Shown one piece after another: positions 1 through 64,000 of a DNA stretch of 64,000 bases. The DNA is from Populus alba (taxonomy: Eukaryota; Streptophyta; Magnoliopsida; Malpighiales; Salicaceae). Every line of letters begins with the position of its first letter. Within the stretch, counting starts at the first letter, position 1. The notes under the pieces were generated by a model. That model saw nothing but the letters and a program-made list of their open reading frames with translations. It was not told where the DNA came from and did not search any database. The DNA is taken from positions 16,126,169 to 16,190,168 of the forward strand of contig NC_133288.1 in assembly GCF_005239225.2 (NCBI RefSeq), read 5' to 3'. A program made the translations under genes and the position numbers.

Positions 1-372
1 TCGTAAGAAGTATGTGAGCTGGCCAAGATCTTTTATATAGAAAGTTGCATGTAAGAGCCATTAAAGCATAGTAATCAAACCATAGATAATGCCATTAATG
101 ATAATATCATCCACATAAATCAAGAGAAGGACTATACATGACGCAGACATGTGAAAAAAGAGAGAAGAATCATATTGACTTTGTGAAAAACTGAAGTAAA
201 AAAGTGTATTGTGAAACTTTTCAAACCAAGCTCGAAGCGCCTGCTTGAGCCCATATAGAAAATGCTTTAGCTTATAGACATCATGAGGAGAATAAGTAGT
301 CACACCAGAGGGAAGCTTTATGTAAATCTCTTCTTGCAGATCAACATGAAGAAAGACATTCTTCATATCTAT
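1..372 (-). pseudogene. Ty1/copia reverse transcriptase fragment (downstream half of the split RT)
   Basis: The minus-strand reading gives a copia-type RT: MKNVFLH, a YKLKHFLYGLKQ-like stretch, then the catalytic YVDD motif, and at the window edge an out-of-phase KDLGQLTYFL segment. The main frame is open over 61-405 (its last 33 bases lie in the gypsy LTR) and breaks just after YVDD, so at least one frameshift is present. The element continues past position 1. Its upstream RT part lies at 12239 and beyond; the two halves are separated by the gypsy element at 373-12238. The family assignment is firm. The copy is dead. Confidence 0.9.
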
Positions 373-491
373 TGACACGACCAAAAGCTTGATGTCTTTT
401 CCCAAGTGCAGGAGTGTCGAAGTAATAAATAACCCAGCAAGACCGGGGTCGAACCACAGAGAGGTTAATTGTATAAATTATAAATAACAAG

Positions 492-523
<32 letters not shown>

Positions 524-2116
524 AATAACAATAATAATAATTATTATACTCAGTACGTGGCGTTGTTATACCTGAGAATGATCTAAAGATCGGGTCACAG
601 GTTTCCAGCCTATATACTGAGTTTATGAAAAGATCAAAGATATATATTATATAATATAAACAAAATGTAAATAATGATAATAATAATAATGATAATAATA
701 ATAATAACAGAAGATGAAGAAATTAATGAGAACTTTGAGATAAAAGATTAACGTAAGGATTAAACAATGATAAAAACAAATGTCAAGGTTAGAGGATCCA
801 CTAATGGTACTTCAAACAAGTATAATATAAACTCTTATTACTCAATTGGAAATCACACATAAAGGAGGTTCCCATCAGATTATAAATTGTTAACATGATT
901 ACATTAGTTATCTTATTCGAATAAAGCTAATATTTGTAAATGTTGGCAGACATTCATGATTATAACTTATGTTAACAACAAATCAAGTCCCTTTCATAGC
1001 TCAGGTGTCAGTTATACCATACCGTATGGGCTATGAAAGTACCAAGTATTTGTTGTACCAAGTGTTATACAACATAAATCTAGATTAACCATTTAACAAG
1101 CAAAGTATTAAAAGTGAACAAGATAACAAATATAAAACATGATAGTATCCAACGTTAAGGTCCATGTTAAATTTATATTATACTTATTCTTACACCATTA
1201 GTGTACCCTTTTCACCTTGACATAATTAACTTAGCTAAACATAATGAAAGAAAGAAACATAGATGAACAAGATAAGAACATAAATGAGAAAGAAGTTAAC
1301 TAAGTAAAGGAAAGGAAATGAAGTGCATAAACTTGATATTAATGAAAGCAAAACATAAGCAATACAAAGAGAGAAAGCAAGAGCATGATCTTGATCTGGA
1401 AACCAAGATGCCTTAATACATGGTAAGTGCCTCCTTTTATAGGCCAAAATTTGGAACTATTGATTTGTTGACTAATTGATGAGTGGGTGGCCACATCTTG
1501 ACTTTGGTGACAATCCTTATCTTCTTGTCTGAACAAAACGTCATTGTTAACATCATAATTTGCCCAGAATCCTCAAGAATGTTCTAGGAAATTGTCTCAG
1601 CTTTCCAACAAAAAATAGATGAGGTCATTTGGACTTCTAGAACTCAAGATATGGGCTGAACACTAAATAGTGTCTGGGCTGCAGGACAGCTTCAGACTTC
1701 TTCGTTGTTCCTTCAATTTGGACTTCAAAATGGCCTTCTTAGATCTTGGGCTCCCATGAAAGTTGTAGAACTTTGTCTTACCTTTCCATCCATATAAAAT
1801 GAACCTAAATCCGAGATCTAGAGCTCCGGATATGATCCAATTACCAAGCAATGTTCTGGTTTGGACTGCACCGGCATCTCTTTTCTAAGTTTGGCCATCT
1901 CTTTGTCCTTTCACTTTCAATACTTAAACTCATCAATCAATCCTTTTATTTAAGTATTAGGCCTGGATTTAAGATGAATATTTACCATAAATTAAGGTAT
2001 CTTATAATATCAAACTTGTTATTATAAAACATGCTTTAGTTAAGGAGTTATTGATACTTCAAGTGCAAAATGATGATATAAAACCTTGATAAACATGCAC
2101 TTTTAAGTACTAATCA
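373..2116 (-). repeat. 3' LTR of the gypsy element
   Basis: This 1744-bp LTR runs from tgacacgacc to tactaatca and matches 10497-12238. It holds a CAA/TAA microsatellite at about 491-541 that is several units longer than in the other LTR. A minus-strand TATA box (ttttata on the plus strand, 1435-1441) lies about 675 bp from the U3 end. Short reading frames inside it (for example 1235-1851) recur in the other LTR, have no recognisable domain and are not called as genes. Confidence 0.95.
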
Positions 2117-3355
2117 CACCCCCCAACCAGCTTATTACTAGTCCCTAGTAATCTAAAGCGTTAAAATAGAGAAACAATTTGCAAGTATTACAAAGCAAGG
2201 CATTCATCATTCAACTTCTATCAATCTATCCAGATAAATAAACTCTCATTAAATTTATATTACTGCTTCATACTTCTTAAACAAGATATTAATAAACCTT
2301 CTTTTTATGTGCTCAATATATGAAAACATAGATGATGGGGCTTTTGTTGGAAGAAAACAATATTATGTTCAAATGTTTAAGGTGAACTTCCTTGGGTTGA
2401 GATTATTATTATTATTACTTTTTTTTATTTATTTATTTATTAATATACACATACAACTTAAAACACAATGTATCTTTAACCCATGTAACGAGTTTTAGGC
2501 TAATGACTCCCAGACCAGTTGGTCTTAGGGCATTAGGTGTTGAGACACCCCTACGAGCTTAACAACTCGGGTTGCAGATACTGATACGTAGATAGTGCAA
2601 TATTTGATTTCCTTAAGCTTTTCTCCTTAACCCATGTAACAAGCTTTGGGCCAATAGCTCCCAAGTCAGTTGACTTTAGGGTATTAGATGTTAAAACACC
2701 CCTTCGGGCTTAATTGCTTAGGTTAGGGAGGCTACGAAACCAAACTTATCTACGTTTTTATTATCATCAATATTATCATCATTTTTTTTTTTTTGCAAAT
2801 TATATACTATCCCTTACCCTTAGTTGTTACCTTCAACAAAAGAACATAAATAATGTAATAATCCAATGTGCAACCCTACAATCATATGTTAAAGTGTGTG
2901 TGTGTGAAAATGAAGGTTTAATAATACTTGTTAAATGAGTATAGGAGCATAATTAAGTGATAATAATGCGAGAGTTTGTAAACCTGAATATTTCAAGAAG
3001 TATTCTAATAGGCCTTGTTATGAATATTGCAAATAACCATTAGAAAATTTTTACTACGATGCGTCTCAAGAATACCTCTTTACTCTGCCATCCTAGTAAT
3101 AACAGTTTTGCCAAATGGTTTTTTTTTTTTAAAAAAACAACAGTTAATTGGTTAGTTTTTTTTTTTTAAAAACTACTACCCTCTCCCCCCAACCAAAACG
3201 AGACATTGTCCTCAATGTCCTAAGGTAGAAAGATAGAGTAAAAAAGACATTACCTGAAACAACGAACAATGATAAACCTGAAACACACTTAAACAAATAT
3301 AAGAAGTAACAAAACAAAATAATATGCTATTAATAAAACCAAAAGACACAAAGTT
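2117..3355 (-). other. Gypsy 3' non-coding region with polypurine tract and a duplicated 96-bp motif
   Basis: The pyrimidine run next to the 3' LTR (2117-2125) is the complement of the polypurine tract that primes plus-strand synthesis. Two imperfect copies of a roughly 96-bp block lie at 2478-2573 and 2629-2724. Both start aacccatgtaac and share a ctccca, ttagggtatta and acacccct order. The rest is AT-rich with T-runs (2419-2427, 2781-2794, 3120-3130, 3160-3170). I see no gene here. Confidence 0.75.
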
Positions 3356-4036
3356 TCACAGATGAAGGCTCAAATCTAATCTAAGCTTTTTACGGCTTTT
3401 CTTAGTTGACCAATTTAGGCGAATCATGCAAGGATCAATGACAGGGATGAAAGATTGTAGTTGGTCAATCAATTGTTCAGCAGTAGCAGCAGAGATTATG
3501 ATTTGTCGTGCCGAAGATGTTAGAAATTCCTGTTCCACAGCTTGATCAAGGAAAGACAACAACTTATCATAAAAACCATTAACATTTAACAAACCTATAG
3601 GTTTATGGTGAATGTGCAGTTGGGCCCAAGATGAAATATGAAAGATCTCTTCTAATGTGCCTAGACCACCTGGTAAGGCAATGAAGGCATCAGCATGGTT
3701 AAACATGGTATTCAGTCGGTCAGACATTGTTGGGACCTGTAGTTCCTCTCCAATTGTTTTTCCAATGATGTCCCCATTTGCTAAAGCTTTGGGGACAACC
3801 CCCAAAACTTGACTGCCTCCTAAAAATGCAGCCATTGAAACACCTCCTAAAAATGCAGCCATTGAAACACCTCCCATTAACCCAAGGCTGCCTCCCCCAT
3901 ACACTAAATGAATCTTTCTCTCAGCTAGTACCTGACCAAGATGATTTGCTGATTCTAAAAACTCTTTTTCTTTCCCAGGACTGGATCCACCGAAAACATA
4001 AATATTTTTTATGTGATGACTTGAGGAACCTGCCAT
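3356..4036 (-). CDS. LOG-type cytokinin riboside 5'-monophosphate phosphoribohydrolase carried by the retrotransposon
   Basis: This intact 226-aa frame starts at ATG 4036. LOG enzymes cut the N6-modified AMP of cytokinin nucleotides to release the active base in one step, in cytosol and nucleus. The hallmarks are visible: YVFGGSSPG near residue 13, VYGGGSLGLMGG near 45, the conserved Arg in MSDRLNTM near 105, and the nucleotide/catalytic motif PGGLGTLEE near 122 with its Glu kept. The family is usually about 210-220 aa; the extra length is a 9-aa in-frame duplication (GGVSMAAFL twice, near residues 56-73). Host LOG genes normally have several introns; none is present here, which suggests capture through an RNA copy. 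The ORF lies downstream of integrase in the same sense as pol. No stop or shift is present. Activity is inferred from residue conservation only. Confidence 0.88.
   Translation of the reverse strand: MAGSSSHHIKNIYVFGGSSPGKEKEFLESANHLGQVLAERKIHLVYGGGSLGLMGGVSMAAFLGGVSMAAFLGGSQVLGVVPKALANGDIIGKTIGEELQVPTMSDRLNTMFNHADAFIALPGGLGTLEEIFHISSWAQLHIHHKPIGLLNVNGFYDKLLSFLDQAVEQEFLTSSARQIIISAATAEQLIDQLQSFIPVIDPCMIRLNWSTKKSRKKLRLDLSLHL
3816..3869 (-). repeat. 27-bp in-frame tandem duplication inside the LOG-like ORF
   Basis: Two identical 27-bp units (3816-3842 and 3843-3869) encode GGVSMAAFL twice, just after the conserved GLMG turn. The identity of the units suggests a recent event. It would lengthen a loop or helix next to the nucleotide-binding site without shifting the frame. 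Confidence 0.95.
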
Positions 4037-4102
4037 TTCTACACACTTCTATATTTGATGAATGTATGGGATGAGTAGAAATGAAGGGAAGGAAGAGAAG
4101 AA

Positions 4103-4108
4103 TTTATA
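4103..4108 (-). promoter_or_regulatory. Putative TATA box of the LOG-like ORF
   Basis: The minus strand reads CTATAAAT here, 67 bases before the ATG at 4036. A C/T-rich leader (4070-4102, the plant Y-patch type) follows. This is the spacing of a normal plant pol II core promoter, so the ORF may be transcribed separately from the LTR transcript. Confidence 0.55.
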
Positions 4109-4278
4109 GATGAAAAAGTGAAAATGCAATCATACCACCTACATGTAGGTCAGCTGTAGTCTCACACTCTCTCTCTTTATTTATTTATTTATTTTGACAA
4201 ATCATGTATGTACAGGTAGTTGTGATTGTGGCTCACATCTTCCCTTGGTTTTACGTCCAAGAACGGCTTAAACGCCCT

Positions 4279-4827
4279 CTATGGGTCGGGGATAAGCTTC
4301 CCATCCAGTTTTCTTAAAAACTGGCAAACAGGGTCTTTTTTAGTCAGATTCCCAAGACTAAGTCGATCATGTTCTTTATGGAATTGTGGCCATAAATCAT
4401 GAATTACACGATGCACATCTCCACTAGGATGCGTCTCAAGGGTCAACAAAAGATTATCTAAAGACCCCTTACTCAGGCCATCCTTAATGAATTGTATTTT
4501 ATCTTCACGGTTTACAGATACCATTCCTAAAGAACGACATGTCACATTACAAGTCCATCTGGCACATCTGTGACAGACTTTCAGTCGTTTTGCTCGACGT
4601 TTCTTTGCAAAAGTGCTTTTACCTGTTCCAGGCATGTGTGAAATGAAAGAATTGGAGGACTCACCTGATAATCGGACCTTTGCTTCAATTAGCCAGCGAA
4701 TATCTTCAAGAATTTCATGGTTCATTAACAACCTCAATCTTTCACACCTAGCACGGTAAATTTTTGTAATCGCATTTTGAGGCAGAGCGGGAAAATACTT
4801 TTTCAATTTTTCAAGAGTGGTGTCCAT
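4279..4827 (-). CDS. Unrecognised 182-aa protein with a Cys cluster, retrotransposon cargo
   Basis: This frame is intact from ATG 4827 (MDTTLEKLKK) to a stop at 4279; it is also open upstream to 4857 without an ATG. I do not recognise a family. Visible features: an N-terminal, probably helical part; a stretch HMPGTGKSTFAKKRR that resembles a P-loop but lacks its first Gly and any obvious Walker B; a basic patch; then CHRCARWTCNVTC (C-x2-C-x4-C-x3-C), which could bind one zinc; and an acidic helical C-terminal half with a DLWPQFHKEHDR stretch. It lies between integrase (stop 5026) and the LOG-like ORF (ATG 4036), on the same strand as both. Its position matches where Athila elements carry an env-like ORF, but I see no signal peptide or membrane segment. 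Whether it is viral-type accessory or a captured host gene is open. Confidence 0.7.
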   Translation of the reverse strand: MDTTLEKLKKYFPALPQNAITKIYRARCERLRLLMNHEILEDIRWLIEAKVRLSGESSNSFISHMPGTGKSTFAKKRRAKRLKVCHRCARWTCNVTCRSLGMVSVNREDKIQFIKDGLSKGSLDNLLLTLETHPSGDVHRVIHDLWPQFHKEHDRLSLGNLTKKDPVCQFLRKLDGKLIPDP

Positions 4828-4887
4828 TTTCAAATGAGAATTGGATGAGAGATTCAAAGAAAGAAGAAAGAGCAGAGAATTTCACAA

Positions 4888-4894
4888 TTATATA
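4888..4894 (-). promoter_or_regulatory. Putative TATA box of the 182-aa cargo ORF
   Basis: The minus strand reads GTATATAATTG here, about 61 bases upstream of the ATG at 4827. A C/T-rich leader (about 4840-4878) lies between. The layout is the same as in front of the LOG-like ORF, which supports separate promoters for the two cargo ORFs. Confidence 0.5.
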
Positions 4895-5025
4895 CACAAA
4901 TATCAGTTATCATGGGAAACTGAAAGAACCGACTTAAGAGTCACGGAGTACCGTTATCCGCCATTTGACTGGGGTGAGAGAAACTAGCAAAACAAAAGAT
5001 ACACAAAACAATGTGAGAAAAAGAA

Positions 5026-6780
5026 TCAATCTTTATATACAGGATCACTCAATTCAGTAGAGTCATTTTCAACTGAAAAATTATCAAAATAAACTTTCAA
5101 CCGATGCCCATTTACCTTGAAAACATTGCCATTCTTTGGATTCTCGATATCACAGGCCCCATATAGATACACATGTTTCACAATAAAAGGACCGCTCCAT
5201 CTGGATCTTAGTTTTCCAGGAAATAAATGGAGTCGAGAATTATAAAGCAAGACTTTTTGACCAACATTGAATGTTTTTCTCAGTATTTTCTTGTCATGAA
5301 ACTCTTTGATTCTTGCTTTATGAATTCTTGAATTGTCATATGCATCATTTCTAATTTCCTCAAGCTCATTTATTTGCAATTTTCGCAGCTGACTAACATC
5401 ATCAATGTTTGAATTGAAAGCTTTAATAGCCCAATAAGCTTTATGTTCAATTTCCACAGGCAAGTGACAAAGTTTTCCATAGACTAGTCTATAAGGTGAC
5501 ATACCTAATGATGTTTTATATGCAGTTCGATAAGCCCAAAGTGCATTATTAAGTCTTAAAGACCAGTCTTTCCGATTAGGGTTCACCGTTTTCTCCAAGA
5601 TCTGTTTGATCTTCCTATTAGCAAGCTCTACTTGTCCACTTGTCTGAGGGTGATAAGGGGTGGCAACTTTGTGTGTGATTCCATATTTCTTCATTAAAGA
5701 AACAAATGGCTTGTTGCAGAAATGTGTTCCACCATCACTTATAATGGCTCGAGGAATTCCAAATCGACTCAAAATATTGTCTTTCAAAAACTTTATCACT
5801 GTTTTGTGATCATTGTTTCGACTTGGAATTGCCTCTATCCATTTTGAAACATAATCTACTGCGACTAATATATACACGAAACCAAATGATGGAGGAAATG
5901 GACCCATGAAATCTATACCCCAACAGTCAAAGATCTCAATGACAAGAATAGGATTTAAAGGCATCATGTGACGTTTTGAAATAGATCCCAACTTTTGACA
6001 ATTTTCACAAGTCTTGCAGAATGCATGTGAGTCTTTGAACATGGTGGGCCAATAAAATCCACTTTGTAAGATTTTTGCAGTAGTCTTTCTTGATGAGAAA
6101 TGACCCCCACATGCCTCAGAATGACAAAATTTAATGACACTACTTACCTCATTGTCAGGAATGCATCTTCGAAATATTTGATCAGGACAATATTTGAATA
6201 AATAAGGGTCATCCCAATAAAAGTTCTTCACTTTGTTCAAGAACTTTCTTTTGTCTTGGGTACTCCAATGAGCTGACAATTGTCCTGAAACAAGAAAATT
6301 AACAATATTAGCAAACCAAGGCATCATAGAAACGGAAAATAAAGATTCATCGGGAAAGTAGTCATCGATTGGTGTGATGTCAGATTTCGAATCTGTTGTC
6401 AATCTTGACAAATGATCTGCAACAATATTTTCGGTGTCTTTCTTGTCTTTGATTGTGATATCAAATTCTTGAAGTAACAAAATCCACTGCACCAATCTAG
6501 CCTTAGAATCTTTCTTAGAAAGAAGATATTTCAATGCTGCATGATCACTAAAAACAACAACAGGTGAGCCAACAAGATAAGATCTGAATTTATCACAAGC
6601 AAATACTACTGCAAGTAATTCTTTTTCAGTGGTGGTGTAATTCATTTGAGCACTATTTAAAGTTTTACTTGCATAGTAAATCACATAAGGTTTCTTATCT
6701 TTTCTTTGTCCCAAGACAGCACCAACAACATAATCACTAGCGTCACACATTATTTCAAAAGGTAATGACCAATCAGGAGG
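5026..6780 (-). pseudogene. Gypsy pol: RNase H and integrase portion
   Basis: The frame is open from 6780 to the stop at 5026. RNase H shows [18 protein letters not shown] and the [12 protein letters not shown] aspartate. Integrase follows with an H-H-C-C zinc domain ([10 protein letters not shown] then CKTCENC), the catalytic core [17 protein letters not shown] and a Glu in VELANRKIK, then the C-terminal GPFIVKHV and [10 protein letters not shown] region typical of this branch. The domains look complete. A TAA at 6781-6783 and a frameshift near 6870 separate this part from RT, so this copy cannot make a full polyprotein. Confidence 0.93.
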
Positions 6781-6869
6781 TTAAATGACAGGAGCAGAAG
6801 TAAGCAAGTTTTTAAGTTTAACAAAGGCTTCTTCACAATATTCAGTCCATTCAAAAATATTATCCTTTG

Positions 6870-7985
6870 TTAGAAGTTACTCAAGGGCTTAGATATTACA
6901 CTAAAATCTTTGATGAACCTTCTGTAAAAACCAGCATGTCCTAAGAATGATCTAACATCCTTAACAGACTTTGGTGTTGGTAAGTTGGCAATTAACTCAA
7001 TTTTAGATTTGTCAACCTCAATTCCTTTTGATGAAACAATGTGACCAAGTACAATGTCGTTTGTTACCATAAAATGACATTTTTCCCAATTCAGTACAAG
7101 ATTCTTCTCTTCACACCTGCTCAAAACCTTTTCTAAGTTAGTCAAACAATCATCAAATGAATCACCAAAAACAGAAAAATCATCCATAAAAATCTCAAGA
7201 AAATGTTCAACCATATCACTGAATATGCTAAGCATGTATCTTTGAAACGTGGCTGGTGCATTACATAATCCAAAAGGCATCCTTCGATATGCAAAAGTAC
7301 CAAATAGACATGTGAAAGTAGTCTTCTCTTGATCTTCCAATGCAATTTCAATTTGATTGTAACCTGAATAGCCATCTAGGAAACAATAAAATTCATGACC
7401 TGCAACTCTTTCTAGGATTTGATCCATGAAAGGTAAAGGAAAATGATCTTTTCTAGTCATAGAATTAAGTTTCCTATAGTCAATGCACATGCGCCAACCA
7501 GTAACAGTCCTAGTTGGAATTAACTCATTTTTCTCATTTGTTATCACAGTAACTCTAGAATTTTTGGGTACAACTTGGGTAGGACTTACCCATTTGCTGT
7601 CAGAAATAGGATAAATGATTCCATTATCTAGAAGCTTAATGACTTCATTTTTCACTACTTCTTTCATATTAGGATTAAGCCTTCGTTGCATTTCTCTAGA
7701 GGGTTTAGCATTTTCCTCCAAATAAATCTTGTGTGTGCAAATCAAAGGGTTAATTCCTTTTATGTCAGTTATGGTCCATCCTAATGCATTTTTGTGCGTT
7801 TTCAAAATCTGTAATAACTTACCTTCTTGATGTGCATTAAGTGTGGAAGAGATTATTACCAGAAAAGTTTCATTTTCTCCCAAAAATGAGTATTTGAGAT
7901 TAAATGGTAACGGCTTCAATTCAGGTTTTGGTGGTTGAACACTTGAGGGTATGAGCTCAATTGATCGTGATGGCAATTCTTCAAT
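6870..7985 (-). pseudogene. Gypsy pol: reverse transcriptase portion
   Basis: The segment continues in the gag-protease frame after a TAA at 7986-7988. RT motifs in order: VDYRKLN-type CIDYRKLNSMTRKDHFPLP, FLDGYSGYNQI, TFTCLFGTFAYRRMPFGL, NAPATFQR, the catalytic IFMDDFSVFG (F-M-D-D) and FLGHAGFYRRFIKDF. It ends at 6870-6872 where a lost base turns SNL into SNF plus a stop. Catalytic residues are intact, so the damage is recent. Confidence 0.93.
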
Positions 7986-9899
7986 TTATGGTCTCCAATT
8001 GCATGCCTTTGATTCCTGAAAGTAGACCATTTGCAAATCATCAGATTCATCAATCTCAGTTTCACTAGAAGTGGTTTGAAATTGATCATAAACTAATTTT
8101 TCAATAAAGTCCACTTCTTGTAAATCATTATCATCTCCAGGTTGCTTGTAAATATTGAAAATATTCATCTCCAATGTCATGTTTCCAAATGATAGCTTCA
8201 TCAGTCCATTCCTACAATTAATCAATGCATTAGAAGTGGCAAGAAATGGACGTCCTAAAATGACAGGAATTGAATTACATGCTTCAACAGGTTGTGTATC
8301 CAAGACAACAAAATCTACAGGGTAAATGAATTTATCGACTTGTACTAACACATCTTCAACTATTCCTCTAGGCACTTTTACAGATCTATCAGCAAGTAAA
8401 AGAGTTACAGAGGTTGGTTTTAACTCACCTAGATTGAGACTCTGAAAAACTGAATATGGAAGTAAATTCACACTAGCTCCAAGATCAAGTAAGGCTCTTT
8501 CAATTTTATGTTCTCCAATAAAGCAAGATATTGTAGGACAACCAGGGTCTTTATATTTCAAAGCATTATTGTTCTGAAGAATGGCACTTACTTGTTCGGC
8601 TAAAAAGGCTTTCTTTTTCACATTCAGTTTTCTCTTCACAGTGCACAAATCTTTCAAAAATTTAGCATATGAAGGAACCTGTTTAATAGCATCCAACAAA
8701 GGTATATTGATCCTTACCTGTTTGAAAGTTTCAAAGATTTCAGAGTTGTGATTGACTTTCCTTTGTTTGGTCATGGCATGAGGAAATGGAAGTGCTGGCG
8801 GGGAATCATCCTTCTCTTTGCAATGTTCAGGTTCAACCCATTCCTTACCCTCAGAGATAGACTCATCATCTTTCTCACAAGGTTTAAGAATGGGTTTTTC
8901 AATAACTTTACCACTACGAAGAGTGATGACTGATTTGACTTGATCCATGTGTTGGCTTCCAGAACTACTTGCATTTGCATTGTATTGCCCCTTTGGATTT
9001 TGTTGTGGTTGAGAAGGAAACTTACCTTTCTCTTGAAAACTGATAGCAGTTGTTAATTTTGCAAGAGCATCTTTAAAATCTGTCATGCTTTGAGAAAGTT
9101 GAGTGTTGATTGTCTCCTGCTTTTCAATGAATGCATGCAATGTTTCCTCAAGATTTCTTCTAGGAGGTGGAGCATAAGGAGGTGCATATCCATGAGAATT
9201 TTGAAAATTATGGTGTGCTTGAAACGGTGGTTGTGAAGTTTGTGCATTTTTGCTATCACTCTTCCAACTGAAATTTGGGTGATTTCTCCAACCAGGGTTA
9301 TACATTTGTAAGTATGGGTTATGGTTGGGTCTTTGGAAATTGTTTAAAGCATGGGCTTGTTCATGGAGGCATTCCTTAAAAGAAGGCAAAGTTGGACAAT
9401 CATTTGTTGAGTGTTCCTTGGTTTCACAGATTTGACACATAATGTCTTGAACAAATTTTAATTGATCATTCTTTTTCAATTCTAGTGCCTCGACTTTTCT
9501 AGCTAAAGATGCAAACTTGGCTTGGAGATCATGATCTTCCCTAAGGTTGTGCATACCTCCACTAGATGTATGAGGTTGAGTTTTACTTGGTGCCTCATAA
9601 GTACCTGTGGTGTCCCAATTTTGAGCATTTTCGGCTAGCAAGTCTAGGTACTCCATTGCTTCATTAGGGTCTTTATCTTCGAAAGTTTCATTGCACATCA
9701 ATTCAACCATTTGCCTATCTCTAGGTGTTAAACCTTCATAAAAATATGAAACCAATCTCCATGTTTCAAAACCATGATGAGGGCAAGTATTAAGCAAATC
9801 CCGATACCTATCCCAACATTGGTAAAATGTTTCTCCTGGTTTTTGAGTGAAAGTGATGATTTGTCTTTTGAAAGAGTTTGTTCTGTGAGATGGAAAAAA
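7986..9899 (-). pseudogene. Gypsy gag C-terminal part, zinc knuckle and protease
   Basis: The frame is open from about 9899 to the TAA at 7986. It contains the gag segment FTQKPGETFYQCWDRYRDLL, one CCHC knuckle (CQICETKEHSTNDC), a low-complexity linker rich in Gln, Asn and Pro, the VITLRSGK motif typical of Athila/Tat elements, and an aspartic protease with ALLDLGASVNLLP near the middle and VILGRPFLAT further on. The downstream RT frame is the same frame, so gag and pol were one continuous ORF before the stop arose. Confidence 0.92.
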
Positions 9900-9912
9900 A
9901 CTTCTTTAAAAA

Positions 9913-10278
9913 TTATTGTTGCATTTCATCCCAAGCACGAATAGATCCTGGTCTCAAATTTTGTAGCCATGTTTTAGCTTTATCTTTTAATGAAAAAGGA
10001 AAAAGCTTTAATTGAATGGTGTTCATGCTACAATTTGAGTCATTATAGGTATTACAGACCTCCTCAAATTCCCTTAAATGCAAGTATGGATTTTCTAAGT
10101 CTAAGCCATGAAAAGATGGTAAGAGTTGAATAATGTCTGGCTTAAAATTAAAATGAGATGCATCAGGAGGGAAAACTATGCATGAGGGTGCACTTGTTCT
10201 TGTGGGATTCATGTGGTTTCTAAGTGTTCTCATACGGTTATTCTCATTATGAAGTGATTGATTATCTTCTTCGGCCAT
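9913..10278 (-). pseudogene. Gypsy gag N-terminal part
   Basis: From the likely ATG at 10278 (MAEEDNQSL) the frame runs to a TAA at 9913-9915. It contains the Retrotrans_gag-type segment with PSFHGLDLENPYLHLREFEEVC and FPFSLKDKAKTWLQNL. The frame is open upstream to 10404, but that part is Phe-rich and non-gag-like, so the start at 10278 is preferred. A second lesion follows: a run of seven A (9894-9900, plus strand) is one base too long and shifts the frame into the next part of gag. Confidence 0.88.
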
Positions 10279-10472
10279 ATTTTCTGAAAATGATGAGGAT
10301 ACCCTAGAAAGTCGACCACTTAATGTACGTGACCAAACTCGCATGCACGTGTAAAAAGAGAATAAAAGGAAGAAAAGAAAAGAGAAGAAAAAGAAACAAA
10401 ACAAAACAAAGAAAAAAAGTTAAGTAAAAAGAGAAAATAAATTAAATATTATAATTTATACAAGAATTTACC

Positions 10473-10490
10473 TCCCCGGCAACGGCGCCA
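10473..10490 (-). other. Primer-binding site, tRNA-Asp type
   Basis: Read on the minus strand, TGGCGCCGTTGCCGGGGA lies six bases inside the 5' LTR. It is complementary to the 3' end of plant tRNA-Asp (…CCGGCAACGGCGCCA), the primer I associate with Athila-type elements. Confidence 0.85.
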
Positions 10491-10496
10491 AAAACT

Positions 10497-12238
10497 TGAC
10501 ACGACCAAAAGCTTGATGTCTTTTCCCAAGTACAGGAGTGTCAAAGTAATAAATAACCCGGCAAGACTGGGGTCGAACCACAGAGAGGTTAATTGTATAA
10601 ATTATAAATAACAAGACAATAACAACAACAACAACAACAATAATAACAATAATAATAATTATTATACTCAGTACGTGGCGTTGTTATACCTGAGAATGAT
10701 CTAAAGATCGGGTCACAGGTTTCCAGCCTATATACTGAGTTTATGAAAAGATCAAAAGATATATATTATATAATATAAACAAAATGTAAATAATTATAAT
10801 AATAATAATGATAATAATAATAATAACAGAAGATGAAGAAATTAATGAGAACTTTGAGATAAAAGATTAACGTAAGGATTAAACAATGATAAAAACAAAT
10901 GTCAAGGTTAGAGGATCCACTAATGGTACTTCAAACAAGTATAATATAAACTCTTATTACTCAAATGGAAATCACACATAAAGGAGGTTCTCATCAGATT
11001 ATAAATTGTTAACATGATTACATTAGTTATTTTATTCGAATAAAGCTAATACTTGTAAATGTTGGCAGGCATTCATGATTATAACTTATTGTTATCAAAA
11101 CAAATCAAGTCCCTTTCATAGCTCAGGTGTCGGTTATACCATACAGTATGGGCTATGAAAGTACCAAGTATTTGTTGTACCAAGTGTTATACAACATAAA
11201 TCTAGATTAACCATTTAACAAGCAAAGTATTAAAAGTGAACAAGATAACAAATATAAAACATGTTAGTATCCAACGTTAAGGTCCATGTTAAATTTATAT
11301 TATACTTATTCTTATACCATTAGTGTACCCTTTTCACCTTGACATAATTAACTTAGCTAAAAATAATGAAAGAAAGAAACATAGATGAACAAGATAAGAA
11401 CATAAATGAGAAAGAAGTTAACTAAGTAAAGGAAAGAAAATGAAGTGCATAAACTTGATATTAATGAAAGCAAAACATAAGCAATACAAAGAGAGAAAGC
11501 AAGAGTATGATCTTGATCTGGAAACCAAGATGCCTTAATACATGGTAAGTGCCTCCTTTTATAGGCCAAAATTTAGAACTATTGATTTGTTGACTAATTG
11601 ATGAGTGGGTGGCCACATCTTGACTTTGGTGACAATCCTTATCTTCTTGTATGAACAAAACGTCATTGCTAACATCATAATTTGCCCAGAATCCTCAAGA
11701 ATGTTCTAGGAAATTGTCTCAGCTTTCCAACAAAAAACAGATGAGGTCATTTGGACTTCTAGAACTCAAGATATGGGCTGAAAACTAAATAGTGTCTGGG
11801 CTGCAGGACAGCTTCGGACTTCTTCGTTGTTCCTTCAATTTGGACTTCAAAACGGCCTTCTTAGATCTTGGGCTCCCATGAAAGTTGTAGAACTTTGTCT
11901 TACCTTTCCATCCATATAAAATGGACCTAAATCCGAGATCTAGAGCTCCGAATATGATCCAATTACCGAGCAATGTTCTGGTTTGGACTGCACCGACATC
12001 TCTTTTCTAAGTTTGGCCATCTCTTTGTCCTTTCACTTTCAATACTTAAACTCATCAATCAATCCTTTTATTTAAGTATTAGGCCTGCATTTAAGATGAA
12101 CATTTACCATAAATTAAGGTATCTTATAATATCAAACTTGCTATTATAAAACATGCTTTAGTTAAGGAGTTATTGATACTTCAAGTGCAAAATGATGATA
12201 TAAAACCTTGATAAACATGCACTTTTAAGTACTAATCA
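10497..12238 (-). repeat. 5' LTR of the gypsy element
   Basis: This 1742-bp LTR is the partner of 373-2116. The CAA/TAA microsatellite is shorter here. Most differences from the 3' LTR are transitions, spread evenly. The outer end is next to tccat (12239-12243), the right copy of the target duplication. Confidence 0.95.
11557..11563 (-). promoter_or_regulatory. LTR TATA box
   Basis: The minus strand reads GGCCTATAAAAGGAGG, a strong TATA box, about 675 bases from the U3 end at 12238. It would drive the genomic transcript of the gypsy element. Confidence 0.6.
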
Positions 12239-12560
12239 TCCATCTAATATAGTTTCCACGAATGCGAAGCGGCAATAGCTAAAATGGTTTGAACTATGGT
12301 CATTTTGGTAACATGAGCAAATGTCTTCTCATAATCAATCCCATATTCCTACTTGTTATCTAGAGCTACGAGGTGAGCTTTGTATCGATCTAAAAAGCCA
12401 TCTGAATGAAGTTTTACAAAGAAGACCCATTTACTCCCAATAAGTTTGACTATAGGAGAACAAGGAACAATATCCTAAATGTGATTCTTCTCAAGTGCTT
12501 GAAGTTCTATTTGCACTGCATGTTACCAACACTCATATTGCATGGCTTGTTTGTAGCTAG
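12239..12560 (-). pseudogene. Copia RT upstream half
   Basis: Minus-strand translation in the three frames gives the usual region before RT motif A: GYDYEKTFAHVTK-like and an IAIAAS-like stretch close to the insertion. The last codons before the gypsy element read KLY, a stop, then MD. On the other side of the gypsy element the frame resumes at D-M-K-N, so the target site is the YQMD/VKNAF segment of RT. Confidence 0.82.
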
Positions 12561-13330
12561 AGGGAATGAGAATAATGGATAAAGTAGCAAAAAGAAAGAC
12601 AAGATAAAAGAAACCATATCAATTAGGGGGTCAAGAAGAACGAGAAAACCGATGAAAAATGGTAGAAGCAGGAGTAGGATCAGGTGTTGGGTCAAGATCG
12701 GAAGGGAGCACATAAGAAGTGGAATCAGACTTATGTTGACTACGTTTTTCATAAACAAAACTAGGTTTGAATCTTTCCATAATTGTTGTGGAATCAGAAA
12801 AGCTAGGTAGAAGAGATAAAGATGCAGATGGTTGCTCAACATAAAATGGAAAGAAATATTGATTTTAAAAGAAAATAACATTTCTAGAAACTCGTATATG
12901 ATGAACATGGGGATTATAACAAACATAACCCTTTTGAGGTATAATGTAACCAAGAAAAGAACACTTAACATATTAAGCAGTAAGTTTATGTCATTCATGA
13001 GTAGGGAGATGCACAAAACAAACATAACTAAATGTACGAAGATTATAATATAAAGAAGAATGCCAAAACAACTTAGAGAAAGGAGAAACATGATTTAACG
13101 TAGGAGAGGGTAAGCAATTGATCAAATGAATTGAAGTAGAAAATGCTTCACACAAAAAACAAGGAGGAATAAATGATTCAAGTAAAAGAGTTTTTATCAC
13201 ATAAAAAAGGTGATGATTTTTCCTCTTAGACATATATTCATTGCCAGAATCAGGGTACAAAACCTTGATGCTGACGTAGAATTGAGTCTCAAGAAGTGCA
13301 AGAAAGCACTTAAAGACTGGAAAAAACTTT
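12561..13330 (-). pseudogene. Copia integrase core remnant
   Basis: The frame at 13260-12991 shows DSGNEYMS, KTLLLESFIPPCFLCEAFSTSIHLINCLPS and LRTFSYVCFVHLP, which are the second half of a copia integrase core up to the short domain after it. The following part (down to about 12560) lies in other frames with stops. The catalytic Glu neighbourhood is degenerate. Confidence 0.85.
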
Positions 13331-13334
13331 AGCC

Positions 13335-13760
13335 TTAGCCCGGAGAAAGTAAAGTGATTAAAATCATCAATGAAAGTAATAAAATACTTGTAATGCGCAT
13401 GAGAAACATTGGGTGCAATACCCTAAACATCACTATGAATAATGTTGAAACATTGTAAGGCACGACATGCATGATGAGGACAAGTAGATCTTTGCTTTTG
13501 CCAAGTTTGTATGGTGTACAATCAAAAGAAATATCAAGAGAAGAACATGCTTTATTTCCTAATAATCTAGAATTAAACAAAATACAAAGTACATTAGAGT
13601 TTGGGTGGCCTAGACATCTATGCAACATCTTATTACTAGAACCAACAACATTATATGCAAAGGAAAGTAAAGAAAAACTAAGAATAATAGTGGAAGGAGA
13701 AATGTAAAGAGGAAAGATTCGATCCATTTTAGGCCTTTTTGCGATCATCTTCCCTAACAC
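13335..13760 (-). pseudogene. Copia pre-integrase zinc domain
   Basis: The frame contains MLHRCLGHPNSNVL, NSRLLGN and FDCTPYKLGKSK, i.e. the H-H-C-C zinc region before copia integrase. The last Cys has become Tyr. The frame then drifts off family consensus before 13335. Confidence 0.82.
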
Positions 13761-13816
13761 TTGATCTTGTACAACATAACCAAAACGGGAGAAATGGACA
13801 TCACAATTATTATCAA

Positions 13817-14086
13817 CTAATTGACCAATATAAATAAGATTTGTGGAGAGGTCAGGGACACAAAAGCATAAGTTAAGGAAAAGGAAAGATCACCAACAAC
13901 ACTAATAGGCAAATAAATGCTATCAACGATGTTAATTTTTAGACTTCCTTCATAATTTATGATATTGGAAAGAGGAACAACAATATTGGTCATATGGTTA
14001 GATGCTTTAGAGTTAAAATACCATGGCTTGGAAGAAACTTTATGATTACTTAAGAGCCCAAAAGTAGAAAAAGCAAAAAGGATCAT
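13817..14086 (-). pseudogene. Copia aspartic protease remnant with altered active site
   Basis: The segment WYFNSKASNHMT is the copia protease active-site stretch, normally W-x-x-D-S-G-A-S-x-H-M-T. Here the catalytic Asp is Asn and the Gly is Lys, both explained by G-to-A changes on the coding strand. Enzyme activity is excluded. Confidence 0.88.
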
Positions 14087-14099
14087 CTAGTGTACCATT

Positions 14100-15047
14100 T
14101 TAGGAGTGAGTGCATTCAGGTTCGTTAAGGCTATATGAGTAGGAATAGGAACAACTGGCGAGGCAATAAGCAATGTAGCAGAACTAGAGGCATTAGTGGA
14201 GGCATGATAAATAGTACCCTACTTCCGTTCAGGTCAAATAGGACAAACAGAGATGATATGACCTTGTTTCTTGTAGTAATTACAGAACTTCTTAGGACAA
14301 TCCCTAACAATATGACCAAAAGCTTTACAACAAAATCATTGGATAATACACATGTCTCTACCATTATTCCTCCCCTGTGTTGCATAAGCCATAAAAATAT
14401 ATGCACTAACATTAGCCTTATGTTTCATAGCAGCTCGAGTTACAATACATTGCTCATCATGAAAGAGTTCACTCAAACAGACATCCAAAGATGGTACAAG
14501 ATGGTGATTAATCAAATTAGAAAGTGCAATTTCAAAAAAAGAATGGAGCTTCATAAAAAATTGATCCCTCTTACTTGTGTCATGCACTATTTGAATAACA
14601 AATAGAGCTGCAATGAGAATATTAGCATAAATAATATCTGAATAATTAGCCCAAAGATTTTGAAAACCAGAAAAATATTTCTCAATTGAGAGACTTTCCT
14701 ATATGAAATTAGCCATCTCATACTCCAATTGAAAATGTCGAGTCGTGTTGTCTTGATTATAAACCTTATTTAGATAATTCCACATGATAGCGACAATTGT
14801 ATAAAGCCTTAGATTGAAAACAAGGTAAGGCTCAACTAAGCTGAGGATCTAAGTCATAACTTGAGCATCCTTGATTTCCCATTTAGACAAAGCCTCGACC
14901 TCTCGAGGTACGAGAGTACTCACATCAATATGGCCGCACAATTCTTTTCATTTGACAAATAATTTAAATTGAAACTTTTAAGCATAATACTTTTTGCTAG
15001 TAAACTGAGTATGAAATGAGTCTACATTATCGTATGACATGATCTAC
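14100..15047 (-). pseudogene. Copia gag remnant with two damaged zinc knuckles
   Basis: The start is near 15047 (MSYDNVDSFHTQF in the minus frame), followed by recognisable gag words with stops, e.g. FQLEYEMANF near 14710. Two knuckles lie at about 14240-14345. In the first (CCKAFGHIVRDC) the leading Cys codon is TGA. In the second (CNYYKKQGHIISVC) the second Cys is Tyr. Both losses fit single transitions or point changes of Cys codons. Confidence 0.8.
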
Positions 15048-15385
15048 TAGAGGAAAATAATCACACGCGAGAATAACAATAAAGGTGTCGAAAGGATGGA
15101 ACTCACCAAAATGTTGAGAAAATAACGTTGAAAATTGATACCCAAAGTGGAAAACATATGCGCCGAAACAACACAAATGAACTAGAAGAAAAACATCAAA
15201 ATCCAAAAGCCACCAAAACAAGAATAAAACCTAGAAATACAACAAATATTGATGAAATCCTAGTTGCGGAACTAAAAATCAAGAACTCCAAAAATCGATC
15301 GAGACAGTGTCGAGAATAAAGAACCCATAAGGAAGTTCTCTTGAGAGAGAAAACAATTCGTGAAAGACATGTAATCTAGTAACTT

Positions 15386-15398
15386 GCGCTTGATACCA
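15386..15398 (-). other. Copia primer-binding site, initiator Met tRNA type
   Basis: The minus strand reads TGGTATCAAGCGC directly after the LTR end, the standard copia primer site with small changes. Confidence 0.85.
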
Positions 15399-15624
15399 TG
15401 TTAAAATACTTAGAAAACCCAAAGAAAACATAAACAAATAAGACTCTGTTTTTGGAACCTGTTTATCGTGAGTTCCTCTCTTTTTCTTATATATGTCTCC
15501 AATCTATATATGGAAGTATATGTTATACATGGAGTCTAACTGATTCTTAATATTTAACCTCTATTCATGGAAAGATAATATTTTAGCTAATATTAACAGA
15601 GTCCTAAAGTTATATATGATAACA
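15399..15624 (-). repeat. Copia 5' LTR (226 bp)
   Basis: It is bounded by tgttaaaata on the inner side and gataaca on the outer side, giving TGTTA…TAACA ends. The adjacent 5-mer ccttc (15625-15629) would be its target duplication; the partner lies left of the window. Confidence 0.78.
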
Positions 15625-15629
15625 CCTTC

Positions 15630-18062
15630 TGGTATAAGTTCTTTGCTGATGAAAAGTTTCTTGTGGCATGCAAGAATTTTTTATATGATAAAGCAACATT
15701 TTTTGTACATCAGTTTGTAATTGCGTACCAAACTGTTTTTTTTTTTAATAGAAATGATGCTCACCAATATAGCCCTCATTGTCTTAAAGTCCATAGAAGA
15801 ATATATTAGCTGGATAGAAATAGTTAACCTTTCTTTTATTACACAAATTCAATTTTTATTTCATCTAGGAAAAGTCATCCTTTTCTCAACAATACCTTTG
15901 TTATTTGATTCAATAGCCTTCCATTAGATAATAATATATTTAACAAATATTGATAACTCTCGGATAGAGTATTAGAACGAAAAAATCCATTAGATAATAA
16001 ACTCTTGGTTCTAAGTCATCTTTAGCGATAAATCAACAGTGCAAAGTGTTTTGTCTTGCATATTCTTGATAAACCAATGTTTATATATAGATGTAGGAGG
16101 ATTTGTTTGGGAAGTAAAAAAATCCTTTGACATCTCTTTATTTGCAAAGAATTCTTGATGTGAAAACACAGAGACAAGGGGTTGGTTTTTGAATAGGGAA
16201 AAAAGTGTATCTGTAGGATCCTAAATGAATTGGCTTATTCAAAAAACTCCTTTTAAAATTCAACAATGAAACAAATAAGAACAATAAAAAAATATTGCAA
16301 TGTTTTTGCATGTACCTAATTCAAGATTACCTTGGACATGCTTAACTAGCCCTTTGGTTGATTTAGCCCAAGCAATTGCATCCTCATAATCCTCACCACT
16401 ATTTCTTGTTTCATCTTTTCCTGAGAGTTTTAACCATTTATTTGTGAGCATGGATGGAGTATTATTCTATATAAGAAAGAATTGTCTATAGATAATTTGT
16501 TTTTAATTCCTAAATAGAAAACTGAGTATTTATAACATTCACTGACACAAGAGATAGTTTTGAAAGAAACGTATACTCTCCAACTTTAAAATCAATGGCA
16601 CAGGAGCTTCCACCACAACAACCAGAACAACAACAATAAAATTGATATCTTTACTCAATACCCTTTTCATAACCAAAACTCAACAAGCCAATTTTAATTA
16701 TATATAAGAGCAAGAAATATAGATAGAAAACACAATTACCCACCCTACCACCCAAATAAGAGGGTGTCAGTTCTTGAATATTTTGTAGTTTTTTAATGGA
16801 ATCGCCATAATTCCCTCTACATAACAATAAAATAAAAAATTCATAACATATACAACATACCAAAATCAATATCATAAATATAAATAAATACAAAAAGGGG
16901 ATAAATGTGTTGGAAAAGTTTGTTTTGGTTAATAGGTAATTTTGACAACAAATTAAAAATGGAGCCCAGTTTTAGACATGAGAATTTAATCTCTAGAACA
17001 AGCTTTTTAAAATGTAGCATTAACTTAATTTAAATAAATTATATGAGTGAATAAGAAATTAATTTAAAAAAAAATTTGGTTGATATGTTTTAGTGAAACT
17101 TAAAATCCTTTTAAAAAAATCTTCCTATATAGCAAAAAATAAAATTTCTTGGCATTTATAAAATAGAAAGTTGAGAAGTTAAGATTAGCCCCAACAAATC
17201 TCTTAGAAGAAATATGTCATGAGCGAAATCGGCAAGAAAAGATGGAGGAATCTTTGAAAGGTTTTGCAAGTGAACTATTTTGTGGAAATAAAATTTTTAG
17301 GTATACTGTGTTCCAAATGACTGCTTTTAGTCATGCTTTTAAAAAATGGGTGTTAAGCTTCGCAGAACTTTCATGCTTTTTTAACACCTGCTCTCTTAAA
17401 GATTGAGTTGGTGTAATATCTGCTTATCGTTTAGTAATTTTACTTCGAAGTTCATATAATTTGCATAAAAAAACTTGTACAGAGGGACTTGAAATGATAG
17501 AGGAATCATTATCTCGCCATCAACTCTTTGCCAATCTTTTTTGTCTAGTTCCATTGTGTGCATGCACCATACATGTGAGACTGAGAGCAGTCAGCACGTT
17601 AAAGGGAAGATTGTTATGGTTTGAAGACCTGAAATAGACCTCGAGTAGGTAAAGCAAAACAGAGCACTCTTGAAGAAACACTCAGGGTCACGTTTAAGAG
17701 CACTTTTTAAGAAGCAAATAGAACCTGGCATGATCTTACACGTGATATTTTCATGTTGTTGATATAATATGGCATCATGTTTTCAACAGGCCTCCAACAT
17801 TACTGGTCAGCCAAGAAACAACACAAGAAGCTATGTTGATCATTGAAGTTTCCAGAGTACCCCCCTTCTTTTTTTAATTTCTTTCCACCTTGCTAAAGGA
17901 AAGCTGGAAAAGCTGCAATTAGGAGGCAGGATAAGTACCTTGTGATCAGTAATTTGGGCCCCCTCATCCAGGCAACATAAATTCCATAAGAATCAGCACA
18001 TTTCTAATATGGACAGCTATGCACAAGCTCTCGTTCCAATGTAACTTACACCTGGATGAAGT
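15630..18062. other. Intergenic stretch, AT-rich, with possible exon scraps
   Basis: There is no complete gene. Two minus-strand pieces look exon-like: about 16322-16451 (KLSGKDETRNSGEDYEDAIA, ending in CAAG before GTAATC) and about 16748-16825 (NYGDSIKKLQNIQELTPSYL, between an AG and a GT). I do not recognise a family and they may be relics of one gene. The rest, including the 17.2-18.06 kb flank of the PPR gene, shows nothing beyond T-runs. Confidence 0.35.
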
Positions 18063-19937
18063 TCAACTAGTACGCAAGCAGTACTCAGATGAATGCCCTG
18101 CATCCCACTCTATTTCTCCACATGCCCCAAGGACTTTTGCAGAGATGTAATCATCCACCTGAATACCTTCTGCCTGCATCCTATACATGAGCTTCAAAGC
18201 CTCTTGGCAGAGCCCATTCCTTACATAGCCCATAATCATAGCCCTCCAAGTAACCAAATTCCGCTCTGGCATACTGTCAAAAACTTGAATTGCCTCTGAT
18301 ACATACCCACATCTGGCATACATATGAATTAAAGCACTACCTACAAACACATTAGATGAGGCAGGGGTCTTATTGGCAGAGGAGTGGATCAATTTCCCTT
18401 GCAGAACAGTTTCAAGATTGGCACATGCTTTCAAAGCTGATGAATAAGTAAATGAATTGGGTTCCACACCTTCCTCCATCATTTCTTTCAAAAATTCAAG
18501 GGCCTCAGACTCATGCCCAAGACATGCATGACCAGAAATTATGGCAGTCCATGAGACAACATCTCTGAAAGGCATTTGTTGCAGGACTTTTGAAGCAGTA
18601 TGGGACTCCCCACATTTACAGTAGAACCACACAAGAGTACTTCCTAAGTATTCATTTGATTGGCTGCAATTCTTAATGATTTGTGCATGAACTTCCCTCC
18701 CAGCAAGCAATGCCCCAATCAAGCCACATGCCCTGAGCATACTTACAATGGTCAAGTTGTTAGAAACTACCCGTCGTCTCTTCATTATTCGAAAAAGACA
18801 TATAGCCTCCTCGCCAAGCCCCTTCCTAGCATACCCTGCTATAATGGATGTCCATGTAACCGTGTTCCTTCTCCTCATCCCATTGAAAACTTTTGAAGAA
18901 TCTGAAACCTCTCCACATTTAGCATACATATCCACCAAAGAAGTCCCAACAAAAACATCATCTTTATACATCTTCTTCACTATAGCCCCATGTATTTGTT
19001 TCCCAAACTTCAATGCCTTCTCCTCTCCACATGCCTTCAAAATGCCAGATGCAGTAAACCCATTAGGCAAAAACCCACCATTCAACATTTGTGTGAACAT
19101 CCCGAAAGCCTCTTCACAGCGCCCTTGTTGGGAGCAAGCAGTAATCATTGTTGTCCAAGAAACCACGTCCCGCTCAACCATCCGATCAAACACACAAAAT
19201 GCACTCTTCAAATCACCACATTGGACATAGAAATAAACAACAGCACTATCCACGATCAAATTCCTCCAGTTACCCTTTACAACACGAGCATGGACTTGTC
19301 TTCCTAACTCAAAATCTAATCTTCTACTACACAAATTCAACACACACACAAAAGTCTTGCTATTTGGTACAACCCCATCCTTTATGGCCTGGCTAAAAAA
19401 ACTTAAGGCTTCATCATCCAAACCAAACTTAAAGTACCCATTTATCATTGCCGTCCAACTAACAACATTTCGTTCAGGCATTGCATCAAACACCTTTTGC
19501 GCCTCAAGTAACTCCCCTAATTTCAAATACCCACTTACCAAATTATTATTGACATAAGTGCCCGAGTCTCTCAAACACTTTAAGAAAACCGCGTGTATTC
19601 TTCTAATGTCTTTTACCCTGTAACAAGACTGCAGCCAAAGTGCAAGCAAACTAGAGTCAACAAATTCACTTGCTGATTCTGTTTTTGAAAAATCAAGGCC
19701 TGGGGTTCCTTTATATCCGGGAGAATTTGTGGTTGCTGGGTATTCAAAATAAGAAGCAGAAGGTGAATCACTAGTGCTCTTGCAAGAGAAACAATGAGAA
19801 TTAGAGTAATTATTATTGTTTCCTTTTTTTGAAGCGCGTTTGTGTTTTGTAAAGGACGATGGCGGTTGGATGTTGAAAGGAGAAGATTGTTGGAGGAGAG
19901 ACGTGTTTGGTAAAACACATGCCGTTAATGAGAGCAT
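18063..19937 (-). CDS. Pentatricopeptide repeat protein, PLS type, probably plastid-targeted
   Basis: This is an intronless 624-aa frame from ATG 19937. PPR proteins bind single organellar RNAs and direct editing, cleavage or stabilisation. The first roughly 95 residues are rich in Ser, Asn, Thr and Pro with few acids, like a transit peptide. From about residue 95 PPR units follow to near the end: NVVSWTAMINGYFKFGL, DVVSWTTMITACSQQG, NTVTWTSIIAGYARKG, DVVSWTAIISGHACLG and NLVTWRAMIMGYVRNG mark P/L/S triplets about 100 residues apart. The protein ends in LGACGEIEWDAGHSSEYCL with no E or DYW domain, so any editing would need a partner. Length and C-terminus recall Arabidopsis At4g18520 (PDM1/SEL1), from memory and unverified. 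The gene is divergent from the next one. Confidence 0.93.
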   Translation of the reverse strand: MLSLTACVLPNTSLLQQSSPFNIQPPSSFTKHKRASKKGNNNNYSNSHCFSCKSTSDSPSASYFEYPATTNSPGYKGTPGLDFSKTESASEFVDSSLLALWLQSCYRVKDIRRIHAVFLKCLRDSGTYVNNNLVSGYLKLGELLEAQKVFDAMPERNVVSWTAMINGYFKFGLDDEALSFFSQAIKDGVVPNSKTFVCVLNLCSRRLDFELGRQVHARVVKGNWRNLIVDSAVVYFYVQCGDLKSAFCVFDRMVERDVVSWTTMITACSQQGRCEEAFGMFTQMLNGGFLPNGFTASGILKACGEEKALKFGKQIHGAIVKKMYKDDVFVGTSLVDMYAKCGEVSDSSKVFNGMRRRNTVTWTSIIAGYARKGLGEEAICLFRIMKRRRVVSNNLTIVSMLRACGLIGALLAGREVHAQIIKNCSQSNEYLGSTLVWFYCKCGESHTASKVLQQMPFRDVVSWTAIISGHACLGHESEALEFLKEMMEEGVEPNSFTYSSALKACANLETVLQGKLIHSSANKTPASSNVFVGSALIHMYARCGYVSEAIQVFDSMPERNLVTWRAMIMGYVRNGLCQEALKLMYRMQAEGIQVDDYISAKVLGACGEIEWDAGHSSEYCLRTS

Positions 19938-20370
19938 TTGCGCACCGTCTTTTCTTCTTCTTCTTCTTCTAAAAAAAACACTCTGCTGGAGCAGTTAGGG
20001 TCGCAGGGATAAATTTGGGAGAGCCGTTGGCTTTTTCCCTCCTTAACAGCAATACTGCAATAGCTTGAAAAAAGGACTAATTTCCCCTTGCAAAACAACG
20101 GCGTCGTTTGGAACGTTGTTTTGTCTTTAAAAAATAAACGTTTTATTTTTATATGGGAGATGGGTCCTGATAACGACACCGTTTTCTCTCTCGAAGAATA
20201 AGCTAAAACCTCGATAAAATATCAGTTCAGATGGTTCCAAATTCTTTCTTCTAAAACCCACCCTCTCTCTTCCTCTTAAATCTGAAGCTCTTTTTTTGTC
20301 TCACTGATTAGTTGATAAATTAGAAGCCCTGAAAAAACTGAAAAGGGAAACTAATAATTTGGTCTCCAAA
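19938..20370. promoter_or_regulatory. Shared region between two divergent plastid-type genes
   Basis: Only 433 bp separate the two start codons. The region holds pyrimidine-rich leaders on both sides (CT-rich 20240-20300 for the right gene; TTCTTC repeats 19949-19970 for the left gene) and two short cgtcgttt/acgacaccgttt words in opposite orientation near 20102 and 20174. No clear TATA box is seen, which is common for plant photosynthesis and housekeeping promoters. Confidence 0.5.
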
Positions 20371-23089
20371 ATGGAGCTGGCCTGTGCTTCTGTGCAGGCT
20401 TCTTGCTCTCTGACTGTACCGGTTTCTTCAATCACCTCGCGACGTCGGTCTCCTTCTCTCTCCTTCTTCAGATATTCAATTTCAAACCCTATTATCTCTT
20501 CAAAACTCAATGGTAATATACAGCCACTCAATGATTTTTTTTTTTCTTATTGCTGCTATTCCAACCTTTAATTCCGGTAATTGCCACAAATTGAGTTTTT
20601 TAGTGTGAGAAATTGCTTATATTTTATGAAATTCCAGGCTGTAGTTTACCAGTTAAGTCAGTGAGGTGGCGAAAATCCTCTCTTGTTGCTGCTGTTGGGA
20701 GCACAACTACTGTATCGAGTGATTGTGAAGGAGAGAAGTTGTCATTTTCTGATTCGTCTGAACCAGCGTCTATTAATGATGACGAAAATGATGGTGTTGA
20801 TGATGGTAAAATGGCACGAGTATGCGATAAATTAATTGATGTTTTCATGGTCGACAAGCCCACTCCAAATGACTGGAGAAAGTTGCTCGCTTTTAGCAAG
20901 GAATGGAACAATTTACGGCCTCATTTCTACAAGAGGTCTCAGGAACGAGCGGATAGCGAGGATGATCCTGGGAAGAAGCATAATTTACTCAAGTTTGCAA
21001 GGAAATTGAAAGAGGTTGTTTCTTAGTATTTAATGAAGCTTGTAGTTATGTGAATTCCCTATTTTACTTGACTGGCAATGCAAGATATCTTTCTTAATTG
21101 TGTTTGTGTTTTGGTATGGATTAATTTGCTAATTTTGTTTCGATAGATTGATGAAGATATGCAAAGGCATAATGAACTTCTTGGAGTGATCAAGAAGGCA
21201 CCATCGGAGTTAAGTGAAGTTGTTGCCAAGCATCGTAAAGACTTCACAAAAGAATTTTTTGCGCATCTTTACACTGTAGCACAATCATATCATGACAATC
21301 CAAGTGAGCAAAATGGTGAGTATGTACTCTCACCTCTTTGGTGATGTATTTATTAAAAATCTATTTGTGCGAAAACTGTATTCCTAGTTGGTTGTGGTGG
21401 GGTGATCAGATTTGTCTAACTGATAGCAAGATTGGAAGTTGTATAATTATGCTACCTGTTGCCTGTTCTAGAGATTAAAAAACTGATACTGTTATATAAA
21501 CATATGCGTTTTTTTTTCTTGAAAGATTGATTCACCTCCATCCATGGCAGTGGCATGTGAGCTTGTGGTAATAGCAGTGAGATCTCAATCACCTTGTCTG
21601 CTGTAACTTGTTCGCTGAGACTTTCAGACAAGCATACTCTGTTGTCATAGCTGTGCAAGTCCATGATGGGGATAGGCTTCTATCCCTTGTTTTCTTCAAG
21701 TATAATTGGATGCTGCTTGTTGAACGTTAGCATGAATGGAAAACCTGCCATTAGGATTGAGCTGAAAATATATTTTTTTTCCCTGTTTCGTCTTGTGCAT
21801 TGGGTGACACTCAGTTGTATTTTCTCGTTTGCGAAGCCCTGGCAAAGCTTGGAAATGATTGTGTGGCTGCTGTACAAGCTTATGATAGTGCAACAGAGAA
21901 CATGGAAGCATTGAATGCTGCAGAAATAAAGCTCCAAGATATCATCAATTCTCCTTCCTTAGATGCTGCTTGCACGAAGATAGATGATTTGGCTGAAAAA
22001 AATAAACTTGATTCAGCATTGGTACTGATGATCACAAAAGCATGGTCAGCCGCCAAAGAGTCCAACATGACAAAAGATGAGGTAGAGTGATTTCTGGCCT
22101 CAAACAATTGCTTTCTTCTCCATTCAGAGATAGTGGGACAAAATCTTTATTAGAAGGGCAGTCATGTCACGCAGATGGATCACATGAAATTGTCAACCAG
22201 GAACCATTAAAAGAAGCAATAGTGTTTGTTACTGTCATGTCGTTTCCCCCTTCTAAGGGGAATGGAGGAGTGATTATTCGTTTGCTATGCCATTTTCATT
22301 CAGAATGCACAAACCAGCCCTTGGAAAAGAATTATCAGATTCATCATTTTATTTCTTTTTGTTAGATTGTTGCTCTAGCGTGGATCATCTGTTGCTCTGT
22401 ATTGCAGGTCAAGGATGTACTGTATCACCTATACAAGACAGCAGTAGGTAATCTTCAGCGGAATGTGCCCAAGGACATTAGAATACTGAAGTATCTTCTC
22501 ACAATTGAGGATCCTGAGGAGTGTTTGTGTGCCTTAAATGATGCATTTACTCAAGGAGAAGGACTTGAAGGGAAGGATGTGGACTCTCTATACACGTATG
22601 TATATGAAATTTGGTTGTTTTATGTTTATTGTGCATGAATTTATCAGCTCATTGCGAGATTGATTGACATAAGCATCCTTAGTCAAGGTTTCAAGCATTT
22701 ACTTGGCTGTTTCATGACCAAGGGAAATTGTCCAAATTGAGTACTTTTGTTAAAAATCATAAAGAAAATGATGGATACTATGGATAGGTAGGAATGCTTA
22801 GATCCTTCCTGCATGATTTTGTGATGGAAGCAGAGGTTCCCCCCCCCCCCCCCCCAAACTTCTCAATCTACACGTACAGAACATTTCCTTTAATAACTAC
22901 ATTACTTTTGAATTGCTGCTACTGTGTAGGACCCCAGAAAAGCTATACAGCTGGATAAAAGCTATGGTAGATGCTTACCATTTAAGTCAAGAAGGCACAC
23001 TCATGAGGGAGGCTAGAGATCTGATGAGTCCAAAGACCATAAAAAGGATGGAGGAACTGAAGAAGCTAGTGAAAGACCATTTCATGTGA
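20371..23089 (+). CDS. Conserved plastid protein of unknown function (At4g37920-like), six exons
   Basis: Exons by splice consensus and phase: 20371-20512, 20638-21014, 21147-21315, 21837-22081, 22408-22595 and 22930-23089. The sum is 1281 nt, 426 aa, all phases consistent and all introns GT-AG. The N-terminus (MELACASVQASCSLTVPV, many Ser and Arg, no acid) is a chloroplast transit peptide type. An acidic linker (residues about 75-95) follows, then a helical body: DKLIDVFMVDKPTPNDWRKL, LLGVIKKAPSELSEVV, YDSATENMEALNAAEIKLQD, YHLYKTAVGNLQRNVPKDIR, and the end MEELKKLVKDHFM. Length and words match the uncharacterised plant protein At4g37920, from memory. No catalytic motif is visible. It shares its promoter region with the PPR gene. 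Confidence 0.9.
22839..22856 (+). repeat. Poly-C run in intron 5
   Basis: This is a run of about 18 C in an otherwise AT-rich intron, between exons 5 and 6. G runs of this length are rare here and may be length-variable or hard to sequence. Confidence 0.8.
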
Positions 23090-23206
23090 TAAAGAGCTGA
23101 GTGGCACCTTCCGGAAGCATCAACATATTTTCCCTGGTGCGGATCCTTGAAATACCAGTAGCTGGACATGAAAGCGAACCTTGATTAGCGTTGTTGATCA
23201 CTTCTA

Positions 23207-23395
23207 GCGGTGCAAACTATGTTCTCAAAAAATTTAATTTTTTTTTTTTTGCTAAAATTTAATATGTTTTGGATCGTTTTGATGTGTTGATATCAAAAAT
23301 AATTTTTTAAAAAATAAAAAAAAAATATCATTAGGCATGTATTTTGGCATTAAAAAGTTATTTGAAAAGTAACCGCTACTACATTTACCAAACAA
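23207..23395. mobile_element. MITE-like element, family A, copy 1
   Basis: It shares with 25912-26098 a T-run, then ggatcgttttgatgtg, an AT-rich core and a right end with aaccgctactacat…ccaaacaa. It starts about 120 bp after the stop codon of the At4g37920-like gene, so it probably lies in its 3' UTR or just beyond. Confidence 0.65.
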
Positions 23396-23947
23396 TATAA
23401 ATGATTGTTGAAACACCAGTAGCTCTTAGTTTTTTTATTTTTTTTTTCATATATTTCCAAATAAAAACTATTTTAACCAGTCAAAGGCAAAACTTCCAAA
23501 GATAAATAAAAGTGAGTGCCACGTGGTTTCTGATCGAAACAGGGCCTAAACCCAAAACTTGAAGCCATTTTGTTGGCAGAAACTGAAGATAAATAAATGT
23601 AAATGTTTTTTTTTATAAAAAGAACAAAAATAAATAATAATAATAATAATAATAATAATAGAAATTGATGGAGTAGAAATTATGATCTAAGGAAGTTAAT
23701 GTTGGGAAGGATGAAATTGAATGTCAAAGTCTTTAAAATCTTTAAATGAAAGAGGGGGGGGGGGTTGTGGAGAGAATTAGCCATATTTGGCCGGCCATGC
23801 TAAGTCTTGAGAGGGAGAAGAAATTGAGTGAAAATTTATCAAGATCCATCCAAAAAAATTCACTAAAGAGATAAAATTAGTTATTAAAGTGTATTAGGAA
23901 GAGTTTGAACAAGAAAATCTTAAAAGAAAACAAAGTAATTAAATTAA
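23396..23947. other. Intergenic, with TAA microsatellite
   Basis: A perfect taa microsatellite lies at about 23634-23660 and a G-run at 23754-23764. No gene is seen. Confidence 0.6.
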
Positions 23948-24311
23948 TGATAAGTTGATATTTTTGATTTATAATTAAGTGAGTTATGTGGTAATATTAT
24001 TGATGAAGTAATTAAATTAGTGATGAGTTGATATTGTTGATTTATAATTGGATGAGTTGTGAGGTAATATTGTTGATGAAGTAATTAAATTACTGACAAG
24101 TTGATATTATTGATTGATAATTAAATGGGTTGTGTGGTAATGTTATTGATGAAGCAATTAAATTAATGATGAGTTAATATTGTTGATTTGATAATTAAAT
24201 TGGTTATGTGGTAATGTTGTTGATGAAATAATTAAATTGATGACAAGTTGAAATTATTGATATAAAATTAAATTGGTGATGTGGTAACATTATTGATGTA
24301 GTAATTTAATT
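23948..24311. repeat. Minisatellite, five units of about 73 bp
   Basis: Units start at 23948, 24022, 24095, 24168 and 24242 (74, 73, 73, 74 and about 70 bp). Each reads ga(t/c)(a/g)agttgatattgttgat, then a gagtt(a/g)tgtggtaat core and a tgatgaagtaattaaatt end. Units differ by scattered substitutions, so the array is not freshly made. No ORF crosses it. Confidence 0.9.
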
Positions 24312-24514
24312 GATAACAAAATAAATCTACATAAGTGGGCGAGGCTACATGGACCACTTAGCAGACAGGTTTAGCTAGTAGAACGCAAACACCAGGTGGG
24401 TGTTTAACACTTTGAACTTTTAAAACTTTAGATATTTAAACAATCTCTATGATAAATGAAATTTTATGCGCCATGATGATAAATTTCCCATGTTAATTTG
24501 TTTTTTGATTATCA

Positions 24515-24655
24515 ACTGGTAGACTAGTTATCATGATTTGGAATTGGTATCCTGTGAATGGGCGACTGGTAGACTAGTTATCCTAGTTTGGAACTGGTAT
24601 CCTATGAATGAGCGACTAGTAGACTAGTTATCTTGGTATCCTGTGAATGGATAGT
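24515..24655. repeat. Tandem repeat, about 49 bp, 2.8 units
   Basis: Units start at about 24516, 24565 and 24615. Each begins act(g/a)gtagactagttatc and ends ggtatcctgtgaatg. The third unit lacks about 12 bases in its middle. It lies only about 200 bp from the 73-bp array but shares no sequence with it. Confidence 0.88.
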
Positions 24656-25339
24656 TTTTAATTGGATTATTGATTTGTGACTAGTACTCTTAAAATGAGT
24701 TATAATTTTGGAAATTTTTTCGTGAGTAATTAATATATAAATACAAATTTTAATTTGTTTAATTGACCATGGTTACCTCTAAATCATTATGCAAGTTCAT
24801 CTCAATATCACGTGTCCTAGTAGCTTTAGAGATTACTCTTATTACTAGTAGATCTTTTGGTCATGTTGAGAAAAAAAGAGATATAATACTTCCTGTATAT
24901 TTTGAAGAAAATTATTTTGTTGTGTATGTATAAACTTAAATAAACTAGCTTATTTAACTTGTACTTTGTTATGTAATTATTTTCCAAGCATAATGGTGAA
25001 ATATAAGCACTTAGTTAATATCATTTGTTTAATAATATTACATAGAAGATTAAATATGATTGAAGGAGGAATATGAAATGTATAATTGTTAAAATAATTA
25101 TTTTTTTTTAATTTAGATAACATGATTATTCCTTGAACTGATATTTTAGAGAATATACGATATTTTTTATCGTGAAATGTTGGAAATGAATTTGTTTAAG
25201 ACTCATGTTGAAATTGTTAATAACTTGTGATAAACTAAATTAGAGGAAACTCTATCAAAATTTTTATTAAAAAATACATGAAATTCTAGATAAATTATGT
25301 GGAATTTTAGGGTTATTATAAGCTCCATGTAATTCATCC
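24656..25339. other. AT-rich intergenic stretch
   Basis: I see no gene, RNA or recognisable element here. Confidence 0.5.
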
Positions 25340-25560
25340 AAGAGTTCCTCTACCAAGAGAACTTATCCTTGATAATTTCTTTATTTAAATCTCGGTAATC
25401 CACACGTATTCTCCACAACCCATTCGACTTCCATACCAATAGAATTAGGAAAGAAAAATGGACTTTGATTAGGTATTATGGTTATAGATAATAATAACTC
25501 CTTAACTATCTTTTCAATCTCTAATATTTTATAATATAAGTAACAATAGGGCTAGAAATT
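25340..25560 (-). pseudogene. Ty3/gypsy RT fragment
   Basis: The minus-strand reading gives KILEIEKIVKELLLSITIIP, then NQSPFFLPNSIGM and, one frame off, WRIRVDYRDLNKEIIKDK. This is the start of a gypsy RT domain (EIEKxVxEML…IIxPSxSPFSSP…WRxCVDYRALN) with a frameshift between. Confidence 0.75.
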
Positions 25561-25911
25561 TATCAGAGAAGTTCCCTTTTTTTAGCATAATAAAATGGTT
25601 TTGGGCTTTTTCTGGTGGAAGCTTTATAGGTTTTGAAAAAAAGTTAATTAAATTCCTTAATGAGCATCTACACTAGGGTTTGGAAAATGTTCTGAAAATT
25701 GGGCTTGGGTTTCCAGGTTTTAGATATGTAAAACCAATCCTCTGGTTGCCTTTCTCAATTCTTTAAAAAGAACTAAGCAACCTCTGGAAAACTAAATTCT
25801 TTTTCATTCATTTAGGCTAGAGTGAGTCACTGTATTGATAGATTATTCCTTGTAAAGTCCTTAGATTGATTTATTGTGAAGTTCTTCCCTATTATTGCCA
25901 CAACATTTAAG

Positions 25912-26098
25912 AAGCTGTTTGGCACTGCGGTCCAAACAGCTTTTTGTAAAAATTCAATTTTTTTTTTTTTTGCTAAAATTGAGTTCTTTCTGGATCGTTT
26001 TGATGTGCTGATATTAAAAATAATTTTTAAAAAATAAAAAAATATTATTGGCATGCTTTTCGGCAAAAAAATTATTTGAAAAGCAACCGCTACCACAC
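25912..26098. mobile_element. MITE-like element, family A, copy 2
   Basis: This is the best-preserved copy: the left end is tgtttggcactgcggt, then a T-run, tggatcgttttgatgtgctg, an AT-rich core, and the right end aaccgctaccacactt. The ends are roughly inverted (gcggt versus accgc). It sits between a gypsy gag remnant and a gypsy RT remnant, so it may have inserted into that dead element. Confidence 0.68.
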
Positions 26099-26470
26099 TT
26101 CTATTAGTCTACAGCTTCTCTTAACCATTTTTAAATTTTCCTCCCGCATTTTCACCAAGCCATAAACTGCTACTAGATCAGAAGGATTGAATATTCTCAC
26201 CCCAAGCAAAATCTCTTCTTTTAGCCCTTTTAAAAAGCAGCTCAAACAATAAGCATCCGACAAACCCCTAACTCCGTTTGACAGTAACTCAAAATGGGTT
26301 TTATAACCTTGGAACTTGGCAATTGCCTTTCCTTCCACATGAAAACTAGCCAAAAACATGCCGTGATAGGTATCATTTGTGTTATAATAATTGAAGAACG
26401 GGTTTCTGACTTGAATCTAGTTGTCCCCCTATGGCTCTGCATCCCTGCGGTGATGTCTATTAATCGACGC
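26099..26470 (-). pseudogene. Ty3/gypsy gag fragment
   Basis: The frame at 26359-26099 reads LASFHVEGKAIAKFQGYKTH, then LSDAYCLSCFLKGLKEEILL and a VYGLVKMREENL end. This is the conserved gag core of gypsy elements (ASFHLEGEA…W, LSD…FISGLK.EI…V). The usual Trp residues are gone. With 25340-25560 it is one old minus-strand gypsy relic. Confidence 0.7.
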
Positions 26471-26794
26471 CAAATGAGTATCAGGTGGTGGTTCCACTAG
26501 TCTTTCCCTTTCTATTGCCCAATTCACCCATTACTAAATAGCCAAAAACCTCCTAGATTGACGACCGGACCAGACCGGACATTACCAATTATCAAGAACC
26601 GGAGACAGTGGAGGCTAGTTACCACTTGGGACCCATAATATTGTCCAGAACTTAAAAGACAACTCGACTTCTACTCAGAACACAGAATTGGTGGCCCAAA
26701 GCAAGTTCTAAGAATGTCATAACCTACCCTCTACCACTCACTCCATGGAAGGTACTGTTGCCAATGGCATATTGGGCCGACAAGTCCAGCATTC
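26471..26794. other. Probable leader side of the gypsy relic
   Basis: A GC-richer stretch (accggaccagaccgg near 26567) upstream of the gag remnant. It is too decayed to identify a primer site or LTR. Confidence 0.3.
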
Positions 26795-26912
26795 AGCATC
26801 TCTCTGTTTTGATGTGTTGATTTTAAAAAATAAAAAAAATATTATTAACATGTTTTTTTAAATGAAAAGTACTTTGAAAAGCAACAACAACCACACTCCC
26901 AAACACCCATTA
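26795..26912. mobile_element. MITE-like element, family A, truncated copy 3
   Basis: It contains ctgttttgatgtgttgat, the AT core and the right end gcaacaacaaccacactcccaaacaccc in two parts. The left third of the family is missing. Confidence 0.6.
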
Positions 26913-29409
26913 AGATAGGCATCATTTTGGTCAATTGGCTAGTGGGAGGATGGATGCTCTTTCTCGGCCTTTAGACACCAAAGATCGTAATGAAAAGGGA
27001 GCGTGGCATTTCAGGTGGGTGACAGTGATGCCCTAAATCTGGGAGGGAAATTCCCTCCTTAGTCTTTTGCTAGTACAGACTACAGAGTCTTTTGAAGTCT
27101 TGAGAGAGTGACAGTGATATTTACAAAAGATTTCGAGATTGTGATTTGTGAATGTGTGCTTGGAGTTCTTGAGAAACAACCATCACGCATCTTGCACGTG
27201 AGAATATTCCCTAAATATTTGTCACCCACTTTAGAATCTAAAGTGGCTTTGCCACTTGAGAGATGCACTTTAGACTTTCGAGGCTTAGGCAACATAAACC
27301 ACGCATAGATGGGAACAAAAACCTTTTCATTTCCCACTGGCTCCCAATCTTTGCTTCTCCTTTGCCACCGAATTTAGGCATAGATTTCCTTCGATTGAAG
27401 AAGTAGAGTGTGTGCATGGGATACCTGCAGACATGGGGAATCTATGAACAATTAACTATTAATTTTGTAGACTTTTAAAGCTATACGTCTGCATACACAT
27501 CAATCGAAGCATTGCTTTATTCATATGCATTTCTAGATTCCTAATTGATTGTTCGAAACAACTTTGATATTTGCTTGGATTCTCCTCTCAAAATAAAAAA
27601 AAAGCCAACTTAAAAAACCAAAGAGAATGCAACAAGAATTTGTTGTTTTATTCGTAAAAAAAAAAAAAAAAAAAAAAAAAACCATTGTATTCTCTCCCTT
27701 CGTCTTCTACTTTATTTTTTTTTCTTTCCAAACCAGAAGTGTTTTCTAGAGGTAAACTACTAATTTTTTATATGGAGGTTTTATTCTTGAATTTTTTTTT
27801 AACATAATTATTGTATATAATTGAGATCAAATTAAAAATAGGGTTCAATTATATTTAGAGTTAAGGCTTTGTTAGGAAATATTCACCAACATAATTACTT
27901 TAACATGGAAATTAACATATCTAAAATCAATTGTGGATGAATGAAAATTTATTCTAAAAAAACATGTTCAAACCCGAAAAATTTAATTTTACATTTAAAT
28001 ATTATAAGATTTTCAAATGGTTTATATAGTGGTGCCTTAAAAAGTATAAAATAGACTAATAAAGCACCAGAGCTTATAAAAAGAAAAGGATACAGGCAAT
28101 ATTGGTTTTGGATTAAAATTGAGGTGCGCTAGACTCGAGCTAGGATTTGGGTTAATTATAAAATATTTTTGTTTTAAAAATTATTTTTTCATCAGATGTT
28201 AATACCTTGTTTAATTTGTGTCTTGGTTAATATTTTTAAGTGCTTTTTAATGTTTGATTTAATGTCTTAAACATTTTTAACTTTAGACATTTATTAAAAA
28301 AATGCTATAATTAATTATGGCAGCCCAGGTCCCAGTCCTATATAAATAAGAGATGAGGGATTATCTAAAGACACAACAAGTTGAGCAAATCCTCCTTTTT
28401 CTATCATGTTTTTCATTTTATCTACTATCTAATTTTAGAGCTTTAGGTTCGATTGTGGTAGAAAAAAAAAATCAAATTTGTTTTTCAGTTTGTAGATTTT
28501 GATATGTAATGTGCAACCATTTTAGATGATATTGATGACTATCAGGAGGTCATTTGCATTGAGACTATTTACAACAAATGACAAGTAATTTAGCTTTCAA
28601 AACAAAGGATGTAATTTAGCCAAGGATGTAATTTAGCCTTAAAAACAAAGGATATAATATTTGACGATAATATTTTGTTAAGTTTAAAATATATTTCATA
28701 GGTTAAAATCCCCATTTCTTATTTATGCATTTTTTATATTTTCACAAATATTGCCTTTTTTTAATTAACAGTTTTTTCAAATAAAAACTAAAAGTAGTTA
28801 AATTAAATATTTACAAGAATCTCAATAGTTTAAATTAAGGAAGGAAAAAATTTATTTCTTGAGGCAAAAGTTTCATTTTCTTATTAAAATTTTAAACAAA
28901 AACTGTCTTTTTTATTAGTCGCATATTTTTTAAAATAAAAAATATATATATAATAATCTAAAAACAAAGTTTCAAATAAAAATAAAAGTAAAAATCAATT
29001 TTTCATAATTTTTATTTGATTGTATTACAAAATAAAAAAATAAAAATTAATTCAATAAAACTATATAAAAAATTAACATTAAGCATATGCTACCAACAAA
29101 ATTATTTTAAATATAACCACACAAAAATTGTAATCTTATTTGAAAAGCATGGTATAATGAGTTATTTTTTAGATAACATTAAGCTATTAATTTAAGAATA
29201 TTTTTTAAAATTAAAAACAATTAAAGTGTTTCTAGTCTAGAAAAGTGGCTTATATTAAATGTAAAGCCAAGATGAAAACATCTCGAATTTGTTTATTTTT
29301 AAAATCTTAATAACTTCATTTCCAACCTTAAGACACAATCACTCTAAAAATAAAAAAATCAAACTGAATCTAAAAAGACTTTATAAACCTTAATTTATTT
29401 TTCTAATAT
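26913..29409. other. AT-rich intergenic stretch
   Basis: There is a poly-A run at about 27655-27681, a short palindrome near 27228-27249, and a TATA-like tcctatataaataag near 28337 without a following gene. An open minus frame at 27080-27337 is not recognised. No gene is supported. Confidence 0.45.
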
Positions 29410-29860
29410 GGTTATATTAAATAACCAAGGGTCAAAATGGGTTACAACAAGATGATTCTTATATATTTTACATGTGATATGTCTCTCTAATGACATATTT
29501 TCTAAGATAAAAATTGAAAGAAATATGATGAAAATGATTCCTTATCTTTTGTCTATAAATTTCATATTGTATGTGATGTTATATACAAGACTAAATGTAT
29601 CTTATACTTTGAGTGCAACTAGTAAATACCAATTTAATCTAGGTGAAGGTCAGTGAATGATAATTAAAAACATTTTTAAGTACTTAACAAAGTTTAAGAA
29701 TGTCTTTATGGTCTATGAAAGAGATGAATTAGTAGTTTATGGTTATTTAGATGAATTAGAATGGCCTAAGGTCAAAACTAGCAGAATACGAGACTTATCT
29801 TGGAAGGCTATGATTTCCATGCTCTGTATATATTTTTTTTTTTCTTTTCCATAAATGTAT
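29410..29860 (+). pseudogene. Ty1/copia RNase H-region fragment
   Basis: Plus-strand frames give MMKMIPYLLSINFILYVMLYTRLNVSYTLS in pieces, then KYQFNLGEGQ, a stop, and NIFKYLTKFKNVFMVYERDELVVYGYLDE. This is the region between copia RT and RNase H (IPYASAVGSLMYAML, TRPDIAYAV, KRILRYLKGT, GYSDAD in the family). Stops and the changed GYxDAD motif mark it as dead. Neither LTR is seen. Confidence 0.78.
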
Positions 29861-32800
29861 AAAACAATATGGATGTTAGATTTATAATGCTATTAGAATC
29901 ACTTCATTTAGACCTCTATAGCTCAAGTCCTACATAAAACATCGATCAAAGGTCAAATCTGCTAATATTCAACACGATTGGAACATGGCCTAAATTTTAT
30001 CTTCAAATTACTCTTTTTTGAATCTTATATCCAAAAGTACATTCAAAATGTAAAATAAAAATACCAAGGTATTTTATATATAAAACATGGGTAAAATACT
30101 AAGTAAATATAGATAAAACTATCAAATAATATGGTTGCAATAATAATGTTGGTAGATACAACAAGCATGAGTCGACATTTAGTTGAAGATTATGAGTCGC
30201 ATCAAATAAAGATACTAGCTACACAACATGATAATGGTTTAATTAATATTCATTGTTTGGATTTTATTTTTATCATGATATTGTATGCATTTTTTTTTAC
30301 TATAATAGAATAATTAATTTTTAAAATTTTATGACTAAATAATTAGAAAATACATTAATACAATTTGAAAACAATCAACAACATGACTATTGAAATATAG
30401 GTGACAGTTTAGCCATTAGAATACAACCTTTAAGAGGTTACTAAAATATAACAGTTATAATATTTGAATTTTAAAAATAATTACAAATAATCAATTTAAA
30501 AAATAATAATAAGATATTTATGATTCTCTATTTTAGAAAATATGGATGTGAGAATATTGTTTTAGAGAGTTTTATAAAATGGTTTTTAGCTATTTTAGCT
30601 AAATACTACATCATTGGCATATGCTATTATGGGTCAGATCAAAATTTATTTTTGAAAGTAAAAAAAGGCTAGGCATTACTAACGTGTTTTTTAGTATAAA
30701 AAATTTTAATTGAGCGAGAGTTAATAAGATATCACTCGATCAATTTGGCGGGTCAAAGACAATCCCAGATAACCAATAAAAACAGAGTTTGACTAAAAAA
30801 AAATTTAAAACATCTTTTTTAAAAAAAAAAAAAAATTATTGTGGTGGAAACATTTTGGATCAACCAGAAGGACCGAAATAAAAAATCATTTGAGTCAACT
30901 CGAGTTAACTCGTTAAACTCATGATCTAGGTTATGAAATCAAAATAACCTCATAGAAAAAAAAAAATAAATTAATTATGAATCATAATTTTCAATCAACC
31001 TAATATTTAAGGATAAAATCAAGAAAGAAAAAAAAATAAAAAAGGACCCAAAAAAATACAAGTCAACCTAGGTTAATTTGTCAAACCCACAACCTGGATC
31101 GTTAGATAAGGATAATCTCATAAAAAAACCAAAATAAAGTATATCAATCAACTTAATCTTAAAGGTTAAAATTAAATAAAAAAAATAAAAATAACTTAAA
31201 ACAACTTGAAATTGGAATAAAACTCGAGACCCGGGTTATGAGATTGAAATAACTTTATAGAAAGCAAATCAAAATAATAATTTCTAAAAAACTCAATATT
31301 AAAAGATAAAATTAAAAAAAAACACTATTTAAATCAACAATACTTTACAAGTAAATTCACCATCTCCTTTAATTTTTATTAATTAATTTAGCTAAAAAGT
31401 GGAAAACATTTTTTTTGAATTCTCTTATTTACCTACGCCCTTGTTTAAGCATAGCTCTGTCACGTCTTCGTGGGTGTATTTGAATTTTGACATGCTAGCA
31501 GAAATGATGCTTTTATTCTAAGAAAGTTCCTATATTTTTGCATAGAGGCATGCAATAAGTATGCAACCAAAAAGATTAACAACATTAATGTTGTGTTAGT
31601 ACTCATTAAAAAGGTTGTCAGCGTGATGAGGAGCTGAAAGACGTTCCTTTGAAACAAAGGGTTTGGGATGATGTTTTTTCAATGATGAGGGTCGAAGGAA
31701 ATTCCATGTTTCTCTTCTCATTTGTTAGTTCCAATTAATTTGTATGCCCAACGGGAGATAAAAAAAAAAAAATTTGAACATGAAAAGAAAGTACAAAACA
31801 TGTATTTCTCAAGCTTAAAATCAAATTTTTTATTACTGAATTTCTTGTTTATCCTATTAAAAACATGATATTTAATTGGAATCGTTAATTTTTTTTTAAA
31901 TCATACTTGTTAAAGAAAACTAAAAAATTATATATTGAAATAGCATATCCATATTTTGCATAAAATTAAAAGTTTAAAAAATTATAAATACGATAAAATC
32001 ATGTTCAAAATCTATTAAAGAATTTAATAACAAAAAAATGATTTTAATAAAATTTGAATGAGCAATTTAAAATTATTATTATTGTCATTTCTAATGCATG
32101 ATAAGTTTAAAAATAAATTGTTAAAAATACAACTAAAAAATTATAATATCATTTAAGAATTATGTCAAAATTGAAAAGTAAATGAACTAATAAGTTTATT
32201 TTTTAGAGTGTAAAAAAAAAGGTACGAAAAAAGAAACAAAAAAAAGGGTTGTTTGGATCAGTATTTTGGGCTTACCAGTATAGGTTTTAGAGCAATTTTA
32301 TAAGTGATCAATTTAGTTCACAAAAGATAAATTCATTAGGGTTATTTTCTAAGAGTTAAACTCTTTGTAAGCTTAAAATTCTAGTCATTGAATAATATCA
32401 TTTTGGATTTTCAGCTTGTGTGTTAGAGTGATTATTGTATTCTTTAATTTTTGAAAGAACTAAACCGACTTATCAAAGATTAACTGGTTTCGTGACATTA
32501 TTTGATTTAATTTCAATAATGATGGTACCTTAATATAAGTTTTCATGATGTCACACTCCTATCAGACTTTAATCTTGATTGTGGGTTGCGTGATCACGAA
32601 ATTCACATCAACCTTTTTGATGGCTGAAATTTAGAAAAGAAAACAACGTGTTATGTACTTTATTAAAAAAAAATGTCATCGTCCCTTTGCGCAAAAGACA
32701 AAAGTTAGGCATACGAGGCATATATTTTTGGTCTAGGTAGATAACCCTTTTTCTAAGATTTCTTTTCCAAGATTGTTTTTATTTTTTTTTATTGCATTGC

Positions 32801-34429
32801 ACTATATATATATATAAAAATAATTGACATGTTATTTGAATTATTATTCAACTTTTTCATGGTTCTTTTAAATAATATTATAGGTTTTATGGGAAATTAA
32901 CAATTTCAGTTTCAATTATTATGTACCTAATAGTAAAAAATAAGAAACAATTGCTCATAAATATTTAATGAAAATAAAATTTCTATTCTTTAGACTTTTT
33001 GATGAATTTTTATTGTGATTTTAGCACATTTATTATTATTTTTCCTTCAATAACATACAAGATATATAAACATTATTTTAATATTCTTTAAACTTGCTTT
33101 TAAGATCATGAGAGCTTTTTATTTAAAAGAACATGGCTTGTATTAAAAAGAAATATGCTTTTGTTAAAAACAATAAAGAGATGCACTGATAATGTGTTTT
33201 AATAAAATAAAAGTATTAACGATAACTTAAAATAAAGTTGAAAAAATCAAAAGAAAGGTATAGATCAAGATATTCAATATTACAAGACGAAAACTTTACC
33301 AAGATGGTATAGATCAAGTTATTCAAAAAATTATAGATGAATCAAAATAATATTTTTAAAAAAATTAAATACAAACAACACCATAAAAAAAATCTCTACA
33401 TAAAAAAAAAGGGGTTAAATCAGCAAAAAAAAAAAAATAAACAGAAGAGAGATATTAATTGCAACATAAATTTAAAAATTATTTTAAAATATGATATATA
33501 AAAAAAAATCAGTAAAAAAGAAGAAGCAATACTAGAAGAAAAATAATAGATTGGTTGTCATAGGCTTAACTTGTTAAACCTATGACTCGGCCTATGAACT
33601 CAAAGGTTTAAATATTTTTTCCCTTAAATTTATGTTCAATCTTAAAAAAAAAAAAGGGCAAAATAGCAGCGCCTCTATTTTTTTTTTTAAAAAAAAAGTT
33701 GGTGACATGTCACCTGCCAAAACAAATGATGTGTTGTCTGTGAAGCTAGATTCCAGCCACCATAGTGGTGGTAAGAAAATCGAGTAGCTAGTCTTTTGGC
33801 TAAAAACATTAATTTTTAAACTATTTTAACCCAAAAACAACTCACCAACATCCTTATAACACTAAAAAACCATTTCATCAACTCCAAATATCCAAAAAAA
33901 TGGTCCAAAAACTTAAAATCAAATCAGTTTAGTTTTTAGTTTCTCGGATTATATCTAGTTTTTCATGCAACTTTGAGACTCTAAAAAACCACCATGAAAC
34001 CCGTGGACACCAAGAAAACTCATTTTGGTGGTCAAAAATAGAGTAAACGATGACGTTTTCTCTCATTGTTGGAATTTAGTAACCTCTCTCTCTTTTCTCT
34101 AACTAGAATAAAAATAACACAAATAAAACTGAAATTGATTTAAAAAAAATTAAAAGGATTTAAATTGTTTACATTACGTTATTTTAAAGATCGATGACCT
34201 AAGTGTATTTTTTATGGAATCCCTAGTGCACCACCAATGTTTGATGTCTTTCTTTATTTCAGTCCCCTTTTCAACTTCATCATTGACTAAGAATTCAAAA
34301 GCGATGCCTTTGAGTAAAACATGCAAAGATAAACTTTGAGAACCAAAATGGATTATTGAAAAAATACACAATATGTCCACGGTGTTTTGTGAGTGCGTGA
34401 ACAATATCGGCTCAAAAGTAAACACTCCA
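29861..34429. repeat. AT-rich repeat field with decayed dispersed repeats
   Basis: No gene is supported. At 30820-31360 a repeated word set occurs three times (gtcaactcgagttaactc-like, 'cccgggttatgaaat' like, 'aacctcatagaaa' like), and the same words in the opposite orientation recur at 33540-33620 and 38490-39420. A (ta)n run lies at 32799-32815. The block 33700-34110 resembles a decayed member of the family also seen at 52680 and 54010 (opposite orientation). Confidence 0.5.
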
Positions 34430-35000
34430 AATTAACCTTTTACATTTCAACTTAATCGGTGATCATGCAGCCTGACAATTAATTAGTACTAATCATATTG
34501 ATCAAGATGTTAAGCTAACCCACTAGCAAATACATTTTCGTTTTCTTTGTTCGTTTTGTTTTCTTCCTCATGTTTACATACACTAATGCTAAGCTGACGG
34601 AGCTTGCTCTTCTTTATTCTAGGCCTCCTTCCTGTTGTACAGAAAGCAAAGGAAATTGATTTGGATGAGAGGTCGTCTGGAAGACCAAGTACATGATCCA
34701 AATTAAGCAGGACCCTTTCCCTTTCTGGCTTTGGGGAAAAAGGTCTCTAATCTCAATCATTTGCTTCTCGACGACGAGAGGGAATATGCTGCGCCAGCCC
34801 CTGCCTCTCTCTCGAGGCCACGAAGGGGCAACGGGGCTGCAAAAGTTTTCGAAAAAAAGTTTTGTACAATAATTGTACTGTGCTCCTGTGGCCATTGCTC
34901 TTGAATTCACCAAATGTCAAAGGCTGCAATTATAGCTGCGATGTTCTTTTTTATTGAGTTAGCCAAATGGGGCAATTCAATTGGTGGGAGAGAAAGCGAA
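34430..35000 (-). other. GC-richer island with unrecognised open frames
   Basis: About 34550-34930 is clearly richer in G and C than its surroundings and carries two overlapping minus frames (34614-34913 from ATG; 34510-34701 without ATG). The translation (MVNSRAMATGAQYNYC…) has no motif I know and no matching splice pattern. It may be a relic of a gene or an inserted fragment. Confidence 0.25.
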
Positions 35001-37098
35001 ACCAACAACTAGAAATGGGTCCATTAATTGTCGAGTTACGAGAGGTTGCTGCAGCTGAAGTGGCATTGCAAGCATTTCTGCCTTTTTTTTTTTTTTTTTT
35101 GATTGCTAGTTTGTAGGATTGCGCACATCACAATTAATTTTGATAAAAACATCATAAATATCTTGCAAATCCAATAAACATATAAGCACCACTGAAAAAT
35201 AATGCACAATAAAAAATTCAAACTCATATACAACAACAAAAAAAACAAATCTCTTTCACCGCTCAGCCACAACCTCATCTATGTCATTATTTTGTTATCG
35301 GCGCAAGAGAGGAGGGAAATAAAATAATTAATTCAAAATACCAAATAGCAGTTCATTTTACAACCACCACGAACCCCTTTTGCTTTGATGTCATGCGTAC
35401 TTTCGAGCCAGTTTTGCTTTCAGGGATAAATTTCTATGTAGGTGAGGTTTAGAAATATCAAGTCCTTTCAGCTAAAATACGTAGATGTTTTGAAACAAGT
35501 GCTTAGCTAAATTGACGTTGTCTTACAGCATAAAATTACCAAAAACTAAAGAGGAGGTGGACTCTCTTCTCAACGGTTAATTTGAAAGTTCACTTGAAAA
35601 TATTTTATTTTTTTAATATTTTTTTAAAATATTATCTAAAAATTTTTATATAGTTAAATTATATTTTTACTAATTATTCAAATTATTTTTAAATCCCATC
35701 AAATTAACTAGATTATATCAATTCAATCTTTCATATAATTTTTTTAAAAAAATTCTATTATAAAACAAATTAATAATGCCTGAAGTTTTTTTGAACCAAC
35801 TTGATACATAGATGATCTAGCATGAAAAGCATTAAAGCACTTTTGGATGTAAGTACGTAATTGAGCATTTTGGATATATTAGGGATTTAATTATGAAAGA
35901 TAGGTTGAAGATTTAATTCAGAATTTACTGTATATAATAGGGTATTTGAGAGTGTAATGACAGGTTATTTTTTAAAGTGTTTTATGCTTGAAAAAAACAT
36001 TAAAATAATATTTTTTAAAAAAATTATTTCTAATATTAGTACATCAAAAAAATAATTTGAAAAACATCAAAAAAATAATTTAAAGTGAAGAAAAAAAATA
36101 ATTCAAATTTTTTAAAAATTAATTATAAAATATAAAAACAAACCGGTTATAAGTTAAGGACTACTCAAGGTTAATCTTTTGTATATTAAACAGAATAAAC
36201 TATTTGGTGATAAAATAAACTATCCATGATAGTTCGTGATTTATAATCTCTTTCTTTTTCGATGAAAGCACTATGATTTGTCTAATCTTTTTGGTTGAAG
36301 TAGATTTACTTTACACAATAATTTTGTTTATATAGACCGTTAACAAGGATTTTTTTAAAAAAAAAAATTCAGAAATAAAGTGAAGTGAGAAACTAGAAAT
36401 AAAGTTTTATAATGCTCAGAAAGAATCGTATCTAATCCTACTAAAAAAATAATAAAAAAATCTCTTTTATAATAAAAGAAATTTTTTTTTTAATTTCCTC
36501 TTTCTTATTTTTCTTTACCTTTATATCTTTAGACTATTTATAACGAGAAACATCAAATTTCTTAGATCTACCACTATTGTAATTTTGCCAATCCTTCCAG
36601 CACGGACTAATTAAAAAAGAAGGGAAAAGGTACACGTGAATACCGTAGCTAAAGGATCGAACGCAACATTTTTTATTTTTATTTTTATCCGGGTATTTCT
36701 ATACTTTTTTTAAAAAATAAAACTAGTTTTATTTGGATTAATGAGTATTCTTCTTAATAAATATATTTTTTAAAATTTAAATTTATATTTTTATCTATAT
36801 AAAAATATAACAATAACTTAACCGTTAAACTATCTTTTTATTAGTAAAAACACAAAATTGTATTAATAAAATATCAGACACGTGATAGGCATGTTGGTAT
36901 TTTTCTCCGATAACTGAACACACTCCTCCTTGCATGTTTTACTGATGGTATAACTTTTGTTTTAAAAATGTATTTTAGATATTAAATTTATATTCTTTAT
37001 AATTTTAATATATTAATATTAAAAAAATTATTTTAATATATTTTTATGTAAAACAATTTTTTAAAAAAAATTATATTTCATGACAACAAACATACAAT
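35001..37098. other. AT-rich intergenic stretch
   Basis: I see T- and A-runs and a partial family A MITE core around 35955-36080. There is no gene. Confidence 0.45.
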
Positions 37099-37308
37099 TA
37101 AGGCCTTGTTTGTTTCCAGGAATTCACTTTCCTGGAAACCATTTCCTCACTTTCCCATGTTTGGCAATACATGGAAAATGAGTCAAAGGAAATGTAATTC
37201 CAGTCAAAGGAAAATGTTAAGTTTAACATAAGGAAAGTGTTTTCCGTTTTTAATTCTCGGAAAACACTTCCTGCGGGAGCCAATGCTGCGTTGTCATGTT
37301 TTTATGTA

Positions 37309-37361
37309 ACTGTTCATGTTAATTGCACTGTTCATTGAACAGTGCAATTAACATGAACAGT
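37309..37361. repeat. Perfect 26-bp inverted repeat with one-base spacer
   Basis: The left arm (37309-37334, actgttcatgttaattgcac…) is exactly complementary to the right arm (37336-37361). It lies inside the Harbinger-like element. The DNA could form a cruciform and the RNA a near-loopless hairpin. Confidence 0.95.
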
Positions 37362-37371
37362 GTATTGTATA

Positions 37372-37400
37372 CACTGTTCACTAAAAAATAGTGAACAGTG
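37372..37400. repeat. Second hairpin, 12-bp arms
   Basis: The arms cactgttcacta (37372-37383) and tagtgaacagtg (37389-37400) flank a five-A loop. They share the tgttca/tgaaca core with the 26-bp hairpin just upstream. A further gcactgttcac follows at 37411-37421. Confidence 0.92.
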
Positions 37401-37988
37401 CCGTTTTAGTGCACTGTTCACTTGCCTGCGGGACTTTTTTTTTTTTAAACATTAAAAAAAATAGTTTAGAGTGAATTTTATACCTTAATATTTTATCCAA
37501 TTTTATTATATGCTAAAATATTATTAAAACTATAGTTTTTGTCGGGTGTATTTTGTACGTAATGAAATTATAAATGGTTTCATAGAATAGTAAAAAATAT
37601 TTCACAAGCTTATTTCTTTATAATATGGATATATATAGTTATATTTTATAAAAATAAGCTATGTATGAATATAGAATATAATAAAAAAAATTCATCATTA
37701 TACATTTTAGATTTTATTTTTTTATTGTAAGTGATTAAATATTTTATATATATTAGATAAATTTGAAAAAAAAATTAATTTATTAATAAATTATTTCCAA
37801 TTCATTTCCATAACACACCAACACTGGAAAGTGTTTTCCATAACACTACCAAACATCGGAAAATACTTTCCAGGAATTCACTTTCCCGGAATTCATTTTC
37901 CAAAAGGAATTCACTTTCCAGGAATTCACTTTCCCCGGAATTCATTTTCCAAAAGGAATTCACTTTCCTGCAAACAAACGGGGCCTAA

Positions 37989-39742
37989 CTTGTTGCCCTC
38001 TTTCCCCATTCCATAACAATTTTTATATTTTTTTTTCATATAAAACAATATTTAAATTAACTAATTTAATATTTTTCAAGAAAGTACACGTGGAAATAGC
38101 TTTGAAAACGTAAGGAAAACCAAAAACAGTCCCCAAATGATCTTCACCCGCCACTCAACTCCCCACCATTCATAACTCCCCACGTGTCACTTGCTTTATC
38201 ACCGGCAACCGAGCGCCGCAAAATGACATCAACCTAGCCAAACTTTGTTGTAAGCATGACACAACATATATTATAAATTATAAATAAAGCTAATTGGTGA
38301 AGGAGAAAACACTAATTCCCCGCACCCATTAGATATGTGGATTATAAAAGTGTTAGTTTTTTTTTTTTTTTTTTTATGGCATTTTGACTTCTTTTTTCCC
38401 TTTAGTTATTAATTTTTTTTAATTCTTATATAATGTGTTTATAGGAAATTTAAAGTGGATAATTTATTTTAATTTATCTTTATATAGTTATTATAGTATC
38501 AAAAAAAAATATTCACAACATTGGGCTGATATCATAAAATATCTCAGTATCGAGATATAATCTATTTTTTTAAAAAAATATAGTTGAATAAAAAATAATT
38601 TTTTAAAAACTAGGTTATTAAACTCTTGTGGAGTCAATAATCTGGTTTGTGAGTTTGATGAGATAACCCTGGTTGTCCCTGTTTGTGGGTTTAGCAAGGA
38701 ACTTTTTCTTTTTCTTTTTTCTAATTGAACTTAATTATGTGATCGTTTATTTTTTCATCATATAATTAATAAAATAGTTTTTTAAAAAACATGTTATTAA
38801 GTTTTAGAAAGTTTGTAGGCTTGTTGACGTGTATGGCAAGTTTAACCCCTTTTTTATATATATAAATTTATTCTTTTTTAATTTCATCACTTGATATTAA
38901 ATTAATAAAGAATTGAGTTTCATAATTTATTGTTTTGTTTTCAATAGGTTATTATTGTCTTAAAAAAATCTCAGTGTTGATTTGACGCTCGATTTGTGAT
39001 TGTTTATTTTTATTATCATATAGTTAAATAAACAATAGTTTAGAAGAAAAACAGGTTATTAATCCTAATGGAATCCATTATCCAATTGCGAGTTTGATGC
39101 ATTGATTTAGGATACCCAATTCACAGGTTTAGTGAAACACCCATCAAACCTGATATTGTTTTTTTTCCTTCACTCTTATTCAATATTGGATTGGTTGAGA
39201 AATGAATTTTGTAATTTATTTTTTTTCTACTTTCTATAGGGTTATTATGATATCAAATAAATGTGTTTTTAGGGTTGATGCTTGATTTTGAAAGCATCTA
39301 ATGTTATCATAAAATTAAAAAAAATTATAAAAATAACAAAGTTATTAAATCTATTAAAATCCATGACTTAGGTCACAAGGTGATCAAGGTCAATCCAATT
39401 TAGCACCGTCTCAATATAAAAAAATCATCTTAATTTTTTTTAAAAAATTATAATATGTTTTTACTGTCATCCAAGTTACTTTTGAAATTATTAAATTAAA
39501 TAATTCACTTTGAATTAGCTCTCATTACGGTTTTCGAAACTCGAGCTAGCAAGGAGCCGAGTTGACATGTTTCAAGATTGAATTTGATTGATTTTAATGA
39601 TGTTGATAATAAAAAAAAAAATCTTCTTACTCAACATTTTTTTAAGTTAAAAAAGGAGTTTAACGAGCAGCAGAGCATGGAGATATGTACTAATTAATGC
39701 TAAAAAAGTTAAGTGTATATGTAAGGACTAAGCTCCTATTTG
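37989..39742. repeat. AT-rich stretch with dispersed poplar-type repeat
   Basis: At 38490-39420 the words 'gttattaaactcttgtgg', 'gagtttgatg', 'ttaatattggattg' and 'aattgagttt…aattta' recur in about three rough units of 300 bp. The same words occur at 47900-48980 and, inverted, at 30820-31360. The run at 38358-38376 is poly-T. No gene is seen. Confidence 0.45.
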
Positions 39743-39895
39743 GTATTGCGATCAAATAGAAGTTGAGCAAAATTTTTTTAAAAAATTAATTTGTTTAAAA
39801 TTAATTTTTTTATTGTTTTAATGTGTTAATATAAAAAATATTATTTTAATATATTTCAACATTTTAAAAAATAATTATTACTATATTAAAAAAAA
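39743..39895. mobile_element. MITE-like element, family A, divergent copy
   Basis: It shows ctatttggtattgcgatcaa at the left, ttgttttaatgtgttaat in the middle and an AT core. The right end is lost in an A-run. It lies about 470 bp upstream of the TGA leader ATG. Confidence 0.5.
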
Positions 39896-40203
39896 AAAAA
39901 AGGTACGTTAAAGTTACAAGGGATGGCGACGGTAACGGGTTGACTGTAGTAACGTTCAAAAACAAAGCAAAAAGGAAATAAAAGGAAGAGTCTCTTTCAG
40001 TGATTATGAGATTAATTTTTTTTTATTCTGTTTTCTTTTGTGGACTTTGGAGAGTCCCTTTTGGGTCTTGTTTACTTGCAAGGAATGGATGGTGGTGATG
40101 TTCATTCCTGATGCCAACTAGTATTAAAGACAGTGAACCAGTGTTAGATTTTTTAGGTTTAATTTCTTGGACTTGCTGGATTACTTGAATTGCTTGAGAG
40201 ATT

Positions 40204-40413
40204 TTGGTAGTAAGAGCTGAATTACATACACACAGAGCCCCCCAAAAGAAGAAGAAGAAGAAGAAGAAGCAGCAGCAGCAGCAAACTTTGTTCGTTTATT
40301 ATTGTATTTTTTTCCCCTTCAAGGGGGTCTCTTCTTTTTGGCTACTTGGGAAAGTTGAGACTTATGGCGTCGTTTTTGCAAATTAATGATCCATTGAAGC
40401 ATGCTGTACAGAG
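40204..40413 (+). promoter_or_regulatory. Probable leader exon of the TGA gene with AAG/CAG microsatellite and uORF
   Basis: The segment ends in CAGAG before GTTAGTG (40413/40414), a good donor. It contains an (AAG)n-(CAG)n microsatellite (about 40247-40282). An upstream ATG at 40364 opens MASFLQINDPLKHAVQ and runs to the donor. Joined to an acceptor at 41918 it would stop after three more codons, just before the main ATG. If the acceptor is instead at 41930 the frame would run into the TGA protein and add 17 residues. The true first base of the transcript cannot be read. Confidence 0.55.
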
Positions 40414-41931
40414 GTTAGTGAAGGCTGATGACTTACTTTAATCAGTATTTTCCGGATCTTGGTTTTATTTACACTTGTGTCCGGATTAATTGGAAAGGGA
40501 AGTTACACAGTATTGGTGCGGATAAAAGCATGCTTTTCTGTGTTTAATGGTTATTTCTGAGTTTGTGTGTTTAGGTTAGATAAAGGGTCCTTTCTTTTGG
40601 ATGGTCTCTTTATGTTTAAGCAATAGCATGTTTGCTTTATGCCATATATAAGAACAACTTGATCGATTAAGAGTGAGCCCAATTCACCATCGATTCTGTT
40701 TTTATTCCTTCTTGTTTAACATAGTTTTGTTTTGAGTGGTTGATTTTGTGGAAAAAGAATCATCCCTTGAAGCCTTGCTTCCAAAAAAAAAAAAAAATTG
40801 AGATGGATTTAGGCCATAATGTTCATTGGCGTTTACTGTTGGATGAAACCACATAGGTTTCTGGAGACAATAGCCACATAATTTATAGCTGATCATAGAC
40901 CATTCATTCAATCTTGCAGATACTATTTTTATTATTAGTGCATACTCCATATTTAGAGATTTTGAAGAGAACAAGTCTTGAAGCATTTTGAAAAGATTTA
41001 TTGTGATTTGAGGTGGACATTTGAAGCGAAATTTCCTCACGGCGTGGTCTTTGATTCGTTGTCAATCTGTAGAATGTCCTCACATGATAGAGAGGTTTCT
41101 AGAAACAAATATAAATGAAGAAACAGTAGGAAATGTTAACTAGCAAGTGAAGCAGCTTCCATCATTCAGTTATTTTAAGCAAGACATGAGGGCACCGTTG
41201 CTGATTTAGCTCAATAAACCAGTTGGAATCTCTAACATGGGAGTGCTGTGGGAGAATCAATATTGTGCGTTACCCTTGAAAAGTTGTCTGTCTGCTCTCT
41301 TTCCTGTTCCTACTTCCTCTGGCAAAGTAAATATGACATTGGTACGTTTTTTCATGTCCACAACATAGGTTGCCTTGCTTACCCCTAATTTATCCCTTAC
41401 CCTAATTTTTATCTCCCTTATCTATGTTGCTGATGCTGCCATTGTTGATGAGTCCATTACTTGGCAAATTTTTCGATGTGTTTGCCTTCATGAATGAACA
41501 AGAATAGCTAAAGTTGCCATGTCAGTGCATGTGTCTGATCATTAGAGTTTAACCTTAGTGAGTGTTTGATCTCTTAGCTTTGTAAGTCTACATAGCCTGA
41601 ATGACAATGCTTTAAAAGTTTTCTTTTGTATGTTTGTCTCCTGGATAGCACAACAATTCACGAAATTTGGGTTGGATTCTTTTGGAATCAGTTATCAGTA
41701 GATATCCTTTTGAGCTCTGTCCTTGGATGCGCATAGTTTTGACCCGAATCTTATTTCCCTTTTTCCTTTCCATTCTATTGATGTTTATGCTATGCATATT
41801 ATATCTTGTTTTGCTTAAGAATGACAAGTTCCATGTAATTTTATTACTACATTGATGTGATGCTGCAGCTGACTAAATGTGTCTGTTTTTTTTGCTCTGT
41901 TTTTCCATTTTTTATTAGATTCTTTTAGAGC

Positions 41932-44925
41932 ATGAGCTCTACGTCAACTCAAATTGCCGCCCTCAGAGGAATGGGCATTTATGAGCCCTTTAACCAGATT
42001 AGCTCATGGGCACATGCCTTCAGAGATGATGGTAGCCTAAACATTGGCCCATCCACAATTGTACAGGTGGATCCTGGGCTAGACAACAAGGTAATGATGC
42101 ATGATGTTTTCCTTCTAATTAATGAATGTTAGGGCTAACTATGCTTACCAGGCGGCCTGACTTTTCTGACTGACTTCTTCTAGAGTGAACCTGTTTCACA
42201 TGAATCAATGGAACCGTACAGAAGCGATCAAGAAGCACACAAACCTGCTGACAAGGTTATGAAAGTCCTTTCCTCTCTCTCGATTAATCAAAAACATATA
42301 AGCTATTATTCTTAAATTTCTTATGAATTATACCAGCTTTGTGTGGAACAAATGTGTAGCATGTGAATCCTTTGGGAAACAAGATGAAAAGATTGCTTCA
42401 AATAGAATCCACAAATGGGAATTTGTTGTTGCTACTATTCTCACATGAAGACTAGTAGTACACAAAATAATGAATTTGTGGATGCTTGAGCTTCTGAGAA
42501 GCATCCTTTCTTATTGAACTGGATTAAACTCAATGGGATTGGATGTTCCGTTTCTCTTTTGTGCGGAGATGAAAAATCAATGAATAGATGACTAACAGTG
42601 CACTTGAAATGTTCACAAATCTAACTGCAGATACAAAGACGTTTGGCACAAAATCGTGAAGCAGCTCGCAAAAGTCGCTTGCGGAAAAAGGTAGAGTTTA
42701 CTACATTCTTATACTAGTTTATGGTGATGAAAGGTATTTTAACATTGTAGTGCAGAATATTTATATTTCAACATTGTTTCTTAGGCTTATGTTCAACAAT
42801 TAGAATCCAGCCGATTGAAGTTGGCCCAGTTGGAGCAGGAACTTGAAAGAGCTAGGCACCAGGTGAGATAAAAACTCTATTCCATCTATTATGTTTCACT
42901 GTTTAACTACATGCATTTCCCTATTTATTGGTCACTGATGAAAATACTAGTTAGGATATCCTGGAACAACAAATTGTCTCTTCTAATAGCTCTGTAAATG
43001 CCTGACTGCAGGGTGCTTACTTAGGCAGTGCATCAAATTCTAGTCATTTAGGATTTTCAGGAACAGTAAATCCAGGTTTGTGATTCCATGTGCTAACTTG
43101 ATGATATTTGTACGGCATGACAAATCTTAGCAACCCATTGACACATAAAAGCATGATGAAGTAAACAGAAGAGTATACCTTACGGACTTATATGCAGAAA
43201 CTGATCTTCCTTGAAGGTTTCTCTTTTAGAGATTTATCTGAAAACATGGTGCCAGATGCCCCTCTTCATTTTTCGTTGCCAACTACAGATCAGAAAGTTG
43301 TTTATAAACTATCTGTCAAATGTTCTTTGCGTGTTTATTAAGGCACTATAGGTCCTGTTGTCTCTTCTTTCCTGTTTTTATTGCAAAATACTGATGGATG
43401 CATGCTGCTAATAAACTAATCACTAAATGCCTCTGCAGACAATTTATATTTATTTAATATCTATTCAAGGAATCCCGGAACTTTGGCCTTCAATTGCCTA
43501 ATTACCCCTTGAAACTATTTTGCATCTTTATCATGGTGATTGCATTTATTCTTTAATTCTTACATATGTGTTGTGATCTAAATGGTTCTGATCATTATTT
43601 CACAGGAATTGCTGCATTTGAGATGGAATATGGACATTGGGTTGAAGAACAACATAAGCAAATCTCTGAACTTAGGAAAGCATTGCAAGCTCATATAACT
43701 GATATTGAGCTCCGAATACTTGTTGAGAATGGCTTGAACCACTATAACAATCTTTTCCGTATGAAAGCAGATGCTGCGAAGGCTGATGTATTCTATCTGA
43801 TATCTGGCAAATGGAGAACGTCAGTAGAACGCTTCTTTCAGTGGATCGGAGGATTCCGCCCATCAGAACTTCTAAATGTAAGTCTTATTCCATATAATTT
43901 ATTGCTTGAAGACTGATTAGGTATTGGTGGTCCCTGATGATGCTGGCCTCTCTATTCATGAACTTTTCATTTCATTTTTTACTCAGGATACAAAGCTACC
44001 TTTATAGCATTATGTATCCTAAATATAGGATTGTGGGTCTTAATAGTAGCATATGGAGAAGTCACTGTCTATATATTTTGCTGTGATGGACTTCAGTATC
44101 AGCTTCTTCAAGAGACTGCATGCCTTTGTCTGCATTGTTCTAGCTTGCTAACTCTATCACTATTTGCCCGACATCTTTAGAATACATACATAAAATCTTA
44201 TTCCCTTTTTTTTTTTTTGTTAATATTCATTATTGTTATGTAGATTTTATTCATCAAACTTCTAACCCCCCCCCCTGCAGGTTCTCATGCCACAACTTGA
44301 GCCTTTGACTGATCAACAACTCGCGGATGTCTGTAACCTTCGTCAATCATCTCAGCAAGCTGAAGATGCTCTAACTCAAGGAATTGATAAACTCCAGCAG
44401 ACTCTGTCCCAAAGCATAGTAGCTGATATAATGGGTGTTGGGGGTTATGGTCAGAATGCTGATGCCATAGAGAAATTAGAAGCTCTCGAGGGATTTGTGA
44501 ACCAGGTAATAATTTCTTAGTGACATCTTGTTAGTTAATGTGCACTTGATATCTCTGAAAGCTGAATTAACTCATGTTTCATGAATTCCTTCCTCGTGTC
44601 ATACATAGCTCACTTAACTATTTTGAACAATACAAAACCAAGTCATAATCATATATATTAAACAAATATTGCTGTTGGGAATGCTGAATGTTTTTATTAA
44701 TTATGAGCACTCAACAATTTAACCCTTGATTCTTATCCGTACACTGGATCATGTTTCTCTTTTTAAAAACAGGCCGATCACCTTCGGCAACAAACTCTGC
44801 AGCATATGTCTCGGATATTAACAATGCGCCAAGCAGCTCGTGGTTTACTTGCATTAGGAGAGTACTTTCACCGTCTTCGTGCTCTCAGTTCTCTATGGGC
44901 CGCTCGTCCTCGTGAACCCACCTAG
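41932..44925 (+). CDS. TGA7: TGA-type bZIP transcription factor, clade III (TGA7/TGA3-like)
   Basis: Eight coding exons, all GT-AG and in phase: 41932-42090, 42184-42255, 42631-42690, 42785-42862, 43012-43075, 43606-43877, 44281-44505 and 44773-44925; 360 aa. TGA factors bind TGACG elements in defence promoters and work with NPR1-type co-activators in the nucleus. The N-terminus MSSTSTQIAALRGMGIYEPF with a following STIVQVDPGLD marks clade III. The basic region RRLAQNREAARKSRLRKK fills one exon and the zipper (AYVQQLESSRLKLAQLEQEL) the next. The DOG1-type C-terminal domain follows, with FEMEYGHWVEEQ, FFQWIGGFRPSELLN, LTDQQLADVCNLRQSSQQAE and the end SLWAARPREPT. All family blocks are present, so I expect a working gene. 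TGA3 and TGA7 cannot be separated without a tree. Confidence 0.95.
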
Positions 44926-45260
44926 TCAGCAGAGTTAGGATCCGAGAAAACCACTCATATCTAAGTTGATTTCCCTCAAGCACCTGTGCCTCTGCAGGGG
45001 AATGAGTTCTTGTGGCTTTTGTAATACGGACAAATATTTGATCCAGTTATATGTTTTTTCAAAGCAGTTATTCTTAAGTTTTAAAACGGTTCGTAAATAT
45101 GAATCTTAATGATGTGTTCCTGAAGCAGCAACCTTACTTAATTAAGTTGATGCTCGGTGCATGATGTATATATTGTTAAAAAGTGTTAGAAAGTTTCATT
45201 TGAAATGCAGGTCATGTTTGTACTACTTGGCTACCTCCCTGTTTAGGCATACGCGTGTTG
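44926..45260 (+). other. Probable 3' UTR of the TGA gene
   Basis: The sequence after the stop is less AT-rich than the following repeat field up to about 45250. No clear AATAAA is seen; the nearest candidates are weak. Confidence 0.4.
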
Positions 45261-48200
45261 CCAGGACAATTCCTTGCCAATTTTTTTTTTTTTTTTTCAA
45301 TTGCTAGGACAATCCTACCTGAGGACAATTCCTTGCTAGGACAATTGCTTGCCATTCTTAATTTGACATATCTGTTAAGATTAATACGCTGCCCAATGGG
45401 CTAAGGTAGGATCATTATTGAGTTTCTTGCCCAAGTGCACATCTGATTAAAACACCCTAGACTGACAGAACACTCAGATCTTTCTTGATATGGACAAAAC
45501 TATTGTTCTTGGGTTTACCGTAGTCAAATCTATTAATCAGGCATCCCAGCTGATGAAGTGGCTGAAAGCCTGAAACTTCAAATGGATCTCCGCTTCTCAA
45601 GGCTGCTTTTGGATTTGAGTAATTGAGCTTGATTGATAGACTTACATTTTTCCTGCAAAACAAGTCTTGTCTTACTTAAGACGTGACAGATACATTAAAT
45701 GGTTCTTCAAAAGGGTCTCTTGATCAGCTTTTAAGGTCAAAAGAATAAAATAATAAATAGTATTAAATTATGATTTTTTTTTTTTTTACTTGACATTGAT
45801 TAAAATAAAGTAATTTTGCATCAAAATATGTTTTTTTACAGTCAAAGCATGTTATTTTTTAGCAAGTTTAGATTCAATTAGGCCATTAACCTTCGTTTTT
45901 AATTTTATCTCTCAATTTTTAAATTTGTTTAATTAGATCCTCAATTGAATTCTGATTTTAAGAATTAATTTAATTTTATCTCGTAAAATTTTAAAAAAAA
46001 CCCTTTTATTTTAGCGTGTTTTTCAAATTGGTTCTTGGTCTCGAATATTTTTAATTTCATCCTCAATTGATCTTCAAACTTCTAATTTCTTCAATTTTAT
46101 TTATATTTTCAATCGAATTTGATCACTGAATATGTGCATCTTTTGCAGAGAGGTCATTGATATGAAATCTCTTTAATTTGACTCTTAATTGACTCATAAA
46201 CTTTAATTTTTTTGCGATTTTTCCTTTGATTTCATCCTACTGAATTTGTAAAAAACTAAATTTGGTTATCTAGAATTCTTATATTCTCAATTAAACCTAA
46301 AATTACACTTCCAAACTTAATTTTTCACCCATTAAAAGTCCTTAATAAAATTAAGACATGCAATCAAATTAGTCTTAATAAAATTAATTTGACCTATTAA
46401 AAGTCTAATTAAGCTCTTGTACTTAATTAATTCTTTTAATTTTTTCAAATTAATTTAGTAAACTTAATTAAACCTTTTAATTAGGCCTATGGTTAAATCA
46501 AATCAACCTATTAATAATCTAATTAAGTCTTCAAACTAATTTGTTATGCAAATTCATATGATATTCATTTAAGTTAACCTTAAATCTGCATTATCTTGTA
46601 ATCTTAGATCCATTAGAGGTACAATTGGGTTTGCAATTTTGCACTTAAATCCCTCTCCATCATGTCTTTGCCAATCAAATTGAGAAGAAAAAAAATCATT
46701 GATTAAAAGGAAAAAAAAAAGGACTATAGTTGACACCAATTTTTTTTTTTTCTAAAAAAGGCATGCCATTTGTTTCTTGTTTCAATTTTGGTCCACTAAT
46801 TCAATCTCTTGCAAATGACAAAATCAAATTCTTTTTTGTGAAATCCAACACGAACTTGTCGTTACGATGTTTTTCCAAGATTACAGTAACTATAAAAGAA
46901 AAAAAATAAACAACCCCAAATCCTAATGAACAAAACATCAAAGGATGAAATTAAAAAAGAAAAAAAAATTGATAAAAAAAATTAAAACAAATTATCAGCC
47001 CAAATCCTAATAAACAGAACATCAAATGATGAAATTAAAAAAAAAATTAATAATAAAAAAAAGTACCACAACAAAAAACAAAATGAAATATTATTTGTAA
47101 TCTAGATGAATACCTCACAAAACATAATGATTACTTAGCTCTTTTAGTTTGTTTTAAAAATTTTAATTTAATTTAATGCTTTTGGTGTAAAAGACTTGTA
47201 TTAAACTATATTTACGTTTCTTTCACTTTCACTGTGTCAACCACCTAGCTTAAATAACACTAATTAACAAAAACCTAAAGAAAGTTAGATAAGCACTATA
47301 GATCAAGAAATAAAATATTGTGGATTAAAATAATATTTTGATTTTTTTTCCTTAACAAAAATTGATGGCCTTATTGATGGGGTAATATGATCTTTTTCAC
47401 ATGACTCATTAGTCATTATTTGATTGATTAGGGAAAGATCGCTAAATTATCCATACACGTAAAAATCCTTTGACTAGTATCTAGGAGCTTTTTAGTATTT
47501 TCATTATGTTTTTTTTTTTATAATAATTAATTATATTGTTGGAAACTTTAGTAATTGAATAAATATAAATATTTTTTTTTTTAAAAAAAATTGGTGCAAG
47601 GATTGCATGAGTAAAGGCATGGATTGTTTCTATGCCATTTGAGTAACGTGTGTGGGGAGGTTCGGTGGCCAAACAATGGCTTTTTTGGTAGCGATTGAAT
47701 TGTCTAAGCGATCTTTCCATCCCTAAACAACGTGTGATGTCAACGGACCATTGGTTTTAGCGTTATCAATTTCTTTTTTTCTTCTTTCTCTCATTTCTTT
47801 AATTTCCATGATTGGCCTTTCAAAATCTCAAAGAAAACCTCTAATTGTTTTTTTTCCTTTTAAATTTTCTCTATTTTCTTTTAATTATTATTGTTTTATT
47901 TCAGATGATTTATAGATTTTTTTCAATTTCATCCTCCAATTTTTTTTATCTAAAATATATGGTTTCTATTATTCTGATTGTTATTTATTTTATTTTAGAT
48001 GATTTTTAATTTTTTACAACTTCATCGTCCTTCAATTTTGTATCCTTCTATATTTTATCCTAAATCTTTTGATTACTATTTTTTCTACTTTGATAAATTT
48101 TTTAAATTGATTTTTTTTATTTTCATCCTTCAACATTAAATTGATTGAGAATTTACTTTTTTGATTGAGCCTAGAAATAAGATTTCATGAGTTGCAAATT

Positions 48201-49320
48201 GATATACCCGAGCTTGATTGTTTGTTTTTCTTTTTTTAAGCTCATTTTCTTAGTTTTTTATCCTTTATCATTTATTTAATTAGATATTGGGTTCCGCTAT
48301 TGCTTTTTATTTACTTCTGATATGATTTTTCATTGATTTTAAAAATAATTCAGGTTATCTCACCCTTCAACACTAAATTGTTTAATAATTGAGCGTTTTA
48401 TTTTTATTCAATTTTCTTTCGATAGGTTACCCTAATATTACAACCAAATCACAAATTTTGCATGTTGATTTGGGTGGGCTCAGGTCTAGTTTTTTGACAA
48501 TTTTTGGATTATGTAATTTTTTAATTTGTTCTTCACTATAAATCAAGCTTTGAATTTTTTTTTTGCTATCTATGAACTTATTGCATTCTCATTTAATTTC
48601 TTTCTTTATTATCAAATAAGATTCTTCAATATTTAATTTTTATAAAAAAAAATATTTTTTTTATTTCAATTTCATCATTTAGTATTTGATTAATTAAAAA
48701 TTAGTTTTCATGTCTTTTTTATCTCTTTTTTTTTTTCTATAAAATTATCACAATCTCATATTCATGATCACGAGTTTACATAGTTTAACTTGGGAAGGTT
48801 TTCATTTAAAAAAATAATTTTTATTTTTATTGTTGTCCACATTAACTTGTTTGATAATTGAATTTTAAAATTTTATTTAATTTGATTCCGACAAAATTAC
48901 CCTAATATCATGATTATTTTTAGGGTGCTAACCCAGATGAACTCGAGTCCAATTTTTTTAATATTTTTTTTGTTATAGTTTTTTTGTTTGTTTATCTACT
49001 CTCATTATATTTATTTTAATTTTATTATTAAATTAGCCAAGCTAATTAAACTCACATAAATCAATGATCCGAGTCTTAATATCACTAGAGAGGCTTCAGC
49101 ATTTATCTTTATTCCTTTCAGACAAGGTTTGGTTACATGATACAGAAATTTTGAGTCCCTTTTCACATCAACATCTGCTGTTGATTAACTTGAACAGAAC
49201 TCAAAAGAAAGAAAGAAAGAAAGACAGGTACTTTGACAATGCCACCACGGTGAAGTCTTTTAGCATGTAAAACCTCAAAACGAGTGAGAAAAATGTGTTG
49301 TGTATCTGTTTCCCACCTGA
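45261..49320. repeat. AT-rich repeat field
   Basis: The block 45890-46660 is a T-rich retro-type relic with 'ttcaattttatt', 'cctcaattga' and 'aattaagtct' words. The block 46900-47060 holds a roughly 90-bp repeat ('cccaaatcctaa', 'aaaacatcaaa.gatgaaatt') twice. The block 47760-48990 belongs to the family at 38490-39420. No gene is supported; the open frame at 49064-49270 is chance. Confidence 0.5.
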
Positions 49321-49323
49321 AAA

Positions 49324-51345
49324 GTCACAAATCAGAACCCTTAACATAAGCTGAATGCCTCCCCACAATTAGTTCGATGAGGGTTCTTCCACATCAGAAT
49401 CAGACTGCGTCTTGTCGCAGCATACAAGCATCTTTTCATTGCCGGTGACGACTGTTACCTCCTCTTTGCGGGTCGAAAGTTCATTTGCAACAACCAGATG
49501 CATCCTGTGCTTTTTAAGAGCCATCTCAGGTTTCTCCAGAAGAATCTTCGAATCTGTCTCAAGCTGTTGAATCCAATGGGGATAAAAATCAGGGCTAACT
49601 AGAACATAAATCCCAGGTTGAAGCTTTTACTTAATAATAATAACAAGCAACATGTCAGGTTGTGATCACCTTTTCCTTTCAAGGTAGGGGAAAGGAGAAG
49701 CCAAAATCAACAGAAGTCTTTCAACAGAATCATACAACAGGAAATAATGAAGTTCTCTACTATGAAGGTACTATCTGATTGTCCAGAGAGACAAACATAT
49801 CATCAGTCTTCCGTTAAGACACAGGAAATAATGAGGGGCCACACTCCTACTTATCTTCCCTGTATATGTATTTAGTAAACTGAGAATACGCAAAAACACA
49901 GAACCAGAAATTAGGTTTCTGTTTAAATATTGTGCAGTGGCTGTTCCAACTGCAGCTCGTCATCTAATAAACCTTTTTCAGCGATATGCTCTAACATCTT
50001 TGAATCCCCAAAAAGACATCAAGAAGGGTGGCACATCATCTAACCTTGAATGGTATGCAGAAGGCCATGGGGGCCCATGCTTTCTTCAGCGCTGAGAGCA
50101 TTTTTGGGACCTGCAACAGTCGCATGTCCAGAGGGCCAGATGCTGACTGGATCTTGTGCTCTGCCTGCAGATATAATCGTGCTAGTTACAACCGAAAACA
50201 TACACGGGCATTTCATCTTCCAAATCAATTATGTTTCAAGATCCCAGGAACAATTAGTTGCTATTGGATGAAATCCTGGGACTAAATGTTGTCAGAACTA
50301 ATCAAGAGAGCATAGCAAGTTTTAAATTTATTCAAGCATTACCATGCTCTTCCATGGAGCATAAAAGTCAGACACAGCAGGTGACCCAAGATCCCTCATT
50401 GACATTGCTATGCTTCGTAATATCTGCCACTGATGCAAGACATTGATTCAGCACATGAAAGTAGAAAAGCTGTTGCACATATCTGTGTGCGCGGGAAAAA
50501 AAAAAGCAGCTTGGACAGAAAGAATACAGATAAATAAACTTGTAAGAAAAACATTAATTACTGAAATTCATAAATTAGCATCCAAAACACCGAATGACTA
50601 ATGAAGAATCCATGGCCTGATATGGAAATTGTTAGGAAAGACTGAATTTCTGCCAGGATGTTCAACTTACTAGCATCACAATTAAAGCTATACTCATTGA
50701 ACAGGCAACATTCATGAAAAGTATGCATTACACGCAAAAGCGTATGAAAGAACAGAAAAAAACGATTTCCATTATGAGCAAACAAATGGATTTTTTACGT
50801 GGACAAAAGAAATCATAGGAAATTATTATGAAAGTCAGCACACTGGTTTGGAATTTCTGGAATCAGAATGAAAAGCTGACTGAAACTAAAAATATAACAG
50901 CATATCCAGCCTTGATAAAATATCTGCAAGAAAATCGTTCAAAACACACTCAATTGAGAACAGTTTAGAAGAGGGTTTCTCTATTTTATAAGTTCCAAAG
51001 TTGATTACTCAGTAGAAGTAGCTCCTCTATGGCCTGAACTGAAATTATCAATGTAACGCACGCAACATTGCTCCAACGGAACCGTGGTGCCACCAGATGT
51101 CACACACACAACCACCGTAGGACTCCCTTTTCCTGCATTTACTTCCTTATCAAAACAGCCAACACCTGATTAAACACCAGTAAATGAGTTAGTTTCTTGC
51201 CTGGTGGCGGAGAATTGAATTCAATGAAATCCTTCAATTTCTTGGCAATCCCATCACAGTCTTTCAGAGGAGGAGCTGAATCAAAAAATGATCCGATTTC
51301 AGCATCTAATGGATTTTCTGATACTGAACCATTTCTAGAATCCAT
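49324..51345 (-). pseudogene. Phosphopantothenate-cysteine ligase (PPCS/CoaB) pseudogene, intron-containing
   Basis: PPCS joins 4'-phosphopantothenate and cysteine in coenzyme A synthesis. Recognised exons: 51345-51201 (MDSRNGSVSENPLDAEI, APPLKD, KLKDFIEFNS), 51165-51008 ([33 protein letters not shown], then off-family with TAA), 50429-50343 (ILRSIAMSMRDLG, VSDFYAPWKSM), 50164-50045 ([35 protein letters not shown]) and 49563-49324 ([31 protein letters not shown]). Damage: the segment after STE is missing; about eight codons covering the conserved LAAA part are lost in frame; intron 1 has shrunk to 35 bp with a GC donor; one C is lost near 49383, so the frame ends EEPSSN while the old frame goes on to 49324. 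Kept introns show a duplicated, not retro-copied, gene. Confidence 0.88.
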
Positions 51346-52070
51346 TCAAATTCACTGCCATAAAAGAGAAATCACCATTGTCGAGTTCAGAGAATTAGAC
51401 ATTAAATGGCAATGCCAACCAGCAAAACCAAAAACATGAAGGAAAAAAAAAGTTATAACAAAACCCAAAATAGACGGAAAGATAGAGAGATTGATGTGTA
51501 CAATAATAGAAAGGGTTTGTAGAGAAATTAAGAGCATATCCAGAAAACTTGAAAAAGTGATAGAGAAAACTGTCAGGTCGGGTCAGCTCTGCTCTGCATA
51601 CTGAAGAGGAGTCGATTCTCAATTTATACGAGTAGTGGAAAGAGAATATCAGCTTGGCATATAATAATTATTATTAAGTAATATTAATAGTTTTATAAAA
51701 AGCATTCAAAGTTTGTTAGAATTTGTTTATTATTATTATTACTGCTGCTGCAGCTGCCGTGTTTTGTTCCCGCCAATCGGTGCATGGAACGGAGACCTTG
51801 ACCGAAAAAAAGAAGAAGATAAGTACAAAAAAACTAAAATAAATGGTGGATTCTATGCGAAAACTAACGTGTATATTAATTAATAAACAAAAACCAAGTA
51901 ATGTGGTGAATTAACTGTTGCATTTGCATTGTACATTCTCCTACGGATTTACTATTTCTCATGCACGAGATCCGGAAATAAACTATGATAAGTATCTCTC
52001 TGCAAATGATATATACTGGCAAGGAAGGAGGAGGCAAGAAAACAATGCAAGGAATAACAACTGAACATAC
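51346..52070. other. Flank of the PPCS pseudogene
   Basis: The first 250 bp (51350-51600) are less AT-rich and may be the old PPCS leader and promoter, with tca/ctc words in sense. An attattatt run with a ctgctgcagctgc patch lies at 51730-51760. No gene is seen. Confidence 0.35.
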
Positions 52071-52157
52071 CAATCCGCAACTAGCACCAACAAGAACAGC
52101 CTGTGATGTTACTGGTTGCACTGCATCCAACAAGCTATAAAGCAACAATTGTTTTCC
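52071..52157 (-). pseudogene. Orphan 29-codon exon of unknown gene
   Basis: It is bounded by an acceptor (TTTTTCACTTTTCAG) and a donor (GTATGT), starts and ends in phase 0, and reads GKQLLLYSLLDAVQ then PVTSQAVLVGASCGL. It is hydrophobic, like a membrane or core helix. No neighbouring exon on the same strand fits. It could be a relic of a transporter-type gene, but I do not recognise it. Confidence 0.4.
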
Positions 52158-55100
52158 CTGAAAAGTGAAAAACCGAAAAAAATAAAAACAAGGAGACTGT
52201 ATATATATATATCAATCCAAGATGTATTAATTATACAAAAAAAAAACTAAAAGAGATGTTGTTTCTATGCGAAAATGCGAAAATTAATGTGCAGATTAAC
52301 AAAAACTAAGCCATTTAGTGGATTCGTGTTGTAGCATCTGCACTGTACACTCCCACGAATTATTATGAATTAGAACATTTATTTTTTAAAACAATTTCAA
52401 TATAATCTTCAAACTTTTTTTTTTCATGCAATTTAACTCTTTCAAACTCAAATTAGCACCCAATTACTTATTATGTTTTAAAAAGAATGGTTAGATTAAA
52501 AGACAGGACTAAAATAAAATATAAAAAATTAATGGATAGCATAGGTAATAATTTTGAATTTCATTTGAAAAGTTCATTTTGGCATCATCTTTTTTAGTTA
52601 TTATGTAATTGGCCTCTTTAGTTGATGGAAATTAAATTTTAATATCAAATTTCATTTTTCTTATTTCTCATATCTTTTTTGTGAGAGGATAGAGGCTTGT
52701 TAGATTCTGTAGAGAGAGAGTCACCATTGACAATGATTTGGGCAACAAAAATGGTCAATAATTATGTCAATGAGTTTTATTTCATGAAGGGAGATTCAAC
52801 TAAGTGTTTTCTTTCCTTCTCCATGCCCTAGAAGGCAGATTTAACCGCATCAATATTTTTGAATTCAGATTAATTTTGATTTTTTAATTATTTTTTGGGT
52901 TTTTAAGGTTGTAGATAGGTTTATCAATGTGTTTTGAGTGTTTTTTTTACGTAATTTGGGTCAAGAACAAGTTAAGAATAAGTTTTTTTTGGCAAAAACA
53001 ACTTGATGGATCTTGTTTGAGTGACCTCTAGTTGTTGGATTTATTGGAAAGTAGAAGAGGCATTGTTTGTTGTCGTATACAACACGTAGTTTTCTATATT
53101 TGCTTAAAAATAATAGAATAGATAACATGTCATTCATTGCCTTAAGAAATAGAAAAAAATTAAAGACAGGCCTAGGCAACGGGTTGGATTTTTTTTCTTT
53201 TAATGCTCAGGCAAGTTGGGCCATTAGGCCTACACGCCTAGGCTCCTTTTAGTTTTTTTTTCTTTTTTTGCTATTTTATATTTGGGTTAAAAAAATTAAT
53301 AAAGAAATCATTGAACCAAAATAAGTTCATGAGTTGGGTCGCATGTTAAACCAATTAATTCGTAGCATTTGAGCTATTATTTGTTTTGCTTTTTTTGTTT
53401 AATGTTTTTTTTGTCCCTCAAGTAAAAAAAAATAAACAAATCACCTTTTATTATTGATGATCTTCTTTTTTTTTTTTAACTCCAACATAAAATAATATAA
53501 TTTCAACACATGTTATTAATGATTTACTTTTGCTATCTCAACCCTAAATACCTATCATGGTTTTTTTCCTTTGAAGAAAAAAATTCATACAAAAAATAAT
53601 TATCATATGCTTTATTGTCATAGTATATAGCAGAAATCTTATAGCTTGTAAGAAAATCAAAAGGATGTGGGGGATTCACAGTGCATAAATGCATTATGGA
53701 TCCTCTCATAAAATTATGTGGACTCATTATTTATAGTGTTTATTTCATCCCTTTTCTTTTTTTTTATTTACCCCTTATAGGACCAAACTATTGGTCAATT
53801 TAGGCTAATTTATTAGAAGATTGTAAGGTTGAAAGATAGAAGATCAAAATGAAAAACACAGAGGAAATTAATGGCTTCTTCAAACTTTGGATGAAATGTT
53901 TATTTAATCCTTATATTTTTTGAATTATAAATATCTTGTCCCTCCAATTTTTTATTTTTTTTTAAAAGATAGTTGTAGTCCAAAACTTTACACTTTTCTT
54001 ATTTTTAAGTTCATGGTATAAGAGAAGAGAGTCACCAGATTCACGTGATAAAGAGAAAAAATAAGCATTGATGTTGATTTTGGCCATCAAAATAGTTGAT
54101 CTTGGTATCAACAATTTTTTATTTGGTGAGGGGAGTTCTATTTTGGTGTTTTCTCACCTTAAAAATCCTTTTTTTTAAAAAAAAAAAAAACTAGATTTAA
54201 GCTCGAATATTTTTTGTTTCGGAATGATTTCGGGTTTTTATGTGTTGTTTTAAGTCGTTTAAGGCCATTAATGAGTTTACCAAGTTGTTTAGGAGCTTTT
54301 CTAGGTATTTAATTTTCTAATCACTACAATGGTCGGTGTCTAGAAAAAAACAGATGATGCATCATTTCTCTTATCAAACGACGTGTTGTCTAGCTTTTTT
54401 TTTTTTTTAAATAATGGGGCGGACAACACATTAGGATTTAAAAAATAAGGGCCAACTCGCGTGCCCTTTCTAAATAGCCCAAGCGTGCTGGCCTCACTTC
54501 TTTCTTTTTTTTCCTTTCTTCTAATTTTGACCCTTTTTTAAATGATTTTTTTTCTAATATGTATTTTGTAGAATAAATTTTTAATTTATATTTAATTTAG
54601 TACCTTTTCTGTCTGTTTTTTATTTTTTATTTAGATTGTTTTAAATAACTGTTGTATGTATTTAATTTTTTAAAATATTATTCTTATTTATCTATGATTT
54701 TTTTTTGTTTTATTTAAATGAATTATATTTTTTAAAAAAATATATATTTATTTTTGGATAGTATTTCTAATTAGCACAACCTTGCTTAATATTTGTTTTT
54801 TTTTTAATTTTATTTTTTGTGTGTATTTATTTCTACTATCATCTGATTAAGTAATCAAATTTATTTTAATAAATAAAATCATTAAACATAGCCGGGTAAA
54901 TAACCTATGTTACGATATCAAATATCTTAATGTCTCTTAATTATTCCAGTTATGTTTTTAATTATCATTAATGATTTTTTATTTTATTTATTAACACATA
55001 TAATTTTTGATTTATTTAATTAAATGTGTATATAAATCTTTTGATTTACACTTAAAAAATTTTATGTAAGAAAACGACTCGGGAAAGCTTGCATCAAATT

Positions 55101-56149
55101 TTTTCATTGAAAAGAAAATATTTGATCCACAGCAAAGGACGAGTAAAATAGCTAGCACTTTCTACATGAAGGGTCATAAATGAAATAATTCGAATCAATG
55201 ATTTATTGCATAATACTTAGTTGCTTTAGTGTTTTTTTTTCCCCCCTTAAACTAGTTAAAGCCGGTGCTTCATCAAATTTGGGCACTGAGTCCAGAACCT
55301 CCATGAGCCGATATTTTTAGACATACCTATGAAGTTTGACAATTATCAGACAGTAAAAATAGTTGAGGCAGGAAGGGTGATGGTAAAAGTAGCTGTGAAA
55401 AATGGACAAGAAAATTGAATCAGTAGCAACGCATACGGTTAGAGTTGAGAGAACATTAACTAACAACATGACGGATGATCAAGAAATCAGACTAGAAAGT
55501 GGGCAGAAACCTATACCAGCAGCACTATTATCGTTGCCTTCCAAATCAAAGAAGAAAGTCATTGGAAATAGTAATAGTTAGCTAGCTCTAGTGATCAAGT
55601 ACTGCTTCCATGGCTGGATCATGTGCAGGAAAGGTTGATAAGATAGTTAAGTAGATGGGACAAATGATAGCAACTCCTCATGATCCTTCAGGACCACGCC
55701 TCTTTTGCCTAAACCATGTCTTGATTGATTTAAAGTACGGATCCATTGATGAAGACACCACCTTTTCGACCATGGTTCAGATTTGGGGTTAGAGCCATTA
55801 CTTCTCCAAGCTAGGTACTGTTTTTATTTCACCACTCATACAGGTTTAAGAATAGTACTACTTGATCTCCTTTTATACCTCACTACTCAACTATCTTGAA
55901 AAAGAATGAATATACCCCATGGATTTTGATGGAACTATTTCGTAATAAAAGCTTGCATTAGGGATTGGTCAAAATCACCATCCATAACATTGCACGAAAT
56001 AGTGAAGTGGACCTGTATTGTCTGTGTTGAAATACATTGTTGTGAGCCCGCTCTGTCTACAAACATGCATGGGGTTTAATGGATATGGTGGCCTATATAA
56101 GATCACGTTGATTGCTAGCTCCTAGGGAAAACTAAAGGCAAACGGGTTT
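52158..56149. repeat. AT-rich repeat field
   Basis: Two related blocks lie at about 52680-52960 and 54010-54310. Both have gagagtcacca near the start, then 'ttgatttggcaacaaaa'-like words, 'ggtcaat…tcaa' and a 'gggagattc' to 'tgttttctc' stretch. Many long T- or A-runs are present (e.g. 54171-54190, 54397-54410). The stretch 55070-56140 is less AT-rich but has no frame or motif I can name. No gene is supported. Confidence 0.45.
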
Positions 56150-56194
56150 TGAACCCGACGTGAATCAAACACGCTACCGATGCGCCACGGATCC
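56150..56194 (-). pseudogene. tRNA-Trp-like pseudogene lacking the anticodon arm
   Basis: Read on the minus strand from 56194: GGATCCGTGGCGCATCGG is the acceptor and D-arm of plant tRNA-Trp (two changes near the D-loop), then TAGCG runs directly into TGTTTGATTCACGTCGGG and TTCA, the T-arm and acceptor 3' half. About 27 bases (anticodon arm and variable loop) are missing; length is 45 instead of about 72. Box A and a near-perfect box B are both kept, closer together than normal. Confidence 0.82.
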
Positions 56195-56408
56195 ACTGGT
56201 GATATACATATCTGACAAATCATGAAGTTAAACCGCAGGCCGGTACACCTGCTTCCCGCCAAACCCATTTGTCACCGGAAGGAAGGAAAGAAAGCCTCTT
56301 TTATACGTTATCAAGACCCCTTTCCTTAAACCCCGTTCTCGTAGGAGAAGAAGAGAAACGTGTTATTTTGCATTCGTTATCATCCACTTGGCAGTCTTTC
56401 TTATCACC

Positions 56409-56513
56409 ATGGCCGTCGATGATTATTGCCATAACTCTCACAAAGAGGGAGAGCGTCGTTTCAGCCTCTTCTTGAAAACCCTTTTCTTGGCCCCTCTTCT
56501 TCCACGTTAGCAC
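56409..56513 (+). CDS. Possible 34-aa peptide ORF
   Basis: The ATG sits in a very good plant context (ATCACCATGGCC). The frame reads MAVDDYCHNSHKEGERRF, then SLFLKTLFLAPLLPR and a TAG. The region is less AT-rich than its surroundings and begins with a purine-rich stretch like a leader. It could be a small peptide, or a first exon whose remainder was lost to the element at 56814. No family is recognised. Confidence 0.3.
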
Positions 56514-56813
56514 TCTTCTTCTTTTCTTGGTTTCGATCTTTTTTTTTTTCGTTCAAGAAAATTGGTCTCTGCTAACTTCTGTTATTTTGGGTTTCTGATA
56601 TTTAACTTGTTTGTATGTTTAGTTACTATTTTAATTGTTGACAATGGATCTCTATCTGATAATCCATCCTAATTTCCAATCACGAGCAAGAACTTGGAAA
56701 GTATCCATGAATGTTTTCTTGGCTGGTAGGTTAATACCCTGATTCTAGCAATGAATTTCAATGGAATAGTGAACGTCAGAGGTTTGTAAAGGAGCAAAAG
56801 GGAAAGAGATTAA

Positions 56814-57790
56814 GGCCTCGTTTGTTTGCTGAAAAGTAGTTTCTTTTTAGAAAGTGAATTCCAGGAAAGTGAATTTCGAGAAAGTATTTTTCGATATTTG
56901 ATAGTGTAATGGGAAATAAGTTGAAAAACACTTTCCAGTGTTTGATTATATCATGGAAAATGAGCTGGAAAATAACTTATTAATATTTTATTTTATTTCA
57001 AGTTTATTAAAATAATGAGGAACAAATCTTACAAATTAAAAAGTTAGATGAGAATAAAATTGAAAAAAAATATAATTTCATAAATTACCTCAAATAAAAT
57101 AAATAATAATCAAAATAATAGAGATCAAATCTAAAAAATTAAAAAAAAAATGAAAGATGAAGAAATTAAAATAATAATAATCAACATTTCATAAATTATT
57201 TCAAATAAAATAAAGTAACAATCAAAAGAATGAGGACCAAATTTGATAGATAAAAAATTTCAATAAAAAAATGATAAGAAAAAAGCAAATAGCAATTATA
57301 AAAATAAGGATCAAAGTTAATATAAAAATAAAATTTTAAGAGATGAAATTGAAAAATAAATATTCAAAACAAAATATATATAGCAATTAAAAGTTTGAGG
57401 ATCAAATTTGATATAATCAACAAATAATAACATTTCTAAATTTTTCACAACTTTCGGAAAGTGTTTTCCGCCCAAATTTTTCAGGAAAACACTTTCCTGA
57501 AAACCAAGCTAAATTTTTCTTTTACTGGAAAGTGTTTTTCGTTGATCAACTTTTCTAATGGCAAACAAACACAAGAAAGTTTGGAAAGTGATTTCCCGGA
57601 AACCACTTTTCGGAAAACAAATACAGTTAAAGGAAAACACTTTCCTGAAAACCAAGCCAAATTTTTCTTTGACTGAAATATTTTTCGTTGAAAGTATTTT
57701 CCGTTGACCAACTTTTCTAATGGCAAACAAACACAGAAAAGTTTAGAAAATGGTTTCCCGGAAAGTAGTTTCCGGGAAACAAACATAGTC
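56814..57790. mobile_element. Second PIF/Harbinger-like element (977 bp), related to 37102-37985
   Basis: The left end ggcctcgtttgtttgctga follows TAA (56811-56813). The right end is gggaaacaaacatagtc, followed by gaa (57791-57793), a decayed TAA copy. Both arms are full of ggaaagtg/cactttcc words as in the first element. The right arm contains an internal duplication: 57480-57610 and 57630-57780 share ggaaaacactttcctgaaaa and later parts. No transposase is encoded; open frames here are repeat translation. Confidence 0.68.
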
Positions 57791-58079
57791 GAAGAGGGCA
57801 AGAGAGAGAGGGAGGGAGGGAGAGAGGGAGATAAATTTGTTAATTAATCATTCTTGCTTCATTCTTGTTGATAATCGGTTGCATATAACATCAAATATGC
57901 TAACTAAGAGCATCTAATAGTTCCCTAAGCTTAAGCCAAGACATGACAGTTCTCTCAACATAATAAAAATAACAACTTAGTAAACGGTGCGTCTTACATG
58001 AGTAAATGATGTGTTTTTGCGATTTCCCTACAATTTTTTCAATGATTATATGGTTCAAATGTCTTGATTTCTTCTTCCC
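57791..58079. other. Stretch between Harbinger-like element and gypsy relic
   Basis: It has a GA-rich run (57797-57830) followed by ordinary AT-rich sequence. It may hold the 3' non-coding part of the gypsy relic. No LTR border can be set. Confidence 0.3.
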
Positions 58080-60950
58080 TTGTTACTCATCTCCTCTTGG
58101 CAAGACCTGTGAGAATTCCCCTCCTATCAAAACACCCTTGTCCTCAAGAGTAAAGTGAGGAAATCTATAGGCAAACTCATCAATGAATTCCCAAGTGACC
58201 TCTGATGCATGGTGGTAAACCCTTCAAAAGAACTAAGACTTAGGTGACAACCTGATTTCTTTGCTTCACCACTCTCCCATCTAGTATCACTTGAGGCTGG
58301 GGAGTAGGATCACATGACAAGTAGTTCTTTATGTACTCTTTTTATTTCCATCATGCCTTTTTAATTAAGACACCTGAAAGACTATATGAATTATAGTTGA
58401 TACTAGCAACCCTAATTTGTATGCTACTACACCAAAAACTTAGTTGATAGTTTGTTTGTGATCCTATTAGCAATTGATTTTTGTCTGTATGGTTACAATT
58501 TGAGATAAACACAATATCCCATAATAAACACCCTTTCATTCATTTTCTTAGTTACTAGTTCCATCATCTAGTGTTGAGCTGACTTAAGATTACTCTTGAT
58601 GACTTTGAACATATCTTTTTCCTGAATTAAGAATTCATCTACTACTTCATTATTAGAGTCTTTAAGGAAATTGGATATGGATTGAAGGTGTGTACCCGTA
58701 CATAATTCAATAGGAAGTAGACTTGGTAGAGGTGTGGTAATTGGTATTATACCATTTTTAAATCAAAGGTAACCATCTTAACCATTGATTTGGAGGTCCA
58801 ACAATCATGCACCATAAATAGCTCTTTAAGCATTTAACTACTTATGTCTGCCCATTTATCTATGGATGGTAGATTATTGAGTAATGCAATTCTACCTTTT
58901 GGTATCTAAATAGATTCTTTCAAAACTAACTTAGAAACATTGAATCTCTGTCAATTACTATATTGGCTGGTAGTCCATGAATTTGTAAATATGATCCATA
59001 AAAATAGTAGCCATTGTAGTAGCTAAATATGGGTGAGCCAAGGTTATACAACTTGCATATTTATTGAACTTGTCCACCACCATAAAATTAACCTCCTTAT
59101 CATTGGATTCAAGGAGTCCTTCCATAAAATTTATGCTAATATCAATGAATGGTGTTGAAACAACAGGAAGAGGTTGTAGTAGGCCAAGACTATACATTCT
59201 TAGCCTTATTCTTTTGACAAATAGGGCACTCTATTATACATTATCTCACATGTTTTTATTGTTTTCACCAATATAATAAACTCCATATCCTTTTCGTAGT
59301 CATAGAGGTACCAGAATGACCATTGATATTCATGATACAATGCAATTGACCTAATTTATAACTCATTGTCATTTCCAACAATGATTTTTCCTTTCCTGTT
59401 AAAGTGGTTGTCCACCCACTTGTAATGGGGATGAGAAGAAAGGTCATTTATAATGCCTTGAATATCATCGTATTTTTCCCATGACTTTTTAATCTCTTTA
59501 ATGACATTGGTGGATATTATACTTCCTTACTGGGATTCCTAAAGTGCATCAATTACAACATTTACTTTCCCTTTATGTACTCAATTTCAAAATTAAACCC
59601 CAATAATTTGGCTAACCATAGGTGTTAAAAAAGAAGTATATTTTTTTCCAAAATGTACTTAAGGATAACATCATTTGTTCTAATTGTTTGCCCTACATGT
59701 AGTGTTTCCATTTGGCCACTATATGTAGTATAACCATCATTTCCCTATCATAAGTAGATAGAGCATGTTGTTTCGATCCTAGGGACTTGTTGATAAAGGA
59801 AATGATCTTGTTGCATTAACACTGCTCCATTGCCAATTCCTGAAGCATTAATCTCCATTATAAAATGCTTACTAAGATCAAGAAATATCAACACAAGAGG
59901 TTTAGTCATGAATTATTTTAGATATTTAAAAGCTTTTTTCTCTCCTTTAATCCACTCAAAAGCTTCTTTTCTTAGTAACTGGGTTAAGGGTTTGCAGATA
60001 GACCCATACCTTTTTAAAAAACCTTCTATAGTAATTAGTGAGATCGAGAAACCCTCGCAACTATTTAATATTTTTTAGTAGAGGCCAGTTCCTTACAACT
60101 TGATTTTTTTATGGATCAGTTGACACCTAATCTTTAGAAATTACATGTCCCAAGTAGTCTACTTGGTTGCTTCCAAAAACACACTTGCTTTCCTTTGCCA
60201 CCAATTCATAAAGTCTAACTAGCTTAAGAACCATCTTCAAATGCTCTAAGTGTTATTTTATGGACTAACTATAGATCAAAATATCATCAAAGAATACCAA
60301 CACAAACTTTATAAGGTGTTTTCCAAAACACATCATTTATTAGGTTTCAAAAAATAACAGGAGCATTAAATAACCTAAGAACATGACTAGGAACTCATAG
60401 TGGCAATTATAACTTTTAAATGCAGTTTTAAACACATTTTCAAGAGTCATTCTAATTTGGTGGTATCCAAATCTTAAGTCTATTTTAGGAAACACGGTTA
60501 CACTTATGAATTCCTCTAGCAATCCATCAATCAATGGTATAGAAAATATATCCATAATAATGAGTTTGTTGGGAGCTCTGTAATTCATACAAAGCCTTCA
60601 TGAAATATCCTTCTTCTTTAGCAATATTATTGGAGAGGCAAAAGGATTGTTATTTTGTTTAATTACAGTCTCTTCATATCATAAATTGCAACAAACTTAT
60701 TGTAATATAAATTGGGATCTGCAAACACTCTTATTTATCTCTTATTTCAGCAGTAAGTACAAGGATATGAAATTCTTCCTTGAGAAGACACTATTGCCCC
60801 CTACTCTTATCACTTTTGGTATCCTAATCTAAAATCTTTGGACTATGAAAGGCTTCAACACCTCATCTCTCTTCTATAATTGAGGATCTCGTATTGCCCT
60901 AAACTCTAAATCATGCCAAAAGTAGGGTTTCCCTCTTTACTTTATTCTCT
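58080..60950 (-). pseudogene. Decayed Ty3/gypsy pol (Tekay/Reina-like), minus strand
   Basis: In sense order: RT at 60588-60340 (MNYRAPNKLI, FPKIDLRFGYHQIRM, HYEFLVMFLG); RNase H region about 59830-59580 (INASGIGNGAVLMQQ, FEIEYIKGK); integrase zinc part 59447-59265 (NGHSGTSMTTKRIWSLLYW); integrase core 59197-58958 (GLLQPLPVVSTPFIDISI, FMEGL, VVDKFNKYASCITLAHPY); and the terminal EVTWEFIDEFAYRFPHF with LEDKGVL at about 58195-58110. The wording differs from the Athila-type element, so it belongs to another gypsy branch. Frames change many times and the RT catalytic YxDD is lost or altered. Confidence 0.85.
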
Positions 60951-60961
60951 AACTATATCCG

Positions 60962-61238
60962 TGTAGAAAAACAAGACTTGCTTCCTAGAAGTATGAATAT
61001 TTGATGTATGTCTTTTGATAAGTTATGTGTATAAACTCTAACTAGCATCCTATTTACTTACATATATAACATGTGAATTCAAGATTTAAAAATTATTAGT
61101 TATTTTTCTAAAGATGTTGAGTTTGTTGAAGATATTTTGAATTTCTAAAGTTGAGGATTGTTCTACTATTGATGAATTTTTTTATGATAAGACTACAAAG
61201 CTAAAGACTCTTATATTGATGAGCTTTGTTCTTATACA
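60962..61238 (-). repeat. Copia 3' LTR of the short right-hand element
   Basis: It starts tgtagaaaaa on the plus strand and ends cttataca, and shares most words with 63342-63654, e.g. tgtgaattcaagatttaaaa and ttgttgaag…ttttgaat. It directly follows, in sense, the end of a copia RNase H (VLSLPFQLKG). Confidence 0.75.
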
Positions 61239-63341
61239 CACCCCTTTAATTGAAAGGGTAAGGAAAGAACCTTGAGATTGTCACGTAGAAAGTTAGATTG
61301 AATAAAAAACAATGACATTATAAGTGCATCTGCATACTGGTCCTTGGTAGAGAAAAATTCAACAAGAAGTTAATCTTGTATGACTTGATCATAAACATAT
61401 TAAAAGTCTATAAGTTGCTTATATGTTATCACACCAGAGTGGGAGATTGAACAATCAAAATGTAAAGGTCATTTAGCATATATTTGACCAACTAAATCTA
61501 CAACAACAATTGCAAAGGCCTTATATTATACTTCTATATTGCTATAAGTAATAGTCTATTGTTGGTTGTAGCTCCATTAAATCAATTTGTCACCTAAATA
61601 AACATAGTAAGCAATAATGAATCGTTTATCATCGCGATCTGGCAATCCCCAGAACTTCGATCACCACTTTCCTAGGTCATCCCCCACGAGACTCCATTAG
61701 AGGCGTGAAGAAAACCACCACCAACAACCCTGTAGTGGCAGGATTCCTAAAATCCAAGACCCAATAGGATACTAACACCCCAACGAGCTTTATCCTCCTT
61801 CAAAGAAGAAAGAGGTGTGCTAGAAGTCTACCACATAAACCCCTATAAAAAGCTAACTAAGCAGCCATCACGTATGAGGGGGGAGAAAAAAAGAGAAAAA
61901 GAACAAAGATGGGAGGAAGAAGTAGGAGAAAACAAAGGGGAGAAAAATAAAAGAAAAAGGGACAAAAACAGAGAAAAAACGCTGAAGAGAGAGAAAGAAG
62001 ACTGAAAAATAAAAAACAAGAAAAGAAAAGAAGGGAACAAAGAAGAAGAATGAAAGGAAGAGTAAAAAGAAGAAAGCATTGTCCCGAGGTGAATCACGGT
62101 CTTCACGCTTTAGTCTTCAGAAGAAGGCACGGCCAAAACACACCCTTATGCCTTTTCCATATATTTTATTCCCCTTCTATTATGATATTTAGCTGAACAA
62201 ACCCCTTTTTTATATCAGAAAATTCATGAAATATTTGGGAATCTTCATGGACTTATTTGTGGGCCTCTCGTGCTTTTTTTTTTCTTTTTTTTCTACTATA
62301 TGCTCAATTTGTGAACCATTATTGTTAAATGCAAATATGTTATGTAATGTTTTCTTTTTTTTCTTATCTAAAAAGAGTAAAAAATAAAAAGGGTAACAGA
62401 AAGAAATAAGCATAGAAAAATTGTTTCTTCATTAAAAATTCAAAATTTTGCAAACTTATTAATTAGCGCCAGAGTCAGGAATATCGTATTTTTTTGGGTT
62501 TGTGCAATATTTACCAATGTTATAGTTGGAAATATTCGTAAGAATTGTTCACTGACGCCAAAGTCAAGAACATGATAGGAAGAACAAAAAAAAAATAGAA
62601 GGACAAAACTCTTAGCAATTTTAGACTAAACCAACAATGCAGTCTGGCCTAGGTAGGACGCATAAGGGATGATAGCATCTTTCCTTTCGTGTAACCAGTT
62701 CCGAACCATAAAATTTCTATTGACCAGTTAGGGTTTCTAGTGACCATAATACTAAGTGATGATTATTTAAACAAGATCGTTTCTCCAAAGAATAAGATGT
62801 CAGATATTTATTCTTTTTCCATTGAAAAAATTTTAATCGATCACCGCAATGTCCGAGTGTGACAAGTGTGAATCTGAATTGCTTTAGCATGGGAGAGTGA
62901 TGAAAATTTCTTTATAGTACAAGTAATACCTCACGAGAGGTTGTCTAAGACATGGATTGAGTAAGGACATCTTCAGTGAGGGAAGAATTGATGGTGGCTA
63001 AAACTAATGAATTCTGACAAAGTTATTGATCATATTGAGGATTAAAAACTTTAATGATAATATTTATGTTGGGATGAGTGGGATGAATTTCTTATGATAA
63101 GGGTGGGGTACTACCATCAAAGTAGCAAAAAATGACTTGACCTAGTAGTAGGGTAAGGCATGAGCTTTTCATATAAGATAATTAGAGAAATTGAGTTTGA
63201 CATTAATAATCAGCTGAAGATTGGAGAGTATTGAAGTGATGATAGTGTTAATAGTAGTACTAAAAGCAGAGAAGGATGATGAGTCCTTCTAGGATCAAAA
63301 AAGAAAAAAACGATGATGGTCTTATAAAAGCTTTGATATCA
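61239..63341 (-). mobile_element. Internal part of a deleted copia element
   Basis: Only the end of pol is recognised: 61640-61250 in minus sense gives YKAFAIVV-like words, then LLVEFFSTKDQYADALIMSL and DNLKVLSLPFQLKG, the copia RNase H tail. The rest is about 1.7 kb and too short for gag to RT. It includes purine-rich sequence (61870-62075), a GC-richer patch (61630-61790) and two copies of 'cgcca.agtca.gaa.at' (62467 and 62556). The last may be another LTR-type remnant. A 12-base Met-tRNA-type primer site lies at 63330-63341. Confidence 0.6.
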
Positions 63342-63654
63342 TATAGAAAAATAAAACTTGTTTTTGAGAAGTTTGAATATTTGATTTCTGTCTACTAAAA
63401 AGTTATATGTATACAAGAGTTTTAAATAAAAACAAAAAACTATAATCGGTATTCTATTTAGTTTCCTATACATCATGTGAATTCAAGATTTAAAAATTGT
63501 CAACTATTTTCCTAAATATATAAAGTCTATTATGGAGTTTGTTGAAGGTGTTTTGAATTCTTAGAGTTAAGGATTGTTCTGCTGATAAGGACTCTTCTGC
63601 TGATAAGACTGTAAAGTCGAGGACTCTTTTATTGATGATTTTTGTTTTTTTACA
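63342..63654 (-). repeat. Copia 5' LTR of the short right-hand element
   Basis: It is the partner of 60962-61238. It is longer because of an insertion-like stretch near 63415-63455 and a doubled 'gctgataaggactctt' near 63580-63605. Its inner end is at the primer site (TGATATCAAAGC on the minus strand). Confidence 0.72.
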
Positions 63655-64000
63655 ATCCAGTTGTCCATTGCTAGAACAGAGGGGCTGACAGAGTAAAGGA
63701 AAAGACTGACATAAGATTCATCACATCTTGTTACACATTGAAATTAATCAAATAATTCATGGATTTTAGGCTAGAGGTAGATGAAAAGAAGGCAAGAGAC
63801 CTGATTGTGGGTTGGACTTCGTAAGGTCCAGACTTGTGTAAGTAACTAATTACTTTAAGCACACAAGATAATGGAATTCGGTAGTTTCATTCGTGCACCC
63901 TTAAAACAACGAAGGAATGGAGAAAATGGGTGGTTAACATGTAATTATTCATGCTCATGATATTTTCTATATAAATCGAGGTTTGAGAAAGAAGAAGACA
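63655..64000. other. Right end of the window
   Basis: I see no gene or recognised element here. Confidence 0.4.

Follow-up and report, generated by a model that had tools for sequence, protein, structure and literature searches.

The window analysed here, a stretch of 64,000 nucleotides of Populus alba (Malpighiales; contig NC_133288.1), contains on its minus strand a Ty3/gypsy element that sits inside a copia element, at a copia reverse-transcriptase fragment. The two long terminal repeats (LTRs; 373-2116 and 10497-12238) share 97.5% identity across 1,749 aligned columns, and they accompany a primer-binding site, a polypurine tract (PPT) and the protease, reverse transcriptase (RT), RNase H and integrase order of a Ty3/gypsy LTR retrotransposon. 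Read 5' to 3', the element carries gag in two ORFs, then protease, RT and RNase H-integrase, followed by an ORF at 4279-4857 and finally a LOG-type ORF at 3356-4036, laid out in the window as follows.

61..405, minus strand: fragment of a copia reverse transcriptase at the edge of the insertion (PF07727, 3.6e-20); its ORF enters the LTR by a few codons
373..2116, minus strand: 3' LTR, 1,744 bp (TG...CA ends; LTR-LTR alignment)
2117-2128, minus strand: PPT-like purine tract (sequence)
3356..4036, minus strand: LOG ORF, 226 aa in the window copy (PF03641, TIGR00730)
3394..4183, minus strand: LOG cassette, deleted in 6/20 pol-less copies (blastn against the window and junction read-out)
4102..4109, minus strand: TATA-like CTATAAAT, 66-73 nt upstream of the LOG ATG (sequence)
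4279..4857, minus strand: viral-NABP-like ORF, 182 aa counted from 4827 (PF01623, PF05515)
5026..6750, minus strand: RNase H to integrase ORF (PF17917, PF17919, PF17921, PF00665)
6870..7976, minus strand: reverse transcriptase ORF (PF00078, 1.5e-28)
7986..9797, minus strand: gag/protease ORF (PF13650 Asp_protease_2, 1.5e-5)
9913..10404, minus strand: 5' portion of gag, in a different frame (ORF list; PF03732 at 22.5 bits, slightly under the 24.1-bit cut-off)
10471..10490, minus strand: primer-binding site (sequence adjoining the 5' LTR)
10497..12238, minus strand: 5' LTR (LTR-LTR alignment)

The 5-mers flanking the element, TCTAT (368-372) and TCCAT (12239-12243), agree at four of five positions and represent a possible target-site duplication. 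The primer-binding site is presumably of the tRNA-Asp type, as in Athila, and the element is termed Athila-like on the basis of this presumed type and the extra 3' ORFs. According to the ORF list, gag-pol of the window copy is broken up into four ORFs that do not all share a frame. Elsewhere in the window, a minus-strand ORF of 624 aa (18063-19937) encodes a pentatricopeptide-repeat protein and is apparently a host gene.

The profiles and the ORF map confirm the statement of an earlier note on this DNA that a LOG-family ORF lies between the integrase ORF and the 3' LTR on the pol strand. The ORF comprises 226 codons with an ATG start and no internal stops, and the LOG signature sought in profile searches is strong, with matches to PF03641 (Lysine_decarbox; Pfam, E 7e-38) and TIGR00730 (NCBIfam; 162.6 bits, cut-off 96.4). 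The profile scores are far above curated cut-offs. A chance ORF was rejected, and a host gene beside the element was ruled out because the LTRs enclose the LOG ORF and the arrangement repeats across copies. The two best relatives in the PDB are Arabidopsis At2g37210 (the best) and At5g11950, which we take to be LOG-type enzymes. Alignment to At2g37210 demonstrates that PGGLGTLEE, YGGG and the Arg preceding the motif, assumed here to be catalytic residues, are all retained, as the earlier note had also read. Amongst the window and 120 relatives, PGGLGTLEE is exact in 75/121 and the pattern M..R[LMH] occurs in 110/121. Family, motif and length (~217 aa) are those of plant LOG-type proteins, from which the poplar LOG differs in being element-borne, intron-free and present in very high copy number.

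The description of this gene as apparently intact overstates the case for the window copy, whose LOG ORF has grown to 678 nt by tandem duplication of 27 bp (GGVSMAAFL occurs two times, soon after the YGGG loop) and whose gag-pol is broken. The ORF measures 651 nt in 39 of 41 extracted copies, 654 nt in one and 678 nt in the window only, and the duplication, seen in 0/35 aligned relatives, is private to the window copy. The family LOG protein is 217 aa long, and the additional 9 aa are peculiar to the window. A LOG subfamily with a 248-aa open frame (L092, L095, L096) has its frame open further upstream, possibly with another start. The structure predicted for the window LOG from a shallow alignment is unusable (pLDDT 39.5). 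Upstream of the ATG, the TATA-like CTATAAAT is a possible internal promoter; each of its columns differs in <10% of 67 copies, and most adjacent columns are equally conserved.

The odds that the element LOG releases cytokinin are put at about even. Retention for some other hydrolase activity (e.g., on nucleoside monophosphates or nucleotide immune signals) appears improbable, given that both of the best solved relatives are At2g37210 and At5g11950 and that the motif residues are kept. Such an activity would nevertheless fit the broad matches to TIGR00730 and the SLOG cluster, as motifs cannot reveal cytokinin specificity, and it would fit the score of 104.5 bits against the cytokinin-specific equivalog NF058542 (CtkRMPhLog), which is under the cut-off of 300 but comes from a model meant for bacteria and archaea and is not decisive for plants.

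The ORF between integrase and LOG (4279-4857), absent from the earlier note, matches two viral families, PF01623 Carla_C4 (4.6e-6) and PF05515 Viral_NABP (6.3e-6), both above the gathering cut-off. Both families also match 12/12 members of an alignment of the window protein and 11 relatives at E <=0.01, a threshold distinct from the gathering cut-off that the window protein itself passes; the best E values among the 12 are 1.1e-8 and 1.5e-6, and only part of the protein is covered. Like the carlavirus/Betaflexivirus NABP (Carla_C4, Viral_NABP), the predicted protein has a cysteine cluster with a preceding basic stretch, whereas it is retroelement-encoded, is 182 aa long and has conserved flanks without viral match. 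A protein search returned 569 of 674 candidates at E 0.001, and the best 120 of these include named Populus proteins and a Xanthoceras sorbifolium protein of 71% identity. In two copies (L078 and L087) the NABP-like ORF breaks off near 4402, at almost the same base, and is followed by unrelated sequence, which in one of them includes a chromovirus-like integrase end. Viral contigs scanned with the LOG and with the NABP-like ORF yielded zero relatives of either. A transfer of the gene from virus to element (or the reverse) is possible. Alternatively, the ORF may be one of the usual 3' ORFs of Athila elements, from the env-like region, that has come to resemble the viral proteins by convergence on a zinc-binding cysteine cluster and a basic stretch. 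This explanation, to which somewhat less than an even chance is assigned, would suit the modest, partial matches and the poor confidence of a structure predicted from a shallow alignment (pLDDT 55.7), but it sits less easily with the recurrence of two viral Pfam families in every alignment member. A literature search of titles and the starts of abstracts found no description of a retrotransposon ORF of carlavirus-NABP type, and neither 'carlavirus' nor 'nucleic acid binding' occurs in the accessible part of PMC9289625.

The LOG ORF recurs in other copies of the element, a result on which the earlier note had made its proposal depend. A 29-nt LOG motif is found at 576 genome sites with <=2 mismatches (backward control, 0), a figure that counts motif sites and not whole LOG ORFs. 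In a search of the genome with the LOG protein, 150 of 1,776 candidates were scored, and all 150 match, 140 of them stop-free, although these best-scoring copies are a biased sample. In all 20 copies picked by LOG score, the NABP-like ORF, whole or in part, stands next to LOG. The stretch from RT to LOG is uninterrupted in eight of them; ten share a deletion (6454-8013) that removes the entire RT ORF, nine of these also being without mid-integrase, and L018 and L023 have other deletions. The mean difference from the window in nine pol-less copies is 13.9% in the integrase remnant, 2.1% in LOG, 2.8% in NABP and 4.7% in gag, compared with 4.4% in the LTR and 4.7% in the 3' stretch, both non-coding. 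The family is a mosaic of recombining subfamilies, as illustrated by L028, in which a pol-less 5' part with a diverged remnant is joined to window-like integrase and a pol-bearing 3' part, and the low divergence of pol-less copies is therefore not necessarily a sign of selection in them. Neither of two queries recovered the parental host LOG gene among the scored candidates. P0097 (named LOGL10, from P. trichocarpa; best P. alba match 85%) gave 150 uninterrupted, near-full-length matches with no exon pattern (150/1,750 scored), and a 75-aa query taken from a Xanthoceras protein gave 150 uninterrupted matches of 61-65% (150/1,172 scored); host LOG exons may be present in the unscored remainder.

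Two LOG-blind samples were hand-picked, with earlier-fetched copies skipped: 20 of 40 scored integrase-remnant places (1,294 candidates), which are pol-less copies, and 20 of 40 scored RT places (805 candidates). The LOG ORF is open in 2/20 and NABP in 17/20 of the remnant-picked copies, and the corresponding figures for the RT-picked copies are 5/20 and 8/20. In the RT-picked set, three pieces hold neither gene (L075, L079, L086), LOG is partial in L069 and L072 and lacking from the fetched stretch of L078, L082 and L087, and L074 ends before NABP. Six pol-less copies (L049, L050, L054, L061, L063, L067) share one LOG deletion that keeps the last ~12 codons, and 12 of the 14 that retain LOG are without a full open LOG frame. 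Amongst these 14, NABP alone is open in nine and LOG alone in none (P 0.004), while the 12 RT-picked copies with LOG split 3 to 3. The LOG lesions are mostly private, many being 1-bp indels, and likely reflect decay after insertion or assembly error; their excess over NABP lesions points to a lesser importance of LOG where pol is missing. LOG is not essential, as pol-less derivatives spread without it.

Such losses would be expected of a passive passenger, i.e., a LOG cDNA captured once and hitchhiking ever since, with a low dN/dS that merely echoes selection on gag-pol (through young copies, recombination and protein-ranked sampling). The clear mosaicism of the subfamilies (e.g., L028) and the bias of LOG-ranked samples lend this explanation further weight. 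However, shared variants of a passenger should be neutral, and in LOG-blind copies they are not. Full LOG regions were available from 14/20 integrase-remnant loci and 12/20 RT loci, making 26, or 27 with the window, and omega was mutation-corrected with a spectrum from the non-coding spacers of fetched copies. LOG variants found in >=3 of the 27 copies have an omega of 0.22 (17 synonymous, 10 nonsynonymous; P 9e-5 versus neutral), doubletons one of 0.55 (P 0.14) and singletons one of 0.68 (P 0.049), with a difference between shared and singleton variants (Fisher P 0.014). The neutrality of the LOG singletons is thus doubtful. Taken singly, the LOG-blind subsets fall short of significance in the contrast of shared and singleton variants: the pol-less subset alone has 0.18 for shared variants (P 0.015) and 0.54 for singletons (P 0.039), with a Fisher P of 0.27, and the RT subset plus window has 0.27 for shared variants (P 0.0042) and 0.82 for singletons (P 0.25), with a Fisher P of 0.058. 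NABP behaves similarly in 34/40 LOG-blind loci (shared 0.21, singletons 0.83, Fisher P 0.002). When all fetched copies are included, LOG-picked ones among them, omega for shared variants and singletons is 0.26 and 0.87 in LOG and 0.27 and 1.11 in NABP. In this larger set NABP doubletons display the reverse trend (2.18; 5 synonymous, 31 nonsynonymous), and four NABP stop variants are common to >=3 copies, which may reflect broken copies that multiplied or repeated mutation at one site. Between eight divergent LOG copies, chosen by protein score, and seven window-type copies, dN/dS is 0.27 at dS 0.18 (56 pairs). Low omega arising solely from LOG-ranked sampling is ruled out, since the LOG-blind loci are also low.

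The integrase remnants provide an internal control. In eight to nine LOG-picked pol-less copies, two remnant regions have dN/dS values of 0.69 and 1.69, as opposed to 0.22 for LOG, 0.27 for NABP and 0.16 for gag, although the picking of these copies by LOG score biases the LOG value downward. The same two regions give 0.14 and 0.32 in pol-bearing copies and 0.35 and 0.55 between pol-less and pol-bearing copies, so that part of the divergence arose under constraint. The remnants in pol-less copies thus do look relaxed, which is a second point against a passenger, whereas recombination between subfamilies may have imported the low omega of the pol-less copies. Overall, hitchhiking of a single captured cDNA is regarded as unlikely. 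The patterns of variation make it very probable that LOG and NABP were under purifying selection during amplification and under weaker constraint afterwards; with older variants constrained and recent ones less so, working versions of both genes appear to have been favoured while the family amplified. Older LOG variants are well under a dN/dS of 1, the value that the earlier note had named as fatal to its proposal, and a fresh accidental capture, which that note had left open, is disfavoured by the recurrence of the ORF, this mark of purifying selection and the strong profile signature.

The explanation preferred here, with a probability of roughly 0.6, is a high-copy Athila-like family with two selected accessory genes, a viral-type NABP and an intron-free LOG, the latter yielding cytokinin for the element. 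LOG would be made from a separate transcript (from its own promoter or a spliced RNA) and, in cells with an active element, would act on cytokinin ribotides to set the free hormone loose; this would favour cells that divide or resemble meristem and that supply the germ line. As for the NABP-like protein, it may bind element RNA or counter silencing, and LOG would help the element while staying non-essential. Cytokinin activation by the LOG protein to the element's advantage is a proposal. The earlier suggestion of an element that spreads a hormone-activating gene gains from recurrence and the mark of selection, but is tempered by the dispensability of LOG in pol-less derivatives and the damage to the window copy. 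A bolder version, in which a rosid retrotransposon lineage carries a two-gene kit for host manipulation (NABP, possibly silencing-suppressing, and LOG) that is maintained through selection acting on the element and raises cytokinin in transmitting cells, is speculative and probably too strong.

Accessory genes of this kind have precedents. In 2011, Steinbauerova reportedly described two Athila-like elements similar to LOGL4. An annotated Xanthoceras protein, P0254, consists of LOG, a gag-like stretch (51% over 51 aa to the window gag) and LOG again; Xanthoceras, like Citrus, belongs to the Sapindales. The accessible part of Alvarado-Marchena 2022 (PMC9289625) lists a YgdH/LOG domain for gypsy elements from Citrus sinensis, C. 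clementina and P. trichocarpa; as in P. alba, which shares its genus with the last of these, a LOG-type domain forms an extra ORF. Taken together with P0254, these cases suggest that LOG-bearing elements span the Sapindales and Malpighiales, the number of captures aside. Whereas the domain is only listed in that part of PMC9289625, the P. alba analysis adds abundance, selection, pol-less derivatives, a LOG-deleted form and the viral-type neighbour; the LOG domain in gypsy elements was already known, and the literature searched yielded no account of the viral-type partner. The same source describes orchid gypsy elements that carry an AlkB m6A demethylase, likewise an enzyme of host type that became established in a gypsy lineage, but one with shown RNA demethylase activity, unlike the poplar LOG, a predicted hormone enzyme known from sequence. 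In Arabidopsis, Athila elements are reported to recombine with one another (PMC2410132), a parallel to the poplar mosaic copies; LOG, unlike in the poplar family, is absent from the accessible description.

For P. trichocarpa, 13 LOG genes were counted in 2013 (PMC3866579). In addition to host genes, many LOG-like ORFs of the poplar genome belong to elements, and some of these are probably annotated as ordinary proteins, with P. alba P0003, P0044 and P0074 as candidates. If it is true that element-level selection keeps a hormone-activating enzyme, plant retrotransposons would act on host development in the manner of pathogens.
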